NCBI GenBank assembly: GCA_021818955.1
Contig: JAKASR010000001.1
Location: forward strand, 62,001-126,000
Direction of reading: 5' to 3'
Length of the DNA: 64,000 bases
From: Acidobacteriota bacterium
GTDB lineage: Bacteria; Acidobacteriota; Terriglobia; Terriglobales; SCQP01
Shown here: one piece after another, positions 1 to 64,000 of the stretch
How the letters are laid out: each line of letters begins with the position of its first letter
How positions within the stretch are numbered: the stretch's first letter is position 1
Program-made: the position numbers and the translations under genes
Notes under the pieces: generated by a model
Told to the model about the DNA's origin: nothing
The model's input: only the letters and a program-made list of their open reading frames with translations
The model's database searches: none

Positions 1-492
1 GAAAGCTTCCGGATAATAGGCGGCGTAGCTGGTGGCAGCGTCCACGGGAAGGTAATAAGAATGGGTGAAGTAAAAACTGGGCGCCGAGCCCAAGCCGGCG
101 AGCAGGCGGGAAGGGCGGCGTCCGTACACTTGAGTCCAGCCCACATGCGGCACCTTTTGCCCGAGCGGAAAACGCCGCACCCGCCCGCGCCACCAGCCCA
201 GCCCGCGCGCTTCCGGAGCTTCTTCGCTGCCTTCATACAGCGCCTGCAAGCCGACGCAAATGCCGAGAAAAAACCGGCCCGAAGCCAGAAAATCGAGCAG
301 CGGCCGGCGCAACCGGCGGCGGTCGAGTTCGTCCATCAGCGCGCCGAAGTGGCCCACGCCGGGCAGGATGACTTTCTCGGCGGCGGCGATTTTTTCGGCA
401 TCGGCGGTCAAGACGTGTTCCGCGCCCAGCCGCGCCAGCGCCTTGCTGACGGAAGCGGCATTGCCGGCGCCGTAATCGATCAAAGCAATCAT
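1..492 (-). CDS. hisH: Imidazole glycerol phosphate synthase, glutamine amidotransferase subunit HisH (partial)
   Basis: Class I glutamine amidotransferase that supplies ammonia to HisF in the fifth step of histidine synthesis, in the cytoplasm. The minus-strand frame opens MIALIDYGAGNAASVSKAL, followed by a VILPGVGHFG segment and the nucleophile-elbow motif GICVGLQ with the catalytic Cys. The reading frame runs off the left edge, so the C-terminal part with the His/Glu of the triad is missing (164 codons visible). The ATG lies one base after the hisB stop (TAG-C-ATG), so translation is probably coupled. hisA/hisF would be expected further left, outside the window. Confidence 0.95.
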   Translation of the reverse strand, partial: MIALIDYGAGNAASVSKALARLGAEHVLTADAEKIAAAEKVILPGVGHFGALMDELDRRRLRRPLLDFLASGRFFLGICVGLQALYEGSEEAPEARGLGWWRGRVRRFPLGQKVPHVGWTQVYGRRPSRLLAGLGSAPSFYFTHSYYLPVDAATSYAAYYPEAF

Positions 493-493
493 G

Positions 494-1120
494 CTAGAGC
501 AAGCCTTTGGTGGAAGGCAGCCGCCCGCGCAGGCGGGCATCGCGCTCGCAGGCGGAGCGCAGCGCCCGCGCGAAGGCCTTGAAGGCGGCTTCCACCTTAT
601 GGTGGCTATTGCGGCCGGCGACGGTGCGCACATGCAGGTTGGCGCGCGCGGCCATGGCGAAGGCTTCGAAAAAATCCTCCAGCAATTCGGCATCGAGATC
701 GCCCACGCGGCGCACGCGCAGCGGAAGGCGCAGCACCGCCTTGGGCCGTCCGCTGAAATCCACCGCCGCCAGCGCCAGGGCTTCATCCATGGGCATCAGG
801 AAATAACCGGCGCGGCGGATGCCGCGCTTATCGCCCAGCGCCCGCGCAAATGCTGCGCCCAGGGCCAGGCCAGTATCTTCCACGGTGTGATGCTGGTCCA
901 CGTCCAGATCGCCCTGAGCGCGCAGTTCGAGATCGAAGCCGCCATGCATGGCGACCAGCTCCAGCATGTGATCGAGAAAGCGCACGCCAGTGGAGACCTG
1001 GGCGCGGCCGCGGCCTTCGAGCGCCAGCGACAACTCGATACGGGTCTCGCGGGTGGAGCGGCGGATATGCGCGCGGCGCGCGGCGCGGGCGGCGGGTTTT
1101 TTCCCGGGCATGGGGTTCAT
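494..1120 (-). CDS. hisB: Imidazoleglycerol-phosphate dehydratase HisB
   Basis: Cytoplasmic Mn-dependent dehydratase converting imidazole glycerol phosphate to imidazole acetol phosphate. The 208-residue protein carries the family metal-binding signatures: FLDHMLE near residue 50, [10 protein letters not shown] near 75-85 and [17 protein letters not shown] near 165-180. It is the monofunctional form, with no fused N-terminal phosphatase, so the histidinol phosphatase must be encoded elsewhere. Its ATG overlaps the stop of the upstream HAD gene by four bases. The first 20 residues are Arg/Ala-rich and extend slightly beyond the usual family start. Confidence 0.97.
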
Positions 1121-1998
1121 CGCTCCTTTTCCGCCAGCAGGCGCTCGGCCAGGGCATTGATGGCGGGAAAAATCCGGCGGCAGCCGCTGCCGCGAAATAA
1201 CCGGCGCAACGCCGCGGGGGTATGATGCGTGTCCGGCAGAATACCGTAAAAGGGAACGCCGGCGGAGGCGGCGCAGCGGGCATCATCTACGGTGTCGCCG
1301 ATATAGGCAGCAATCGGCGCCGGCGCGCAGTCGCGAAGCAGGCGCCGCAAGCCTTCCGGATGCGGCTTCACCCGCCGCACGTCTTCATGCCCGATCAGCC
1401 GGGGAAAGGCCGATAATTTGCGGAAACGGCGCAATACATACTCGGCCTGCGCGCGCGGGCGCCCAGTAAAGATGGCCAGGCGATAGCGGCGGCGCAGGCG
1501 GGCCAGCAGCTTGCGGTCGAGCAGCCAGCGCTCGGCGCGGATCAACCCGCGGGCGCGGCGCGGAAAACCGGCGCCGAGATAATAACCATCGAAGGCGGGC
1601 ACCAAGGCGCGCAAGGGCACGCTCAGGCCGCGGCGCCGCAGCAGCTCGCGGGTGACGTGCCAATCGTTGTTATAACCGCCCAGATTTTTAAGGGCTTGAA
1701 CTTCCTTATCCGTGACCTGGCCGCCGCCGAAATGGCGCACGGTTTCCAGGATGGCCCGGCGGTACGAGCCGTTGACGTCCACCAGCACGCCATCCAGGTC
1801 GAACACGAGCCAGGGCCGCGGCGCCATGGCGCCCGAAGACAAAGCCGCACTAGCGCCGGAACGCAAAGCCGCATTCGCGCCACTATTTGAAGTTGCGCGC
1901 CGGAGGCGGGTCGAAGCGGCGCGGCGCACTGGACGCCGAAGGCGAGACCTGGAAGAGCCGGGTTTACGCGCGGAAGCTTTGGCGTTAGGCGTGGACAC
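1117..1998 (-). CDS. HAD-superfamily hydrolase inside the his operon; candidate histidinol-phosphatase
   Basis: All four HAD motifs are visible: [10 protein letters not shown] (motif I, nucleophile Asp) after residue 60, IFTGRP (motif II), VKPHPEG (motif III lysine) and IGDTVDDA (motif IV). This is a subfamily IA-type phosphatase of about 235 residues. The open frame starts at a GTG overlapping the hisC stop by 14 bases, which gives an extra 57 low-complexity Arg/Ser/Ala residues. An internal ATG at 1827 ([10 protein letters not shown]) would give the compact domain and may be the true start. It sits between hisC and hisB, and no hisN, hisK or bifunctional hisB is visible, so histidinol phosphate is a plausible substrate (inference from context). 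Confidence 0.8.
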
Positions 1999-3088
1999 GG
2001 CCAGGCTCCTTCCATGCCGCCCAGAGCGCCGCCAAGGCGCGTTCCGTCTGGGCCAGCGTGCCGCAGGTCATGCGCAGCGCGCCGGGATGATCGCCGCGGC
2101 GGTCGCGCAGCAGTATGCCCTGGCGGTGCAAGCTTTCCAGCAGCGGCTGGCACTGCTCGCCGGCATAAAACAAAACGAAATTGGCCGCGCTCTCCCACCA
2201 GGTAATGCCGCGCTCGCTGAAAGCCGTTTCCACCCGTGCGCGGCTGGCCATCACCTCGCGGCGATAGGCTTCCACCCATTCCCGGTCGCGCATGGCGGCC
2301 CGCGCCGCCGCGAGCGCGGCTACGTTGACGTTATAGGGCGAATGGGTTTTCCGAAGCGCCGGCATCAGTTCGCTATGCGCGAACAGGCAGCCCAGGCGCA
2401 GGCCGGCCAGCCCAAAGGCTTTCGAGTAGGTGCGCGCCACCAGCAGATTGGGGCGGCTGAAGACATCCGGCAGCAGGCCGCGGTAGCCGGACGCGACAAA
2501 CTCGGCATAGGCTTCATCCACAAAAAATGCGGTTTCGGGATACTCGGCCGCAAGGTCGAGCAGCGCCTGGGGAGAGGCGAGATGTCCGGTGGGGTTGTTG
2601 GGGCTGGCGATAAAGACCAGCCGGGTCGAGGCGCCGATAGTGGCGCGCAACTCGGCGAGATCGAGCGAGAAGGTGCGGCGTCCGGGGCCGGTTTCGCGGT
2701 CGCGGTATCGCAGCCGGACCAGGCGCGCGCCGCTTTGCTGGGCGTAGAAGCGGTAGATGGTGAAGCAAGGCTCGACGATGACGACTTCATCGCCGGGTCC
2801 GGCAAACAGGGTGACGGCAAGCTGGATGGCGTCGTCCACGCCATTGGTCAGCAGGCAGGTGGCGGGGCTGTGCTCCCAGCCAGCGCTCAATTCGGCTTCG
2901 GCCGCGGCATAGTCGGGATAGCGCGCCAGCGTCTCGCCATCCAGGGCGCGCATTGCTTCCAGCACGCGCGGCGAGCAGCCCAGCGTGTTTTCGTTGAAAT
3001 CCAGGCGCAGTCCGCGGCGGTCTTCAATGGGGGGATGGTAGGCTTCGAGCGCGGCAATGAGCGGGCGCAGGCGGGGCAGGCGGTTCAT
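1985..3088 (-). CDS. hisC: Histidinol-phosphate aminotransferase HisC
   Basis: PLP-dependent class I/II aminotransferase converting imidazole acetol phosphate and glutamate to histidinol phosphate. The 367-residue protein shows LDFNEN near the N-terminus, SPNNPTG, FVDEAYAEF and the PLP-lysine region ARTYSKAFGLAGLRLG. The ATG at 3088 ([11 protein letters not shown]) overlaps the hisD stop by four bases. The frame stays open further upstream, but that part lies inside hisD and is not family-like. The stop overlaps the GTG of the following HAD gene. Confidence 0.96.
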   Translation of the reverse strand: MNRLPRLRPLIAALEAYHPPIEDRRGLRLDFNENTLGCSPRVLEAMRALDGETLARYPDYAAAEAELSAGWEHSPATCLLTNGVDDAIQLAVTLFAGPGDEVVIVEPCFTIYRFYAQQSGARLVRLRYRDRETGPGRRTFSLDLAELRATIGASTRLVFIASPNNPTGHLASPQALLDLAAEYPETAFFVDEAYAEFVASGYRGLLPDVFSRPNLLVARTYSKAFGLAGLRLGCLFAHSELMPALRKTHSPYNVNVAALAAARAAMRDREWVEAYRREVMASRARVETAFSERGITWWESAANFVLFYAGEQCQPLLESLHRQGILLRDRRGDHPGALRMTCGTLAQTERALAALWAAWKEPGRVHA

Positions 3089-4398
3089 CGCCGTCCTCCC
3101 GCCCGCAACTCGACTGAGCGGGCATGCGCTTCCAAGCCTTCCGCCCGGGCCAGCACGGCAATATCGGGGGCCAGGCGCGCCAGCCCGGCGGACGTCAGTT
3201 CCTGGACGGTGATGATTTTCAAGAAATCGTACACGGATAGGCCGCCGCGCAAACGCGCCAGCCCGGCGGTGGGCAGCACATGATTGGCGCCGCTCATGTA
3301 ATCGCCTACCGCCTGCGGCGCATGCGCGCCGGCAAAAATGGAGCCGGCGTTGCGCACGCGGTTTTCCCAGCCGGCGGGCACGGTAATATGTTCCGGCGCC
3401 AGCCGATTGGCCAACTCGGCCGCCTGGGCGAGATTGCGAGTGAGGAGGACGGCGCCGCGCCGCGCCAGGGCGCGCGCCGCCACATTCCGGTTGGGTTGCG
3501 GCAGGTCCGCCAATTGGCGCTCCAGTTCGGCCTCGACCCGGCGCGCCAGGGCGCGGCTGGGGGTCAGCAGCCAAGCGGCCGCGTGCGGATCGTGTTCCGC
3601 CTGGGCGAGCAGGTCGGCGGCGACGGCGGCGGGCGGCGCGTCCGCGCCGGCCAGCCACAGCACCTCGGTAGGCCCGGCGGGAAAATCGATGGCGCAGTCG
3701 TGGGCGACCAGTTGCTTGGCGGCGGTGACATAGAGGTTGCCGGGGCCGACGATTTTATCCACCTTGGGCACGGATTCGGTGCCGTAGGCCAGGGCGGCTA
3801 TGGCCTGCGCGCCGCCGATGGCGTAAAGCGCCTCGACGCCGGCCAGCCATGCCGCGCCCAGCACTACCGGCGAGGGCGCGGGACAGACCGCCAGCACGCG
3901 CCCGACCCCGGCACGACGCGCCGGCAGCGCGGTCATCAGCAAAGTGGAAGGCAGCGGATGCCGGCCGCCGGGAATGTAGCAGCCCACCAACTGCAACGGG
4001 CGCAGCACCTGGCCGATCCACACGCCCGGCTCGACCGCCCGGCGCCAGGCACGCGGCCGCTGCCAGCCAGCCATGCGATCAATGTTGCGGGCGGCATGGC
4101 GCAGGGCGCGGCGCAGCGGGGCGGGCAGCCCCAACCAGGCGGTTTCCATGGCCTCGCGGCCGTAGCGCAACGGCTCGCCCGCAACGGCTCCCGCGGTTTT
4201 ATGGACAGCGCCAGGCAGCAGCAGGTGGCGGCCCTCCAGTTTCCGGGTCCAATGCCGCAGGGCGCGGTCGCCGCGCCGCCGCACCTGGGCCACAATCGGC
4301 GCGACTATTTCCAGCGCCCGTTCGTGCTCGCGGCGCGAGGCGCGCAGCCAGCGCTCCAGCGCGGCGGCATCGGTATGATCGAGGCGGCGCAGTTTCAT
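3085..4398 (-). CDS. hisD: Histidinol dehydrogenase HisD
   Basis: Zn- and NAD-dependent enzyme oxidising histidinol to histidine in the last two steps of the pathway. The 437-residue protein shows the family blocks [73 protein letters not shown] and [21 protein letters not shown], the last being the substrate/Zn region. Length is normal for the family. It overlaps hisG (upstream) and hisC (downstream) by four bases each in ATGA junctions. Confidence 0.98.
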
Positions 4399-5288
4399 AG
4401 CACGATTTTATTCAGCGGATACTCCACGATGCCCTGCGCGCCGGCGGCTTTCAACCGGGGCAGGATCTCACGCACCCGCCGCTCCTCGATGACGGTGTTG
4501 ACGGCCACCCAGTCCGGATCGCTGAGCGAAGAAATCGTCGGCCGGTGCAGCGCGGTGAGCACCGTCAGCACGGCGTCGAGCGATGCCCGCGGCGCGTTCA
4601 TCATCAGTCCCACCAGGCCATAGGCGGCGATGGCGCTTTCCAGCATCAGCTTCAAGGTGGAGATTTTCTGCGCTTTCCAGGCGTCCCGGAGCGATTCCGG
4701 ATTGGCGATCAGTTGCGTGTTCGATTCGAGCACGGTTTCGACAATGCGCAGCTTGTTGGCGCGCAGCGAGGAGCCGGTCTCGGTGACTTCCACAATGGCG
4801 TCGGCCAGCACCGGCGGCTTCACCTCGGTGGCGCCCCAACTGAATTCCACCGTCGCCTTGACGCCACGCGCTTGCAGATAGCGCGTGGTTACGCCCACCA
4901 GCTCGGTGGCAATCACCTTGCCTTGCAGATCTTCGACGCGGCGGATGGGCGAGTTTTCCGGCACCGCCAGCACCCAGCGCACCTTGCTGAAGCTCTGCTT
5001 GGCATAGATCAGGTCGGCCAGAGTCGTGACCCGGGCCTGGTTTTCCAAGACCCAATCGCGTCCGGTGAGGCCGAGATCGAGGATGCCGTCCTGCACATAG
5101 CGCGCCATCTCTTGCGCGCGAATCAGCATGCACTCGATTTCTTCATCGTCAATCGCGGGAAAATAGGAGCGCGACGAGACCTGCACCTGATAGCCGGCGC
5201 GCGCCAGCAGCGACGCAGTGGCGTCCTGCAGGCTGCCTTTGGGAATGCCCAGGCGCAGCCGGGGCGCCTGATTATTATTGGCGGCCAT
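4395..5288 (-). CDS. hisG: ATP phosphoribosyltransferase HisG, long form
   Basis: First committed enzyme of histidine synthesis, joining ATP and PRPP. At 297 residues it is the long form, with two catalytic lobes ([14 protein letters not shown] at the N-terminus, [10 protein letters not shown], and [12 protein letters not shown] as the PRPP-binding region near 185) plus a C-terminal ACT-like regulatory domain, as expected for direct feedback inhibition by histidine. The start chosen is ATG 5288 ([11 protein letters not shown]). The frame is open upstream but that part lies in hisI. It overlaps hisI by 14 bases, and no separate hisZ is needed. Confidence 0.97.
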
Positions 5289-5655
5289 AGACGTCCTCCG
5301 GTTGAAACACGCGCTCGCCGGTTTCGCGATAGCCGCCGTCTTGCCATTGGCTGAAGAAACAACTGCGGTGGCCGGTGTGGCAGGCGGCCTGCAAGCCTTC
5401 CATCTCGACCCGCAGGAGCAGCGCATCGCCGTCGCAGTCGGCGTGCAGGCTGAGCCAGCGCAGGCGGTTGCCGCTGGTCTCGCCCTTGGTCCAGAGCTTG
5501 CACCGGGATCGGCTCCAGAAGGTGACATAGCCGGTGGCCAGGGTGCGTGCGTAGGCCTCGCGGTTCATGTAGCCGACCATCAGCACCGCGCCATCGGCGG
5601 CGGCTTGCACGATGGCCGGCAGCAATCCGTTCTCTTTGTCGAAATCCAGTTCCAT
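5275..5655 (-). CDS. hisI: Phosphoribosyl-AMP cyclohydrolase HisI
   Basis: Metal-dependent opening of the PR-AMP purine ring, third step of histidine synthesis. The 126-residue protein has KGETSGN, the Asp/Cys cluster [11 protein letters not shown] and the Zn ligand block [10 protein letters not shown]. There is no fused HisE pyrophosphohydrolase domain and hisE is not in the window. The start at 5655 is preceded by a good AAGGAAGGA Shine-Dalgarno; an in-frame ATG at 5670 overlaps that SD and is less likely. First structural gene of the operon, downstream of the leader peptide and hairpins. Confidence 0.95.
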
Positions 5656-5671
5656 TCGTCCTTCCTTCATG

Positions 5672-5690
5672 GGCCGGGGATTAAACCCCC
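5672..5690 (-). promoter_or_regulatory. Small GC hairpin just upstream of the hisI ribosome-binding site
   Basis: On the minus strand a run of G's, a TTTAAT loop and CCCC form a short stem immediately before the AAGGAAGGA of hisI. It could take part in alternative folding of the his leader, or limit access to the hisI SD. The pairing is seen; the function is inferred. Confidence 0.4.
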
Positions 5691-5701
5691 GCAGAGACGG
5701 C

Positions 5702-5736
5702 AACGCCCGTTCGCGCCAGCCGGCGGAACGGGCGTT
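5702..5736 (-). promoter_or_regulatory. Strong hairpin in the his leader (attenuator candidate)
   Basis: Perfect 11-bp inverted repeat (AACGCCCGTTC / GAACGGGCGTT) with a 13-nt GC-rich loop, lying between the leader-peptide stop at 5763 and hisI. No long U-run follows it on the minus strand, so it is either a non-canonical or Rho-assisted terminator, or part of a fold controlling hisI translation. Its position after a His-rich leader peptide is that of an attenuator stem. Confidence 0.6.
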
Positions 5737-5762
5737 TGCAAGCGCTACAACGCAGCCGCGCT

Positions 5763-5822
5763 TCACCCATCCAGCCGGTGGGCCGGGTGGCAATGCGCGT
5801 GGTGATGGCGCTGAACTTGCAT
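5763..5822 (-). CDS. hisL: Histidine-rich leader peptide of the his operon
   Basis: Nineteen-codon ORF, MQVQRHHHAHCHPAHRLDG, with six His codons among positions 6-15. It ends 107 bases before hisI and is followed by a strong hairpin. Amino-acid-rich leader peptides upstream of the matching biosynthetic operon are the classic sensors of charged-tRNA supply: ribosome stalling at the His codons would select alternative RNA folds. The start codon lies only about 10 nt after the -10 element, so the mRNA would have a 0-6 nt 5' leader with no Shine-Dalgarno. Homology was not checked; the call rests on composition, position and promoter. Confidence 0.85.
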   Translation of the reverse strand: MQVQRHHHAHCHPAHRLDG

Positions 5823-5831
5823 GAAACTAAC

Positions 5832-5861
5832 ACTATACGGGCGGGAAGCGGGCGCTGTCAA
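5832..5861 (-). promoter_or_regulatory. his operon promoter (TTGACA-18-TATAGT)
   Basis: On the minus strand a perfect -35 TTGACA (5861-5856) and a five-of-six -10 TATAGT (5837-5832) are separated by 18 bp. Transcription would start around 5828-5822, at or just before the leader-peptide ATG at 5822. This is the best-matching sigma70-type promoter noticed in the window. Confidence 0.8.
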
Positions 5862-6115
5862 ATCGGCAAGCGACACGATAAACCGCGCCAAACTTCGGGC
5901 CTGCCGGGCGCAAAACCTTCGGTTTTGCTTTCGGCCGCTCGGCCGGCGCTTCGCTTCGCGCTTTGCCACTCTCAACCGAGGTTGCACAAGCCAGCCCCAG
6001 CTTCATCGCCAGCCTCCGGTGACGGCAGGCGACGGTGGGCGACAACAGTGGCAATTGTTTTCAATCCCACCGGTTGAATCGAGTAGCATGAAAGTTCCGA
6101 ACGAAAGGAAACACG
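5862..6115. other. Intergenic region between the divergent his operon and the epimerase gene
   Basis: No coding frame is supported here. It holds a perfect 8-bp hairpin (GCAAAACC-TTC-GGTTTTGC, 5910-5928), adjacent GC-rich short palindromes around 5930-5960, and an AAGGAA ribosome-binding site just before 6116. Confidence 0.5.
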
Positions 6116-7090
6116 ATGGCCTGGTTGGTGACCGGAGCGCAAGGCTGCATTGGGTCGTGGGTGGTGCGCGGCCTGTTACAACGCGGCGAAACGGTGGCGG
6201 TTTTCGATTTGGATACGCAGCCGCGGCGGTTATCGCAAATTCTCAGCCGCGACGAGATCGCAAAGATTCAATTTCTGGCGGGCGATATTGCCGATGCTCC
6301 CGCGGTGCGCGCGGCCCTGGAGCGAGCCCAGGCCCGCCATATTATTCATCTGGCCGCGCTGCAGGTGCCGGCCTGCCAGGCCGACCCGTTGAAGGGAGCG
6401 CGCGTCAACGTGCTGGGCACGCTGAACGTCTTCGAGGCGGCGCTGGCGCTGGGCCTGCCGCGCGTTGTCTACGCCAGTTCCTGCGCGATCGCCGGGCCGG
6501 CCGAAGATTATGCCGGCGAGCGGTATGACTCCGGCTCGCATCCCAACCCGCGCACGCATTACGGTGTCTACAAGCTGGCCAACGAAGGCAATGCCCGGGT
6601 CTATGCCGAAACCCGCGGGTTGGCCAGCATCGGCCTGCGCCCGTGGGCCGTGTACGGTATCGGCCGCGATTTCGGCTTGACCTCGGACCCCACCAAGGCC
6701 ATCAAAGCGGCGGTGCTGGGGCGAAAATTCGAGATGCAATTCAGCGGGCAGATGGATATGCAATACGTCGCCGATGTGGCCGAGATCTTCATCCGCTCGG
6801 CGCAAATCAATTTGCCGGGAGCGCACGTTTTTAACCTGCGCGGCGAGGTATTGCGGGCGGAAGAGATGATCGCCGTGATCGAGCGGATTGTGCCGGAAGC
6901 GCGCGGGCAGTTGAGCTTTCGCGGCAACCCGGTGCCGATCGTGCCGCATTTCGACGATGCGCCGCTGCGCCGGCAAATCGCCGGCCTGCCGCAAACCGGT
7001 TTCGAGCAGGGAGTGATGGAAACCGTGCGCATCTTCCGCCGATTGCTGGCGGAAAACCGCTTGCCCGTGAACGAGCTGCCGCCAGCCTAG
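6116..7090 (+). CDS. NAD-dependent epimerase/dehydratase (extended SDR)
   Basis: Extended short-chain dehydrogenase acting on a sugar, sugar nucleotide or related substrate in the cytoplasm. The 324-residue protein opens with the NAD-binding glycine motif VTGAQGCIG, followed by the acidic residue after strand 2 (FDLD), IIHLAA near 80, YASSCAIAGP near 120 and the catalytic HYGVYK (Tyr/Lys) near 145-150. RPWAVYG and GRDFGLTSDPTKAIKAA follow. The exact substrate cannot be told from sequence; UDP-hexose epimerase-like and erythronate/threonine dehydrogenase-like members share this layout. It stands alone on the plus strand, divergent from the his operon. Confidence 0.85.
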   Translation: MAWLVTGAQGCIGSWVVRGLLQRGETVAVFDLDTQPRRLSQILSRDEIAKIQFLAGDIADAPAVRAALERAQARHIIHLAALQVPACQADPLKGARVNVLGTLNVFEAALALGLPRVVYASSCAIAGPAEDYAGERYDSGSHPNPRTHYGVYKLANEGNARVYAETRGLASIGLRPWAVYGIGRDFGLTSDPTKAIKAAVLGRKFEMQFSGQMDMQYVADVAEIFIRSAQINLPGAHVFNLRGEVLRAEEMIAVIERIVPEARGQLSFRGNPVPIVPHFDDAPLRRQIAGLPQTGFEQGVMETVRIFRRLLAENRLPVNELPPA

Positions 7091-7107
7091 GCACAAGCGG
7101 CGCTACA

Positions 7108-7344
7108 ATGAAGCCAATGATACGGGACGTGGCCTACTGGCGAGCCTGGGAAGACAACTACCGCCGCCGGCATCCGGTTGACATTCAACGGAATTTGGCG
7201 GTGATGGAAGCCTTAATGGCGCAGGCCCGCCGCCTAGGCGCCTGGCAAAAACGGAACCCGCTGGAAGGGCTGGAAGTTAAAATCCGCATTGCCCGGATCC
7301 TCAATGGTTCAAAACCTGCTCGAACGCCTGGCAATCGCGCTTGA
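7108..7344 (+). CDS. Small partner protein of the nucleotidyltransferase (putative antitoxin)
   Basis: A 78-residue, strongly charged protein (aromatic/Arg-rich AYWRAWEDNYRRRHP at the start, then a helical block through EGLEVKIRIARILN). It ends inside the next gene, overlapping it by 41 bases in another frame, so the two are certainly co-transcribed. Small proteins of this kind are, to my recollection, often found directly before AbiEii/MNT-like nucleotidyltransferases. An antitoxin or accessory role is inferred from that arrangement. ATG 7108 and ATG 7117 are both possible starts, and neither has a strong SD. Confidence 0.65.
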   Translation: MKPMIRDVAYWRAWEDNYRRRHPVDIQRNLAVMEALMAQARRLGAWQKRNPLEGLEVKIRIARILNGSKPARTPGNRA

Positions 7345-7873
7345 CCAAGGCCAAATCCCTTACCTGATCATTGGGGGGCAGGCGGTATTGCTCTATGGCG
7401 AGCCGCGCCTGACCGAGGATGTGGATATTACGCTGGGAGTGGGGCCGGAAAATTTAAACCTTCTCCTTGAGCTTGCCCAAAAGAATAGTTGGGATGTATT
7501 GATCCACGACCCCAAAACTTTCGTGCAGAAGACGCTGGTTTTGCCCTGTCAGGATCGTCTCAGCGGCAGCCGCTTGGATTTTATTTTCAGTCTCTCCGAA
7601 TATGAACGCCAAGCAATGAAGCGAGCTCATGTCGTAGCGATTGGAGCTGCTCAAGTAAGGTTTGCCAGCCTGGAAGACCTGATCATTCATAAACTGATGG
7701 CGGGCCGCAGCCGTGATGAAGAAGATATACGCGGCATGTTGAACCGGCAGCCCCGGCTGGATCGGGAGTATTTGCGGTTTTGGCTGCAGCAGATGGATCA
7801 AGACCCGACTATAAATATGGCGAATCGTCTGCTGGCGATTGAAGCCAGTCTTAACCGAACCGCAGCCGATTAA
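7304..7873 (+). CDS. AbiEii/MNT-like nucleotidyltransferase (putative toxin)
   Basis: The 189-residue protein has the Pol-beta nucleotidyltransferase core: IIGGQAVLLYG (glycine motif) then TEDVDITLGV, giving the D-x-D metal pair. A C-terminal FASLEDLIIHKLMAGRSRDEEDI block follows, with the conserved Lys and R..D..DI seen in AbiEii-type and related domains. Family members transfer nucleotides to tRNA or protein, or act as abortive-infection toxins. The ATG at 7304 is preferred over a TTG at 7289. The 3' end overlaps the convergent MFS gene by three bases. Confidence 0.8.
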   Translation: MVQNLLERLAIALDQGQIPYLIIGGQAVLLYGEPRLTEDVDITLGVGPENLNLLLELAQKNSWDVLIHDPKTFVQKTLVLPCQDRLSGSRLDFIFSLSEYERQAMKRAHVVAIGAAQVRFASLEDLIIHKLMAGRSRDEEDIRGMLNRQPRLDREYLRFWLQQMDQDPTINMANRLLAIEASLNRTAAD

Positions 7874-9051
7874 GCCGAGGGGGAAGCGGCCGCGGAGCGG
7901 GCGACGACCCAGCCGAGAGTGGCGAGCGCGAGGGCGTCGGCCAGCGGGATCAGAAACAGGCGCTGCGGATTGGCGGCGACGAGGTGGCCGGAAAGATGGG
8001 TCGCGGTCCAACCGCCCACCAGCCCCATGGTCATCAGCACGGAAAAAGTGGCGCCGGTGGATTGAGGAAAGCGATCGCCCGCAATCGCCAGCACGGTGGG
8101 ATAGACCGTGGCCATGCCCAAGCCGAGCAGCAAGAGGGCGCCGGCGAGGAGCAGCAGGCGATGGGAAAAAGCGGGGGCAGCCCATCCCAATCCGGCGCCG
8201 GCGGCGAGCAGGGCGGCCGAGGCGGCCAGGAGCTTGCGGCTATCGTGGCTGGTGAATTGATAACCGGCAAAGAGGCGCGCCAGGCCGAGCGCGGCGGTCA
8301 GTCCGGTCAACAACCATTCCGCCTGGCGGGCGCCGGCTCCGGCGGTGAGCTGCGCCAGATGTCCGGCCCAATTAAAGAGAGTGATTTCGGTGCCGGATTC
8401 AAAAAAGAGCAGCACGCTCATGGCCCAGACGATGGGCAGCATCAGCGGCCGCAGCGAGTTCCGCAAACCGGCGGTGGGCGATTGGGTGGCGGGAAAGCGC
8501 AAGCCGAGCACCGGCAAGGCCAGCAGCAAAGCCAGCAACGCCAGGCTATCCAGGGCCAGGACGGCAGGGTGGGCAGCCAGGCTCAACAAAGCGGCCATCA
8601 ATAACGGGGCGGTGATGGCGCCCAGGCTGAAACAGGCGCCCAGGCGATTGAGCGCCGCGCCGCGCCCGGCGGCGGCAATCATGGAAACCAGCGCGTTGGT
8701 GGCCGTATTCAGCACGCCCCCGCCCAGTCCATAGATAAACGCGGCGGTTTCCATGGCGGGAAAGCCGCGCAGCCAGGGCAGGGCGGCCAACCCCGCCGTC
8801 ACCAACAGCAAGCCGGAGGAAAGCACCGGGCGCGGACCCCAACGATCGAGCAGCGGACCGGTGAAGATGGTGGAGACCAAGATGCCCAGCACCGGCACCG
8901 ATCCGAGCAGACCCACCTGGACCGGGCTGAGCCGCGGCAACAGCGGCAGCAGCGAACCCATCAGCGTCAGAATGACGCCAAACAGGAACATGCCGGCATA
9001 GCTGATGCGGACCAGCGATTGCGTTCCGGCGGTGCGAGGAGCGGAGATCAT
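7870..9051 (-). CDS. Major facilitator superfamily transporter
   Basis: Inner-membrane transporter of 393 residues with about 12 hydrophobic segments. An MFS loop 2-3 signature (GPLLDRWGPRPVL) lies near residues 65-77, and repeated GLGGG / GLGMATVYPT motifs occur in helices. It is the last gene of a GntR-TPR-ROK-SIS-MFS series and overlaps the SIS gene by four bases (ATGA). The context makes a sugar or amino-sugar substrate likely, and the fold resembles FucP-like sugar permeases, but the substrate is not identifiable from sequence. Confidence 0.85.
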   Translation of the reverse strand: MISAPRTAGTQSLVRISYAGMFLFGVILTLMGSLLPLLPRLSPVQVGLLGSVPVLGILVSTIFTGPLLDRWGPRPVLSSGLLLVTAGLAALPWLRGFPAMETAAFIYGLGGGVLNTATNALVSMIAAAGRGAALNRLGACFSLGAITAPLLMAALLSLAAHPAVLALDSLALLALLLALPVLGLRFPATQSPTAGLRNSLRPLMLPIVWAMSVLLFFESGTEITLFNWAGHLAQLTAGAGARQAEWLLTGLTAALGLARLFAGYQFTSHDSRKLLAASAALLAAGAGLGWAAPAFSHRLLLLAGALLLLGLGMATVYPTVLAIAGDRFPQSTGATFSVLMTMGLVGGWTATHLSGHLVAANPQRLFLIPLADALALATLGWVVARSAAASPSA

Positions 9052-9830
9052 GAATGGGCAGTCTGGTTCAGACGGCGCGCCGCGTGCCGCAGGCGGCGCT
9101 GGTGGAAGTCGGCGAAGACCTGACGATTATTATCGGGCGAGAAGCCGGCGACATTGGGCGATACGAACTGGCGCGGGGTGATGCCGCGCTGCCGGAGCTG
9201 TGCCGCCACCTCCGCCACCAGCGCCATGCCAATGGTGATAAAACTGACGGTCGAGCCGGCGGAGACGCGGCCTAGCATGCCTTCCACTTCGACCAGCGCA
9301 TCTTCGGCCGGAACGCAGTTGTCAATCGCCAGATCGGCAATGTCGGCGAGTTTTTTGCCGGAGCTATGAGTGGCGGTGCGATGGCGGTGGTTATCCATGG
9401 ATGTCGCGGCCACCACTTTCAAGCCGCGGCGCTTGGCTTCGAGCGCCACTTCAATGGGGGCGGCATTCAGCCCGCCATGGGAGAACACCAGCATAAGATC
9501 GCCGGCGAGCAGGTCTTTGTCTTCGAGAAAGACGCGGGCGTAGCCTTCGGTGCGCTCCAGCCAGAGCAGTTCTTTCGCGCCGCCGGTTTCCATGACGCTG
9601 AGCCACATCAAGCGGGAATCCATCATGGGATTGAACCCGGCATAGCTGCCATAGCGGGGGAACATATCCAGCACAGGCAGGACGGAATGGCCGCTGCCGA
9701 ATATATGCACCAGGCCGTCGGCGGCAATCGATTCGGCCATCCAACCGGCGGCCTGGCGCAGCGCCGGAGCTTGCGTGCTCCAAAATTTGTTCAGAACAAC
9801 GCTGATTTCCTGTTGATAGCGTTCAAGCAT
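9048..9830 (-). CDS. SIS domain protein (sugar isomerase fold)
   Basis: The 260-residue protein contains a SIS domain, with GLVHIFGSGHSVLP (residues about 40-53) as the phosphosugar-binding loop and LMLVFSHGGLNAAPIEVALEAKRRGLKVVAATS (about 112-144) as the second Ser/Gly motif. It resembles the UPF0309 group of SIS proteins. Such domains bind or isomerise phosphorylated (amino)sugars. It lies 11 bases after the ROK kinase gene and overlaps the MFS gene, so kinase, isomerase-like protein and transporter probably process the same sugar. The hypothesis is consistent with the UTRA-type regulator upstream. Confidence 0.85.
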   Translation of the reverse strand: MLERYQQEISVVLNKFWSTQAPALRQAAGWMAESIAADGLVHIFGSGHSVLPVLDMFPRYGSYAGFNPMMDSRLMWLSVMETGGAKELLWLERTEGYARVFLEDKDLLAGDLMLVFSHGGLNAAPIEVALEAKRRGLKVVAATSMDNHRHRTATHSSGKKLADIADLAIDNCVPAEDALVEVEGMLGRVSAGSTVSFITIGMALVAEVAAQLRQRGITPRQFVSPNVAGFSPDNNRQVFADFHQRRLRHAARRLNQTAHS

Positions 9831-9841
9831 AAAGCATTCTC

Positions 9842-10813
9842 CTAGCGAGGTTGCAGACCGGCCAGCGGCGCCGGACGGCGGCTGGGGTTAGAGGAAGGAG
9901 GGAGAAGGACAAAAGATGAAGGCAGGGCGCCCGTCTGTAGCGCGGTGAGGCCCAGCAGCGGAGCGCGCGCGCCCAGGCGCGAGCGCACCAGGCGCACCTG
10001 ACGGGCGGCCAAGGGCTGGGCCCAGCGGCGCATGGCGCGGCGCGCCGGGTCGAGCAGCAGATCGCCGGCGGCATCGGCCACCCCGCCGCTGAGGATGATG
10101 ATGCGCGGATTGAGCAGGCTGACGAGATTAGCCAAACCGCGTCCCAGCGCCTCGCCGGCTTGGCGCAGCAACCGCCGGGCGCGGCGATCACCGGCGTGGG
10201 CGCGGGCCACAAGGGTAGGGGTATCCCACAACTGGCCGGCGGCGCGGGCGGCGGCAGCCAGGGCGGGGCCGGCGGCCAGCGATTCCAGGCATCCACGCTG
10301 GGCATAGCCGGGGCGGAATTCACTTTCCACCGCCAGCCAGCCGATGGCTCCGGCCAATTCCCCGTTGCCGCGCAGCAACCGGCCGCCGCTGAGGATGCCG
10401 GCGCCAATTCCCGTGCCCAGCATGATGCAAACCGCGTCGCCATAGCCGCGCGCCGCGCCGCGCCAGGCTTCGCCGGCAATAAACGCGTTGCGATCGCTTT
10501 CCACCAGTACGGGCAGGCGCAGGGCGCGTTCCAGCTTGCGGCGCAACGGGTAATGCCGCCAGCCGCGCAGGTTAGGCGCCCAAACATGGCCGTCGGGCCA
10601 GGCGAGACCGGGAACGTCCACCCCAGCCGCGCGCGTGGAGGGGGTGGCGAGAGGGCGCAAGAGCGCGATCAGCGCATCCGCGACCGCATCGCCGCCCGCG
10701 GGCGTAGAGGTTTCTTCCAGTGCCTCGATCCGGCCGCCGGCACTCAGGCGGGCGGCGCGGATTTTGGTGCCTCCCAGATCGGCAGCGAGATAGGCATGAG
10801 AGAGAGCGGGCAT
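9842..10813 (-). CDS. ROK-family sugar kinase lacking the usual zinc motif
   Basis: Actin-fold ATP-dependent sugar kinase, 323 residues. DLGGTKIRAARL (phosphate-1), ESDRNAFIAGEA with the expected catalytic Asp, GTGIGAGILSGGRLLRGNGELAG and LNPRIIILSGG (adenosine motif) are present. The ROK zinc signature (His, then CxCGxxGCxE) is reduced: GH is replaced by GW, and only GCLE remains of the cysteine cluster. Substrate specificity may therefore differ from glucokinase/NagK. Start at ATG 10813 (MPALSHAYLAAD); the frame is open further but upstream residues are not family-like. The C-terminal 25 residues are Pro/Ser-rich. Confidence 0.85.
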   Translation of the reverse strand: MPALSHAYLAADLGGTKIRAARLSAGGRIEALEETSTPAGGDAVADALIALLRPLATPSTRAAGVDVPGLAWPDGHVWAPNLRGWRHYPLRRKLERALRLPVLVESDRNAFIAGEAWRGAARGYGDAVCIMLGTGIGAGILSGGRLLRGNGELAGAIGWLAVESEFRPGYAQRGCLESLAAGPALAAAARAAGQLWDTPTLVARAHAGDRRARRLLRQAGEALGRGLANLVSLLNPRIIILSGGVADAAGDLLLDPARRAMRRWAQPLAARQVRLVRSRLGARAPLLGLTALQTGALPSSFVLLPPSSNPSRRPAPLAGLQPR

Positions 10814-10818
10814 GGCGG

Positions 10819-13668
10819 TTATCGGGTGGAGGCGAGACCGTTCAAATAACTTTGTAACTCGCGCGTTTTCCAGTCTGGCGCGGTGCGGGTCAATTGTTGA
10901 AAGCGCTGCTGTTCGCGCTGCGCCGCGGCGTTTTGACCCAGCCGGAAATACAAGCGGCTGAGCAGGAAATGCGGTTGCGGCCAATGAGGACGAAGCCTGG
11001 CGGCGGCGCGCAAATCGCGGTGGGCCTGCGGCCAGATTCCAGCGCCGAATTCGAGTTGGCCGGCCAGATAAAGCGCATTGGCGTCCCGCGGGGCGAGCCG
11101 CAGAGAACGGCGGACGCGGCGCAAGGCAAGCCGGCGCTCGCCGGCTTCGGAATCAAGCAAGGCGCGATAATACCAGGCGGAAGCGTTGGCGGGGTCGTCG
11201 CGCGTGAGCCGCACCAAAAGGCTATGCGCCCGAGCCTTGCGATCGGTGGTGTAGTAGGAGATGGCCAACAAAGTCAACGCCTGCCAGCGCCAGGCGGGCA
11301 ATTGGCGCGGTTGCGCCGCAAGGGCTTCCAGCTCATGCTGGGCCTCTGCGCGGCGTCCGGAAAGTTGCAGCAGGATGGCCCGCTCCAGTTCGAGCGTCAC
11401 GGTATTAGGGCATTGCTGATTGCCCAGGGCGATGACGGCCAGCGCCGGCTTCCACTGGTGGCGGCTGCCGAGGAAGACCGCGGCATCGCGATAAAAGAGA
11501 GCGCGGCGAGGATTGAGGCGAAGAGCGACGCGAAACGCCGCCCAGGCGCGATTGTTGTGACCTTGGCGGGCGTAGATCAGCGCCGCCAGATCGGCGGCGG
11601 CGCCGCGCGGGCGGGCATTGGCGGGCACACGCGAAATGACCGCCAAGGCAGCATCGGGGCGGCCCGCCGAAAGTGCGGCTCGCGCCCAGGCCAATTCCGC
11701 GTCCACGCGCAGGGGCGCGGCCGCAGGACGCGCCAGCGCCGCCTGTTCATAGGCGGTGGCCAGCCGCCAATGGCCGGCGGCGGCCAAGGCGGCGCCGGCG
11801 GCTTCCGCATCGGCACGGGGCAGTTGCGAGTTGAGCGCGGTCCGTAACCAGGGCAACCCGCGCGCGGTTTCGCCGGCTTGCAGGTAGGCTATCCCCAAGC
11901 GGCAGCGCGCCCGTTGATTCCGCGGCTGGGCGGCGATTACCTGGCGGAGAAATGCGCGATAGTGGCGGCGCTGGGCGGCGGGGGAGAGGCGCAGATCGGC
12001 GCGCAGCCAGGCGAGCAAGCCGCCGGCGCCGGTTTGGCCTCGCTGCCGGCGTAAAGCGCGAAAGCGGGTTTCTGCAGCCAGCGCCTGAGGGCGGTTATGC
12101 AGGCGCAGATAGCATTGCGCCAACTGATACCAGGCCGCCACGCGCTGAGGGGCTAAACGGACGGCGCGTTGCAGCAGCGGCAGCGCCAATTCGGGATGTC
12201 CGCGGCGGAGTTCCCATTCGCCGAGGTGCATCAGCGCCGGCGCGTAATCCGGCTGCGCGGCCAGGGCGCGGCCGATTTCGCGGCGCGCGCGACGAAGATG
12301 ATTGGCGGCTAGGCTAAGCTTGGCGCGGGTACTCCAGGCGGGCGCAAAACCGGGATCCACCCGCAGAGCTTGATGCAGGTCGGTATGCGCGGCGGCCAGT
12401 TCACCCTGCCCCTGTTCCATCAAGGCGAGCAAATACCAGCCGCTGGGATTGTGCGGGCGCAATTGAATGTAGTGGCGCATATCCGCCAAAGCGGGCTGGC
12501 GGAACTCCGCCATTTGTTCCGCCGCCGCCAGCGCGCGCCAGGCACGGGCGTCGTTGGGTTCCAGGCGCAGGTAATGCCGCCATTGGGACACGGCATCCTG
12601 CCAAAAACTTTGCCGCATAAGGGAGGAGGCAAGAGCGGCGTAGGGCGGCGCCTGATCCGGGGCCGCGCTTTCGGCGCGTAACAGCCAGCGGGCGGCGGTC
12701 ATCGGGTGGCGCTCGGCAATCGCCAGCCGTCCCAGCCAATAACAAGGCTGCCACCAGCCGGGACGGAGGCGGTGCAAACCGGCCAACCCAGCGGCGGCGC
12801 GGGCAAAGGCGCGGGCGGCGGCGGGGGAAGGGGAAACGGCCAGCGCGCGATAAAAATCCGCTTCGGCCAGCGCCAAACGCAGGCGCGGCTCCTGGCTCCA
12901 AGCACGGGCCGGGGCGCGGAGCGCGACGCGCAGCAGGGCGCGGGCGGCGCGCGGATGGCCGGCGCGTAAAAATGTAATGCCCAGGGCGGCTTCGAGGCGG
13001 GGTTGCGCCGGCACGAGCTGAGCCGCAACCGCGGCGCGGGCCAGCGCGAGCGCGGCTGCCGGATGGCGATTGGCCAAGAGCGCGCGCACGCCCAAGTCGG
13101 CGATAGCGGGTTGGTGTTGCGCGGAGGCGGGAAATCCTCGCCAGGCCTGCAGCGCGCGATGGGCACAAGCCGGCACCGCCGCCGGCGCGGGAAAGTGCGC
13201 GACCACGGTCAATTCGGGGCCGGCGGGACGGCAAGCCGGCAGAAGCAACAGTTCGCGAATCAAATTAAAGCGGGCATCCAGGAAATCCGGCGCGAGCGTC
13301 AGCGCCTGGCGCCAGGCGGCGCGCGCCTGGCGCGGGTGGCCGGCGAGCAGGAGATGGTTGCCCCAGTTGGTCCAAGCGCCGGCGCTGGGCGCCAGGCGCC
13401 GGGCGCGCAGAAATGCGGCGCTCCCGCGGGCAAAGTCGCGCGCCGCGTCAGCCAGCATGCCTTCCAGCGTCCAGGCGGGTGCGCTGTCAGGATAACGGCG
13501 CAAATAGACGGCCAGCCAGGCTTGGGCCCGCCGAAAATGCCGCGCCGCCACCGCTTGCCGAATCGCGGATAAGCCGGGGGAGGAGGGCGCACGGGGGGGG
13601 ATGGCGATGCCGGTTGCTATCCACAACCCGGCGGCCAACCCGAGATGCAAAAGGCGGGGGAACTCCAT
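10819..13668 (-). CDS. Large secreted/membrane-anchored TPR-repeat protein
   Basis: A 949-residue protein beginning with a signal-like segment (MEFPRLLHLGLAAGLWIATG), then a long array of degenerate tetratricopeptide repeats with recurring A-W/L-G-A-F-A-P patterns (WYLLALMEQGQGELAAAHTDL, WYQLAQCYLRLHNRPQAL and similar) almost to the C-terminus. TPR arrays scaffold protein interactions; a periplasmic location is inferred. It lies 62 bases after the GntR gene and only 5 bases before the ROK kinase, so it belongs to the sugar operon, an unexpected partner. Start ATG 13668 was chosen over an open extension to 13734, which runs into the regulator gene. Confidence 0.8.
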   Translation of the reverse strand: MEFPRLLHLGLAAGLWIATGIAIPPRAPSSPGLSAIRQAVAARHFRRAQAWLAVYLRRYPDSAPAWTLEGMLADAARDFARGSAAFLRARRLAPSAGAWTNWGNHLLLAGHPRQARAAWRQALTLAPDFLDARFNLIRELLLLPACRPAGPELTVVAHFPAPAAVPACAHRALQAWRGFPASAQHQPAIADLGVRALLANRHPAAALALARAAVAAQLVPAQPRLEAALGITFLRAGHPRAARALLRVALRAPARAWSQEPRLRLALAEADFYRALAVSPSPAAARAFARAAAGLAGLHRLRPGWWQPCYWLGRLAIAERHPMTAARWLLRAESAAPDQAPPYAALASSLMRQSFWQDAVSQWRHYLRLEPNDARAWRALAAAEQMAEFRQPALADMRHYIQLRPHNPSGWYLLALMEQGQGELAAAHTDLHQALRVDPGFAPAWSTRAKLSLAANHLRRARREIGRALAAQPDYAPALMHLGEWELRRGHPELALPLLQRAVRLAPQRVAAWYQLAQCYLRLHNRPQALAAETRFRALRRQRGQTGAGGLLAWLRADLRLSPAAQRRHYRAFLRQVIAAQPRNQRARCRLGIAYLQAGETARGLPWLRTALNSQLPRADAEAAGAALAAAGHWRLATAYEQAALARPAAAPLRVDAELAWARAALSAGRPDAALAVISRVPANARPRGAAADLAALIYARQGHNNRAWAAFRVALRLNPRRALFYRDAAVFLGSRHQWKPALAVIALGNQQCPNTVTLELERAILLQLSGRRAEAQHELEALAAQPRQLPAWRWQALTLLAISYYTTDRKARAHSLLVRLTRDDPANASAWYYRALLDSEAGERRLALRRVRRSLRLAPRDANALYLAGQLEFGAGIWPQAHRDLRAAARLRPHWPQPHFLLSRLYFRLGQNAAAQREQQRFQQLTRTAPDWKTRELQSYLNGLASTR

Positions 13669-13730
13669 GCAGTCAATACTCGTCCGCTGAATTGCCGCGG
13701 GCTTTTGATAAGCCCGACCGGTAGCGGAAC

Positions 13731-14510
13731 TCAATTCAAATCTACGGTCAGACGGCAGCGGTCGCCACGAATGACCCCGCGAGAAACTTCCACGATTTGA
13801 CCATCTCCCGTCCGGGTGACGCGTTCGATCAACATGCCGGCGCTGCGCGGGGGAACGCCCAGCAACCGGGCGGCGCTTTTATGCAGCAGCACCGGCTCGA
13901 AGGTGTCCTGGCAACCGCCCGGCGCCCGCTGGTATTTCTCGCGCATGAGATCGTACAGCGCATGGCGGTCGTGATTTTCTTTCTCCAGGCCGGGAAATAG
14001 CGCCCGCGGCAAGTAGGAGGTCTGCAGGAAAAAAGGTTCGTCATTGACTAGGCGCAGGCGATACAGGGCGATGACTTTGGCGCGCGGCGGCAATGCAAGC
14101 AGTTGCGCAATATGCGGCGGCGGAGTGATCACGCTAATGCTGAGATTGCGGCAACTGGGGCGCAGCCCCTGGTTCAGCAAGTAGGTAGAGAAGCGGTAAA
14201 AATGGTCCAGATTCTGGGCGATGCGCGGCTGGGCAATGAAGGTGCCCCGGCCGCGCTGGCGCACCAAACGGCCTTCGGATTCCAGTTCATCGAGCGCGCG
14301 CTTGGCGGTAATGATGCTGACCTGGTATTGCCGGCAGACGTCCTTTTCGGTGGTGAAAAATTCGCCTGGATGCAGTTCGCCCGCGCGCAAGCCCTGATCC
14401 AGCCGAGAGCGAAGCGACTGCTTGATTTGCTCAAACAACGGCAAGGAAGCCTGGCGGTCGAGCGGGGCGGCGCAGGAAGCGGCACCCGAGGGGTAAACGA
14501 TGGAAGCCAT
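13731..14510 (-). CDS. GntR-family transcriptional regulator (HutC/UTRA subfamily)
   Basis: The 259-residue regulator has an N-terminal winged helix (PLFEQIKQSLRSRL ... TTEKDVCRQYQVSIITAKRALDELESEGRLVRQRGRGTFIA, residues about 22-95) and a C-terminal UTRA effector domain (IALYRLRLVNDEPFFLQTSYLPRALFPGL onward). HutC-type members usually bind phosphorylated sugars or histidine-pathway intermediates. It heads the TPR-ROK-SIS-MFS operon and is divergent from the TonB receptor/GH42 pair. It probably represses both from the 14511-14695 intergenic region, which contains an AT-rich inverted repeat. Confidence 0.92.
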   Translation of the reverse strand: MASIVYPSGAASCAAPLDRQASLPLFEQIKQSLRSRLDQGLRAGELHPGEFFTTEKDVCRQYQVSIITAKRALDELESEGRLVRQRGRGTFIAQPRIAQNLDHFYRFSTYLLNQGLRPSCRNLSISVITPPPHIAQLLALPPRAKVIALYRLRLVNDEPFFLQTSYLPRALFPGLEKENHDRHALYDLMREKYQRAPGGCQDTFEPVLLHKSAARLLGVPPRSAGMLIERVTRTGDGQIVEVSRGVIRGDRCRLTVDLN

Positions 14511-14568
14511 AGACGACGAAATCCCGATTTTAAGCCGATCCGGCTCCTCAAGGGAATCAGACCACGAA

Positions 14569-14586
14569 ATATTAACATATTAATAT
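14569..14586. promoter_or_regulatory. AT-rich inverted repeat between GntR and TonB receptor genes (operator candidate)
   Basis: Perfect 7-bp inverted repeat ATATTAA-CATA-TTAATAT, two bases before a TTGACT (14589-14594) that resembles a -35 box for the receptor gene. A repressor bound here would cover that box and also the GntR 5' region. The symmetry is seen; assignment to the adjacent GntR protein is inferred. Confidence 0.5.
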
Positions 14587-14695
14587 GCTTGACTAGGGGC
14601 GGCAGATTAATGTAAATGTACTAGCGAGTCAGGCAAGAGTTAGGCTATGCGGCTGGAATGAGCCGCTCAGGACGCGATCCGTGGAGGAAAGAATT

Positions 14696-17600
14696 ATGAT
14701 ACGAGCGCATTGGCTGAGGCGCGGCGTAGGGCTGGCGCTGCTGGGGTTGCTGTGTGGATTGGGCCTGGGGACGCGGATGTGGGCGCAGGCCGGGCGAGGA
14801 ACGATCAGCGGTCTGATTACCGACAGTTCCGGCGCCGCGATTCCCGGGGCCAAGCTGCAGCTATTGAATGTGGCGACGGGAACCCTTGCTAACACGGTCA
14901 CAACTCATGCCGGGCTCTACTCGTTCGTCTCCCTATCACCCGGCACCTATCAATTGACGGTCAGTCATGCCGGCTTTCGCACTTTGATTCAGAAAAGCAT
15001 TACCGTCACCGTGGATCAGACCACGGCAATCAACCTGATGCTGCAGCCGGGCACGATAGAACAAACGGTAACGGTCAACTCAACGCCGGCGCTGGTGGCG
15101 ACCAGCAACTCCACCATCGGCCAGTTAATCTCGAAGGAAATGATCCACCGCGTGCCGCTGGTAACGCGCGACGTGTATCAATTGGTGCAGTTGAGCGCCG
15201 GCATCACTCCGGTGAACGGCACTGTGAACAATGTGGCTTTCAACTCCCGGCCGGGAGCCGAGGTTTCCGGGTACACCATCAATGGCGCCCTGCAGGGCTC
15301 GCTCTACTACATGCTCGATGGCAGCCCGATCTCGATCGGCGAGAACAACCTGGGGGCGGTAATTCCCGCGCTACGCCCGCCGCTGGATGCCATTGAAGAA
15401 TATCGCGTCGAGACCAACAGCGTGCCGGCCAGCTATCAAAGCGCAGGCGCGGGGGTGATCAGCCTGGTGACGAAATCGGGCACGAACAAATTCCATGGGG
15501 ACGGGTTTTTATACGACCGGCCCAACGCCCTAGCCGCCAACGATAGTTTTCTGAAGGCGAATCAGCTTGCCAGCGGAGAGCCGAACAAGCCGCTGAATTT
15601 CCATCGCTATCAATGGGGCGGCTCGCTAGGCGGTCCGATCCTGCATGACAAGGCGTTTTTCTTTGCCGATTACGAGGGACTGCAGCAGAGCACGGTGCAA
15701 ACCGGCTACATGACCGTGCCGACGGCGTTGGAACGGAGCGGCAATTTTTCCGCCGATCACTTCACGATCTATAACCCGCTTGTGCCCGATCAGGCCAACG
15801 GTAATCGCCAGCCGTTTGCGGGCAATATGATTCCGGCCCAGGATCTCAACCCGGTTGCGCAGGCCTACACCCAGTATTTCCCCATGCCCAACCAGGCCGG
15901 CATCGGCCCTTATCACGTGAATAATTATTTCGCCAGCGGCCTGCAGCCGGACGATGCGCAGAAATTCGATGTGCGCGTGGACGACAGCCTCAGCTCGCGG
16001 CAGCATATTTTCGGCCGCTTCTCCTTCGGCCGGCTAAAGTTCGGCAACGCCAATCTTTACGGCAACATGTTCGACCCGAACGTGTATCAGAACATCACCA
16101 ATGACCGCAACTTTTTGCTGGCGGACGACTACTCGCTAACGCCGACCACGATTCTGGAACTGCGCTATTCCTTCGTGCGGCATTTCGAGAACCAGACCGG
16201 CGATCCGCGGCAGATCGGCTTCAACCAGACCACGCTTCATTTTCCCCCCTACCTGCAACAACAGTCGGTCTATCCCGACATTCCCATGATCTGGTTCAAT
16301 GGGCCGACCACTAATTTGGGTTCGGAGCCCTGGACGACGTTTCACTTCGCCAGCATGGACCATGATTTCATAGCCGCGCTGAATACCATCCAGGGCAGCC
16401 ACAACCTGAAATTCGGGTTTGAATACGAAAAAATGCTCATGAATGACGGGCAGCCGATCGCCCCCAGCGGCTGGTATATGTTTGACAACACCGCCACCAG
16501 TTCCAGCACCTGGGCGGGCGATGGCAGCGATTTCGCCTCCTTCCTGCTCGGCATGGGTTCCGGTCCGGGGAACGAATGGCAAAACGGTTACACCAAGGAT
16601 ATCTTTGCCGCCGAGGCTAGCCCGTATTACGCCGCGTATGCGCAGGACGATTTTCATGTTTCGCGCACGCTGACCATCAATATGGGGCTGCGCTGGGATA
16701 TTTTTGGCGGGCGCACCGAGCGCCATAACCGGCTGGAATGGTTCGACCCGGCATTAAAGTACACGATCAACGGCGTGCCAATGGCAGGCGGCGAGCGCTT
16801 TGTCGCTCCCGGCCAGAGCCCGTTTACCACCAACCTGAAAGACTTCGGTCCGCGCATCGGCTTTGCGTACCAGCCGATTTCGCGCGCGGTAGTGCGCGGC
16901 GGCTTCGGCATCTTTTATGGCCCCAGCACCCATATGGTGTCGAACCCTTCGCTCAATAGCGATTCGTTCTTCTCCTCAACGCCTTGGAATGCCACCAGCT
17001 TGAATGCCGATGGCAACACGGTGCCGTTGAATCTGCTGAATAATCCGTTTCCCAACGGCATCGTCGAGCCCACCAACGGCACGCTGGGCCCGGCCACCAA
17101 TTTGGGGAACGTGCTGACGACCGCACTGCGCACCCAACCCGAGCCGACGACCTACGACTTCAACTTCGGCGTGCAGTACGCTTTTCCGCACCAGACCATC
17201 CTCTCCATGGCCTGGGTGGGCAGCCGCGGTCTGCACCTGCCCGTGGGCGGCGAAGATTACAACCAACTTTCGCTGCAGACCATCGAGCAATACAAAACGA
17301 ATCTCAACAACCAAGTGCCGAATAAATATCAGGCGGCGATCACCGACCCTTCTTCGCCCATCTACGGCGCGGCGACGATCTCGCAAGCCGAGGCGCTGCA
17401 GCTTTTTCCACAGTTCACGAATGGATCCATTGGCGGCGCCGGGGTCAGTATCAGCGGCGCGCCGGCGGGGGATTCGATTTATCATTCGCTGCAAGTGAAG
17501 GTGCAAAAGCGGCTGACTTCGCATTTCACCACCCTCGGCGCTTTCACCTGGGGCAAGCTGCTCACCGACGATTACACCTCGCCGCTCAGCTTTATCGGCA

Positions 17601-18220
17601 GCAATGGAGGCTTCCACCAGGATTGGAAAAACCCCGGCCTCGATCGCGGGCTTAGCACGCAGGATGTGGCGCGCTGGTTCTCCTGGCAGATGTCCTACGA
17701 TCTGCCCTTCGGGCCGGGACGGTTGGTTAACCTCAATGGCTGGTCGAACGAAGCGTTCGGCGGCTGGACATTGAATACCATCCTTAGCCTCTCCACCGGG
17801 GTGCCCATCGCCGCGCCCAGCGGAACCGGCGATCAATACTTTTCACAGCGTCCCGACATGAGCTGCAACCCGCAAGTATCCAACCCCACCGCTAACGAAT
17901 GGCTGAACTGGAACTGCTTCAACCAGCCGTCCAGTCCCTTTTTCCCGGGCACCGCGCCGGCGACCTTGAACGTGCGCACGGATGGCACCAGCAATCTGGA
18001 TGCCTCCATCTTCAAGAATTTCCCCATGGGAGAAGGGAAAGCCCTGCAGTTTCAACTGGCAGCGTATAACATTACCAATTCGGTGCAATTGGGATATCCC
18101 AGTGTCTTCTGGAACCAAAATGCGCAGTCGAATCCAAGTGTGATGGACGGTTTTGGCCAGATCACGTCGCAGGCGAACACTCCGCGGCAAGTGCAGTTCG
18201 GGTTTAAATTTACTTTCTAA
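14696..18220 (+). CDS. Oar-like TonB-dependent outer-membrane receptor with carboxypeptidase-regulatory domain
   Basis: Outer-membrane active transporter of 1174 residues, typical in size for Acidobacteriota oligosaccharide receptors. A signal peptide ends near MWAQA (about residue 34). An N-terminal carboxypeptidase-regulatory-like beta-sandwich follows (RGTISGLITDSSGAAIPGAKLQLLN ... GLYSFVSLSPGTYQLTVSHAGF), then a plug (ISLVTKSGTNKFHGDGF) and a long barrel ending in an aromatic C-terminus (QVQFGFKFTF). GGAGG precedes the ATG at 14696; an in-frame GTG at 14681 overlaps this SD and is rejected. Placed with GH42 and the GntR-controlled sugar operon, it probably imports a galactose-containing glycan (inference). 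Confidence 0.95.
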   Translation: MIRAHWLRRGVGLALLGLLCGLGLGTRMWAQAGRGTISGLITDSSGAAIPGAKLQLLNVATGTLANTVTTHAGLYSFVSLSPGTYQLTVSHAGFRTLIQKSITVTVDQTTAINLMLQPGTIEQTVTVNSTPALVATSNSTIGQLISKEMIHRVPLVTRDVYQLVQLSAGITPVNGTVNNVAFNSRPGAEVSGYTINGALQGSLYYMLDGSPISIGENNLGAVIPALRPPLDAIEEYRVETNSVPASYQSAGAGVISLVTKSGTNKFHGDGFLYDRPNALAANDSFLKANQLASGEPNKPLNFHRYQWGGSLGGPILHDKAFFFADYEGLQQSTVQTGYMTVPTALERSGNFSADHFTIYNPLVPDQANGNRQPFAGNMIPAQDLNPVAQAYTQYFPMPNQAGIGPYHVNNYFASGLQPDDAQKFDVRVDDSLSSRQHIFGRFSFGRLKFGNANLYGNMFDPNVYQNITNDRNFLLADDYSLTPTTILELRYSFVRHFENQTGDPRQIGFNQTTLHFPPYLQQQSVYPDIPMIWFNGPTTNLGSEPWTTFHFASMDHDFIAALNTIQGSHNLKFGFEYEKMLMNDGQPIAPSGWYMFDNTATSSSTWAGDGSDFASFLLGMGSGPGNEWQNGYTKDIFAAEASPYYAAYAQDDFHVSRTLTINMGLRWDIFGGRTERHNRLEWFDPALKYTINGVPMAGGERFVAPGQSPFTTNLKDFGPRIGFAYQPISRAVVRGGFGIFYGPSTHMVSNPSLNSDSFFSSTPWNATSLNADGNTVPLNLLNNPFPNGIVEPTNGTLGPATNLGNVLTTALRTQPEPTTYDFNFGVQYAFPHQTILSMAWVGSRGLHLPVGGEDYNQLSLQTIEQYKTNLNNQVPNKYQAAITDPSSPIYGAATISQAEALQLFPQFTNGSIGGAGVSISGAPAGDSIYHSLQVKVQKRLTSHFTTLGAFTWGKLLTDDYTSPLSFIGSNGGFHQDWKNPGLDRGLSTQDVARWFSWQMSYDLPFGPGRLVNLNGWSNEAFGGWTLNTILSLSTGVPIAAPSGTGDQYFSQRPDMSCNPQVSNPTANEWLNWNCFNQPSSPFFPGTAPATLNVRTDGTSNLDASIFKNFPMGEGKALQFQLAAYNITNSVQLGYPSVFWNQNAQSNPSVMDGFGQITSQANTPRQVQFGFKFTF

Positions 18221-18233
18221 ACCGAAAGTCTCC

Positions 18234-18267
18234 ACCGGGGCGGCGCGCGTGCTCCACCCCGGTTTTT
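18234..18267 (+). terminator. Hairpin plus T-run between the receptor and GH42 genes
   Basis: Stem ACCGGGG / CCCCGGT followed at once by TTTTA. It lies only 10 bases before the GH42 ATG, so either GH42 depends on read-through or it uses a promoter inside the receptor gene. The arrangement may set unequal receptor and enzyme levels. Confidence 0.75.
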
Positions 18268-18277
18268 ATTTTGGTTT

Positions 18278-20623
18278 ATGCGCCAGAAAATCCTTCGAAT
18301 CCTGCTGCCGGCCTTATGTTGTGGGGTGATTTTGTGCTCCGATGCCGCCACTCTGGCGCAATCCAATCATGCTGCAACGCAGTTAGCCGCGGCGCTGCGC
18401 CGGCAAGCGCCTGGTCTGGCCCGGTTGACGCGCGCCGAGCGCGATTATTTTCCGATTGCGGTCTGGTTTGCCGGGGGCAAATCGCGCGCGCCCATGCTCT
18501 CGCGGCACCCGCGGCGGGAGCGCGCCGAGTGGCTGCGGCAGCTGGAAACCATCAAGCGACTGGGGTTTAACAGCGTCAAAACCTGGGTGGACTGGTCCAC
18601 CGCCGAGCCCCGGCCCGGGGTCTTCGACATGCGCGACCTGCGGCAGTTGCTGGAGCTGGCGCAGCAGGCCGGATTGAAGGTGATCGTCCAAGTCTATGCC
18701 GATTCCGCGCCCGATTGGGTGGGCGAAAAATTTCCGCACGCCGAGTTTGTAACCGCGACTGGGGTGCACATCCGATCCCAATCCGCGCCCGGCTACAGCT
18801 TCGACAACCCCGGCGTGCACGCCGCCGAACTCGATTTTTACCGGCACGTGGCGCAAGTGGCAGCCGCCAGTCCCGCCTTTTATGGCTACGATCTGTGGAG
18901 CGAGCCGCACTTGGTGAATTGGGTCTGGTTCAACGATTTGCCCCACGTGCAGTTCGACTTCAACCGATTTACCATTGCCCGTTTCCAGCAATGGCTGCGA
19001 CGCAAATACGGCACCTTAGCGGCGCTGAACCATGCCTGGTACCGCGGCTTTGAAAACTGGAACGAAGTGCAGCCGCCGCGCTTCGGCACGATCCTGTCTT
19101 ACTCCGATTTCATGGACTGGCGGGCCTTCATCCTGCACAAGCTGGCCGCGGATCTGGGCGCCAAAGCGGGCGCGGTCATGGCGGTCAGCCCCAAATTCAT
19201 CACCAGCAGCCATTCCGATATTCCCGGCGTGCTGAATACTCCGCTTGACGGCTACGGCAACCCCGACGATTGGCTGATGTTCCGGCGAGTGGATTATTAC
19301 GGCGCCAGCATTTATCCCCTGCACGCCGAAGCGCAATTGCACGGCTGGCCGCCGGAGGAGCGCGCCTTCGGCTTCGACGGCTCCTATGCCGCCAGTATGG
19401 GGCGTGGCTTTTTTGTAGGCGAAATGCAGGCCGGACAAGGCGCCACCGGTCTACGGGTGAACGATCCGGTGACCGGCGCCGAGTTGCAGGAATGGGGGTG
19501 GACGGCGATTGCGCATGGCGCCAAATCCATCGCCTATTACGCTTGGTATCCGATGAACGCCGGCTACGAGTCGGATGGCTACGGCATGATTCACCTCGAC
19601 GGCACGCTGACCCGGCGGGCGCATGCCGCCGGCGCGCTGGCGGCGGCGGTCAACGCCCATGCCCGGCTGTTTCACGATGCGCAGCCGGTGCGGGCGCAAC
19701 TGGCGCTGCTTTATAACCCGCTCAGCTATCTCAGTGGCGGGGATACGGTCAGCCCCGGCCAGGCGGTGCGCAATTCGCTGATGGGCGTATATCGCGCTTT
19801 CTATGCCGAAAATCTGCCGGTGACTTTCCTGCATGCCGGCGATGTGGCGCGGCATGCCGCCGAGTATAAGGCGATCTACCTGCCGTATGACATCACCCTG
19901 GCGCGGCCGGTAGCGCGGGCGCTGGCCGCGTATGTGCGGCAGGGCGGCACGTTAATAGCGGAAGCGCGCACTGCCTGGAATGATGCGCGCGGCTTTGCCT
20001 ATCCGCGCATTCCCGGCGGCGGCCTGGACCGGGTATTCGGGGTGCAGGAAGCCTCTCTCTGGCCGGGCACCAAAACGACTTTCACCTTTCTCCCCTCGGC
20101 GCCAGCGGGCATGGCGGGGTTGACCTCGCCGGCAGCGCAGTTTGAAGAAGCCCTGAAAGTGGAGCGCGGCACCGTGCTAGCGCGGTTTGCCGACGGCCGC
20201 CCGGCGGTGGTCGAGTCCCATTACGGGCGCGGCAAAACGATTTACATCGGCACCTTTCTCGGAATTGCCAACCAGACCACGCATACGGCCGATACCGGGA
20301 AACTGCTGCGCGCCCTGGGGCGCTGGGCGGGCATCGCTCCGCCCTTAACCGTGTATGGCGGCAGCACGACCAAACTCGAAGTCCGGCTGCTGGATGTGCC
20401 CTGGCGAGCCATGCCGCCAGGCGAGCAGACTCATGCCGGCCAACTGCTGATTGCCATCAATCATGGACCGGCGGGGCATTATCAAATCCGATTGAAGCGC
20501 CGCTGGACGGGTGTGGAGAAATTTTTCGGCGCATCCCAGCCGAAGATGCAGCCCGCGGCGGGCGGAAACTCACTCTCGATTGCATTGGCGCATCAGGGCG
20601 TGACCGTGCTGCTATTGCATTAG
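18278..20623 (+). CDS. Exported GH42-type beta-galactosidase
   Basis: Glycoside hydrolase of 781 residues with signal peptide MRQKILRILLPALCCGVIL. The (beta/alpha)8 domain carries the GH42 acid/base in GYDLWSEPH (Glu209) and the probable nucleophile in FFVGEMQAGQG (Glu382). A trimerisation-like domain (IYLPYDITLARPVARALAAYVRQGGTLIAEAR) follows from about 540, then a C-terminal beta domain. It would release galactose or a related sugar from glycans in the periplasm. No Shine-Dalgarno is visible before the ATG, because a terminator-like hairpin occupies that spot. The start is supported by the signal peptide. Confidence 0.88.
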   Translation: MRQKILRILLPALCCGVILCSDAATLAQSNHAATQLAAALRRQAPGLARLTRAERDYFPIAVWFAGGKSRAPMLSRHPRRERAEWLRQLETIKRLGFNSVKTWVDWSTAEPRPGVFDMRDLRQLLELAQQAGLKVIVQVYADSAPDWVGEKFPHAEFVTATGVHIRSQSAPGYSFDNPGVHAAELDFYRHVAQVAAASPAFYGYDLWSEPHLVNWVWFNDLPHVQFDFNRFTIARFQQWLRRKYGTLAALNHAWYRGFENWNEVQPPRFGTILSYSDFMDWRAFILHKLAADLGAKAGAVMAVSPKFITSSHSDIPGVLNTPLDGYGNPDDWLMFRRVDYYGASIYPLHAEAQLHGWPPEERAFGFDGSYAASMGRGFFVGEMQAGQGATGLRVNDPVTGAELQEWGWTAIAHGAKSIAYYAWYPMNAGYESDGYGMIHLDGTLTRRAHAAGALAAAVNAHARLFHDAQPVRAQLALLYNPLSYLSGGDTVSPGQAVRNSLMGVYRAFYAENLPVTFLHAGDVARHAAEYKAIYLPYDITLARPVARALAAYVRQGGTLIAEARTAWNDARGFAYPRIPGGGLDRVFGVQEASLWPGTKTTFTFLPSAPAGMAGLTSPAAQFEEALKVERGTVLARFADGRPAVVESHYGRGKTIYIGTFLGIANQTTHTADTGKLLRALGRWAGIAPPLTVYGGSTTKLEVRLLDVPWRAMPPGEQTHAGQLLIAINHGPAGHYQIRLKRRWTGVEKFFGASQPKMQPAAGGNSLSIALAHQGVTVLLLH

Positions 20624-20682
20624 ATTTTAAATTATCCGAATACCGATAGTCTTTTTCATTAGCCGGACACGTCGAATCGCGG

Positions 20683-21270
20683 CTAGGAAACAATGATATA
20701 CCCGCATGATTTCCAGATTTTCCATTCACCACGATATTTTTTAAAAATCATGCGACCATGATCAGCACACTCATTTCCGCAGAAAAAATCAAAATCAATT
20801 ATGGCAATGCTTTGTTGCGCATTGTAAATGACCGGTGAAAAAGTCAAAAATCCAGGCGATTTGCTATCAGAAGCATGGATTTTCTTGCCAAAAGCAATAT
20901 CGTGCTCATATTTTTCCCCGAAATTCGGATTGACAAGATGGATATGCTTGCCGAACATGCCGGGTAAAAATAAATACTGAATAGAATTATTCGGCCATTG
21001 AAGAACAAATTTTCGGCTGCATTGTTTTCCCATTTCATCCAAAGAAGTCAATGCAAAACTAAGATAAATAGTCGTTATTGCACCATCGCGACCCTTACTT
21101 CGAAGCCATTTTAAAAACGTACGATAAACAGCCAGGTCCGCTTTCTGGACGGGTTTAAATTGTGTCTTCACTGGCCTGGTTTTTACGATCTTTACCTGAT
21201 ATTTGCCAGGCATAAGAGCCCTGCTAAAACTCAAACCTATCAATAAAATTGTAAAGAGCGGCAGTCGCAT
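20683..21270 (-). CDS. AT-rich orphan secreted protein, unknown function
   Basis: Not recognised. The 195-residue protein starts with a signal-like segment (MRLPLFTILLIGLSFSRALM) and is Lys/Ile/Asn/Phe-rich, with Cys near residues 84, 165, 169 and 188 (KQCSRK, FFCGNECADH, KSCGYI) that could form disulfides. Its DNA is strikingly AT-rich against GC-rich neighbours on both sides, a sign of recent horizontal acquisition. The aromatic, mixed hydrophobic/polar C-terminal half (GEWKIWKSCGYIIVS) resembles small NTF2-like or immunity-type secreted proteins in texture only; no family is claimed. Confidence 0.6.
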   Translation of the reverse strand: MRLPLFTILLIGLSFSRALMPGKYQVKIVKTRPVKTQFKPVQKADLAVYRTFLKWLRSKGRDGAITTIYLSFALTSLDEMGKQCSRKFVLQWPNNSIQYLFLPGMFGKHIHLVNPNFGEKYEHDIAFGKKIHASDSKSPGFLTFSPVIYNAQQSIAIIDFDFFCGNECADHGRMIFKKYRGEWKIWKSCGYIIVS

Positions 21271-21287
21271 AAAATTCCGAATTCATA

Positions 21288-22253
21288 TTAAGCCGACTGG
21301 CCGCCCAGGCCAAGGCGGAAGATCAGGTCTTCGAAATCTTTCTGATACACCATGCGGATGCGAATGCCGGGGTAAAGTTCGGTCAGGCGGCGGATTTTGC
21401 GGTTTTTGCGGGTCACAAGCGATTGCTTCATGGTGGTGAGCTCGATATAGAGGTCCTGATCGGGCAGATAAAAATCGGGGGTAAAAGCTTCGACGATGTG
21501 GCCTTCCGCGTCCTGTTCCAGCGGGAAGCTGCGCGGTTCATATTGCCAGGGGATGCGATAAAAATCGAGCACCTGGGCGAAGACGCGCTCGGAAGGGTGG
21601 GCAAAGCGCGGACGGGGGTCGCCGGCGGGCGGGGTGGGCGCGCCGGGGAGTTGGGCGCCGGCGCTTTCAGCAAAGCGCATGCGGAAATACAAACGCAGGC
21701 GCTCGCCACGATTGGCTGGCAAGGGGCCAGGCTCCAGCAGGGCGGCGGCCTCGCGCATGCGCTTGCGGCAGCCTTCGGGCCCGTAGGAAGCATAGTTGAG
21801 CAGCAAGTCGTAACGATCGGGGCGCGGCTCGCTAGGGCGGCGCAAGCCGGCGGCCAAGGCGGTTTCGGCATCCAGCGCGACGACGGCTTCGGTGCTGTTC
21901 AAACCGCGAGCTTCCGCCAGCCAGCCCAAACGGCGGCGCCAGGGAGCGATCAACCGCACCCGCAGCGCGTCTTCGGCGCTGAAAACATATTCTCCGCCCA
22001 GGTTGGCGATCAGCAAGGCCGAAGTCATCGCTTCCGCCAGCATGAATTCCCGGATTTCGAGTCGTTCGCGCCGCCGCGAGAAGGCCGGCCTTTCCGTCTC
22101 GCTTCCATTCGGCCGCGTCGGCAGACTCTGCTCATGCGTCCGGGCGCTTTCCCAGCGCGCGGCATTGAGCAGGACGCATTTCAAATCGGCAGCCAATTCT
22201 TCGGCCACCCGCTCGCCCGGAATTCCCGCCTGCCAGCTCAATACGATCAGCAT
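21288..22253 (-). CDS. Degenerate cytidylate-kinase-like domain fused to a PD-(D/E)XK nuclease-like domain
   Basis: The 321-residue protein appears bipartite. Residues 1-175 follow the layout of cytidylate-kinase-like proteins (VLSWQAGIPGERVAEELAADLKCVLLN at the start, LRVRLIAPWRRRLGWLAEARGLNSTEA in the middle, DRYDLLLNYASYGPEG later), but the nucleotide-binding Gly/Lys motifs are eroded. Residues 220-321 (HPSERVFAQVLDFYRIPWQYEPRSF ... FTPDFYLPDQDLYIELTTMK ... NRKIRRLTELYP) match the restriction-endonuclease-like pattern PDF-x(n)-E-x-K/T. Function unknown; a nucleotide- or nucleic-acid-related role is inferred. Confidence 0.55.
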   Translation of the reverse strand: MLIVLSWQAGIPGERVAEELAADLKCVLLNAARWESARTHEQSLPTRPNGSETERPAFSRRRERLEIREFMLAEAMTSALLIANLGGEYVFSAEDALRVRLIAPWRRRLGWLAEARGLNSTEAVVALDAETALAAGLRRPSEPRPDRYDLLLNYASYGPEGCRKRMREAAALLEPGPLPANRGERLRLYFRMRFAESAGAQLPGAPTPPAGDPRPRFAHPSERVFAQVLDFYRIPWQYEPRSFPLEQDAEGHIVEAFTPDFYLPDQDLYIELTTMKQSLVTRKNRKIRRLTELYPGIRIRMVYQKDFEDLIFRLGLGGQSA

Positions 22254-22354
22254 GGCTTCAGTCTGTCTAATTTACGCCGGGTCCCGCAACTCTCTTCATC
22301 GGCAGGCAAAATTTTTAAAACCGCGTTTGGAGAGGAAGGCATCTAATTTGTATC

Positions 22355-22528
22355 ATGCCGAGGCCAAAGGACAGCCCGACATCTTCACCGCTTTCACCAA
22401 GGAGCGATGAAGATTACGACGAAGTAGTGGAAGAATCCTTTCCCGCCAGCGATCCGCCACCCGGGCCAACGCACATCGGAAATTCCAGAGAAAAGGATAA
22501 AGAAAAAGAAAAGGAGCCGACGGCTTAA
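22355..22528 (+). CDS. Small acidic protein with an EESFPASDPP motif
   Basis: A 57-residue ORF, Pro/Ser-rich at the start, then DEDYDEVVEESFPASDPPPG and a charged tail of Lys/Glu repeats ending EKEPTA. The EESFPASDPP string occurs in many small uncharacterised proteins of soil bacteria (recalled, not searched), which supports this being a gene rather than noise. No SD is obvious. Probably cytoplasmic and intrinsically disordered; function unknown. Confidence 0.6.
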   Translation: MPRPKDSPTSSPLSPRSDEDYDEVVEESFPASDPPPGPTHIGNSREKDKEKEKEPTA

Positions 22529-22715
22529 AGCGCCCGTAGCTCAAAGCGGCTCGTTCGTCCGTTAACGTTTAATGACAAGCAGCATGGCTGCAATTTTAGT
22601 TGCGCTACCGTCACCACCTATTTAAGTCTTTTTGACGCTTCAGTTTACGCGTGACGGTAAATCGTTTTTTACCACCGTGCTTACCCTCACGGTAGAGGCC
22701 ATACGGCGGGTCGTC

Positions 22716-24008
22716 TCAGGAAACAGTTTTTTCCAGCAGTTTGTGAGTGCGTGCTTCGAGCCGCGCGCGTTCGGCTTCATATTCGGCCGCAGAGATATTG
22801 CCGGTGTGGCGGCGGACTTCGAGCAGGAACAGATCGTTTTTCAGCCGCTGCATTTCATCTTCGGCTTCGGCCGCGGGTGGGGCGGCCGTTTTTGCGGGCG
22901 GCGGCGCGACTGGAGCCGGAGGGAAGGCAACCGATCCGGCGGGAGCAGCCGGCAGCACATCCGGCTGGCGCAATTTAAAGATCAACATTGCCGCCGCCAT
23001 CAGAATAAGACCGGCTAAAAGAGTCCAGAAATTCTGTTCGATAAAATTCGGCCGTGGAATCACCACCGTGCCGGCAGCTTGCGCTGCGGTTTGATCGTCA
23101 TTAGCAGAGCCCGCGGTCCCGGCGCCGTTTGCGGCCGATTGCATGGCCTGCGGCAGGGGAGCGTTCCCCTCGACGCGCATATTCAAGTTACCGGGCGGAT
23201 TGGCCAGACTAAACACCTGATAGCCATCTTCCGTGCCCAACTGGCTGAATTTCGCGCTGAGAAACCGCATCGGCGGGGGCACATAAACCTGCAAATTGCC
23301 TACCGGGTAAAGCGTGGACAGGTTCACGTTGGCTTGCGCGGGGTTGTAAGGCAGGCGATAGGAAACCTGGACGCGAGTTTGGCCGGGACGGAGCGGGTAA
23401 TTCAGCGTATAGACGTTTTTTTGCCGCGTGGGCACTACTGTGCGCTGCACGGTCATGCCATCCGGACCAATCACCTGCGCGCCATCGGCTTTGATTCCCG
23501 CCGGGATGCGGAATTTAAAAATGCCTCCCGAACGATTCCAGGTGCGCGGCGGCGAGAGCTGGTTATTGATCATGTACTCATCCACCACCGCCAATTGTCC
23601 GTGTTCCGGCTGCAGGACGGTTGCCAATTCGTGCACCCGAAGGCCGCGGGTATTGGAGGTCGCTTCGTAAACCTGCAATTGCGCCTCGGCCTGGCCGGCC
23701 TGGATGGGCTGATAGTAATCGACACCTTGAAAATGAGCCGCCAGCAAAACGGTCTGGCTGCTGGCGGGAATGGTCAGCCGGAACTGGCCTTGCGCATCGG
23801 TTTTGGTCTGCGCCGCCGGCCGCATGCCTTCCTGGCCCGGAAGCATAATCACGACCGGCACGCCGGCGACAGGTTTTCCGATAGTGGCGTCTTGCACGAC
23901 GCCGGTCAACGGCGCGCCGGCCTGAGCCCAGAGCGCTACGCTCAAGCCGGCGGCGAGCGCGGCGCGCCAGATCAGGTCTCGCATTTCACCGATGAGCCGT
24001 AGCTTCAT
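22716..24008 (-). CDS. Membrane protein with carboxypeptidase-regulatory-like domain, last gene of the ccm operon
   Basis: The 430-residue protein has a signal peptide (about residues 8-30, ending ALWAQA) and a beta-sandwich of carboxypeptidase-regulatory type (GAPLTGVVQDATIGKPVAGVPVVI ... TDAQGQFRLTIPA). A second periplasmic beta region follows to about 285, then one transmembrane helix (FWTLLAGLILMAAAMLIF, about 330-347), a Pro/Ala linker and a cytoplasmic coiled coil (EMQRLKNDLFLLEVRRHTGNISAAEYEAERARLEARTHKLL). The coiled coil echoes the CcmI-like protein encoded just upstream. Four-base overlap with that gene places it in the cytochrome c maturation operon; the role there is unknown. Confidence 0.7.
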   Translation of the reverse strand: MKLRLIGEMRDLIWRAALAAGLSVALWAQAGAPLTGVVQDATIGKPVAGVPVVIMLPGQEGMRPAAQTKTDAQGQFRLTIPASSQTVLLAAHFQGVDYYQPIQAGQAEAQLQVYEATSNTRGLRVHELATVLQPEHGQLAVVDEYMINNQLSPPRTWNRSGGIFKFRIPAGIKADGAQVIGPDGMTVQRTVVPTRQKNVYTLNYPLRPGQTRVQVSYRLPYNPAQANVNLSTLYPVGNLQVYVPPPMRFLSAKFSQLGTEDGYQVFSLANPPGNLNMRVEGNAPLPQAMQSAANGAGTAGSANDDQTAAQAAGTVVIPRPNFIEQNFWTLLAGLILMAAAMLIFKLRQPDVLPAAPAGSVAFPPAPVAPPPAKTAAPPAAEAEDEMQRLKNDLFLLEVRRHTGNISAAEYEAERARLEARTHKLLEKTVS

Positions 24009-24331
24009 TTACGTTTACCGTGTTTGGGGGCGTATTTGGGGGCGTGTCGGGCGCCACCGGCCTCAAGCCGGGAAATTTCGTTGAGCGCGAGCGCAGCTTC
24101 GTTTTCCAGCAGTTGGCGGCTGGCCTGGTAATCGGCCTGAGTGAGCTTGCCGGCGAGATGCTCGAAGCGCAAGTCGCGCAAGTTTTCGTAAATCGCCTGC
24201 TTGCGCTCGAGCAGCGCTTGTTTTTGCGCCTCCTCGAGGCTTTCGACCAGCGGTTCCGGCGGAGCATTCAAAATGAAATAGCCGACCGCGGCGGTCAGGA
24301 TCAGAGCGGCCAGGGCGGCGAAATTGATCAT
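24005..24331 (-). CDS. Short CcmI-like membrane protein
   Basis: The 108-residue protein has one N-terminal transmembrane helix (INFAALAALILTAAVGYFIL) and a helical region (SLEEAQKQALLERKQAIYENLRDLRFEHLAGKLTQADYQASRQLLENEAALALNEI) in which LRDLRFEHLAGKLTQADY matches the conserved pattern of CcmI/CycH N-termini. The TPR half of a full CcmI is absent. It overlaps ccmH upstream and the next gene downstream by four bases each. Probably helps present apocytochrome to the haem lyase complex; ATG 24331 was chosen because upstream codons lie in ccmH. Confidence 0.7.
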   Translation of the reverse strand: MINFAALAALILTAAVGYFILNAPPEPLVESLEEAQKQALLERKQAIYENLRDLRFEHLAGKLTQADYQASRQLLENEAALALNEISRLEAGGARHAPKYAPKHGKRK

Positions 24332-24819
24332 CGCGGGCCCTCCTCTTCTGTCTCGCTGTCGGCCAACTCGCGCCGCACCGCATCCAGTGCGTCGGCTGAA
24401 CCCGCGGGCGCGGGCGGCCGCCGCTGTGACCAAAAGCGCACTACGAACAGCAGCAGAAGAATGCCGCCGCCGGCCGCCAGCCAGGGAACGGTCCAGGCCA
24501 GTTGATCAAAGCCGCTGTGGGCCGGAACCGCCAGCACCGCCGTGCCATATTCCTGCACGAAAGATTGAATAATGGCGGTATCCGAACCGCCCAGCGCAAT
24601 GCGCCGGCGCAACTCGGTTTTCATTTGCCGGCGATAGGAGCAATGCAGATCGTTACAGACCAGCAAACCCTGCCGGCAGCCGCAGACGCAAATCAATTGC
24701 TTGCCGAGCCGGGTGAAGCGGTGGGGCGAGGTGTCGCCGCGCAGGCCGGCGGCGGCCACCAGCAGCAGCAACAATCCAAGGGCCGCGAAACGCAGGCGAA
24801 AACCGCGGCCGGCGCTCAT
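24328..24819 (-). CDS. ccmH: CcmH-like cytochrome c maturation thiol protein
   Basis: The 163-residue protein has an N-terminal signal/anchor (FAALGLLLLLVAAAGL), a three-helix domain and a second transmembrane helix (LAWTVPWLAAGGGILLLLFVVRFW). In standard CcmH the redox motif is LRCxxCQ. Here the same place reads KQLICVCGCRQGLLVCNDLHC, giving five cysteines in sixteen residues. The following helical pattern (RRQMKTELRRRIALGGSDTAIIQSFVQEYGTAVLAVP) agrees with the family IxxFVxxYG segment. It would reduce apocytochrome cysteines for haem ligation. ATG overlaps the ccmF stop by four bases. Confidence 0.82.
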   Translation of the reverse strand: MSAGRGFRLRFAALGLLLLLVAAAGLRGDTSPHRFTRLGKQLICVCGCRQGLLVCNDLHCSYRRQMKTELRRRIALGGSDTAIIQSFVQEYGTAVLAVPAHSGFDQLAWTVPWLAAGGGILLLLFVVRFWSQRRPPAPAGSADALDAVRRELADSETEEEGPR

Positions 24820-26825
24820 GGCTGCGCCTCTACGCTTTCCGGTGGCGAGGTGGCACGCACGGCCGTGGGCGCGATCACCCGCGCCGGCGCACGGCGATTC
24901 GGCAACAGGGCAACCAGCGTACCCAGGACCAGTACGATCGCGCCCAACCATACCCAGATGGTCAGGGGATTGTAATAGGCGTGCAAAATCGGCTGTCCGG
25001 TGGTGGGATCATGCCCTCCGTACACCAGGTAAAGATCGGCCAAAGGCGTGGTATGCACGGCGATGATGGACTGCGCCTGACGGGACGCTTTGTAAAAACG
25101 CCGAGCAGGGTAGAGCGTTTCCACATATTTGCCCTGGCGCTCGACCCGCACAATCATCGACTCGGAGCGGTAGTTGGGGTTGTCGTTTTGGGTGTAGGAC
25201 TCGGAAATCAGCGAATAGGGTCCGATCGCCATGCGGGCATGGTAGGGCATGGCGGCTTGCACATCGCGATTAAAGCCCGATCCGGCAATGCCGATGAACA
25301 GCAGCACGACGCCCAAGTGCACGATGTAGCCGCCATAGCGGCGAGTATTGCGGCGTACCAGGCGGGGCAGCGCAGTGACGAGACTGACTTGCTCATGCCG
25401 CGACACGACGCGCGCGCCGCGATAAAACTCACTCGCAATCAACCAGACCACGAACAAACCCAGCGCGAAAGCAATATCGGAATAGGTATCGCGGATGCCG
25501 GCCAGCCATAAACCGGCGAACAAGGCCAGTGAGGCCATGCCGGGAAGGAGAAAATTCCGTTTCAATCCGGCGGCGGAAGTGCGCCGCCACGCCAGCAGCG
25601 GGCCGACGCCGGTCAGCAGCAGCAGAAACAGGAAGATAGGGGTATTGATGCGATCGAAAAACGCCCGGCCGACGGTGATCTTTTGTCCCTGGATCCATTC
25701 CGAAAGCACCGGAAACAGGGTGCCCCAGAGAATGGCGAAGACCAGCACCAGGAAAATGAAGTTGTTGAATAAAAACCCGCTCTCGCGCGAGAGCGAGCTT
25801 TCAAGGCGGTTTTCGCTGCGCAGAAAATCGCGATTGCGCAAATAGGCGTAAAGGCAAACGCCCAGAACGATCAGCATGAAGACCACAAACCAATCGCCAA
25901 TCGAGGATTGCGCAAAAGCGTGGACCGAGGCAACAATGCCGGAACGGGTCAGGAAATCGCCGAAGATGGAGAGTAGGAAGGTGGAGAACACCAGCCAGAT
26001 ATTCCAGACCTTCAGCATGCCGCGTTTTTCCTGCATCATCACCGAATGCAGGAAGGCGGTGCCCATCAGCCAGGGCAGGAAAGAGGCATTTTCGACCGGA
26101 TCCCAGGCCCAATAGCCGCCCCAGCCGAGCACGGTGTAGGCCCAGAGTCCGCCGAGCACGATACCGACCGAGAGGAACCCCCAGGCGATCATGGTCCAGC
26201 GCCGGGTGACATGAATCCAGCGGTCGCCCGGATAGCGGCGCAGCAGCGCCGCCAGCGCGAAAGCAAACGGCACGGAAAAGCCGATGTAGCCGAGGTACAG
26301 CATCGGCGGGTGAATGATCATTTCCGGATATTGCAGCAGAGGGTTGAGGCCGTTGCCGTCAGCCGGCACGGCCACCGGAATGGTGGCAAACGGCCGCGCC
26401 ACCAGATTATTCAGCAGCAGAAAGAAAACCTGAATGCCGGCCAGAATGGTGGTGGCCAGCGGCCGCAGATGCGGATGCTTGCGGCGGCTAAGTAAGTTGA
26501 CGATAAACGCGTAGCCCGCCAGCACCCAACTCCAGAACAGCAGCGAGCCGCCCTGGCCGGCCCAAAGCGCGGCCAGCTTGTAGTAAAACGGCAGGGCGCG
26601 GTTGCTGTGCGCCGCGACGAAGGCCACGGCGAAATCATTGTGCAGGATCAGGCCCCAAATGCTGATCACCGCCGCGGTCAGCAGGGGAAAAACCGCCAGG
26701 TCGGCACGCAACGCGCTCGCGGTCAAACGTTCGCGCTTGAACCACAGGCCGAGAATGCCGGCGAGCAATCCATAGCCGGCCACGACCAGCGCCAGCATCA
26801 GGGTATAAGCGCCTAAGAGCTGCAT
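24816..26825 (-). CDS. ccmF: Cytochrome c haem lyase subunit CcmF
   Basis: Polytopic inner-membrane haem lyase component of system I cytochrome c maturation; 669 residues with about 14-15 membrane segments. The tryptophan-rich WWD-type haem-binding motif reads GWGGYWAWDPVENASFLPW (about 233-251). Conserved PPMLYLGYIGFSVPFAFA, LTRSGIVASVHAF and RRYGGYIVHLGVVLLFIGIAGS regions with the expected histidines are present. First gene of ccmF-ccmH-ccmI-like. It would serve cytochromes such as the pentaheme protein encoded at 34288. Confidence 0.96.
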   Translation of the reverse strand: MQLLGAYTLMLALVVAGYGLLAGILGLWFKRERLTASALRADLAVFPLLTAAVISIWGLILHNDFAVAFVAAHSNRALPFYYKLAALWAGQGGSLLFWSWVLAGYAFIVNLLSRRKHPHLRPLATTILAGIQVFFLLLNNLVARPFATIPVAVPADGNGLNPLLQYPEMIIHPPMLYLGYIGFSVPFAFALAALLRRYPGDRWIHVTRRWTMIAWGFLSVGIVLGGLWAYTVLGWGGYWAWDPVENASFLPWLMGTAFLHSVMMQEKRGMLKVWNIWLVFSTFLLSIFGDFLTRSGIVASVHAFAQSSIGDWFVVFMLIVLGVCLYAYLRNRDFLRSENRLESSLSRESGFLFNNFIFLVLVFAILWGTLFPVLSEWIQGQKITVGRAFFDRINTPIFLFLLLLTGVGPLLAWRRTSAAGLKRNFLLPGMASLALFAGLWLAGIRDTYSDIAFALGLFVVWLIASEFYRGARVVSRHEQVSLVTALPRLVRRNTRRYGGYIVHLGVVLLFIGIAGSGFNRDVQAAMPYHARMAIGPYSLISESYTQNDNPNYRSESMIVRVERQGKYVETLYPARRFYKASRQAQSIIAVHTTPLADLYLVYGGHDPTTGQPILHAYYNPLTIWVWLGAIVLVLGTLVALLPNRRAPARVIAPTAVRATSPPESVEAQP

Positions 26826-26980
26826 GCGATCTTATCTATTCGACAACGTGTGTACTCTCTATTCTAGCCTTTCCGCATGGATTTTAGAATGTTCGCCGCA
26901 GAGCGCCAACCTTGCTCGAGCGATTCTACCGGCAGCCGGCTAGTTGGTTTTGATTAATCATGCCGGCCCCAAAGCCGAGT

Positions 26981-27883
26981 CTATTCCCGGCTGGAATAGT
27001 GATGGGTAAAGAGCCGTTGCAGGCTGGGATTGGCCCAGCGCCGCAATTCCAATTCGCGGTTGAACTCGGCGCCGATCAAGACGGCCAACGACAAGAGGTA
27101 CATCCAGATCATCAGCACCACCACCGCCGCCAGACTCCCGTAAAGATCGGAGTACTCGGCGTAGCTGGTGGCATAGAGCGCGAACAGCAGCGTGGCCGGC
27201 AGCCAGAGCAAAGTCGCGACAATCGCACCCGGAAAGACCCCGCGCCAACGCATGCGGCGATTCACGCCCCAATAATTGATCGCGGCAAATAGGAGCACGG
27301 TCATGGCCACGGTGATGGTCCAGCGAAAGCTATCCCATAACAACAGGAAATGAAAGCCGTAGGCATAAGCCAGTCGAGCTTCCGCGGCTTGGCCCAAGCT
27401 GATCAGCATGGCGCCGATCAGCAGCGGCAGCAGGGAGATGAGCGACAGCGCCAGGCCGAGGATGCGTTCCTGCATCAGCGGGAAAGGTGGCGCGTGATAA
27501 GCGCGTTGGAACCCTTCCATCCAGGAAACCACCACGCTTGAGGCCGCCCACAGGGAGACCGCCAGCGCGGTAAGGCTTAAATTCAAGGGGAGGCGATGGC
27601 TGCCGGCCAGCATGGAGCCGAGCAAATGCAGCACTGACGGCGGGAGCAGCCGATCGAGTAAAGGCTCGAGCTGGGGAAGCGTCCGGCTATGAGCAACCCA
27701 ATGGGCTGAAACCACCAGCGCTGGAAACAGCGCCAGCAGAAAAGAATAGGTGGCGGCGCGCGCAATCGAGAGCGCGTTATCGTGAAATGCGCCCAGCAGC
27801 GCCCCCCAGAGCAGGCGCAAAAAATGCCGCGCGCCCCAGGAATACGCACTGCTTTCGATTGATTTCGGCGTTACGGCACGCAA
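26981..27883 (-). CDS. YihY/BrkB-family inner-membrane protein
   Basis: The 300-residue protein has six or seven hydrophobic segments and the family hallmarks: AATYSFLLALFPALV near residues 42-57, TALAVSLWAASS near 105, INYWGVNRRMRWRGVFPGAIVATLLW near 200-225 and LYGSLAAVVVLMIWMYLLSLAVLIGAEFNRE near the C-terminus. Members were once called RNase BN but are membrane proteins of uncertain function. The longest frame begins with TTG at 27883; no good SD or upstream ATG was found, so the start is uncertain. Confidence 0.85.
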   Translation of the reverse strand: MRAVTPKSIESSAYSWGARHFLRLLWGALLGAFHDNALSIARAATYSFLLALFPALVVSAHWVAHSRTLPQLEPLLDRLLPPSVLHLLGSMLAGSHRLPLNLSLTALAVSLWAASSVVVSWMEGFQRAYHAPPFPLMQERILGLALSLISLLPLLIGAMLISLGQAAEARLAYAYGFHFLLLWDSFRWTITVAMTVLLFAAINYWGVNRRMRWRGVFPGAIVATLLWLPATLLFALYATSYAEYSDLYGSLAAVVVLMIWMYLLSLAVLIGAEFNRELELRRWANPSLQRLFTHHYSSRE

Positions 27884-27946
27884 GGCGAATGCCTATGAGG
27901 ACGCGAAAATTCGGCAGCGCGCCGCCGGCCAGTTCAAGCGCAGAAA

Positions 27947-28120
27947 TCAAAGCTTCTCGGCAAACTCGCACCCCGAACAGGAGAGGTACATGCCTCCGGC
28001 GATTCCCATCTCCCGATTGCGCGCGCGCTTGACGATTCGCATCGGTTTCCCGCATTTGGGGCAGGCGAGTTCGCTGCTTTCAGACTTGGCGCGGTCGGCG
28101 GTTTTAGCGATCTTTCCCAT
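27947..28120 (-). CDS. Small zinc-ribbon protein
   Basis: A 57-residue protein with two CxxC pairs: LACPKCGKPMRI and YLSCSGCEFAEKL. This spacing resembles the C-terminal zinc ribbons of topoisomerase I. The N-terminal 15 residues are Lys/Ser-rich. A nucleic-acid-binding or regulatory role is possible but not shown. Start ATG 28120, with AGGAA a few bases before it. Confidence 0.7.
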   Translation of the reverse strand: MGKIAKTADRAKSESSELACPKCGKPMRIVKRARNREMGIAGGMYLSCSGCEFAEKL

Positions 28121-28236
28121 AATATTCCTCGGATGGATAATTTTCCCGCGCGCTCGGCCGCTGCACCGAATGGGATTAGCCCCGCCGCGACGGCTATCTT
28201 TCTATTTTACCGCGAGCCCGGCAATATTCTCTCCAC

Positions 28237-29052
28237 TTAGGGTGTGGGCTCGAAAATGACCTCGTCGCCTCGTTTCAGTCCAGTCAATTCCGCGGCGGAA
28301 GCGGCCGTGGAGGAAATCTCCAGCCAGCCCGCGGATCCCCAAATCGCGAAGACCTGGCCAAATGCGCCTTCATAGCAATCGCGCAACTCGATCAGTTCGG
28401 TTTGGCCCGCATGCCCACGCCAGCGCCGGAGCTGGCCGGCGGGCCACTCCAGATCGCGCGGGGTGAGATTGGTGATCAAATTGCCGAAGCGATCCTGGTG
28501 CAGGATGACGCCCACAATCCGATTGTTCTTATCGCCCTCTCTCCGCGGGCGCGGCAAGTCGAGACGGCGGAAATCGGTAATGCGTTTTCCAAGGTTCGAA
28601 GGTTCCAGGCCGCGCGCCAGCCAGGCGGCCATGGGAGCAAAAACGTCGCGACCATGAAAAGTTTGCGAGCGTTGCGCCAGCCAGTACTGGCTGGCGGTGC
28701 AGTGCCAAACCTCGAGCGCGCCGGTTCCGGCGGCGGCGCGCTGCAACGCCGGCGAGAGCAAGCCATTATCGGGGGCGATAAAGTAATGTCCGCCGGCGCG
28801 GGCCAGCAAGGGGCGGCGCGCGGTGCCGACGCCGGGATCTACCACCGCCACATGAATCGTCTCCGCCGGAAACCAGCCATGTGCCTGGGCCAGAGTATAG
28901 GCAGCCTCTTCGATTGCCTGCGGCGGAATTTCATGGGTGATATCCACTATGGTTGTTTCGGGCGCGAGGCGATAAATAACGCCTTTCATCGACGCGACAT
29001 AGGGATCGCGCAGGCCAAAATCGGTGGTCAAGGTAATGATGGGCTTCGACAC
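28237..29052 (-). CDS. SAM hydrolase / S-adenosyl-L-methionine hydroxide adenosyltransferase (DUF62 family)
   Basis: Family enzymes split S-adenosylmethionine to adenosine and methionine using water (fluorinase/chlorinase relatives). The 271-residue protein shows the N-terminal ITLTTDFGLRDPYVASMKG, DITHEIPPQ, VAVVDPGVGTARRPLLA, FIAPDNGLL and HGRDVFAPMAAWLARG blocks, then a C-terminal beta barrel beginning IVGVILHQDRFGNLITNL. The TTDFGxxDxYV and HGRD patterns are those of the hydrolases. Start is GTG at 29052. Monocistronic, downstream of the GH3 gene on the same strand. Confidence 0.93.
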   Translation of the reverse strand: MSKPIITLTTDFGLRDPYVASMKGVIYRLAPETTIVDITHEIPPQAIEEAAYTLAQAHGWFPAETIHVAVVDPGVGTARRPLLARAGGHYFIAPDNGLLSPALQRAAAGTGALEVWHCTASQYWLAQRSQTFHGRDVFAPMAAWLARGLEPSNLGKRITDFRRLDLPRPRREGDKNNRIVGVILHQDRFGNLITNLTPRDLEWPAGQLRRWRGHAGQTELIELRDCYEGAFGQVFAIWGSAGWLEISSTAASAAELTGLKRGDEVIFEPTP

Positions 29053-29089
29053 GCAGTCCCTTGCTGTTCAAACCCGGCATTGAAGCGAA

Positions 29090-31246
29090 TCAGCGGCCGG
29101 CGACCAGCCGCAGTTGCCCCCGCAAGCGCAGGTCGCGCGAGGAGTCGCCAATGGCAATGCGATAACTGCCCGGCACGGCGCGCCAGCCGTCGCGCGCGTT
29201 CCAGACGCGCAGCCGGCTCAAGGGCAAGCTCAAAGTGACGCGGCGGCTTTCGCCCGGGTTCAACTTTACGCGCCGAAACCCTTTCAACTGCCAGGGCGGC
29301 TCCCCCGCCGCGCGCGGAAACCGCACATAAAGCTGCGCCACTTCGGCGCCGGCGTGCTGGCCGGTGTTGGCCAGCATAAAACTGACGCGCACGGCATTAC
29401 CCGGGGAGGCGGAGGATGCCGCGGGCGTGATGCTTAAACCGCTGAAGCGGAAGTGCGTGTAGGAAAGCCCAAAACCGAAAGGAAACAGCGGAGCTAGGTG
29501 GCGAGCGTTGTAATAGCGATAGCCAACGTCGAGCCCCTCGCTATACGTCACTTGCATGGGCTTGACCTGCCACTTGTAAAATTGGACCGGCTGGGCGCCC
29601 GGGATGGGGATGCCGGGATATTGACCGGGCGTATGCGCCGGCAGGTCGGCTAAGCGGCGCGGGAAGGTGAGCGGCAGCTTGCCGGAAGGATCATAATCGC
29701 CGAACAGCACTGCGGCGACCGCGGCGCCATCTTCTTCGCCCGGATACCAGGCTTCAAGAATTGCCGGGGCGCGATCGGCCCACGGCATCAGCATGGCTGA
29801 ACCACTTTTCACCACCACGATGGTGCGCGGGTTGGCCGCCAGCACCGCTTGCACCAGCGCATTCTGATCACCGCTAAACGCGATCGGGTGATCGCGCCCC
29901 TCGGTCTCATAATCACCGACCATGACGATGGCCAACTGCGAGCGGCGGGCGAGCGCGGCCGCGGTTTGCGGCTGGGCGCCAGCATTGAAGCGGATCTTTA
30001 CGTCCACGCCGGCGCGCGCCTGTAAGCCGGATAGCGGCGTCACGGTATAAAGCGGCACAACATGCGAGCTGCCTCCGCCTCCCGTGATCGCATGGGCGGC
30101 ATAGGGACCGATCAAGGCAATGGAGTGGAGTCCGGCCGCAGCGATCGGCAACAAGGGGTGGCCGTGAACCGCGGCATTCTTCAGCAGCACCATGCCGCGC
30201 TCGGCGATGCGCAGGGCGGCGGCGCCATCGCGCTTGGCCGGAAGGGGACTTTGCCGCCAGGGAGTAAAGACATTCAGCCGGATCATCGTAGCGAATCGGC
30301 GCACCAGCTTGCGGTCAATTTGCGCCTGGCTGACTTTGCCGGCCTGGACCGCGGCTTCGAGCTTGGAGGCGAAATAGTGTCCACCAGGCATTTCCAGATC
30401 GAGCCCGGCCCGCGCCGAACGCACGGTGCTGTGCGTAGCGCCAAAATCGGAGGTCACAAAACCGCGAAAATGCCAGCCCCGCTTCAAAACCGTCTCGAGC
30501 AGGTAAGAGTTTTGGCAATTAAAAACGCCATTGATTTTGGGATAGGCGCACATCACGGCCGCCGCGTGGCCGCGCACGACCGACGCGCGAAACGCCGGCA
30601 AATACATTTCATGAAGCGTGCGCCGGGAAATTTGTTCATTGACTGAAAAGCGGCCAGTTTCCTGGTTGTTGGCGTCATAGTGCTTGACATCGGCGATGAC
30701 GTGCCGGCTTTGGATGCCGCGTATCTCGCCCACCGCCATGGCGGCAGTCAAGAGCGGATCTTCGCCGAAGGCCTCAAACGTGCGCCCGTTTTGCGGAACC
30801 CGCGCGAGATTGATATCGGGGCCTTCGATTAGGGCATAGCCCCGGGCGCGGGCTTCCTTGCCGATAATCACGCCATAGCTATAAGCCAGTTGTGGATTCC
30901 AACTGGCGGCCAGCGAAATCGGCGCGGGCAGCGCCGTCGCCGGCTGCTGTGGCTGATCGTCGGCCGGGCCGACACCGGCGGGTCCGTTGGCGAGGCGCAT
31001 ACGGGGAATACCCAGCTTCGGAATGGCGGCTAAATGGCGGAAATGTTGCGGGCTGGGATCGCCGTGCAATTCCAAAATTTTTTCAGGCAGGGTCATGCGT
31101 GCGACCAGACGGCGCGCCCGGGCTTCAGCGCTGGAATGCCTCGCGGGGTTTTGCGTTCCGTGGCAGCCGGCCAAGGCCATAGCCAACCCCCAGACCGGCA
31201 ATCGCTTCGCCCTGCACGTCAACGTTTGCAAAAAAGTTGAATTCAT
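29090..31246 (-). CDS. GH3 beta-glucosidase-type lipoprotein
   Basis: Glycoside hydrolase family 3 enzyme of 718 residues. A lipobox-like AMALAGC near residue 27 suggests a lipoprotein. Domain 1 carries RMTLPEKILEL, the KHYDANNQE substrate motif and the nucleophile Asp267 in FVTSDFGATHS. Domain 2 (IVVVKSGSAMLMPW, WYPGEEDGAAVAAVLFGDYDPSGKLPLTFP) and a C-terminal fibronectin III-like domain (FGFGLSYTHF ... GEPPWQLKGFRRVKLNPGESRRV) complete the fold. It likely acts on oligosaccharides in the periplasm or at the membrane. ATG 31246 is chosen over a frame extension to 31285, which lacks a signal sequence. Confidence 0.93.
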   Translation of the reverse strand: MNSTFLQTLTCRAKRLPVWGLAMALAGCHGTQNPARHSSAEARARRLVARMTLPEKILELHGDPSPQHFRHLAAIPKLGIPRMRLANGPAGVGPADDQPQQPATALPAPISLAASWNPQLAYSYGVIIGKEARARGYALIEGPDINLARVPQNGRTFEAFGEDPLLTAAMAVGEIRGIQSRHVIADVKHYDANNQETGRFSVNEQISRRTLHEMYLPAFRASVVRGHAAAVMCAYPKINGVFNCQNSYLLETVLKRGWHFRGFVTSDFGATHSTVRSARAGLDLEMPGGHYFASKLEAAVQAGKVSQAQIDRKLVRRFATMIRLNVFTPWRQSPLPAKRDGAAALRIAERGMVLLKNAAVHGHPLLPIAAAGLHSIALIGPYAAHAITGGGGSSHVVPLYTVTPLSGLQARAGVDVKIRFNAGAQPQTAAALARRSQLAIVMVGDYETEGRDHPIAFSGDQNALVQAVLAANPRTIVVVKSGSAMLMPWADRAPAILEAWYPGEEDGAAVAAVLFGDYDPSGKLPLTFPRRLADLPAHTPGQYPGIPIPGAQPVQFYKWQVKPMQVTYSEGLDVGYRYYNARHLAPLFPFGFGLSYTHFRFSGLSITPAASSASPGNAVRVSFMLANTGQHAGAEVAQLYVRFPRAAGEPPWQLKGFRRVKLNPGESRRVTLSLPLSRLRVWNARDGWRAVPGSYRIAIGDSSRDLRLRGQLRLVAGR

Positions 31247-31476
31247 CTCCGCTCCGCGCCGCCTTAACCGGTCATCATAAAACATTTATAGGATTAGAAG
31301 CCGAGCCGTGCGCTTCACGGCAAAATCCCCCAATCAAGCCGGGCGGTAAAAGCTAAACAGTTATATCTACAGGGCTTATGATTTGCCTTCGGCTGCCGTC
31401 TGCAACTCAGTTTTTTCCCCGCCTAGATTCGGCATTCCCAAAATGCGAACCCGCGCGCCAGCTCGCCGGGCTGGTT

Positions 31477-31959
31477 CTACGGGTGTTTACTCGACTTCGT
31501 CGTGGCCGGCGTCACCACCGGAACGGGGGCGACGGCCGGGGGCAGATGCAGGTTCAGGTTGAGGCTGTCGAAAATCGTCTGCGCCGCGGCATCGGTTTTG
31601 GCGGCTTCCATCTGCTGATCCGCAAGGTTCAATCGGTCGGCCATGGCCAGAATGGCCTTCTGATCGGCGGGATCGCTTTCGGTGGCATAATGCGCCCCGG
31701 CTTTGCGCATTGCTCCCACTTCCAACTTGAGAAAGCTCTGCGCGGTTTGCCGGGTAAAATTGCCGCTGAATTGAGCCGCATTTTCCTTGCGAGCGCTGAG
31801 CTGGGTACTCAGCAGAATGTCCAAATAACCGTGGATAACTTTGAAATGATGCGCACAACAGGCGCGGGTGCAGGTCTGGGCGGTAGCCGGCGCCCACCAT
31901 AGCAGCGCCAGCAGCGTCGCTGCCAGCCAACGCCAACTTCCGCTACGAGGGTGGCTCAT
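31477..31959 (-). CDS. Small secreted helical protein, unknown function
   Basis: The 160-residue protein has a signal peptide (WRWLAATLLALLWWAPATAQ) then TCTRACCAHHFKVIHGYLDILLSTQ. Three cysteines follow the cleavage site, and a CAHHFK string could bind metal or haem. The rest is helical with many Ala/Gln and ends in a Pro/Val/Thr tail. An excellent AGGAGG SD precedes ATG 31959. Family not recognised. A periplasmic role is likely from the signal peptide. Confidence 0.65.
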   Translation of the reverse strand: MSHPRSGSWRWLAATLLALLWWAPATAQTCTRACCAHHFKVIHGYLDILLSTQLSARKENAAQFSGNFTRQTAQSFLKLEVGAMRKAGAHYATESDPADQKAILAMADRLNLADQQMEAAKTDAAAQTIFDSLNLNLHLPPAVAPVPVVTPATTKSSKHP

Positions 31960-32082
31960 ATCGACCCCCTCCTGAGGGTTTTCTGTCTTCTACGCTAATC
32001 TTTTTTTAGGTAAAAGCAAGTTGTACCAAGCGATATCTGTCGGTTATCAGCCGGTTAGGCTAAAAGCAATGAAACTGCTACC

Positions 32083-33459
32083 ATGACCGCAGCCGTGGCC
32101 GAACCCCTTGCATCCCCCTCGCGGCTGGATTCCGGCGGCGCCACCGCCCCCTCACCCCATCTGCGCCTGCTCGCCGGCATTGGCATGATGCTGGCGCTGT
32201 TTTTGGCCTTTGGCATGTATACGGCCCGGCAAATGCGCCAGTTGCGCAGCTATCAACGCCAGGTATTGGAGCGCGGCCACCGCGACACCCTGCAGTTACT
32301 GCGCATCCAGGAAGACGCCTACGAGCTGACGCTCTCGGTGGAGAATATGATCAAGCGCCAGCCACGCGTGCCGATCCTGGTGTGGCAGGCGGATTTTTCC
32401 CGGCTCCGGAGCGATTTGGACCGCGCACTGGCGCGCGAATCGCGCCTGGCGCCGGCGGCGCGTGGACGCCAGCAAAGCGCGCAGATGGCGAGATCGCTGC
32501 GCCAATTCTGGAACATCAGCGATCAGGCTTTTACCCTCGCCCGCAAGGGTTATGAGGACCAGGCGGCCGCGCTGGTAAACCGGGAATTGGCGCCGCAGGG
32601 AATGTATATTCATAACCTGATCGCCCGCTGGATGGTGAGCAACAGCCAGCGCACACAGGTTACCGAGGCGGCGATGCAAGCCATCTACGGCGGCCTGATT
32701 CGAGATATCCTCTGGCTGACGGCACTCCTGCTGGCGCTGGCGGGCGGCATCGCCATTTGGGTAGTGCGCGCCAACCGCGCTTCATTCGCCCACGCGCGCG
32801 CGCTAACCGCGGCGCTCGACCGGCGCTCGCACGATCTGGCCGCCGCCAATCGCCGCTTGCTGGATGTGCAGGAAACCACGCTGCGCCAGGTAGCGCGCGA
32901 CCTGCACGACGAGCTGGGCCAATTGCTGACCGCGCTGGGCTCCATGCTGGCGCGCTTGCAGCAGCATCTATCGCCGGCCAATGGTGAACTGGCGGCCCAG
33001 GTGCGCGAAGCGCGCGGGGTAGCTCAGGAAGCGCAGCAAAAACTGCGCGGCCTGGCCCAGATGTTGCGTCCCCCGGCGCTCGACGACTTCGGCTTGGAGC
33101 AAACCTTGCGCGAGCAGGTGCATAAATTTGAGCAGCGCACCGGCATCGCCACTACGATGGAGGTGCGCGGCGCCCTACCCCTGCTGCCGCCGCAGACCGC
33201 CATCCATCTATATCGCATCGCCCAAGAGGCGCTGACCAATGTTGCCCGGCATGCCGACGCGCATCATGTGGAATTGCTGCTGGCGGCCCAAGGGGGCCAT
33301 CTGCGGCTGCGCATCAGCGATGATGGCAACGGCATGCCCTCCGGCGCCAACCGCGGCCTCGGCCTGAGCGGCATGCGCGAGCGCGCCGAAATGTTGGGCG
33401 GCCAGTTCCACTTCAATTCCGGCCCCGGCGCCGCCGTTGAAGTCGAAATCCCGTTATGA
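32083..33459 (+). CDS. NarX-type sensor histidine kinase
   Basis: The 458-residue membrane sensor has transmembrane helices at about 27-47 and 207-228 enclosing a four-helix-bundle-like periplasmic sensor region. A HisKA_3 dimerisation domain follows with the phospho-acceptor His275 in ARDLHDELGQ, then a HATPase_c domain (LYRIAQEALTNVARHADAHHV, ISDDGNGM, GLGLSGMRERAEMLGG). This HDEL-type His box is characteristic of kinases pairing with LuxR-type regulators, and one is encoded directly downstream with an ATGA overlap. The signal sensed is unknown. Confidence 0.94.
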   Translation: MTAAVAEPLASPSRLDSGGATAPSPHLRLLAGIGMMLALFLAFGMYTARQMRQLRSYQRQVLERGHRDTLQLLRIQEDAYELTLSVENMIKRQPRVPILVWQADFSRLRSDLDRALARESRLAPAARGRQQSAQMARSLRQFWNISDQAFTLARKGYEDQAAALVNRELAPQGMYIHNLIARWMVSNSQRTQVTEAAMQAIYGGLIRDILWLTALLLALAGGIAIWVVRANRASFAHARALTAALDRRSHDLAAANRRLLDVQETTLRQVARDLHDELGQLLTALGSMLARLQQHLSPANGELAAQVREARGVAQEAQQKLRGLAQMLRPPALDDFGLEQTLREQVHKFEQRTGIATTMEVRGALPLLPPQTAIHLYRIAQEALTNVARHADAHHVELLLAAQGGHLRLRISDDGNGMPSGANRGLGLSGMRERAEMLGGQFHFNSGPGAAVEVEIPL

Positions 33460-34130
33460 TGGCTACACTGGATACTATGAACCCCGTAAGCGTGGTGCTG
33501 GTGGACGATCACGCCCTGGTGCGACAGGGCTTTCGCCGCCTGCTCGAAGACCATCCCCGCATCCGTGTCCTGGCGGAAGGCCGCACCGGCCTGGACGCGG
33601 TCGAGCTGGCCCGCCAGCATCATCCGGATGTCATGCTGCTGGATATGGCCATGCCGGAATTGAACGGCATCGAGGCCGCCGAGCAGATCATGCGCCTCGA
33701 TTCGCGCATCCGGCTGATGATCTTGAGCATGTACGCCGAGGAAAGCTATGTTCGTCAAGCGTTGCGGGTCGGGGTTAAAGGCTACCTGCTCAAGGACGCA
33801 TTGGATCTGGATCTGGCCCAGGCCGTGCTGGCGGTGGCCAACGGGCAGTCGTATCTCAGCCCGGGCATCGCCGCGTTGTTGATTGATGCCGTGCGGGAAG
33901 GCCGGGAGGGCGCGCCCGACGATCCCTTTGAGCGCTTGACCCAGCGCGAGAAACAGATTTTGCAACTGGTCGCCGAGAGTTGCTCGAATAAAGAGATCGG
34001 ACAGCGTTTGGGCATCAGTCCCAATACCGTCGCCGTGCACCGCGCCAACCTGATGCAAACCCTGGGCCTGCATCGCACCGCCGAACTCGTGCTCTTCGCC
34101 GTAAAAAAGGGATTGATCAAGCCGGAATAA
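33456..34130 (+). CDS. NarL/LuxR-type response regulator
   Basis: The 224-residue protein has a receiver domain with the acidic pair DD at 17-18, phospho-acceptor Asp63 (DVMLLDMAMPE), a Ser in LMILSMYAEE and the switch lysine in KGYLLKDA. The C-terminal LuxR HTH is visible (LTQREKQILQLVAESCSNKEIGQRLGISPNTVAVHRANLMQTLGLH, about 155-200). It overlaps the kinase gene by four bases. Possible targets include the cytochrome gene about 150 bases downstream, though no binding site was identified. Confidence 0.95.
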   Translation: MMATLDTMNPVSVVLVDDHALVRQGFRRLLEDHPRIRVLAEGRTGLDAVELARQHHPDVMLLDMAMPELNGIEAAEQIMRLDSRIRLMILSMYAEESYVRQALRVGVKGYLLKDALDLDLAQAVLAVANGQSYLSPGIAALLIDAVREGREGAPDDPFERLTQREKQILQLVAESCSNKEIGQRLGISPNTVAVHRANLMQTLGLHRTAELVLFAVKKGLIKPE

Positions 34131-34287
34131 CTTTGGCGCCGGCCTTCGCCCGGGCCAAGCCTGTGCGGCGCGATACTATACGATCTTATTTGCCCGGCTA
34201 ATAACTTTATATTAGTGCCGTCTCCGCTACGCTGGCGCTAAAATCAGCCCGCGCCCCTTATACGACAGCTTCGGGGCCCAATTGATC

Positions 34288-37185
34288 ATGAGCAAATCGC
34301 CGCAAACATTTTGGATGACCCTGGCTGCCGCGACGCTGAGCGCAGCCGCTTTAGCGGCATTTCCCGCAGCCGCCTTATGGTATGCGGTGCTGGTGCTGGC
34401 GCATGCCGGCTTGGGCGTGTTACTGACGGGGCTGGGAGTGGTTGCCTGGCGGAAACGGCAACGTGCCGGCGCCGGCCGGATGCCGGGAATCGTCTTCTGG
34501 CTGGAATTGGCCATCGCCGCCGCGTTTGGCTGGGGCCTGCTGATCTGGGGTAACGGCCACGCGGAACGGCCGGTGTTATGGCTGCATGAAGCGTTTGCGG
34601 CGCTGCTGCTGGTGGCGTTGTCGGTTTTTTTGCTGCGCCACGCCGCCGCTTCCGCCCGGCGCGCGCTCTATTACTCCGCGGCCACACTGGCGCTGGCCTG
34701 TGTCGTCGGGCCGATATCGGTCCGCCTTTATCGCCACGCCTACCCCACGCGTGAAAGCCTGATTGAAAACCGCGGCACAGGCTACGTCTCTTCCATAGCG
34801 GAGACCGGCAATACCCCGTTTGCCCCCTCCGATATCACCACCTACGATCACGGCAAGCGCAACGCCTTTCTGCCCACGCGTTTTTACGAGGATTCAAAGG
34901 AGTGCCAAAGTTGCCATCCGCGCATTTATCGCGAATGGAAGGCCTCGGCGCATCATTTCTCTTCGTTTAACAACCAGTACTACAGCAAGGCCATTCAGTA
35001 TATGCAGCAGGTGCAGGGCACGACCACCGGCAGCGCCGTCTGCGCCGGCTGCCACGATCCGGCCGTACTGCTCACCGGGCATTGGAAACAGCCGATCATC
35101 CAGCAACTGCATACCCGCCGGGCGCAAGCCGGCTTGGGCTGCATGGGCTGCCACGCCATCGTGCAGGTCAACAGCAGCCTGGGCAATGCCGATTTCGTCG
35201 TCTCCGACCCTGCGCTCAACCATCTGGTGCACAGCCACAACCCAGTCCTGCACTGGAGCTATCTGGCCGTCTTGCATTTGGATCCCACGCCGCACGATCG
35301 CACCTTCCTGCCGCGCTTCTTCACCAAGCAAACGCCGCTGCTGTGTTCCGGCTGCCATAAAGTGCATCTGGACATCCCCGACAATCATTACCGCTGGCTG
35401 CGCGGCTTCGACGAATACGACGCCTGGCAGGCCAGCGGGGTCTCCGGGCAGGGAGCGCGCTCGTTTTATTATCCGCCGGCGGCGAAAACTTGCGCCTCCT
35501 GCCATATGCCGCGCGTGCGCTCGAACGATCCGGCCGCGATCGGCGGCTACATCCGCTCGCATCGTTTTATCGCCGCCAACACCGCCTTGCCCTATGTGAA
35601 CCGGGATAAGCGGCAATTGCGCAAGGTCAAGGCTTTCCTGACAGGCGCAGTCTCGACCGATATTTTCGCGCTGGTGCGTGGCGCGGCCTCCGAGCAGGTG
35701 GCGCATGCCGTTCCCAGCCAGGCGCCGCAGGAAGCCACCTTGTTTGCCGAAGGCGAGGAAAGCAGCCAGTTTGGGCAAAACGCGCTATTACGCCACGGCG
35801 GGCATCTGCAATTGATCGCGCCGCTTGATGAGACCCGGCCCCGCTTGCGCCCCGGCGGCAATTACCGCATCGACGTCGTCGAGCGCACGCTGCGCCTGGG
35901 CCATTTCTTTCCCGGCGGGACGATCGACGCCTTCGACGTCTGGGTGGAATTCAAGGCGCTGGATGGGCGCGGGCAGCCGTTTTTCTGGAGCGGATTTGTC
36001 GAGCCGGACGGCCGCATCGATCCCAGCGCGCATTTCTATCGTTCATTGCTGATCGATGCCCACGGCCACGTCATCAATAAACGCAATGCCTGGGCGGCGC
36101 ATGCGGCGGTATATGTGCGGGCGATTCCTCCCGGCGCCGCCGACACCGTGCATTACCGGGTGACCATTCCACCCGGAATTCCCGGCCCGATTACCCTAAT
36201 TGCCAAGTTGAAATACCGTAAATTTGGCTATCATTTCAACCGTTTTTCTTATGCCGGCGTGATGGGGCCGGGACAGTACCGCTACGGTTGGGATGATCGG
36301 CCCACCTTGATTATTCCCCCCGGCAAGGATGTGGCCGGCAAGCTGAAGCGCATCCCCAACCTGCCGATTGTGACCATCAGCTCGGCTCGGGTGACCTTGC
36401 CTTTAGGCACGCACACCGCCGCGACTCATCCGGCCGGGCATACGCATCGGGACCTGATCCGTTGGAACGATTATGGCATCGGCTTGCTGTTGCAGGGCGA
36501 TCTGACCGGCGCCGAAGAGGCATTCCAGCAGGTTACCCGCATCCGGCCCAGCTTTGCCGACGGCTGGGTCAATCTGGCCCGCGCCGAAGTGCAAGAGGGG
36601 CGGCTGACCGCCGCCCGTAAAAATCTCGATCATGCGCTGCAACTATCGCCTGGCTTGCCGCGCGCGCTTTTTTTCCGCGCGATGGCGGAGAAGGCGATGG
36701 GGCATTACCGTGCCGCCGAGCAGGATTTGACCGCCGTGCTGCGCGTCTTTCCCCATGATCGCGTGGTGCTAAATCAGGCCGGGCGGCTGCGTTTTCTGCA
36801 GGCGCATTTCCGCCGCGCCATCGCCTATTTCCTCCGGACCTTAGCGATCGACCAGGAAAACCTGATGGCGCATTACAATCTGATGTTGTGTTATCGCGGC
36901 ATTGGCGAACTGCATCGTTCGCGCCGGCAACAGGCCATGTATATGCGCTTTAAGGCGCTGGAAGCGGCGCAAACCATTGCCGGCCGGTATATTCTGAAAC
37001 ATCCGAACGCCAACAATGAGGCCCAGCCGGTGCACGAGCATCTTTCCGGCATGGCCTTCCCGGGCGAGCCCGCGGTGGCGCAGGCCTGGCACGGCTCCGT
37101 ACTGCGCCATCCCGGCGGACGCTGGCCCGAGAGACGTTCCCACCGCCGCTTGGCGGAAATGCGGAAGGGAGATTCGCGATTTTGA
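34288..37185 (+). CDS. Membrane-anchored pentaheme cytochrome c with C-terminal TPR repeats
   Basis: The 965-residue protein has four hydrophobic helices in the first 150 residues. A cytochrome c554-like periplasmic part carries five CxxCH haem sites: CQSCH 206-210, CAGCH 252-256, CMGCH 285-289, CSGCH 353-357 and CASCH 402-406. A beta-rich middle follows (about 480-700), and then TPR repeats (about 720-900: YGIGLLLQGDLTGAEEAFQQVTRIRPSFADGWVNLARAEVQEG). It overlaps the next gene at the stop. An electron-transfer complex with the ASPIC/UnbV protein is inferred from the gene pairing. ATG 34288 chosen over a TTG six bases upstream. Confidence 0.88.
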   Translation: MSKSPQTFWMTLAAATLSAAALAAFPAAALWYAVLVLAHAGLGVLLTGLGVVAWRKRQRAGAGRMPGIVFWLELAIAAAFGWGLLIWGNGHAERPVLWLHEAFAALLLVALSVFLLRHAAASARRALYYSAATLALACVVGPISVRLYRHAYPTRESLIENRGTGYVSSIAETGNTPFAPSDITTYDHGKRNAFLPTRFYEDSKECQSCHPRIYREWKASAHHFSSFNNQYYSKAIQYMQQVQGTTTGSAVCAGCHDPAVLLTGHWKQPIIQQLHTRRAQAGLGCMGCHAIVQVNSSLGNADFVVSDPALNHLVHSHNPVLHWSYLAVLHLDPTPHDRTFLPRFFTKQTPLLCSGCHKVHLDIPDNHYRWLRGFDEYDAWQASGVSGQGARSFYYPPAAKTCASCHMPRVRSNDPAAIGGYIRSHRFIAANTALPYVNRDKRQLRKVKAFLTGAVSTDIFALVRGAASEQVAHAVPSQAPQEATLFAEGEESSQFGQNALLRHGGHLQLIAPLDETRPRLRPGGNYRIDVVERTLRLGHFFPGGTIDAFDVWVEFKALDGRGQPFFWSGFVEPDGRIDPSAHFYRSLLIDAHGHVINKRNAWAAHAAVYVRAIPPGAADTVHYRVTIPPGIPGPITLIAKLKYRKFGYHFNRFSYAGVMGPGQYRYGWDDRPTLIIPPGKDVAGKLKRIPNLPIVTISSARVTLPLGTHTAATHPAGHTHRDLIRWNDYGIGLLLQGDLTGAEEAFQQVTRIRPSFADGWVNLARAEVQEGRLTAARKNLDHALQLSPGLPRALFFRAMAEKAMGHYRAAEQDLTAVLRVFPHDRVVLNQAGRLRFLQAHFRRAIAYFLRTLAIDQENLMAHYNLMLCYRGIGELHRSRRQQAMYMRFKALEAAQTIAGRYILKHPNANNEAQPVHEHLSGMAFPGEPAVAQAWHGSVLRHPGGRWPERRSHRRLAEMRKGDSRF

Positions 37186-38987
37186 AGCGGCTAATGTGGA
37201 TAGCGGTGGCGGTAATCCTCCTGGCGCTGCTTGGGATTTGGACCTGGAAAAAGCGGCAGGCGACTTCATTGGCGCTCAAGCCGCCGACCGCGTCGGCGCC
37301 GGTGCGCAAGGCCGCCGCCGGCCACGTCCGCTTTACCGACGTGACCCGGCTCGCCGGCATTCAATTCATTCACAATAACGGCGCCTTCGGCAAAAAGTAT
37401 TTGCCCGAAACCCTGGGCTCCGGCGTGGCCTGGCTGGATTACAACAATGACGGATATCAGGACCTGCTGCTGATTGACGGCGCCGACTGGCCGGGACACC
37501 CCACGCGTCTGCACGGCGAGACCATGAAGCTCTATCGCAACAATGGCGACGGTACCTTTACCGACGTCACCCGGCAGGCCGGCCTAGCGCATGCTTTCTA
37601 CGGCATGGGAGCGGCGGTTGGCGATTATCTGAACAATGGCTATGACAGCCTGTTCATTACCGGCGTAGGCGGCAATCACCTCTACCGCAACAACGGCAAC
37701 GGCACCTTTACCGACGTGACCCGCGGCTCCGGTCTCGACGATTATCGTGGCTTCGCCACCAGCGCTGCCTGGGTGGACTATAACCGCGACGGCTGCCTCG
37801 ACCTCTGGGTGGATTATTACGTGCAGTGGACTCCGCAGACCGACCTGTTCTGCACCGTGGATGGCAAGCACAAGGATTACTGCACGCCCAACAACTATCC
37901 CGGCGTCAGCCCGCGGCTGTACCGCCAAATTCGCCAGGGCGGCGTCTGCACCGGCACCTTCCAGGATGCCACCCGTGCTTCGGGCATCTACGACCCGACC
38001 GACAAATCGCTGGGCGTGAGCGTGTTTTACGACGGTTATGATCGCGATCGGCGTCCCGATATTTTTGTTTCCAACGACACCCAGCCGAACAAGCTCTACC
38101 GCAATAACGGCAATGGCACGTTCAGCGAACAGGCAGTGCAGGCGGGCGTCGCCTTCAGCGAAGATGGCGTGGCGCGCGGCGGCATGGGCACCGATGTCGC
38201 CGATTACGATGACAGCGGGCGCTTCAGCCTGGTCGTGGGCAATTTTTCCAATCAGATGCTCGGGCTCTATCACAACGACGGCCACGGCCTGTTCGTGGAT
38301 ATGGCGCCGCAATCCGACGTCGGCCGCGCCAGCCTGCTGTCCTTGTCGTTTGGCACCTTCTTTTTCGATTACAATCTCGACGGCCGGCCTGACCTGTTTG
38401 TCGCCAATGGGCACCTCGATCCCGGCATCCATGCCGTGCAGCCCCAGGTGCATTACGCCGAGTCGCCCTTGCTGTTTCGCAATCTGGGCGGCGGGCGTTT
38501 CCGCAACGTCGCCCCGACAATTGGCGGCGGCTTCGATCGGCGCGTCGTGGCCCGCGGCGCGGCCTATGCCGACTACGACCTCACGGGTTTTCCCGATATT
38601 CTGTTCTCCACCAGTTCCGGGCCCGCTTACCTTTACTACAATCGCGGCAATCAAAATCATGCCTTGCGCATTCGCGCCGTTGGCGTCGAAAGTAATCGCG
38701 ATGGCATTGGCACTCTGGTGCGGGTGAAAACCAGCACCGGATGGCAGGAACAATATATTAAGAGCGGCTCGAGTTATCTCTCCGCCAGCGAGTTACCGCT
38801 GACGTTTGGTTTGGGGGCAAGCGACCAGGCGCAAGTCATCCAGCTGTTATGGCCCAGTGGCCAAAAGCAAAGCTTGACCGATGTACCTGGCGACCAGTTC
38901 ATTACGATTACGGAAGGCAAAGGCATTACGGCGCATCAACCGCTGCGCATTTGCGACAGCCAGGGGAAAAACTGCAAGCCACGCTGA
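37182..38987 (+). CDS. ASPIC/UnbV protein with FG-GAP/VCBS repeats
   Basis: The 601-residue extracytoplasmic protein has an N-terminal signal anchor (MWIAVAVILLALLGIW). About six to seven FG-GAP-like repeats contain calcium-binding DxNxDGxxD motifs (LDYNNDGYQDLLL, VDYNRDGCLDLWV, FDYNLDGRPDLFV). The C-terminal ASPIC/UnbV domain shows NRDGIGTLVRVKTSTGWQEQYIKSGSSYLSASE, LTFGLGASDQAQVIQLLWPSGQ. The probable fold is a beta-propeller. It is translationally coupled to the pentaheme cytochrome (start TTG 37182 or ATG 37194). Function in this pairing is not established. Confidence 0.9.
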   Translation: MKRLMWIAVAVILLALLGIWTWKKRQATSLALKPPTASAPVRKAAAGHVRFTDVTRLAGIQFIHNNGAFGKKYLPETLGSGVAWLDYNNDGYQDLLLIDGADWPGHPTRLHGETMKLYRNNGDGTFTDVTRQAGLAHAFYGMGAAVGDYLNNGYDSLFITGVGGNHLYRNNGNGTFTDVTRGSGLDDYRGFATSAAWVDYNRDGCLDLWVDYYVQWTPQTDLFCTVDGKHKDYCTPNNYPGVSPRLYRQIRQGGVCTGTFQDATRASGIYDPTDKSLGVSVFYDGYDRDRRPDIFVSNDTQPNKLYRNNGNGTFSEQAVQAGVAFSEDGVARGGMGTDVADYDDSGRFSLVVGNFSNQMLGLYHNDGHGLFVDMAPQSDVGRASLLSLSFGTFFFDYNLDGRPDLFVANGHLDPGIHAVQPQVHYAESPLLFRNLGGGRFRNVAPTIGGGFDRRVVARGAAYADYDLTGFPDILFSTSSGPAYLYYNRGNQNHALRIRAVGVESNRDGIGTLVRVKTSTGWQEQYIKSGSSYLSASELPLTFGLGASDQAQVIQLLWPSGQKQSLTDVPGDQFITITEGKGITAHQPLRICDSQGKNCKPR

Positions 38988-39006
38988 ATACGCGGCGATT
39001 GTGCGT

Positions 39007-39387
39007 TTAGGGTTTAGGCGGCGGTTGGCCATTTCCATGCTGCAAGCCGGCAATAAATCGTTGGACCATGCGATCCGTTTCCGCAACCAGATCTCGTAAT
39101 TCGGCAAACCGGCGCTCGTTCTCCTGAAACCGGCGCTCGTTTTCCTGAAACCGGCGCTCGTTTTCCTGAAACCGGCGCTCGTTCTCGCGTTGCATTTCCG
39201 ATAAGCGCAGCACCATAGCTTGTTGCGCGTCCTGTAAGTCCGAAATATTTTTTAATCTTTCGTCGTGCCGCAGGCTGACTCTCGCCAGCAGTTGCACTTC
39301 CTCGTGCAGGCGGTCTAGTTTAACCGTTAATCCCGCTTGCTGCTCCACAATTAGGGCGATGGTCTGATCTATTTTATCCGGGTCCAT
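39007..39387 (-). CDS. Small coiled-coil protein with expanding heptads
   Basis: The 126-residue protein is almost wholly helical. A leading helix (MDPDKIDQTIALIVEQQAGL) is followed by a coiled coil containing tandem copies of the heptad ENERRFQ, encoded by near-identical 21-bp DNA repeats. No membrane segment or signal is present. Function unknown; probably an oligomerising or scaffold protein. ATG 39387 was chosen because upstream codons overlap a dispersed repeat element. Confidence 0.6.
   Translation of the reverse strand: MDPDKIDQTIALIVEQQAGLTVKLDRLHEEVQLLARVSLRHDERLKNISDLQDAQQAMVLRLSEMQRENERRFQENERRFQENERRFQENERRFAELRDLVAETDRMVQRFIAGLQHGNGQPPPKP
39106..39189. repeat. Four tandem 21-bp repeats inside the coiled-coil gene
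   Basis: Unit AAACCGGCGCTCGTTTTCCTG, with copies at 39106, 39127, 39148 and a diverged one at 39169. The middle two are identical. Each unit encodes one heptad, so copy-number change keeps the frame and lengthens the coil by one heptad. Confidence 0.9.
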
Positions 39388-39416
39388 AGTTGCATTTATT
39401 ATAGGCCGTTCAATAA

Positions 39417-39454
39417 GCGTTAACGGCCGAGCCGGGCCGTAGTTTTCGTCCGGG
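39417..39454 (+). repeat. Dispersed intergenic repeat, copy A
   Basis: Begins GCGTTAACGGCCGAG and ends TTTTCGTCCGGG; shares its core with the copies at 51305 and 61353. It contains an imperfect stem (CCGGGC.. / ..GTCCGG) and sits just upstream (5' side) of the coiled-coil gene. Confidence 0.75.
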
Positions 39455-39555
39455 AAATTTTGCAGGAATTGCGCCAAAAAAGGCAAACGAGGTCCTCATC
39501 CAGCCTCCATCTGCAATTCAATGGGGGCTGGATGGGGTGAGCGTTCGCGCCTGAA

Positions 39556-39578
39556 AGTAAAAGCGGACGAGCCGCTTC
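39556..39578 (+). repeat. Short palindromic repeat, copy D1
   Basis: AGTAAAAGCGGACGAGCCGCTT-C is a near-perfect hairpin that overlaps the cutC stop codon. Near-identical copies occur at 51473 and 57251. Confidence 0.7.
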
Positions 39579-40338
39579 AAAGATTCGCCACCGCGGCCAT
39601 CAACGCGCGCACCCGCGCTTCGCTGACCTGCAGCCGCTGATATTCGTTTCCGGCGACCGTGCCGAGCGAGACGGCCTCATTGCGGAAACGCATGGGGCTG
39701 GAAGCCGTCACGCGCAGGCCGCCATGCAAGGCGCGCACGCCCGTGCGTTGCACTAGCTCGCGCGCATTGGCTTCCGTCACCCCGCCGCCGGCCATGATGG
39801 TCAGGCGTCCGCGCGCGGCGCGAACCAGCCGCGCAATGCGTTCCGCGCCCGCCGCCGCGCTGGGCGATCCGCCCGAAGTTAAAAGGCAGTCCACACCGCT
39901 GGCGATGACCTGTTCGAGCGCAGCCTCCAAATTGGCGGCCATATCGAAGGCGCGGTGAAAGGTGACCGCAAGCGGACGCGCCAGTTGCACGAACTCACGC
40001 GTGCGCTTCAGGTCAATTTGGCCATCGGCGCCGAGAAACCCGATGGCGATACCGGCGGCGCCGGCTTGCCGCGCGGCGTCCACGTCGCGCCGCATCACCT
40101 CGAGTTCCGCTGCGGTATAGAGAAAATCGCCGGCGCGGGGACGAATCAGCGCATGCCAGGGCAAAGCCAGCCGGCTGCGCGCGGCAGCCAGCAATCCCGC
40201 GCCGGGAGACAATCCGCCCAGTTCGAGCGCGCTGGCCAGTTCCAGGCGGCGGGCACCGCCGCGGGCCGCCGCCTGCGCGGATTCGAGCGAATCCGCGGGA
40301 ACTTCAAGCCAAACCGGCGGTGCGGCGCTCGGCTTCAT
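39577..40338 (-). CDS. cutC: CutC-family protein
   Basis: TIM-barrel protein of 253 residues, once tied to copper homeostasis. Visible family blocks are LEVPADSLESAQAAARGGARRLEL at the start, HALIRPRAGDFLYTAAELEVMRRD, AIGFLGADGQID, VTFHRAFDMA (substrate/metal region), LLTSGG and IMAGGGV near residue 190. The start ATG 40338 overlaps the stop of the upstream zinc-ribbon gene by four bases; the frame is open further upstream but without family similarity. Biochemical role remains debated. Confidence 0.92.
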   Translation of the reverse strand: MKPSAAPPVWLEVPADSLESAQAAARGGARRLELASALELGGLSPGAGLLAAARSRLALPWHALIRPRAGDFLYTAAELEVMRRDVDAARQAGAAGIAIGFLGADGQIDLKRTREFVQLARPLAVTFHRAFDMAANLEAALEQVIASGVDCLLTSGGSPSAAAGAERIARLVRAARGRLTIMAGGGVTEANARELVQRTGVRALHGGLRVTASSPMRFRNEAVSLGTVAGNEYQRLQVSEARVRALMAAVANL

Positions 40339-40691
40339 GCGGAAGTTCCCGGCATGATCGGCTGCCCGCATTGCGCGCAATAGTGATCCCCGGGATCGTT
40401 CACGGCTCCGCATCGGGTACAGATGGGCTTGGCTGCGCCGGCCAGCTCATGCCGGCAATAGACGCAGCGCGTCGCCGCCGCCGGGATCGGGGCTTGGCAA
40501 AACGGGCAAGGCCGTGTGGCGCTGCTGCCGAATCGTTCCGGCAAGGGCGGGAGCAGGGCCAGAATCAGCGTGCTCAACAGGCCAAAGAAAAGGGCCAATA
40601 CCATCCAGGCGGCAAAACCGCGGTGTTTCACCCGCGCCAGATGCGCATTCAGCAGGATGCTGGCTATCCAGACCAAAATCCAGAAGGGCAT
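40335..40691 (-). CDS. Membrane protein with double zinc ribbon
   Basis: The 118-residue protein has two N-terminal hydrophobic helices (FWILVWIASILLNAHLA, WMVLALFFGLLSTLILALL) and two C-terminal zinc ribbons with CPFCQAP...CVYCRHE and CTRCGAV...CAQCGQP. It overlaps cutC by four bases and the upstream SDR stop by one base (TAATG). Metal binding is clear from the four CxxC pairs; function unknown. Its coupling to cutC may point to metal handling. Confidence 0.7.
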   Translation of the reverse strand: MPFWILVWIASILLNAHLARVKHRGFAAWMVLALFFGLLSTLILALLPPLPERFGSSATRPCPFCQAPIPAAATRCVYCRHELAGAAKPICTRCGAVNDPGDHYCAQCGQPIMPGTSA

Positions 40692-41425
40692 TAGTCCTGC
40701 CTTTCCTCCGCGGAAAGCCGGCCCCGGCCCGGCAAATGCAGAATTTCGGCGATATAGCCGCCGGCGCGAATCGTCGATATCAGGTGGAGCGCGCTCACCG
40801 CCATGGCCGCCGGCGGCAGCGCGCCGCGCAGCGCCGGCGGCGGAAAACTGCGTTCGGTCAACTCGGTGCGCGTCAGTCCGGGCGAGAGCACCGCGACCCG
40901 GATGCCGCGCGGCGCCAGTTCCAAATCCTGGCTGCGCGCCATGCCTTCCACAGCGTACATGGCGGCGGCATATGCGCTTTCATCGGGGAAGTCCTGGTGC
41001 ACGGCGAGCGAGGCGACATGGATCACGGCGGAGGGCGGCTGCGCGGCCGAAGCCGGTTCCAGCAGGGGCGCCAACTCGCGCATTAACAGAAATTTGCTCA
41101 GCACATTGACTCGCCACAGGCGTTCAAATTCCGCCGGGGTGGTCTCGGCCAGCGAACGCTGGAAGAAATCGCCCGCGGCGGTGACCAACGCCGAGAGCCG
41201 CGGCTGCCATGCCCGTAAACGGGCGGCCAGGGCTTCGACCGCGGCGGCGTCGGTCAGGTCCGCAGGCAGCGCCAAGACTTGCCGCGGAGCCCGCGCCGCC
41301 AGGGCTGCGAGCGGTGCGGAACGGCGTGCGGAGAGCGCCACCTGCCAGCCGGCATCCAACAAGGCTTCGGCAATTGCGGCGCCAATGCCGGAAGATGCTC
41401 CGGCAACGAATGCGGTGGAGGCCAT
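40691..41425 (-). CDS. Short-chain dehydrogenase lacking the catalytic lysine
   Basis: Classical SDR of 244 residues: FVAGASSGIGAAIAEAL (NADP-binding glycine motif), ALVTAAGDFF, IHVASLA with the catalytic Ser, then SAYAAAMYAVEGMARS. The motif YxxxK reads Y-A-A-A-M, so the lysine that lowers the tyrosine pKa is replaced by Met. The rest of the C-terminal region (APRGIRVAVLSPGLTRTEL) is normal. The protein may bind cofactor without normal catalysis. ATG 41425 chosen (MASTAFVAG); an in-frame ATG nine bases upstream is also possible. Confidence 0.85.
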   Translation of the reverse strand: MASTAFVAGASSGIGAAIAEALLDAGWQVALSARRSAPLAALAARAPRQVLALPADLTDAAAVEALAARLRAWQPRLSALVTAAGDFFQRSLAETTPAEFERLWRVNVLSKFLLMRELAPLLEPASAAQPPSAVIHVASLAVHQDFPDESAYAAAMYAVEGMARSQDLELAPRGIRVAVLSPGLTRTELTERSFPPPALRGALPPAAMAVSALHLISTIRAGGYIAEILHLPGRGRLSAEERQD

Positions 41426-41556
41426 GCCCGGCATTGTAGCGAAAATCTCGCGGGGCTTCGCCGAAGCGAATGCGTCCGCGCGAATGGGCCGGAAATAACC
41501 GGACAAGGCGCACCTGAATTTATATCACGTAGTGATAGAATTTAATCGGATCGAAT

Positions 41557-43362
41557 ATGCCGGCGATAAATTCTTCGCGTACGCGAAAACGTGACGATCG
41601 ATTGGTGGTGCTCTCGCTATTGGGAGTTGTGGCCGGAGCGGCCGGAGGCTTGGTGGCGGAAGGTCTGCTGCTGGCGATTTACGGAATTACCAATATTTTA
41701 TTTTGGGGCCGATGGTCCTTCACCTACATTCCGCCCGACACCCGTCCCCTGCACGCCTGGGCGATCTTATTGCCGGCGGCGGGCGGGTTCCTGGTGGGAT
41801 TGATTATCCATTACCTGTCGCCGGAGATCAAAGGGGACGGCATTCCGGCGGCAATGTCGGTAGTGCTGACCAATCGTAGCCGGGTCAAGCCCAGAGTAGG
41901 ATTTTTCAAGCCTCTCAGCGCCGCCATCACCATTGGCAGCGGCGGGCCGTTCGGCGCCGAGGGGCCGATCATCCAGACGGGAGGCGCGTTAGGCTCGATT
42001 TTGGGGCAACTTGTGCCCACCTCGCCTGTCGAGCGCCGCATCCTTTTGGCCTGCGGCGCGGCCGCCGGTCTGGCCGGCGTGTTTAAAACCCCCTTCGCCG
42101 GCGTAATGATGGCAGTCGAACTGCTCGTCTTCGAGTTTCGCGCCCGTTCTTTTATTCCCATCGCCCTGGCTTCCGCTACCGGCACCCTGGTTGCAATCGG
42201 TTTTCGCGGACCCGAGCCGGTCTTTCCAGTAGCCAATCATTATCATTTCCATGCTATCGAGCTGCCGTTCTTTTTATGCCTGGCCCTGTTCTGCGCCGGT
42301 CTAGCCTGGTTAATGACCCGGACTTTATATGCCTGTGAGGATTGCTTCGAGCGCCTTCGGATTTGGTATCCGCTCATACCGGCCCTAGGCGGGCTGGGCG
42401 TGGGGGTTATTGGATGGTTTTATCCACAGGTGTTTGGCATAGGCTATGACGTCATCGGCGATTTTCTGGCTCGCCCTCACCCGCTGTCGCAGCTCATCGG
42501 GGTTGGCTTTGCCAAGCTGGGTGCCTTTGGCCTGGCGCTCGGCTCGGGAGCTTCCGGGGGAACCTTTGCCCCGGCGTTGATGATCGGCGGCAGCCTGGGC
42601 GCGGCATTTGGAGTTGCCGTTCACCACGTTCTGCCACAGGCTTCCGCGATCGGGATCTATGGCATGGTCGCGACCGCGGCCTTATTCGGATGTATCTATC
42701 GCGCCACCCCCACCGCCATTTTGTTCCTGCTGGAAGTTACCGGTGCCTACCACGCTTTATTCCCGCTGTTTTTAGTTTGCGTGGTCGCCGACCTGGCGGT
42801 GCACTACCTGATGGACCATACCATCAATACCGAGCGCTTGGCGAAGGAAGGCATCGAAGTGCCCGACGCCTTCGGCATTGATCCCATGCGGCTGCTGAAG
42901 GTGCGCGATGTGCTGGACGAAAATGCAGCGCTGGATAGCGTCGCCCCTTCAGCCGATCTGCGCGCCTGCCTGTCAGCCGCGGCCGTCCATGATGCTTTGC
43001 CGGTGATGGACGCGGACGATCGGCTGCTCGGATTGCTCTATCGAGCCGACTTATTGCAGGCCAAACCGGATGTTCACGCGGCCGATCTGGCGCGACCCGA
43101 TTTTTTGACCGCCACGCCGGATGAACCGCTGCACGATGTCGCGCTTCGTTGTCTGAGCAGCCAGAATCAGGTGGTGGTCGTGCTCGATCCGCAGAAACAG
43201 GTTCCAATCGCGATGCTTACGCCCTTCGATCTGCTGAAAGGGAAGCAATGGGAAACCATGCAGGAAATGCGCGAGCCGGGGCGGCTCTCGCTGTTTTCTT
43301 TGGCCCGGCGCCGGGAGCGCACCAAAGCCGAAGCCCCGATCGAAATGTCCAAAAAATTCTAG
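41557..43362 (+). CDS. ClC-type chloride channel/antiporter with CBS domains
   Basis: Inner-membrane voltage-gated-chloride-channel family protein of 601 residues with about 10-12 helices. The three anion-path motifs are GDGIP (in place of GSGIP) near 94, GPFGAEGPI near 130 with the gating Glu, and GSGASGGTFAPAL near 331-343. Two CBS domains follow in the C-terminal cytoplasmic part (about 450-570: VRDVLDENAALDSVAP, LPVMDADDRLLGLLYRADLL, DFLTATPDEPLHDVALRCLSSQNQVVVV). Retention of the gating Glu suggests an H+/Cl- exchanger, but that cannot be settled from sequence. Confidence 0.92.
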   Translation: MPAINSSRTRKRDDRLVVLSLLGVVAGAAGGLVAEGLLLAIYGITNILFWGRWSFTYIPPDTRPLHAWAILLPAAGGFLVGLIIHYLSPEIKGDGIPAAMSVVLTNRSRVKPRVGFFKPLSAAITIGSGGPFGAEGPIIQTGGALGSILGQLVPTSPVERRILLACGAAAGLAGVFKTPFAGVMMAVELLVFEFRARSFIPIALASATGTLVAIGFRGPEPVFPVANHYHFHAIELPFFLCLALFCAGLAWLMTRTLYACEDCFERLRIWYPLIPALGGLGVGVIGWFYPQVFGIGYDVIGDFLARPHPLSQLIGVGFAKLGAFGLALGSGASGGTFAPALMIGGSLGAAFGVAVHHVLPQASAIGIYGMVATAALFGCIYRATPTAILFLLEVTGAYHALFPLFLVCVVADLAVHYLMDHTINTERLAKEGIEVPDAFGIDPMRLLKVRDVLDENAALDSVAPSADLRACLSAAAVHDALPVMDADDRLLGLLYRADLLQAKPDVHAADLARPDFLTATPDEPLHDVALRCLSSQNQVVVVLDPQKQVPIAMLTPFDLLKGKQWETMQEMREPGRLSLFSLARRRERTKAEAPIEMSKKF

Positions 43363-43584
43363 CTTGCCGAAGGAAGTGGTTAGCCTTGAGTGCGACACCC
43401 CGCTTACAGCGCCTAAGGTTTTAAATCGTAGATGAAGACCTCCCGCCGGAAACGGCGCTGGGGGTGGCTTGTGGCTACCGCAGTGCGCAGCGGGCGGGCG
43501 ATTATACCGCCTGGATGCTAACCGGCTAGGCGGCGCTGGGCGGGTTATTTTATGTGTTTTTTACGTTAGAGGACGAGCCGCCGA

Positions 43585-44151
43585 TCAGACTGCAACAATC
43601 TGACGTTGTGCCAGGCGATGCCGCAACCAGGCCCAGGCGCCAAAGAAGACGGCGGCGAAGATCAGATCGGCGCTGGCCGCTTGGCGATAAAACGGCAAGC
43701 CGGCGATATAGCAGGTCTCCAGGCCAGCCCAGGTGCGCGGGTAATAACCCGCCGCCCAAACGCCAAAGTTGCTGATCAGGAAAAAGCTAAAAGAACCGGC
43801 GAGGGTGGTCAGGCCAATGCGCCAGGCTCGCTCGCGGCCTTGCAGGCTCCAGCCTAAGCCAAGCATGGCGGCCCAACCCAGCCAGACGAAATATTGTTCG
43901 GAGCCATAGGGGAAGTGATAAACATAGCGGGTCAGGATAAAATCGCTGGCCATAATGGCCGCCAGCGGAACCCAAAAACGGCGCGCGGCAAGGCATGCGC
44001 CACTGAGCAGCAGCATGGCGCCGACCGGGGTGAAATTGGAGGAGTGCGGCAGAAAGCGCGTCAGAATGGCCAGCGCAATCACAAGGTAAGGAAAGGCCGA
44101 AAGCAGGGGGTTGTGCTCCGAGCCAGGCTGGAAAGCAGTGCGCGTGGTCAT
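43585..44151 (-). CDS. Small polytopic membrane protein (DUF6580-like)
   Basis: The 188-residue protein has about five hydrophobic segments (FPYLVIALAILTRFLP, GAMLLLSGACLA, WVPLAAIMASDFILT, LTTLAGSFSFFLISNFGVWAAGYYPRTW). The string FFLISNFGVWAAG-YPRT and the phrase SSNFTPVGAMLL are features I associate with DUF6580 proteins, which resemble substrate-binding S components of ECF transporters. Substrate unknown. No linked ECF ATPase is nearby. Confidence 0.7.
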   Translation of the reverse strand: MTTRTAFQPGSEHNPLLSAFPYLVIALAILTRFLPHSSNFTPVGAMLLLSGACLAARRFWVPLAAIMASDFILTRYVYHFPYGSEQYFVWLGWAAMLGLGWSLQGRERAWRIGLTTLAGSFSFFLISNFGVWAAGYYPRTWAGLETCYIAGLPFYRQAASADLIFAAVFFGAWAWLRHRLAQRQIVAV

Positions 44152-44585
44152 ATTATCTCTCGTGGTTCAGGCGGCAAACAGGTTCGAAAAACGTGTTCTC
44201 TGAAGCGGGGAAAGCGACAAACCTACCCTGCCAATTTATCAACAAATCCGGTCTTTGGGCAAGACGGGAATGCTCAAACGATTCGAATTAAGGTTTTCGG
44301 GCTGCGGCGTTAGCTCCAGGCAGAATGCGAATTGAAAATTAGATTTAGATCAAGCTAAGTTGGCGGATCGGAATCAGAATCCAGTTCTGTTTTCACTTTT
44401 TTTCATGGAACTGGCAAGTTTTCCCATTCAAGCCGGTAAAAATTAACCGATCTCAATCCGTAAATAGCTGGTATTGGTTGAGTTTAGGCGGTTTTTTTAT
44501 TTGGCCTTTGAAGTGTAAGACAAACAGGCAGAGTGCGATCCACTCACGGAAGGGCGAAAAGCCTACAAGTTTGCGAGGGGGAGTT
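44152..44585. other. Divergent intergenic region between DUF6580-like and OmpA-like genes
   Basis: 434 bases with no supported gene. AT content is higher than in the flanks. It has T-runs at about 44397-44404 and 44492-44498, the latter shortly after a weak CTCAA/TTGAG stem (44452-44482). A GAGGGGGAG Shine-Dalgarno precedes the OmpA-like ATG. Promoters for both genes must lie here but none stands out. Confidence 0.5.
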
Positions 44586-45518
44586 ATGGTACAACGCAGG
44601 TCATTTTGGTTCAGTCTTCCGGTCGCGGCGATGTTAATGCTGGCGCCGGTGGTGTGGGCACAGTCCAGCACTGCGGGCGCCGCCGGGCAAAATCCCGCGG
44701 CAACGACGCAGAGTTCCAGCGCACCGGCAGAAAACAGTGCCGCTTCCACTACGACAGCTTCGACGGCGCAAGCGGTGTCGCAGCCATTGCCCAATCCTCC
44801 GCGGCAGGGGTTCTGGGGACGGCTGTGGCCATTTGCCCGTAAAAAGTACGTGCAAACTCAGCTCAAGCCGATTCGCGATCGAGTCGGCGAGCTGGATCAG
44901 CTTACCAGCAGCAACGCGAATGACATCAGCAGCATGAATCGGCGCCTGACCGCGGGCGTGAACGCGGCGCAAACCCAGGCCACTCAGGCCGGCCAGCAGG
45001 CGCAGCAGGCGCAACAGCAGGTCCAGCAGGTCGCCAGCCAGGCGACTCAGCTCGATCAGCAGGTCACGACCGTCAACCAGAACCTGCAGCAGGCTGATCA
45101 ATATCAGGTGGCGCAAACCGCGGTGCTGCATTTCCGCCCCGGCGTGGTGCGCTTGACCAGCCAGACCCGCAATACGCTCGACCAGTTCCTCCAGGGGCTG
45201 GCCCAGCAGCAACATTATGTGGTGGAAGTCGAAGCCTATGCCCCCGGCCGCGGCCTCTATGCGATGGAAAACAGCCAGCATCTGGCGAATACGGTGGTGC
45301 GTTATCTGGTGCTGAACGAGAACGTTCCGCTCTATCGCATCTACACCATGGGCCTGGGCAGCAAGCCGATGCGGGCCAGTTCGCGCGCCACCCGGTATTC
45401 GCGACGCCGCACGCAAGGCGGGCGAGTCGAGATCCGCATCTTGCATCAGGCCATCAGCAATAACTCGGCGACGGCCACGCCAGCCTCGCAAGCTGAAGGG
45501 CAGCCGCAAAGCAAATAG
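44586..45518 (+). CDS. OmpA-family outer-membrane/periplasmic protein
   Basis: The 310-residue protein has a signal peptide (LPVAAMLMLAPVVWA), a Ser/Thr/Ala-rich segment (30-70), a basic patch (GRLWPFARKKYV), a Gln/Ala-rich coiled coil (about 95-170, TQATQAGQQAQQAQQQVQQVASQATQLDQQ) and a C-terminal OmpA-like domain (AVLHFRPGVVRLTSQTRNTLDQFLQGL ... VEVEAYA, NTVVRYLVLNENVPLYRIYTMGLGSKP, GGRVEIRIL). The OmpA domain probably binds peptidoglycan, and the coiled coil may span the periplasm. Strong ribosome-binding site; a clear terminator follows. Confidence 0.88.
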   Translation: MVQRRSFWFSLPVAAMLMLAPVVWAQSSTAGAAGQNPAATTQSSSAPAENSAASTTTASTAQAVSQPLPNPPRQGFWGRLWPFARKKYVQTQLKPIRDRVGELDQLTSSNANDISSMNRRLTAGVNAAQTQATQAGQQAQQAQQQVQQVASQATQLDQQVTTVNQNLQQADQYQVAQTAVLHFRPGVVRLTSQTRNTLDQFLQGLAQQQHYVVEVEAYAPGRGLYAMENSQHLANTVVRYLVLNENVPLYRIYTMGLGSKPMRASSRATRYSRRRTQGGRVEIRILHQAISNNSATATPASQAEGQPQSK

Positions 45519-45548
45519 CTGTTGCCGTTGCGGAGTTCGTCGCGATTG

Positions 45549-45585
45549 CCGGCGCCGCGTAGCCCCGCGGCGCCGGTTTTATTTT
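45549..45585 (+). terminator. Intrinsic terminator after the OmpA-like gene
   Basis: Perfect 11-bp stem CCGGCGCCGCG / CGCGGCGCCGG with a six-base loop, then TTTTATTTT. Best-formed terminator in the window; located between convergent genes. Confidence 0.88.
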
Positions 45586-45625
45586 CCGGCGCTGTTTTCA
45601 CCTGCTGCGAGCAGATGATTATTTT

Positions 45626-46801
45626 TTAAGGTTCGCCAGCAAGGATCAGCATGCAGTCGCCATAGCTGAAAAAACGATAACCGGCGTCCACCGCATGTCG
45701 ATAGGCGGCCAGTGTAGGCTCGCGGCCGGCAAAAGCACATACCAGCAGCAGCAGGGAAGATCGCGGCAAGTGGAAATTGGTCAACAGGCCATCGATCGCC
45801 AGGAATTCGTCGCCGGGAGATAGAAACAATTCCGTTTCCGCCGATTCCGCCCTCACCTCGCCGGCATGGCGGCGGGCGGAAGATTCCAAAGCGCGGACTA
45901 CGGTCGTACCGACCGCCACGATGCGGCGCCGTTCGCGCCGGGCTTGGCGCAGCGCCGCGGCGGTATCTTCCGGAATGCAGTAGCGCTCCGCGTGCAATTT
46001 GCCGCTAGCCAATTGACCGGCTTGCAGCGGTTGAAACGTTCCCAGACCAACATCCAGGCTGAGAAAACGGCACTCCACGCCTGCCAGCGCCAGCCGGGCG
46101 AGCAAGTCGGGAGTGAAATGTAATCCAGCCGTGGGCGCCGCGGCCGAGCCCGTGTTGCGCGCGAAAACGGTCTGATAGCGTTCGCGGTCTTCGGCTTCCA
46201 CCGGGCGGGCGATATACGGTGGCAGCGGGACCGAGCCCAGACGGTTGAGTTGCGCGTCAAAATCGCCTTCCCACTCAAAGCGGAGCCGGCGCAGGCCGCG
46301 CTCGCCGCGTCCGACGATTTCAGCCGCGAGCAGCGGTGCGGCCTGATGGCCGGCAGCATTTGGTTTGATCGAGGAGGCCGCGCCAGCGGAATCCGGAGGA
46401 GTAAATTGGATGCGCTCGCCGATACCCAGCTTGCGTCCCGGGCGCGCCAAAGCTTCCCAGGTGCGCTCGTCCAGGCGCCGGATCAGCAAGACCTCGATCT
46501 GTCCGCGAAGGTATTCCTGCGCAGCGGGATTGCGCCGGCTCGGGCGCGGATCGGCGCGCGCGCCGGATCGATATCCAAACAACCGCGCCGGAAACACGCG
46601 GCTGTCGTTAAAAATCAAAATATCGCCGGCGCGCAGATAAGCCGGCAATGCGCGCACCCAGGCGTCGCGGGATGCGCCATTTTCGCGGTTGAGCCGCAAC
46701 ATGCGTCCGGCGTCGCGTTCGGCGGGCGCGTGCTGCGCGATCTGGCTTACAGGAAGAGCATAATCGTAATCTTCCAGACGTAATGCGAGCGGTGCGGCCA
46801 T
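45626..46801 (-). CDS. queA: S-adenosylmethionine:tRNA ribosyltransferase-isomerase QueA
   Basis: Transfers the ribosyl moiety of SAM to preQ1 in tRNA to make epoxyqueuosine. The 391-residue protein shows LEDYDYALPVSQIAQHAPAERDAGRML at the start, the GDILIFNDSRVFPARLFG block, SVPLPPYI, TVFARNTGSAAAPTAGLHFT (active site) and DGLLTNFHLPRSSLLLLVCAFAG near the C-terminus. It is about 30-45 residues longer than usual owing to two insertions, near residues 78-95 and 138-155, both Pro/Ala/Arg-rich and apparently surface loops. Confidence 0.96.
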   Translation of the reverse strand: MAAPLALRLEDYDYALPVSQIAQHAPAERDAGRMLRLNRENGASRDAWVRALPAYLRAGDILIFNDSRVFPARLFGYRSGARADPRPSRRNPAAQEYLRGQIEVLLIRRLDERTWEALARPGRKLGIGERIQFTPPDSAGAASSIKPNAAGHQAAPLLAAEIVGRGERGLRRLRFEWEGDFDAQLNRLGSVPLPPYIARPVEAEDRERYQTVFARNTGSAAAPTAGLHFTPDLLARLALAGVECRFLSLDVGLGTFQPLQAGQLASGKLHAERYCIPEDTAAALRQARRERRRIVAVGTTVVRALESSARRHAGEVRAESAETELFLSPGDEFLAIDGLLTNFHLPRSSLLLLVCAFAGREPTLAAYRHAVDAGYRFFSYGDCMLILAGEP

Positions 46802-47060
46802 AGTTTGATTATGCTTTTGTGTAGGCTAGTACAGCGCTGGTTGCGCGCAATGAGCCTGTTAATTCCATTTCGCCAAATACGGCAATCCAAAATCGCGGCA
46901 AAAAGGGCTTCATCGTGGCAAAGTGCTTGGCTTCAGCGACTTAGGAAGAACAAGCCTAATGCCGTGCTTAAAGCCACTACATTTTCTATTCAAAGGAATA
47001 CGACGTTCTTTCACAGTTCATCTGGAAACTGGCGCCGGGAAATTGATAGCCTGAAAGCTC
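46802..47060. other. Intergenic region between divergent queA and aldolase genes
   Basis: No convincing gene; a 93-codon open frame from 46805 lacks family features, has no SD and runs into the aldolase start. Promoters for queA and the microcompartment genes must lie here, but no clear boxes were identified. Confidence 0.4.
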
Positions 47061-47912
47061 ATGCCGTCAGTCACAACGCTTCCTGAAACCGAGCTGCGCG
47101 CCAGCATCGTCCGCATTGGGGGATTGTTGCACACGAAAGGTTTCGTGGCCGCCAGTGACGGCAATATTTCGGTGCGGTTGCCGGGCGAGCGGGTGCTGGC
47201 GACGCCGACTTCAATGAGCAAAGGCTTGCTCGAACCTGAAGACCTGGTGATTACGGATACGCAAGGCCACAAACTGGAGGGTCGCCGCAATCCTTCCAGC
47301 GAGTTGGCGATGCACCTGTTGATTTACCGGCTGCGACCGGAAATTCAGGCCGTGGTGCACGCCCACCCGCCCACGGCAACCGGTTATGCCGCGGCCGGGC
47401 TGCCATTAAATCAAGCGTTGATTTCCGAAGTGGTGTTAGCGCTGGGCTGCATACCGCTGGCCGCCTACGGCACGCCGGGAACGCCGGAACTCTCGGATGC
47501 CTTGCGTCCGCTGGTGCCGGCTTATGACGCCATCCTGATGGCCAACCATGGGGTGGTGACCTATGCGGAAAATCTCTGGGCCGCGTATTTCAAGATGGAG
47601 ACGGTCGAGCATTTTGCCCGGATTTCGCTGGTGGCGCATCTGCTCGGGCGCCAGGTGTTATTGGGCAGCGAGGAAGTGCAAAAATTGATGCGCGCGCGAG
47701 CCGCATATGAAGGCATCAGCACCGCGGCCGCGGTGGCGCCCGATTGTCCGGTCACGCGCGAGAGCGCCGGCGGCGCCTGCTCGCCGGCGGCTGCGGCCTC
47801 GATGTCCGGCAATGCCGCTCGAGCCGGCGCGGCGATACCGGTGACGCGGGAAGAGCTGGAGCGCCTGCTCGAACAGGCGACCGCGGGACGCGGCTCGAAG
47901 CGCCGCTGGTAA
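47061..47912 (+). CDS. Class II aldolase (fuculose-1-phosphate aldolase type) with probable BMC encapsulation peptide
   Basis: Zn-dependent aldolase of 283 residues. The catalytic core (residues about 1-215) has AASDGNISVRL, the Glu/SxSSE region RRNPSSELAMHLLIYR, the metal ligands in VVHAHPPTA and a third His in ANHGVV. A Gly/Ala/Ser linker follows (about 225-255) and a terminal amphipathic helix beginning PVTREELERLLEQATAG and ending GRGSKRRW, which is the layout of C-terminal encapsulation peptides. Shell protein genes lie directly downstream. It probably splits fuculose- or rhamnulose-1-phosphate into DHAP and lactaldehyde inside a microcompartment (inference from PVM-type loci). Confidence 0.88.
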   Translation: MPSVTTLPETELRASIVRIGGLLHTKGFVAASDGNISVRLPGERVLATPTSMSKGLLEPEDLVITDTQGHKLEGRRNPSSELAMHLLIYRLRPEIQAVVHAHPPTATGYAAAGLPLNQALISEVVLALGCIPLAAYGTPGTPELSDALRPLVPAYDAILMANHGVVTYAENLWAAYFKMETVEHFARISLVAHLLGRQVLLGSEEVQKLMRARAAYEGISTAAAVAPDCPVTRESAGGACSPAAAASMSGNAARAGAAIPVTREELERLLEQATAGRGSKRRW

Positions 47913-48022
47913 AGCTTTGGGTGGCGGCCGGATTGGAGTACACTGTGGGCCGGGAACATCATTTTGCGCGCCCGCTGATGGCAGCATGAGCGATCGAAGA
48001 GGGAAGCCGCAAGGAGAGCAGA

Positions 48023-48343
48023 ATGGCGGAAATTTTAGGTGAAGCGCTAGGCATGGTGGAAACGCGCGGGCTGGTCAGCATGATCGAAGCCGCCGATGCC
48101 ATGGTCAAGGCTGCCAAAGTAACCCTGGTGGGCTGGGAAAAGATCGGTTCGGGCTATGTCACCGCGCTAGTGCGGGGCGATGTAGCCGCGGTCAAGGCGG
48201 CTACCGACGCCGGCGCCGCCGCCGCCCGCCGGGTGGGCGAGTTGATCTCGGTGCATGTGATTCCACGGCCGCATCCCAGCCTGGAAGATGTTTTGCCGAT
48301 TGGCAAATCCGTGGCTGCCGCCAAAAGCGGCTCCATGGGTTAA
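48023..48343 (+). CDS. Bacterial microcompartment hexameric shell protein (BMC-H)
   Basis: The 106-residue protein is a single-domain PduA/EutM-type shell tile. It has [28 protein letters not shown], the pore loop in [29 protein letters not shown], and [11 protein letters not shown]-like C-terminal strand ([18 protein letters not shown]). Family members form hexamers with a central pore that tile the facets of the shell. The pore loop residues around GSG suggest a small polar-substrate pore. Preceded by an AAGGAGAG Shine-Dalgarno. Confidence 0.95.
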
Positions 48344-48472
48344 GCCATTGCTTCCCCGGCGTCCCGCCGGATTGCTTGGCCGGGCGGTGGACAGAGTTAC
48401 GGGCTGGCTGGAAGAACAGCATGGCTCGCCCGCTTTCCCCCAGAGGCCTGGATTGCCCCCTGGATTGCCCTT

Positions 48473-48787
48473 ATGCTGCTGGCGCGCGTAATTGGAACTG
48501 TCGTAGCGACCCGCAAAGACCCTCGCCTGGAAGGGAAAAAACTGCTGGTCGCTCGTCCGGTCACGCCGCAGGGGCAGGAAGAAAGCGGGTACCTGATTGC
48601 GGTGGACACTGTCGGGGCCGGCTTTCGCGAAACCGTGCTGATCGTGCAGGGCAGCTCGGCGCGTATGGCCGACGAACTTAAAGACCGGCCCGTGGATGCC
48701 GCTATTGTCGGCATTGTGGATACGGTGCAAGTCGAAAGCAGCCGGGCGGAAACCGCCGGCTCCAAGCCCATACGAGACGGACGTTAG
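48473..48787 (+). CDS. Microcompartment pentameric vertex protein (BMC-P, EutN/CcmL family), first copy
   Basis: The 104-residue protein has the EutN/CcmL beta-barrel pattern: MLLARVIGTVVATRKDPRLEGKKLLVARPVTP, LIAVDTVGAGFRETVLIVQGSSAR and VDAAIVGIVDTVQVE. Such proteins form pentamers capping shell vertices. It is the first of three adjacent paralogues, which differ in the loop between strands (here with QGQEESGY). It lies 130 bases after the BMC-H gene and 2 bases before the next paralogue. Confidence 0.94.
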   Translation: MLLARVIGTVVATRKDPRLEGKKLLVARPVTPQGQEESGYLIAVDTVGAGFRETVLIVQGSSARMADELKDRPVDAAIVGIVDTVQVESSRAETAGSKPIRDGR

Positions 48788-48789
48788 CC

Positions 48790-49080
48790 ATGCGCATTGC
48801 TCGCGTTATCGGCAATGTCGTTTCTACCGCCAAGGACCCGGCCCTGACCGGTCAGAAATTGCTGCTGATCGAGCCGCTGTCGTCTTCATCGCGATTGCAG
48901 CCGCTGGTGGCGCTCGATGCGGTGGGCGCGGGAGTGGGCGAGTGGGTCTATTTCTGCCGCGGCAAAGAGGCGAGTTTCGCGTTTTTGCCGGCCGTGGTTC
49001 CCACGGGGCTCACCATCGTGGGCATTCTCGATCCGGCCTCCAACCGCGGCCTGGCGCAGCATTTTGCGAGGCGGTCATGA
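48790..49080 (+). CDS. Microcompartment pentameric vertex protein (BMC-P), second copy
   Basis: The 96-residue EutN/CcmL paralogue opens MRIARVIGNVVSTAKDPALTGQKLLLIEPL, with LVALDAVGAGVGEWVYFCRGKEASFAFLPAVVPTGLTIVGILD in the second half. The GKEASFAF segment matches the CcmL-type signature better than the flanking copies do. It ends in an ATGA overlap with the third copy, so the two are translated together. Confidence 0.93.
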   Translation: MRIARVIGNVVSTAKDPALTGQKLLLIEPLSSSSRLQPLVALDAVGAGVGEWVYFCRGKEASFAFLPAVVPTGLTIVGILDPASNRGLAQHFARRS

Positions 49081-49346
49081 TTCTGGCGCGCGTTGTCGGC
49101 GAATGCGTCGCCACCCGCAAGCACGCCAGCCATGAAGGCCGCAAATTGTTGCTGGTGCAACCGCTTGATCTGGACAGCCGCGAATGCGGCCAGCCCTTTC
49201 TTGCCTTGGACGCCGTGGATGCGGGCGAGGGGGATACGGTGTTGGTGGTGCAGGAAGGGTTTTCGGCAATGACCGCGGTCGAGCGCCCGGAATCGCCGAT
49301 TGACGCCGCCGTGGTTGGCGTCGTCGATCAGTTCACGCTAGCGTAG
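49077..49346 (+). CDS. Microcompartment pentameric vertex protein (BMC-P), third copy
   Basis: The 89-residue paralogue begins MILARVVGECVATRKHASHEGRK with LLLVQPLDLDSRECGQPFLALDAVDAGEGDTVLVVQEG and IDAAVVGVVDQ. ATG 49077 was fixed by the four-base overlap and by alignment with the other two copies; the same frame is open further upstream, but only as an antiphase part of the previous gene. Three BMC-P genes next to one BMC-H gene is characteristic of PVM-type loci. Confidence 0.92.
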   Translation: MILARVVGECVATRKHASHEGRKLLLVQPLDLDSRECGQPFLALDAVDAGEGDTVLVVQEGFSAMTAVERPESPIDAAVVGVVDQFTLA

Positions 49347-49528
49347 ATTATTAAATCTGTTTGCATTTACCTGCCCCGATGTAATTTTTTTCCGGCAAGA
49401 GATTTGGATTGAATCCAATTTCCCGGCATTTAGAAACAGTCTGGTGCCGCTGCATGTGAAATAACTCAAGCCCGCCAGACCCGTTATCAAGTAGCGCGCC
49501 GAGGCCGCACGGACCCGTAGAATCAAAA

Positions 49529-49560
49529 GCAAGCCGCGCAGCGAAGGCTGCGCGGCTTGC
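49529..49560 (-). terminator. Intrinsic terminator after the bactofilin gene
   Basis: Perfect 14-bp stem GCAAGCCGCGCAGC with a four-base loop; on the minus strand it is followed by TTTTGATT. It lies just past the bactofilin stop and between convergent genes, so it may also stop transcription from the shell genes. Confidence 0.8.
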
Positions 49561-49581
49561 ACCCATAGAATAAACGGGCGG

Positions 49582-50040
49582 CTACACCGCTTGGGCGGCG
49601 TTTTTGGCGGTGCCCTTCTGGATATCGATGCCGCCCTTGAAAAACGCGCCGTCTTCGATGCTGATGCGCGCGGCGGTGACATCGCCGGTCAGCGCCCCCT
49701 GGGCCTTGATTTCAACCCGGTCGACGGCGGAGACGTTGCCGCTCAACTTGCCTAAAATGATGACCTCGCGAGCATTGACATCGGCCTGTACCTGGCCATT
49801 CATGCCCACCGTCAGCGAGCTTTTCGACAACTCAATCGTGCCCTCGACTTTGCCATCCACGTAAAGGTCTTCCGAGCCTTGAATCGTGCCCTTGACGAAG
49901 ATGGATTTGCCAATATGCGTGGGCCGATCGGCCGTGCGTGGTCCAGGAGTTACCGGTGCGGGGGCGGCAGAGGGTGTGGCCGGCGGAACACTGGCAAGCG
50001 GTTTAACAGGCGGGGCCTGAGCTTCTTTTTCTTTCCACAT
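49582..50040 (-). CDS. Bactofilin
   Basis: Cytoskeletal protein of 152 residues that polymerises without nucleotide through a right-handed beta-helix. The N-terminal 40 residues are Pro/Ala-rich and unstructured. The core (about 42-140) shows the repeating pattern GKSIFVKGTIQGSEDLYVDGKVEGTIELSKSSLTVGMNGQVQADVNAREVIILGKLSGNVSAVDRVEIK. The short C-terminal tail (QKGTAKNAAQAV) completes it. Single gene with its own terminator. Bactofilins are often involved in cell shape or in local positioning; the role here is unknown. Confidence 0.95.
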   Translation of the reverse strand: MWKEKEAQAPPVKPLASVPPATPSAAPAPVTPGPRTADRPTHIGKSIFVKGTIQGSEDLYVDGKVEGTIELSKSSLTVGMNGQVQADVNAREVIILGKLSGNVSAVDRVEIKAQGALTGDVTAARISIEDGAFFKGGIDIQKGTAKNAAQAV

Positions 50041-50199
50041 GGGTTGAAATCACCTCAAAAACTGAATTGGGTAGGACCCCGCCGCCTTTGCAGGGAGCGG
50101 GAGACGAAGTGGTGTTATTGTACGTTCTTTCTCAATCGGCTGCCAAGCAAAAATAGGCTGGTTAAGGTTTTATACTGAGCGGGCTTAGGTTTACTTGAC

Positions 50200-51267
50200 A
50201 TGACGAAGTTTTCCAGCGAACGCGAGTGGGTAGCCTGGCTCGAACAGCGGCATCGCCCGCCCGTCGGCGGGCGGGGTATCGGCGACGACTGCGCCCTGCT
50301 CCCGCTCCGCGCAGGATGGCAATTGGCCGCAACGACCGACTGGTTTCTGGAAGGAGTGCACTTTCGCCGGAGTGAACGGCCACAAGATTGTGGTTACCGT
50401 CTGGCCATGCGGGCGCTCAGCGATCTGGCGGCGATGGGCGCTAAACCGCGGGCGCTTTTGCTTTCCGCCGCCTGGCCGCGAAACATCGGCTGGGACTGGC
50501 GGCGTCGGCTGCATGCCGGCCTGGAGCAAGCCGCGCGAGAAGCCGGCGCGCCGCTGATCGGGGGCGACCTGGCGCGCGCGTCTCAGGTGGGCTTCGATAT
50601 TGTCGGACTCGGACAAATCCGCCGCGGGCGGGCGTTGCTGCGCACCGGCGGCCGTCCCGGAGACCGGCTCTGGGTGAGCGGATGGCTGGGCTACGCTGCC
50701 TGGGGACGGCAACTGGCGGGCCGGCCAAACAGCCGCCGCCCTGGCCAGCCGTCCGCCGCGTGGCGGCGCGCCCAACGGACAGAGCGACGCCGCGCCATCG
50801 AACGCTGGCGGCGTCCGCGGGCACGTTGGGAGTTGGGGCAGCGGCTTTCACAGCCCGGCTATGCCCACGCCGCGTTGGATTTAAGCGACGGGTTAAGCTC
50901 GGACCTGGATCGACTCTGCCGCGCCAGCCGGGTAGGCGCGGTGATTCAGGCTGAGCGATTACCCGCGCCGCCGCTTCCGGCGGCCGCCGGCAACGCTTCC
51001 CGGCTGTCCCGGCGGGCATTAAAATCCGCAATATCCGCACGGCCATCCCGGCGCGCGCTGGCGCTCGCCCTGGATGGCGGCGAAGATTACGAACTGCTGT
51101 TTGCCGCGCCCCTGTCGGCAAGCGCCCGCCTTCGCCGGCTTAGTTCCGCCGCTTTGCCGCTGACGGAAATCGGCGTGCTGACTCGCGAGCCCGGCATATG
51201 GCTGGAGGAGAACGGACACCGCCGCGCCATGATCCCGCGGGGCTGGGATGCGTTTCGAAAAACGTGA
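50200..51267 (+). CDS. thiL: Thiamine-monophosphate kinase ThiL
   Basis: ATP-dependent formation of thiamine pyrophosphate, final step of thiamine synthesis. The 355-residue AIRS/PurM-fold protein has GIGDDCALL, TTDWFLEGVHF, MRALSDLAAMGAKPRALL, LIGGDLARA, LDLSDGLSSDLDRLC and GGEDYELLFA, so the Mg/ATP and substrate residues appear intact. An Arg-rich insertion (RRPGQPSAAWRRAQRTERRRAIERWRRPRARW) near 190-220 is unusually basic. Single gene on the plus strand. Confidence 0.95.
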   Translation: MTKFSSEREWVAWLEQRHRPPVGGRGIGDDCALLPLRAGWQLAATTDWFLEGVHFRRSERPQDCGYRLAMRALSDLAAMGAKPRALLLSAAWPRNIGWDWRRRLHAGLEQAAREAGAPLIGGDLARASQVGFDIVGLGQIRRGRALLRTGGRPGDRLWVSGWLGYAAWGRQLAGRPNSRRPGQPSAAWRRAQRTERRRAIERWRRPRARWELGQRLSQPGYAHAALDLSDGLSSDLDRLCRASRVGAVIQAERLPAPPLPAAAGNASRLSRRALKSAISARPSRRALALALDGGEDYELLFAAPLSASARLRRLSSAALPLTEIGVLTREPGIWLEENGHRRAMIPRGWDAFRKT

Positions 51268-51304
51268 AGCCTTCACTGCCGAGCCGGTCCCGCTGCTCCC
51301 GGAA

Positions 51305-51406
51305 GCGTTAACGGCCGAGTCGGACAGCAGTTTTCGTCCGAGATCGCAGGCCGAAGCGCGGGGTTTCGGTTAGGCCCCGCGCCTATTAACGACAAAAAAA
51401 CTTTCG
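51305..51406 (+). repeat. Dispersed intergenic repeat, copy B
   Basis: 102 bases starting GCGTTAACGGCCGAGTCGG and ending ACGACAAAAAAACTTTCG. Two stems are visible: TCGGAC/GTCCGA, and an 8-bp GCGCGGGG/CCCCGCGC. It matches copy C (61255-61389, inverted) along its length apart from short indels. Confidence 0.85.
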
Positions 51407-51472
51407 CCAGCCATGAGTTTTCGCAAAGCGTCCGGTTTCGGCCGGACTCTTGCGAAAGCATCAGCACCTAAA

Positions 51473-51495
51473 AGTAAAAGCGGCCGAGCCGCTTC
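51473..51495 (+). repeat. Short palindromic repeat, copy D2
   Basis: AGTAAAAGCGGCCGAGCCGCTT-C: perfect AAGCGGC/GCCGCTT stem with CGA loop. It follows copy B at about the same distance as D1 follows copy A. Confidence 0.8.
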
Positions 51496-51637
51496 ATGCG
51501 CAATGTAATGTTAAATTTCGGAATTTTTATCCGATGCGTTGACGGTAGAGTCGTAATTTCCCACCCTGACTCAGTCCCACACGTTGCCGGCAAAATTTTT
51601 TCAAATTGGTTCCATTGCCACCATCGGCCATCTAAGT

Positions 51638-51646
51638 TGTTATAAT
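51638..51646 (+). promoter_or_regulatory. Extended -10 promoter before the ABC ATPase
   Basis: TGT-TATAAT is a consensus extended -10 element; a TTGCCA lies 20 bases upstream. Transcription would begin near 51653 and leave a ~130-nt leader before the ATG at 51786. Confidence 0.6.
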
Positions 51647-51660
51647 TCTACAATTTACGG

Positions 51661-51688
51661 ATGGCGGCAAATGAAAATTTGCCGCCAT
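51661..51688 (+). promoter_or_regulatory. Structured 5' leader hairpin of the ABC ATPase gene
   Basis: Perfect 12-bp stem ATGGCGGCAAAT-GAAA-ATTTGCCGCCAT with a GNRA-type loop, followed by two tandem GCCGCCATCTT-like copies that could pair with the stem's 5' side instead. It begins about eight bases after the predicted transcription start. Regulatory role inferred. Confidence 0.55.
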
Positions 51689-51785
51689 CTTGCCGCCATC
51701 TTGCCGCCAGCCGGTCATTATTGTCGTTAAGCGGCTCGACCGCATTGACTTTGCACGGCCGGAAATGCGGCTACTGTAGATAGAT

Positions 51786-52484
51786 ATGGCGCTGGTCGAG
51801 CTGCAGCAGGTTTCGAAAGACTATCGCATGGGCGTGGTGACGGTTACCGCGTTGCGCGAGATTACGCTGACGATCGAGTCGGGCGAGTTTATCGCCATTA
51901 TTGGCGCATCCGGCAGCGGGAAAAGCACGCTGCTGCATGTGATTGGCGGGCTGACACCGCCCAGCGCGGGCAGCATTCGCATAGACGGGCACGACTACGG
52001 CGTGCTCTCGGATGCCGCGCGCACCGACCTGCGCCGGCGCGCCATTGGCTTTGTGTTTCAGCGGTTCAATCTGTTGCCGACTTTGACCGCGCGCGACAAT
52101 ATCGAGCTGGCGCGCTCGTTGGGCGGCGGCGAGCCGGCTTTGATGAACGGCGAAGCGAACGCCGCCGGGGACCGCTATGCCTGGCATCTGGTCGAACGCC
52201 TGGGCCTCAAGTCGCGGCTGGATCATCGTCCCGCGGAACTCTCCGGCGGCGAGCAGCAGCGCGTCGCCATCGCCCGCGCGCTAATTAATCGTCCACGCAT
52301 TGTGTTAGCCGATGAACCCACCGGCAATCTCGATTCGGTCAACTCCGATGCCGTCTTGCGCATTTTCTGCGAGCTCAATCGCGAACTGGGCCAAACCGTG
52401 TTGATGATTACGCATAATCCCGAAGCCGCGGCGCGCGCCTCGCGCGTGTTGCACATTCGCGACGGCAGATTGCAGACGGCCTGA
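51786..52484 (+). CDS. ABC transporter ATP-binding protein (MacB/LolD type), no adjacent permease
   Basis: The 232-residue ATPase has Walker A IGASGSGKST, Q-loop FVFQRFNLLP, signature ELSGGEQQRVAIARAL, Walker B IVLADEPTG and the H-loop ITHNPE. The sequence style, including EPTGNLDS after Walker B, is that of the LolD/MacB subgroup that drives lipoprotein or peptide/drug extrusion through FtsX-like permeases. No permease gene is adjacent on either side. The ATPase either works with a distant permease or is the survivor of a broken locus (short remnant-like frame downstream). Confidence 0.92.
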   Translation: MALVELQQVSKDYRMGVVTVTALREITLTIESGEFIAIIGASGSGKSTLLHVIGGLTPPSAGSIRIDGHDYGVLSDAARTDLRRRAIGFVFQRFNLLPTLTARDNIELARSLGGGEPALMNGEANAAGDRYAWHLVERLGLKSRLDHRPAELSGGEQQRVAIARALINRPRIVLADEPTGNLDSVNSDAVLRIFCELNRELGQTVLMITHNPEAAARASRVLHIRDGRLQTA

Positions 52485-52624
52485 TTTCGCCTCCGGGAAC
52501 CGCAGCCAATTTAGCCGTAAGTGCTCGCGCGCCCGCGGCGGTGGGTCGCGGATTTTTCCTGCTCGGCACCGATGCCTTCCTGCGCACCGCCGAAGGCTGG
52601 CAACGCCAGCTCCCGCCGGCCTAG
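52485..52624 (+). pseudogene. Possible gene remnant downstream of the ABC ATPase
   Basis: One plus-strand frame just past the ATPase stop reads protein-like to a TAG at 52622 (including AAVGRGFFLLGTDAFLRTAEGWQRQLPPA) but has no start codon or N-terminal part. It may be the tail of a deleted partner gene or chance coding potential in GC-rich DNA. Confidence 0.25.
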
Positions 52625-52657
52625 CCCTGGGCTGCGAACCCCGCGGAGCGCATGGCA

Positions 52658-53839
52658 TTATTTCCGCGTTACCCGCCAGATGACGCCTCCCAGATCGTCG
52701 GAGACCAGCAGGCTGCCATCCTTGGCGACGGCGATGCCCACCGGGCGGCCATAAGCCTCGCCGGCGGAGCGGCTTTTAGCAAAGCCGGCGAGGAAGGTTT
52801 TGGGCGGCCGGCTGGCCTGTCCATGGCGGAACGGGATAAAGACAACCTGATACCCATGCAGCACCGAGCTATTCCAGGAGCCATGCTCGGCCAGGAAAGC
52901 GCCGCCGCGGTATTGGGCCGGGAATGCAGTGCCAGAATAAAAGGCGAATTGCAGCGGGGCCACATGCGAGCCGAGCAAGACATCGGGGACGATGGCGCGT
53001 TTGACCAGTTCGGGCCGCTGCGGCTTGACGCGCGGGTCCACATGCTGGCCGATATAGCTATAGGGCCAACCATAAAAGCCGCCCGGCTTCAAATGAGTAA
53101 AATAATCGGGCGGGAGGGCATCGCCCAGCATATCGCGCTCATTAACGGCCACCCAGACCTGGCCGGTTGCCGGATTCACGCCCAGACCGGCGGGATTACG
53201 CAAACCGAAAGCGTAAACCCGCCAGTGTCCGCCCTCGGGCGAAGTCTCCAACACCGCGGCGCGGCGGTGGTCGTGGGGAATGCCGATGTTACTGCTGGAG
53301 CCAACGCTGATGAATAAATGCCGTCCATCGCGGCTGAATGCCACGCTGCGGGTAAAATGCGCGCCGCCGGCGGGCAGCGCCAGCACGGGTTTCGGGCCGG
53401 AGGTACGAGCGCCGGTGCGCGCGTCGTAGCCGAAGCGCAGGACTTCATCGGTATCGCCGACATACAACTGCGAGCCGTGAAAAGCCAGTCCAAACGGACG
53501 CTTTAAGCCCTCGGCAAAGACTTTGGCCGGACTCTTCGCTTGCCCCTGCGGCGAAAAATATAACACCCGACCCGGGCCGGTTTCGGCCACATAGACATCG
53601 CCGTTGGGCGCCACCGCCAACCAGCGCGGATTGCGCAACCCCCCGGCAAAACGCGTGACTTTGAACCCTGGCAGCGGCTTCGGCCGCCAGCCCCGCGGCG
53701 GAGCAACGGGTTTGGCCGGATAGGCTTTGACCGTGGTTGAAAACGGCGCCGGCAGATGCACCGGACGGCCGTGCGTCAATTGTTGCCCAAGCATGGGCAG
53801 GCTGAATGCGAAAGCTAAAAATGAAAGATAGGGACGCAT
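52658..53839 (-). CDS. PQQ-dependent glucose/sorbosone dehydrogenase-like beta-propeller
   Basis: The 393-residue exported protein (signal peptide MRPYLSFLAFAFSLPMLGQ) is a six-bladed propeller of the sorbosone/soluble glucose dehydrogenase family: FAGGLRNPRWLAVAPNGDVYVAETGPGRV, GLKRPFGLAFHGSQLYVGDTDEVLRF, HFTRSVAFSRDGRHLFISVGSSSN, YAFGLRNPAGLGVNPATGQVWVAVNERD and EAYGRPVGIAVAKDGSLLVSDD. Substrate is a sugar or sugar-like aldehyde; PQQ dependence is inferred from the family. It sits on the same strand as uxuB and uxaE, about 100 bases downstream of uxuB. Confidence 0.88.
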   Translation of the reverse strand: MRPYLSFLAFAFSLPMLGQQLTHGRPVHLPAPFSTTVKAYPAKPVAPPRGWRPKPLPGFKVTRFAGGLRNPRWLAVAPNGDVYVAETGPGRVLYFSPQGQAKSPAKVFAEGLKRPFGLAFHGSQLYVGDTDEVLRFGYDARTGARTSGPKPVLALPAGGAHFTRSVAFSRDGRHLFISVGSSSNIGIPHDHRRAAVLETSPEGGHWRVYAFGLRNPAGLGVNPATGQVWVAVNERDMLGDALPPDYFTHLKPGGFYGWPYSYIGQHVDPRVKPQRPELVKRAIVPDVLLGSHVAPLQFAFYSGTAFPAQYRGGAFLAEHGSWNSSVLHGYQVVFIPFRHGQASRPPKTFLAGFAKSRSAGEAYGRPVGIAVAKDGSLLVSDDLGGVIWRVTRK

Positions 53840-53941
53840 GCGCTGTCCTCCGAATAAAAGCCGCAGCTAACCGCTTAGCTAAAAGCGAAATGCTTCAAGC
53901 CGCAATCTTGAAGATTTATTTTAAATCGCCAAGCAGGGAAT

Positions 53942-54772
53942 TCAGACACCGCTGAAGGCGGAGAAACCGCCGTCGACGGGCAGCACCACGCCGGTGATAA
54001 AAGCCGCGCTGGGAGACAACAGCCACAGCACCGCGCCCAGCAGGTCTTCGGGATTGCCAAACCTGCCCATGGGCGTATGTTCGATGATGCTGCGCCCGCG
54101 CGCCGTTAATTCACCGCCCTCGGCCTGGGTTAAAAGAAAACGGTTTTGCTCGGTAAGAAAGAAGCCGGGGGCGACGGCATTGACGCGGATGCGGGGCGAA
54201 TACTGCCGCGCCATGTGAACCGCCAGCCATTGGGTGAAGCTGTTGACGGCCGCTTTGGCGGCGGCATAAGCCACCACCCGGGTAAGCGGGCGAAAGGCGT
54301 TCATCGAGGAAAGGTTTAAAATCACGCCCTCGCTACGCTCCACCAACATGCGGCCGAAGATCTGGCAGGGCAGCAGCGTGCCCAACAAATTGAGGTCGAA
54401 GGCGCTGCGCAGGGCATCGGCCGGCAAATCGAAAAACGACAGTTCCGGGCTGGTGGTCGCGCGCGGGTGGTTCCCGCCGGCGGCATTGATGAGCGTGTCC
54501 AGATGGCCGAATTCCCGGCTGATAATATCGAGCGCCTGCTGGAGGGAAGCGCGGTCGAGCACATCGGCGGCAATCGCCAGCGCCCGGCCGGGGCCGTTCA
54601 AATGCGCGATTTGCTCTTGGGCGCGCGCCTGGTTGCGCGCCAGCACCGCGACTCGGGCGCCGCGCCGCACCAGGGCTTCCACAATCGGGCGGCCGAGCAC
54701 GCCCGTGCCCCCGGTCATGCAGACGGCGCGCCCGGTAAAGTCAAATGGAGAATCAATGGTTGTCCAATCCAT
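53942..54772 (-). CDS. uxuB: D-mannonate/fructuronate oxidoreductase, SDR type (UxuB)
   Basis: SDR of 276 residues that reduces fructuronate to mannonate (or the reverse) with NAD(P). It has MTGGTGVLGRPIVEAL (glycine motif), LINAAGGNHP, NLSSMNAF with the catalytic Ser, and VAYAAAKAAVNSFTQWLAVHMA with the intact YxxxK. APGFFLTEQNRFLL is a hallmark of SDR-type UxuB enzymes. Encoded 66 bases downstream of uxaE on the same strand, fitting a joint role in uronate breakdown. Confidence 0.88.
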   Translation of the reverse strand: MDWTTIDSPFDFTGRAVCMTGGTGVLGRPIVEALVRRGARVAVLARNQARAQEQIAHLNGPGRALAIAADVLDRASLQQALDIISREFGHLDTLINAAGGNHPRATTSPELSFFDLPADALRSAFDLNLLGTLLPCQIFGRMLVERSEGVILNLSSMNAFRPLTRVVAYAAAKAAVNSFTQWLAVHMARQYSPRIRVNAVAPGFFLTEQNRFLLTQAEGGELTARGRSIIEHTPMGRFGNPEDLLGAVLWLLSPSAAFITGVVLPVDGGFSAFSGV

Positions 54773-54838
54773 GCTCCCATTGTCGCGCCGGCCAGGATTG
54801 TTGGCGGCGTGGATTCAATTGAATCATGGTTTCGATTC

Positions 54839-56101
54839 TCAAGCGGCCAGGAAAATCGGCCGGAGATGCCGGTCATATAGATTCGTTTCGACATTGCGCG
54901 CAATGATGCCGGCATTGGCTTTCAGTTGCCGCCGATAGCGATCGCCCAACTGCGCGGCAATTTTATAGCCGACATGCAGCAATTGGCGCAAGCTGGGATT
55001 GTAAGCCGCTGCGCGCGGATCGTGGCGCAGTGCGGCGGTAAATTGCGCCGAAGTCCAGCGCGCGACTACTCCCGGAGATGGCAGCCGGGCGGGATCGATC
55101 GCGATCACCGCGGCATAGGGCGCGCACAGTTCCTCGCGACGGGCATAGGTTTCGGCATAAATTTCTTGCGCCAGGCGCAGCCCTTCGCCGCCGCTTTCCG
55201 CCAGCCCGATTAATTCTTCCAGCCAGGTGGTGCCGGCGGTTTTTAAGTGCAGGCCGGCGCCGGTTTCACGCAGGATGGCGTTCAGGATGGGATAGAGCGA
55301 GAACTTATCGCTGCCGGAATGCACGCTCAATTTCAAAGCCTGCGGCAGGCCATAGTGCTCGATCGCATAAGCGATGACGGCAAGATCGGCGAGAAATTCC
55401 CGCCGGAACTGCTCCCGATCGCCTTCGTAGTCCACGCCTTTATTGAAGCGGCCAGAGAATTTAGGCGCGAGGGTGGCCAGCGGCACGCCGGCATCCGCGA
55501 GCGCGGCCAAAATCAGCAACAGTTCGGCGGGGGTTTGTGGTTGATCGGTCTCGTCCATGGAGACTTCGGTCACGAACTGTCCGCGGCCTTTGCGCGACTC
55601 GATATAGCGGTAAATTTCGCCGGCCTGGCGGGTAGCGGCGAGATATTTGGCGGCAATGGCCAGCATGCGCTCGCGATCCATGGACAGGGGTTGAGCCAGC
55701 CCGGGCAGGCTCAGTTCGCGCAGCAGCTCGGGATGGCGGTCCGCCAGCGCCTGCACCGCGGCCGGATCGGCGGGTTGGCCGATGGCGTCGGTGACATCAA
55801 TGGTGAAAAAGTCGCAGGGCGCGAGGAAACGCTCCACGGTAGAGAGGTTGATGTGATCGGCATCGAGGAAATAAGGGCGGTTCCAGCCCAGCGCGCGGAC
55901 AGCGGCATCGGCGGCGGCACGGGTTTGAGCGGGATCGGTGCCGATCAGGGCATGTTCACGCTGCGACTTGTTCCAGACCGGCGCAATTTCCACGCCGGCT
56001 TCGGCGGCGCGCTGGCAGGCGCGCAGTTGGGGCAGGGCCTGAGAGGCGAAACGGTCACCCACGCCAAAGGAAAAACGAGGCAGCATGAAGGCAGGGTGCA
56101 T
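54839..56101 (-). CDS. uxaE: Tagaturonate/fructuronate epimerase (UxaE-like)
   Basis: The 420-residue protein resembles tagaturonate epimerases: MLPRFSFGVGDRF, PYFLDADHINLSTVERFLAPCDFFTIDVTDAIG, VSMDETDQPQTPAELLLILAALADAGVPLATLAPKFSGRFNKGVDYEGD and LKLSVHSGSDKFSLYPIL with candidate metal/substrate residues (Asp, His, Lys). The enzyme interconverts tagaturonate and fructuronate, linking galacturonate to the glucuronate branch. Next to uxuB, which would take fructuronate onward to mannonate. Confidence 0.82.
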   Translation of the reverse strand: MHPAFMLPRFSFGVGDRFASQALPQLRACQRAAEAGVEIAPVWNKSQREHALIGTDPAQTRAAADAAVRALGWNRPYFLDADHINLSTVERFLAPCDFFTIDVTDAIGQPADPAAVQALADRHPELLRELSLPGLAQPLSMDRERMLAIAAKYLAATRQAGEIYRYIESRKGRGQFVTEVSMDETDQPQTPAELLLILAALADAGVPLATLAPKFSGRFNKGVDYEGDREQFRREFLADLAVIAYAIEHYGLPQALKLSVHSGSDKFSLYPILNAILRETGAGLHLKTAGTTWLEELIGLAESGGEGLRLAQEIYAETYARREELCAPYAAVIAIDPARLPSPGVVARWTSAQFTAALRHDPRAAAYNPSLRQLLHVGYKIAAQLGDRYRRQLKANAGIIARNVETNLYDRHLRPIFLAA

Positions 56102-56198
56102 AAGAGGCCAGTGTAGCGAAAAGCGGCGTTAGCGTTTCCGTGATCCCATCGGGCAAGCCGGGAAATTGCTATTACACCTTTTATGATAGAGATTGCCG

Positions 56199-57221
56199 AT
56201 GAACCTACCCGGTCCAGATTTCCCCGATTATCAGCCTCCGCGCTGGCTGCGGCAGGGGCACATTAATACGATTTATTCCTATTTGCGTCCGCGGCGACTG
56301 CATCCTCCCGAGCCGGAATGCTGCTGGCTCAAGGTGGAGGATGGGGTAGAGCTGCTGCTGGAAGTCAATTGGGCCGGGGAGGCGAAGGCGCCGGCATTGC
56401 TTTTGATCCATGGCCTGGAGGGAGACAGCCGGGTCGGTTACATGCAAAGCCTGGCCGCCAAAGCGCACGGGCGCGGCTGGCACGCGGTGCGCATGAATGT
56501 GCGCGGCTGCGGCGCCTCCGAATTGCGCTGCCAAACGCTCTATAATTCCGGCCTCAGCCAGGACCTGCTGCGGGCGCTGGAATGGACGGCGGCGCAGCCC
56601 CGCGTCCATGAGGTTTTTCTGGCCGGCTATTCCATGGGCGGCAACACCGTATTGAAACTGCTGGGCGAACTGGGTGCGGCCGCGCCGCCATCGCTCGCCG
56701 CCGCCGGCGTGGTTTCGGCCTGCCTCGATCTGGCGCCCTCCGCCGACGCGCTGCACCAGCCGGCCAATCGCCTCTACGAGTGGCGGTTTTTGCGCCGGCT
56801 GCGGCGCAAGGCGCGCGCCCGCGCCGCGCGCCATCCCGCGCTGTACCGCATGCCTCGGCTCGACGAGATCCGCTCGATTCGCGATTTCGACGACCGCGTC
56901 ACCGCGCCGCATATGGGCTATCGCGACGCGGTGGATTACTATGAGCGGGCCAGCGCGACGCGCGTGCTGGAACGAATTCGAGTGCCCACCCTGATTCTCC
57001 ACGCCGAAGATGATCCCTTTATCATCGTTACCGGGGAATCACGGCGGCGCATTGCCGCCAATCCGGCGCTGAGATGGCTGGCGCCGCGCCATGGCGGCCA
57101 CTGTGGGTTCATGCAGCCGGCCAACGACCGCGAGGACGCCTACTGGGCAGAAAACCGGCTGTTGGATTTTTTTGAAAATCAACGGACAGCTCTTCCGCAA
57201 TCGCAGTCCAGACAGGATTAA
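56199..57221 (+). CDS. YheT-like alpha/beta hydrolase
   Basis: The 340-residue protein has GHINTIYSYLRPRR near the start, the oxyanion region LLLIHGLEGDSRVGYMQSLA, VRMNVRGCGASE and the nucleophile elbow LAGYSMGGN (catalytic Ser near 150). An Asp in LILHAEDDPFI and a His in RHGGHCGFM complete the triad. The family is known from carboxylesterase-like YheT proteins of unknown physiological substrate. ATG 56199 chosen over TTG 56193. Confidence 0.9.
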   Translation: MNLPGPDFPDYQPPRWLRQGHINTIYSYLRPRRLHPPEPECCWLKVEDGVELLLEVNWAGEAKAPALLLIHGLEGDSRVGYMQSLAAKAHGRGWHAVRMNVRGCGASELRCQTLYNSGLSQDLLRALEWTAAQPRVHEVFLAGYSMGGNTVLKLLGELGAAAPPSLAAAGVVSACLDLAPSADALHQPANRLYEWRFLRRLRRKARARAARHPALYRMPRLDEIRSIRDFDDRVTAPHMGYRDAVDYYERASATRVLERIRVPTLILHAEDDPFIIVTGESRRRIAANPALRWLAPRHGGHCGFMQPANDREDAYWAENRLLDFFENQRTALPQSQSRQD

Positions 57222-57250
57222 CCGGAGATGGGACCTGAGCCGCCCCAACA

Positions 57251-57271
57251 AGTAAAAGCGGCCGAGCCGCT
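57251..57271 (+). repeat. Short palindromic repeat, copy D3
   Basis: AGTAAAAGCGGCCGAGCCGCT: same hairpin as at 39556 and 51473, here between convergent genes where it could serve as a transcription end. Confidence 0.8.
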
Positions 57272-57287
57272 GCGCATTACGCGATCC

Positions 57288-57836
57288 TCATGCGGCCAAG
57301 GCAGGTTTAGTTGGAATGGGAGCGCCGGCATTGCGGCGCAGGATTCCCAGCTTGCGCAAGGGAATGCCCAACCCGGCAATGAGCATTACTCCGGCAATCA
57401 TTCCCAGGGCGCCATAGCCGCTCTGAAAAGAACCGAGAGTAATTAATAAGGCAGTAGCCAGGCTGGCGGGCTGATTGGTGCCTAACAGTAAATTGACAGC
57501 CGCGGTCAGTAAGGCAGCGGCCGCGCTTGCCCATAAACGCGCGAGGGGCAATCCATGCTGAGGATTGGCCAAGGGAGCATTCCAGGCGCCAAACACCGCA
57601 ACCGAGCCAAAGGCAATGGCAATCGCGGTGAAGTGGCCAATGATGATTGCCCTGGGCCGCGAGCTGGGGCGTTTGGGATGCTCGGCAACTTCAAACGCGG
57701 TGGGCCCCAGGCTGGAAAAAAGCCAGATCTGACCGAAAGCTAAACTGATCACCCCAGCCAGCAGCACCAGTAAGGCTTCTAGAACCGGCGCCCAGATAGC
57801 ATCGGGGATTTTCGCCGTCCAGGCTAAATTCTTCAT
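57288..57836 (-). CDS. HPP family membrane protein
   Basis: The 182-residue protein has about four or five hydrophobic segments. It shows LFSSLGPTAFEVAEHPKRPSSRPRAIIIGHFTAIAIA, the conserved HPKRPSSxPRxxxxGH region in which HPP is replaced by HPK, and GTNQPASLATALLITLG near 130. Some HPP proteins are linked to nitrite transport, but that is not shown here. ATG 57836; the frame is open upstream with no family features. Confidence 0.8.
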   Translation of the reverse strand: MKNLAWTAKIPDAIWAPVLEALLVLLAGVISLAFGQIWLFSSLGPTAFEVAEHPKRPSSRPRAIIIGHFTAIAIAFGSVAVFGAWNAPLANPQHGLPLARLWASAAAALLTAAVNLLLGTNQPASLATALLITLGSFQSGYGALGMIAGVMLIAGLGIPLRKLGILRRNAGAPIPTKPALAA

Positions 57837-57956
57837 TGGCGAAATAAGATAAAAATGGATTTCGGCAGCGGAAATAGAGGCTTCGGCGCCATTTTTCCGC
57901 TGCCAGGAAGCTTGCAAGCAGCGAAATCGCCACCCGCGAGCGAGGCTACGGGATCG

Positions 57957-58346
57957 CTAGGCCACTTTGCGCTGGTTGTAACCAGATTCGCCACCGGTGG
58001 TAGTGGCTACCACGCCGGCATCTTTAGCCGCAACGGCCGAGGCTATTAGAATGACCAGCCCAGTAACCGTATCATTCCACCTTATGCCGCTGCCCGTGAA
58101 TCCGAGCACCCACGGAGAAATCAGCAGCCAGATGCCGAAACAGAGGTTAACCCAGCTCAGCGCGCGCGCGCCGGGACTGGCCAGGCGGCCAATAGCGAAA
58201 ATCGCCACCAGCACGCCAAAGATCACGCCATTCCAACGGGCGCCGCTAGCGGCGCCAATTGCGAATGGGCAAATGATCATCCACAATCCGGCGAGCAGCG
58301 TGACGATGCTCAGAATGCTGAGACTTCCAGTTCGTCCGACAGCCAT
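57957..58346 (-). CDS. SPW-repeat membrane protein
   Basis: The 129-residue protein has four hydrophobic helices. Two related blocks, GLWMIICPFAIGAASGARWNGVIFG and GIWLLISPWVLGFTGSGIRWNDTVTG, match the SPW repeat (ISPWVLG) with conserved WN. An AAGGAGAG SD precedes ATG 58346. Function unknown. Such proteins are often next to stress or membrane genes. Confidence 0.82.
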   Translation of the reverse strand: MAVGRTGSLSILSIVTLLAGLWMIICPFAIGAASGARWNGVIFGVLVAIFAIGRLASPGARALSWVNLCFGIWLLISPWVLGFTGSGIRWNDTVTGLVILIASAVAAKDAGVVATTTGGESGYNQRKVA

Positions 58347-58625
58347 TTTCAACTCTCCTTTCTTCCCGCTGCTGAATCCAGCGTGGACGCCGAAATCGCC
58401 ACGACGGATGAAATAGCAGCGAGACCTCCTTCTGTTATTTGGACGCTTAATAACTAGCGGGAGATTATTAATTTTTCAGACAAGAGGCTACGTTTTTCCA
58501 CCTGGCAGTGGATTTTGAGGCGGACGATTTGAGTACCCCATAGTTGCCGGATTGCAGTGCGCTTGCTTCGCGTAATGGATTTTGCTTTACTGGCTTCGAC
58601 ACTCGCGGTACACGGAGAAGAAAAA
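58347..58625. other. Divergent intergenic region before the GH2 gene
   Basis: No gene supported. An open frame running into the GH2 gene begins at 58557, but the Tat signal sequence favours the ATG at 58626. Promoters for the SPW protein and the GH2 enzyme must lie here; none was clear. Confidence 0.4.
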
Positions 58626-61220
58626 ATGGGTAAGTGGACGCGGCGGAGCATTTTACAAGGCGGGCTGGCAGCGGGCATGGCGGGCACAGTGCTGCCCCCC
58701 CGGCTCTTGACGCAAGCCCGCGAAGTGGATACGATCTGGCCCGCGGAATCCGGCGCGGCCCACGCGCCACTCCAGGATTCGGTGCTCCACTACGCCCATC
58801 CTCTTCCGGGCGATTTAAACCCGCGCGAGCGGCTGCTCTTCGATCATGGCTGGCGCTTTCACTTAGGCAACGCCGATGATGAAAGCCGCGATTTCAACTT
58901 CGGCACGAACGATCATACTTTTTTCAAAACCAACCTGGTGTCGCCCGTGGCACAGCCGAACTTCAATGATCACGCTTGGAGGCTGCTCGATTTACCGCAC
59001 GATTGGGCGGTGGAGTTGCCGTTTCATGACGATCCCAAACTCTACCAGCACGGCTGCAAGCCGCTCGGCCGCAAATATCCGGAAACCAGCATTGGATGGT
59101 ACCGGCGGGTCTTTGAGTTAACGGCGGAGGACCGGGGCAAGCGGATCACGATCGAATTCGACGGCGTTTTCCGCGATGCCATGGTGCTGCTGAACGGCGC
59201 TTTTATCGGCCGGAACTTTTCCGGCTACGCGCCTTTCCGTTTCGATATCACCGATTTTGTTTATTACGGCCGCCCCAGCGCGCTGGCGGTGCGGGTGGAT
59301 GCGAGTTTAAACGAAGGCTGGTTTTATGAAGGCGCCGGCATCTATCGCCATGTCTGGCTGACCAAGACCGCGCCGGTGCATGCCGCCTACGACGGCACTT
59401 ATGTGCGCTCCACGGTTAAACCGGGCGCGGCTGCAATCGCGATCTCCACCGAGGTGGATAATGACTCCGGCACCGCCTCGAGCTGCCGCGTGCACTCGCG
59501 CATTTTGGACGCAACCGGAAGGGTAGTGGCGCAAGCCGCGCCGGCGGCACTGTCGCTAAAGCCCTGGAGCCGCCGCCGGGCGCAACAGCCGGTAACGCTG
59601 TCCCGGCCGGAGCTTTGGTCGCCCGATCATCCTTACTTGTATCGCCTGGAAATCGCGATTGAGGCCGGCGGCCAGGTGGTGGACCGCTATGAGACTATTT
59701 TTGGCGTGCGCACGGTGAAATTCGACGCGCAGCGCGGCTTATTTCTCAACGGCAAACCGCTCAAGGTACAAGGCACCTGCAATCACCAGGACCATGCCGG
59801 GGTAGGCTCGGCGGTACCGGACCGGGTGCAATATTTCCGTATCGAGCGGTTGAAGGCGATGGGCGCCAACGCTTACCGCACCTCGCACAATCCGCCGACG
59901 CCGGCGCTGCTGGATGCCTGCGACCGGCTGGGCATGGTGGTGTTCGACGAGACGCGCATGATGTCCTCTTCGCCGGAGGGATTGAGCCAATTGGAACGGC
60001 TGATCCGGCGCGACCGCAACCGCCCCTCGGTGATTGTCTGGTCGTTGGGCAACGAGGAACCGATTCAGGGCACGCCGCTGGGAGTGCGCGTGGTGACCAC
60101 GATGAAACGCCTGGCGCGGCGGCTCGATCCCAGCCGGCTGACCTCGGCGGCCATGAACGGCGGCTGGGGCCACGGCATCTCGGCGGTGCTCGATATTCAA
60201 GGCTTCAATTACGGCTTGCCGCGCATTGACGAGTTCCACCAAAAATTTCCCCATCAGCCCTCGTGGGGCTCGGAAACCGCCAGTACGGTTTCCACCCGCG
60301 GCATTTACGCCAACGACCCCGCCCGAGGCTACGTCAGCGCCTATGACCTGAACCGTCCGCCCTGGGCCGAGCGGGCGGAGAGCTGGTGGAGTTTTTATGC
60401 CGAGCGGGCGTGGCTGGCGGGCGGGTTTGCCTGGACCGGCTTCGATTATCGCGGCGAACCGACGCCTTACGGCTGGCCCTGCATCAACTCGCATTTCGGC
60501 ATTCTCGATACCTGCGGCTTCGCCAAAGACAACTTTTACTATTACCGCGCCTGGTGGCAGCCCGAGGCGGTGCTGCACCTGTTTCCGCATTGGAACTGGA
60601 CCGGCGGGCAGATTATGGTCTGGGCGCACTCGAACCTGGAAGAAGTCGAGCTCTTGCTGAACGGGCGCAGCCAGGGCCGCCAGAAGATGAAACCCTATAG
60701 CCATGTCCAGTGGCAGGTGAACTATGAGCCGGGCGCAATCGAGGCGCGCGGCTATCGCGGCGGCAAGCTGGTGTTGACGGCGCGGCGCGAGACCACCGGC
60801 GCGCCGGCGCGGCTGGCGCTCCAACCTGACCGGCGCCGGCTGGCCGCCGACGGCCAGGACGTAGCGGTGATCACGGTCGAGGTGCAGGACGCCCAGGGGC
60901 GGCTGGCGCCGACGGCGGATACGCCGATCGTCTTTGAAGTCCAAGGGCCGGGACGGCTGATCGGCGTCGGCAACGGCGATCCCAGCAGCCATGAAGCCGA
61001 CAAAGGCGACACGCGGCGGGCGTTCAATGGACTCTGCCAAGCCATCGTGCAGACGGATCGCGGCAAGCCGGGGACGATTACGCTGCGCGCCTCGGGCGCG
61101 GGCGTGGCCTCGGCGCAGTTGAAATTGACCAGCGAAACGGTGCGGCTCGCGCCCAGCGTGCCGGCCTGGGTGGTGAACCCGAAAATGTACCTGCCGCCCA
61201 CCCCGTGGCTGAAGAAATAA
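58626..61220 (+). CDS. Tat-exported GH2 beta-galactosidase-like enzyme
   Basis: Glycoside hydrolase family 2 enzyme of 864 residues. A Tat-type signal (TRRSILQGGLAAGMAG) starts the protein. The sugar-binding jelly roll follows (about 66-250: DHGWRFHLGN, DLPHDWAVE, GWYRRVFEL), then an Ig-like domain and the TIM barrel. The acid/base is in VWSLGNEEP (Glu477) and the nucleophile in SWGSETAS (Glu550). HNPPTPALLDACDRLGMVVFDE is the expected GH2 block. Two C-terminal beta domains (GH2 C/DUF4982-like) close the protein. Periplasmic beta-galactosidase is the simplest call. Confidence 0.93.
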   Translation: MGKWTRRSILQGGLAAGMAGTVLPPRLLTQAREVDTIWPAESGAAHAPLQDSVLHYAHPLPGDLNPRERLLFDHGWRFHLGNADDESRDFNFGTNDHTFFKTNLVSPVAQPNFNDHAWRLLDLPHDWAVELPFHDDPKLYQHGCKPLGRKYPETSIGWYRRVFELTAEDRGKRITIEFDGVFRDAMVLLNGAFIGRNFSGYAPFRFDITDFVYYGRPSALAVRVDASLNEGWFYEGAGIYRHVWLTKTAPVHAAYDGTYVRSTVKPGAAAIAISTEVDNDSGTASSCRVHSRILDATGRVVAQAAPAALSLKPWSRRRAQQPVTLSRPELWSPDHPYLYRLEIAIEAGGQVVDRYETIFGVRTVKFDAQRGLFLNGKPLKVQGTCNHQDHAGVGSAVPDRVQYFRIERLKAMGANAYRTSHNPPTPALLDACDRLGMVVFDETRMMSSSPEGLSQLERLIRRDRNRPSVIVWSLGNEEPIQGTPLGVRVVTTMKRLARRLDPSRLTSAAMNGGWGHGISAVLDIQGFNYGLPRIDEFHQKFPHQPSWGSETASTVSTRGIYANDPARGYVSAYDLNRPPWAERAESWWSFYAERAWLAGGFAWTGFDYRGEPTPYGWPCINSHFGILDTCGFAKDNFYYYRAWWQPEAVLHLFPHWNWTGGQIMVWAHSNLEEVELLLNGRSQGRQKMKPYSHVQWQVNYEPGAIEARGYRGGKLVLTARRETTGAPARLALQPDRRRLAADGQDVAVITVEVQDAQGRLAPTADTPIVFEVQGPGRLIGVGNGDPSSHEADKGDTRRAFNGLCQAIVQTDRGKPGTITLRASGAGVASAQLKLTSETVRLAPSVPAWVVNPKMYLPPTPWLKK

Positions 61221-61612
61221 CTGAGACCGGCCGGCGTGATGATTCAAGCGACTACCGAAAGTTTTTTGTCGTTCATAGGCGCGGGAACTACCAGGAACCC
61301 CACGCAAACCCGGCCTGCGAGCATGGCTTCAGGCAATTTCTCCGAAATTGCTTCGGACGAGAACTTCTGTCCGACTCGGCCGTTAACGCATAAGGAACCG
61401 TCAGCCAGGATATTTCAATATTGGCCGAGCGGCCGTGTGCCACTGCCACATTAATGCAGGTGATTTCGGTTATATCGATCCTGAAGACCGATGGCTATGT
61501 ATTCAATGTTACGAACGCTTGGTGCCGCCGTCAGATTTGTCGTTTATCGGCGAACTTTAATTTGAGCCCAATCCATACTATCGGCTAGACTCTTCGATTG
61601 GAGAGAACGCCC
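61221..61612. other. Intergenic region holding inverted repeat copy C
   Basis: 392 bases without a supported gene. The left part is repeat copy C (61255-61389) in inverted orientation to copies A and B. The rest is unremarkable apart from a GGAGAG Shine-Dalgarno seven bases before 61613. Confidence 0.55.
61255..61389 (-). repeat. Dispersed intergenic repeat, copy C (inverted)
   Basis: On the minus strand it starts GCGTTAACGGCCGAGTCGG, passes a TCGGAC/GTCCGA stem and ends ACAAAAAACTTTCGG. Compared with copy B it has a roughly 30-base insertion carrying its own CAATTTC/GAAATTG hairpin. Confidence 0.85.
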
Positions 61613-64000
61613 GTGACTCACATGATTCGCCGTTTGACTCGCCACTGGCTGGTTTCCTGTCTCGCGCTGCCGGCGCTGGCCGCCGGGTTGGCGCTGGCCG
61701 CCGCCGCGCAGGGCTATCCGGCCGGCTTTTTTCACGCTCTGCGCTGGCGCTCGATTGGCCCCTATCGCGGCGGGCGCACCCGCGCCGGCTGCGGCGTCGC
61801 CGGCCAGCCGAACGTTTTCTATATCGGCGCGGTCAACGGCGGAGTGTGGAAGACGACCGATTATGGCCACACCTGGAAACCGATTTTCGATGCCGAGCCC
61901 ACCGGCTCGATCGGCGCCATCGCGGTGGCGCCCTCCGATCCCAGGGTTATCTACGTGGGCAGCGGCGAGGGACTGCACCGCCCGGATTTGTCGGTGGGCG
62001 ACGGCATGTATAAATCCACCGACGGCGGCAAGACCTGGGAACGCATCGGGTTGCGCGACAGCGAACAGATTCCGGCGATCGCGGTGGACCCTACCGATCC
62101 CGACCGGGTATTCGTGGCGGCGCTGGGGCATCCGTACGGGCCCAATGCGCAGCGCGGTATTTTCCGCACGACCGACGGCGGACGCACCTGGCAAAAGGTG
62201 TTGTACGTCAATGCAAACACCGGCGGCTCGGATGTGGAGATCAATCCCCAAAATCCGCAAATCGTTTATGCCGGGTTATGGGAAGCGCGCGAGGGGCCGT
62301 GGGAAAACGGCGCCTGGCAGGGCACGCACGGAGGGTTGTTCGAATCCACCGACGGCGGCACGCATTGGCGCAAGCTGACCCAGGGCTTGCCGAAAAATCT
62401 GGTACAGGTCGCGGTGGCGATCGCGCCCAGCAAACCGAGTCGCATTTATGCTTCCGTGGCGTCGTTGCCGCATGGGCTGGGGATATACCGCTCCGACAAT
62501 AGCGGCCAAAGCTGGCGCAAAATCACCAGCGATCCGCGACCCGCCGCGCGCATCGGCGGCGGCGACCTGCCCTTGCTGGCGGTGGATCCCAAGAACCCCG
62601 ACGTGGTGTATAGCGACAGCGTAGTGACCTGGAAATCCAGCGATGGCGGCAAAACCTGGAAGGGGATCCGCGGCGCCCCCGGGGGCGACGATTACCAGCA
62701 CATCTGGATCAACCCCAACCATCCACGCATCATGCTGGTATGCAGCGACCAGGGCGCGATTGTTACCGTCAACGGCGGCAAGACCTGGAGTTCGTGGTAC
62801 AACCAACCGACGGCGCAGCTTTATCACGTTGCCGCCGACAACGATTTTCCCTATCACCTTTGCAGCGGCCAGCAGGATAGCGGTTCGGTCTGCATCGCCT
62901 CGCGCGGCAACGGCGGCGAGATTACCTTCCGCGACTGGCATCCGGTGGGAGCGGAAGAATACGCCGATATCGTGCCCGATCCGCTGAACCCGAACTACAT
63001 TGTCGGCGGCAAATTGACGCTCTACAACCGCCGGACCACGCAAGCCGCCGACATCGCGCCCGCACTCAGCCGCAGCCAATACAATCGCGTGGTGCGCACC
63101 GCGCCGATCGCGTTTTCGCCGGTCAACCCGCGGCTGCTGTTCTACGGCACCAACGTGGTGTGGGAAAGCGCCAACCTGGGGCATAGCTGGCGCCGCATCA
63201 GCCCCGACCTGACGCGAAAGACCTGGACGACGCCGGCCAATGTCGGCGTGTACCGCAACCGGCTCACCGCCAAACCGACCCGGCGCGGGGTGGTCTATGC
63301 GATTTCACCCTCGCCCTTGAGCGCCGGCATGATCTGGGCCGGCACGGACGACGGTCAGATTCAACTCACCACCGACGGCGGCCAAATCTGGAAAAACGTG
63401 ACGCCGCCACAGTTGCGTCCCTGGGCCAAGGTTTCGTCACTCGATGCCGGACATTTCAATCGCCTGACGGCCTATGCCGCGATTAATACGTTCCGGCTCG
63501 ACGATCTCCGGCCGCACATTTACCGTACGCACGATGGCGGCCGAACCTGGACCGAAATCGTCCAGGGACTACCGGATGATGCGCCCGTCAATGTCGTCCG
63601 GGAAGACCCGAAGCGGCCGGGACTGCTATTTTGCGGCACCGAGCGCCAGGTCTTCGTCTCTTTCGACGACGGCAATCACTGGCAATCGTTGCGGCTGAAT
63701 ATGCCGGCCAGTTCCGTGCGCGACCTGCTGGTTAAAAATGACGATCTGGTGGCGGCGACCCACGGCCGCGGCTTCTGGATTTTGGACGACATCACGCCCC
63801 TGCGCCAAGTGCAGCATCGGATGCTCAGCCAGACCGCGCATTTATTCCGTCCGGAAACCGCCTGGCGAGTGCGCTGGGATACGAATACCGATACGCCGCT
63901 GCCGCCGGATACGCCTGCGGGACAGAATCCGCCCGACGGCGCGGTGATTAACTATTATCTTGGCCAAGCGCCGCAAGGCCCGGTCACCTTGGGCATCTAT
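61613..64000 (+). CDS. Sortilin/VPS10-like BNR-repeat protein (partial, right edge)
   Basis: Exported protein (signal RRLTRHWLVSCLALPALAAGLALAAAA) whose visible 796 codons run off the right edge. It is a series of BNR/Asp-box repeats with SxDGGxTW (STDGGKTWERI, TTDGGRTWQKV, SSDGGKTWKGI, THDGGRTWTEI), forming a large beta-propeller like VPS10/sortilin and exo-glycanase families. The opening FFHALRWRSIGPYRGGRTRAGCGV and the 'HGRGFWILDDITPL' segment near the end are typical of Acidobacteriota members. Ligand unknown. GTG 61613 has well-spaced GGAGAG; ATG 61622 is the alternative. Confidence 0.85.
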   Translation, partial: MTHMIRRLTRHWLVSCLALPALAAGLALAAAAQGYPAGFFHALRWRSIGPYRGGRTRAGCGVAGQPNVFYIGAVNGGVWKTTDYGHTWKPIFDAEPTGSIGAIAVAPSDPRVIYVGSGEGLHRPDLSVGDGMYKSTDGGKTWERIGLRDSEQIPAIAVDPTDPDRVFVAALGHPYGPNAQRGIFRTTDGGRTWQKVLYVNANTGGSDVEINPQNPQIVYAGLWEAREGPWENGAWQGTHGGLFESTDGGTHWRKLTQGLPKNLVQVAVAIAPSKPSRIYASVASLPHGLGIYRSDNSGQSWRKITSDPRPAARIGGGDLPLLAVDPKNPDVVYSDSVVTWKSSDGGKTWKGIRGAPGGDDYQHIWINPNHPRIMLVCSDQGAIVTVNGGKTWSSWYNQPTAQLYHVAADNDFPYHLCSGQQDSGSVCIASRGNGGEITFRDWHPVGAEEYADIVPDPLNPNYIVGGKLTLYNRRTTQAADIAPALSRSQYNRVVRTAPIAFSPVNPRLLFYGTNVVWESANLGHSWRRISPDLTRKTWTTPANVGVYRNRLTAKPTRRGVVYAISPSPLSAGMIWAGTDDGQIQLTTDGGQIWKNVTPPQLRPWAKVSSLDAGHFNRLTAYAAINTFRLDDLRPHIYRTHDGGRTWTEIVQGLPDDAPVNVVREDPKRPGLLFCGTERQVFVSFDDGNHWQSLRLNMPASSVRDLLVKNDDLVAATHGRGFWILDDITPLRQVQHRMLSQTAHLFRPETAWRVRWDTNTDTPLPPDTPAGQNPPDGAVINYYLGQAPQGPVTLGIY

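Follow-up and report, generated by a model that had tools for sequence, protein, structure and literature searches.

The 64,000-nt stretch of Acidobacteriota DNA analysed here (the window) contains a his operon whose first gene, hisI, is preceded by a promoter, a short His-rich ORF and a hairpin. Do these elements together form an attenuator that senses histidine supply, and can its leader be translated from an mRNA that begins at, or almost at, the leader AUG?

A His-rich leader ORF upstream of hisI

All putative attenuator elements and his genes of the window are located on the minus strand. The upstream elements are the following:

5861-5856, minus strand: -35 box TTGACA, found in the sequence; a near-consensus -35 box is present in most relatives
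5837-5832, minus strand: -10 box TATAGT, 18-nt spacer to the -35 box, supported by the sequence and by relatives
5823-5831, minus strand: 9-nt gap between -10 box and ATG; transcription start predicted from the sequence at the ATG or within about 3 nt of it
5822-5763, minus strand: His leader ORF MQVQRHHHAHCHPAHRLDG followed by a stop, ATG at 5822, no Shine-Dalgarno (SD) sequence; seen in the sequence and conserved in relatives
5763-5778, minus strand: region 2, putative antiterminator strand CCGGCTGGATGGGTGA, overlapping the last leader codons and the stop; from duplex folding
5726-5736, minus strand: region 3, 5' arm of the hairpin, AACGCCCGTTC; from sequence and folding
5702-5712, minus strand: region 4, 3' arm of the hairpin, GAACGGGCGTT, followed by the degenerate U-run TTGCCGTCTC; from sequence
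5667-5659, minus strand: SD sequence of hisI, AAGGAAGGA; from sequence

Downstream genes are arranged in the order hisI-G-D-C-(HAD)-B:

5275-5655, minus strand: hisI (phosphoribosyl-AMP cyclohydrolase), first gene of the operon, ATG at 5655 (PF01502, 6.8e-32)
4395-5528, minus strand: open frame of hisG, whose real start lies downstream of 5528 (PF01634, 5.3e-44)
3085-4398, minus strand: hisD (PF00815, 1.4e-136)
1985-3658, minus strand: open frame of a hisC-like aminotransferase, Pfam match from residue 217 (PF00155, 1.4e-53)
1117-1998, minus strand: HAD-family hydrolase between hisC and hisB (PF13419, 2.5e-18)
494-1120, minus strand: hisB (imidazoleglycerol-phosphate dehydratase; PF00475, 5.6e-62)

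The source genome has one copy of hisI. Judged from its position, the HAD-family hydrolase (1117-1998) is a possible candidate for histidinol-phosphate phosphatase.

An earlier sequence-only reading had described a near-consensus promoter (TTGACA-18-TATAGT), a 19-codon ORF with six His codons and a perfect 11-bp hairpin before hisI, and all of these are confirmed in the sequence. The inverted repeat (5736-5726 and 5712-5702) is extended inwards by four further pairs with one bulge; the whole hairpin comprises 15 pairs, with a folding energy of -27.4 kcal/mol.

The His leader upstream of hisI is not a chance occurrence. On both strands of the window (128,000 strand-bases), no other sORF of up to 40 amino acids has at least five His in 12 residues. 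When the 350 nt upstream were dinucleotide-shuffled 2000 times, an ATG-initiated sORF of up to 25 amino acids with at least six His never appeared. In the surroundings of leuA, trpE and ilvB in relatives (403,502 strand-bases), two comparable His-rich sORFs were found, one of them starting with ATG, without a scoring promoter.

Conservation in Acidobacteriota

That this locus is a his attenuator with a leaderless or near-leaderless leader mRNA was the core of the sequence-only reading, and it gained support when upstream regions of related hisI genes were compared: the His-rich ORF, the spacing between -10 box and ATG and the paired stems recur throughout the family of the source organism and in 12 further families, the transcription start being predicted from sequence. 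In the organism's own family (f1), a His-rich sORF lies between the -10 box and the hairpin in all ten hisI-bearing genomes. In a phylum-wide sample, the leader is present in 21 of 21 inspected members of the sister family f2. It also precedes hisI in families f3, f16, f25, f30 (one of two genomes), f34, f45, f47, f59, f77 and f84, and in f22 it sits before hisG, which gives 13 families with f1 included. Among public genomes, such leaders also occur in records of Bryobacterales, Acidobacteriaceae and other Terriglobia, while hisI genes from outside Acidobacteriota lack them, except in two Poribacteria. The leader of Acidobacteriaceae bacterium KBS 96 (L017) reads MWFRSHRHHPHHHRSMA.

In about 20 other families, no leader was found at hisI, hisG or hisD, f26 containing one weak His-containing ORF. 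In the few leader-negative loci inspected (L052, L063, L092, L115 and L121), the region upstream of hisI appears to be coding, so hisI is not the operon head there. One leader (L032) has three His and falls under the threshold; at L023 no leader was found upstream of hisI.

Outside the His run, the peptide sequence is not conserved between families. The His run itself, its position, the hairpin and the complementarity are kept, and the leader is in every case located directly upstream of a his gene.

Several loci depart from this arrangement. In an Acidobacteriaceae metagenome-assembled genome (MAG; L028), a TTGACA..TATACT promoter is directly followed by a terminator hairpin with U-run before hisI and the leader ORF is lost; the attenuator seems to have undergone an internal deletion in nature. 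The f22 leader before hisG (L223 and L252, genome G150) is MQLSSLNIHLHHHHHVHHTRVM, with a T-rich terminator. In Candidatus Poribacteria, leader ORFs are situated 259 (L031) and 209 nt (L038) upstream of hisI; these leaders, MQTLNRQPQFHIPSHHWHWWRCVEGSGMPLLR and, in part, SHHWHWWWHRVEGS, respectively, mix His and Trp codons; each has a stretch resembling an SD sequence and a terminator rich in T. They could possibly belong to an attenuator that senses both His and Trp.

Predicted alternative pairing of the leader RNA

Folding of the leader RNA was used to look for alternative states, as the sequence-only reading had envisaged, and two were found by computation. In the first, regions 3 and 4 form the hairpin (3:4); in the second (2:3), the 5' arm is bound instead by region 2, which extends over the leader stop. 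The two exclude each other. For the pairing of the leader 3' end, CCGGCUGGAUGGGUG, with CGCCCGUUCCGCCGG of the 5' arm in the window, the computed energy is -25.5 kcal/mol, versus -27.4 kcal/mol for the hairpin; the former value refers to pairing with 5736-5720 when the stretch 5790-5745 is offered to the duplex fold. The pairing is stronger than in about 95% of shuffles (0.045).

Similar complementarity is found throughout the set of 60 leaders. Ranked against dinucleotide shuffles by how well the leader 3' end pairs with the 5' arm, 30 of the 60 fall at or below the 5th percentile and 53 at or below the 20th. The fraction of the arm paired with upstream RNA was 0.83, compared with 0.60 in shuffles. 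Individual loci yield modest statistics, and the G+C content of the 2:3 helix is high. In many MAGs of Bryobacterales and Acidobacteriaceae, the pairing segment lies just past the leader stop, within reach of a terminating ribosome. Arm pairing was also compared between a ribosome at the His codons and one at the stop (0.84 versus 0.48), but RNA length confounds these values and the shuffle control is used instead.

Family f2 permits a closer look. Its 2:3 helix of 10 bp joins GUGUCRGCGG-like with CCGCYGACGC-like segments, the register being set by the near-constant GCGG/CCGC ends in 16 distinct sequences. In this register, 92.5% of cells are paired versus 89.2% after shuffling, with one of 500 shuffles as high, and three pairs are changed on both sides, with a covariation score matched by two of 500 shuffles; the sequences are related, and such controls overstate significance. 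Slid registers are all paired to 59% or less. This covariation is supportive of the 2:3 helix, not conclusive.

Proposed mechanism

Promoter, ORF, hairpin, complementarity and conservation all lend support at the sequence level, and we consider it very probable that the locus attenuates transcription of the his operon by means of a ribosome that senses His-tRNA while translating a leaderless leader ORF. From these features we infer where transcription starts, how the ribosome stalls, how termination occurs or is lost, and how the system responds to His, as follows. RNA polymerase would start at the leader AUG or a few nucleotides away, and a ribosome would load directly onto the 5' end. With ample charged His-tRNA, the ribosome would pass the six His codons, reach the stop and cover region 2 (5778-5763); the 3:4 hairpin (5736-5702) could then form and transcription would end before hisI. 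With His-tRNA scarce, the ribosome would stall at the His codons and leave region 2 free to pair with region 3. The hairpin would thus be blocked and hisI-G-D-C-B transcribed.

Putative termination at the hairpin

Of the 60 leaders, 57, that of the same-genus relative included, have a hairpin with a U-run behind it, so termination in the group is most likely intrinsic. In the window this is different: its hairpin is followed by UUGCCGUCUCUG, which has no U-run (T-score 2.4). Post-hairpin sequences of the window species and of its same-genus relative are UUGCCGUCUC and UUUUUGUUUU, respectively, and the relative (L003) has T5GT4 after the same hairpin (GAACGGGTTTTTTGTTTT). The difference is most simply viewed as lineage-specific decay. 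Degenerate terminators also occur in a second lineage, at L101 and L155 (f16), where the hairpin in terminator position likewise has no U-run.

Because the U-run is absent, efficient intrinsic termination is doubtful in the window species, whose attenuator may be weaker or reliant on Rho. In a rival reading, the switch by ribosome position would be retained in this species, with the leader termination, its U-run having decayed, being Rho-dependent or reduced to a pause. The low T-score and the f16 loci speak in its favour, as does LeuL1 of Streptomyces lividans, which is leaderless, as the window leader is predicted to be, and likewise has no typical Rho-independent (U-run) terminator (PMC8079986). 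Against it stand the T5GT4 of L003 and the intact window hairpin, and loss of the U-run in one lineage may just weaken attenuation. We regard Rho or a pause as a possibility for the window species, though not the probable one.

In view of the missing U-run, the sequence-only reading had suggested that control may act on translation or through Rho. For the group as a whole this is unsupported, given the prevalence of U-runs and a hairpin that is clear of the hisI SD. Translational attenuation, in which alternative structures would expose or mask the hisI ribosome binding site, could draw on the window's lack of a U-run and on a weak CCGUC/GACGA stem beside the hisI SD in the minimum-energy fold. 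However, the 3:4 hairpin does not include the SD and stops about 35 nt ahead of it (5702 versus 5667), which makes translational control less likely, and relatives bear U-run terminators instead. We hold this mode to be very improbable.

Predicted leaderless initiation

Transcription usually starts about 7 nt past the -10 box. When the best promoter was taken for each distinct Acidobacteriota leader, the distance from the end of the -10 box to the leader ATG was 6-10 nt in 55 of 58 cases, mostly 8-10 nt; 0-3 nt of mRNA are therefore predicted to precede the leader AUG. The -35 box is weak in the group L013-L030. SD-like 4-mers occur 18-4 nt before the leader ATG in two of the 58 leaders, as against 40 of 58 before hisI. 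Spacing of the -10 box and absence of SD together make translation of the leader ORF from a leaderless mRNA a strong prediction, the start site itself being a predicted one. The opposing view is that the leader belongs to a longer or SD-led ORF read from an upstream transcription start. An in-frame upstream start codon, within 150 nt and before any stop, is indeed present in 31 of 58 leaders, but the almost universal promoter-like -10 box just ahead of the ATG and the rarity of SD-like motifs render this view very improbable.

The promoter pattern alone proves nothing, as its strict leaderless form has nine matches in the source genome versus seven for the reversed control. Among these matches, only the his site runs into a short amino-acid-rich ORF. 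The eight other strict TTGAC-TANNNT-ATG sites (L161 and L163-L169) open directly into ORFs of at least 162 codons, which suggests further leaderless genes, with a pattern count barely above that of the reversed control. An earlier genome survey predicted about 13% leaderless genes for Acidobacteria, with 9.7-19.4% in three of them (PMC3160421).

No comparable leaders were found at leuA, trpE and ilvB in 14 genomes, so the link between the amino acid and its operon is a specific one. Metal binding is a known property of His-rich peptides, and the peptide varies greatly between families; yet it is precisely the His run, its position, the hairpin and the complementarity that are conserved, always next to a his gene, and it is hardly credible that the promoter merely drives the operon while the ORF is an untranslated accident or encodes a small metal-binding peptide.

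Relationship to known attenuators

Within the window, no Rfam family matched at the gathering threshold, and only unrelated chance matches appeared at E up to 10. Covariance models of T-boxes, riboswitches and known Rfam leaders such as His_leader accordingly gave no match.

The ribosome-mediated hisL attenuator of Escherichia coli and Salmonella similarly combines a short His-rich ORF, competing RNA structures and a terminator before the first structural gene, where most leaders of the present group have a hairpin with U-run. The E. coli leader has an SD-led 5' UTR. It contains seven consecutive His (PMC3896937), whereas the His run described here is interrupted, the mRNA is predicted to be leaderless, hisI is the first gene and there is no Rfam match.

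Leaderless leader ORFs are reported from Actinobacteria, namely leuL, trpL, ilvL and thrL of S. lividans and ilvB of Corynebacterium diphtheriae (PMC8079986, PMC5784534). There too the sORF contains the regulated amino acid and is followed by hairpins. They concern other amino acids in another phylum, and no His member is listed for S. lividans. C. glutamicum has leaderless his operons and a his leader of another kind. In trpL/peTrpL of Sinorhizobium meliloti, the 5' end of the attenuator RNA coincides with the ATG of the leader sORF (PMC7298713), as is predicted here; this system differs in sensing Trp, in its alphaproteobacterial host and in a peptide with reported functions in trans (PMC7298713). 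Mycobacteria reportedly have leaderless poly-Cys sORF attenuators (Canestrari 2020, cited in PMC13236596), which likewise would sense one amino acid, in this case Cys. Leader peptides of hisS/hisZ in bacilli (PMC2965389) are also His-rich sORFs outside Proteobacteria and Actinobacteria, but control tRNA synthetase paralogues in Firmicutes. The literature searched, with most subscription journals outside its coverage, contained no description of a his leader from Acidobacteriota. The device thus appears to work like attenuators long known elsewhere, and its widespread leaderless habit would be its distinctive feature.

In Acidobacteria, almost no predicted attenuator had an associated function (Naville and Gautheret 2010, PMC2965389). 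The his leader would assign a function to attenuators in a major phylum where hardly any had one, and would add this phylum to Proteobacteria, Actinobacteria and bacilli as users of his leader peptides. It is conceivable, though unlikely in our estimate, that the leaderless start is itself part of the mechanism, the ribosome loading on the AUG at the very 5' end once the RNA emerges and being phase-locked with the polymerase from the first codon, and the window lineage terminating without a U-run; were phase-locking true, much of the phylum would have retained a his attenuator devoid of 5' UTR for that reason. The 58 predicted leaderless leader ORFs represent a natural set for testing how ribosomes couple to RNA polymerase without an SD sequence.
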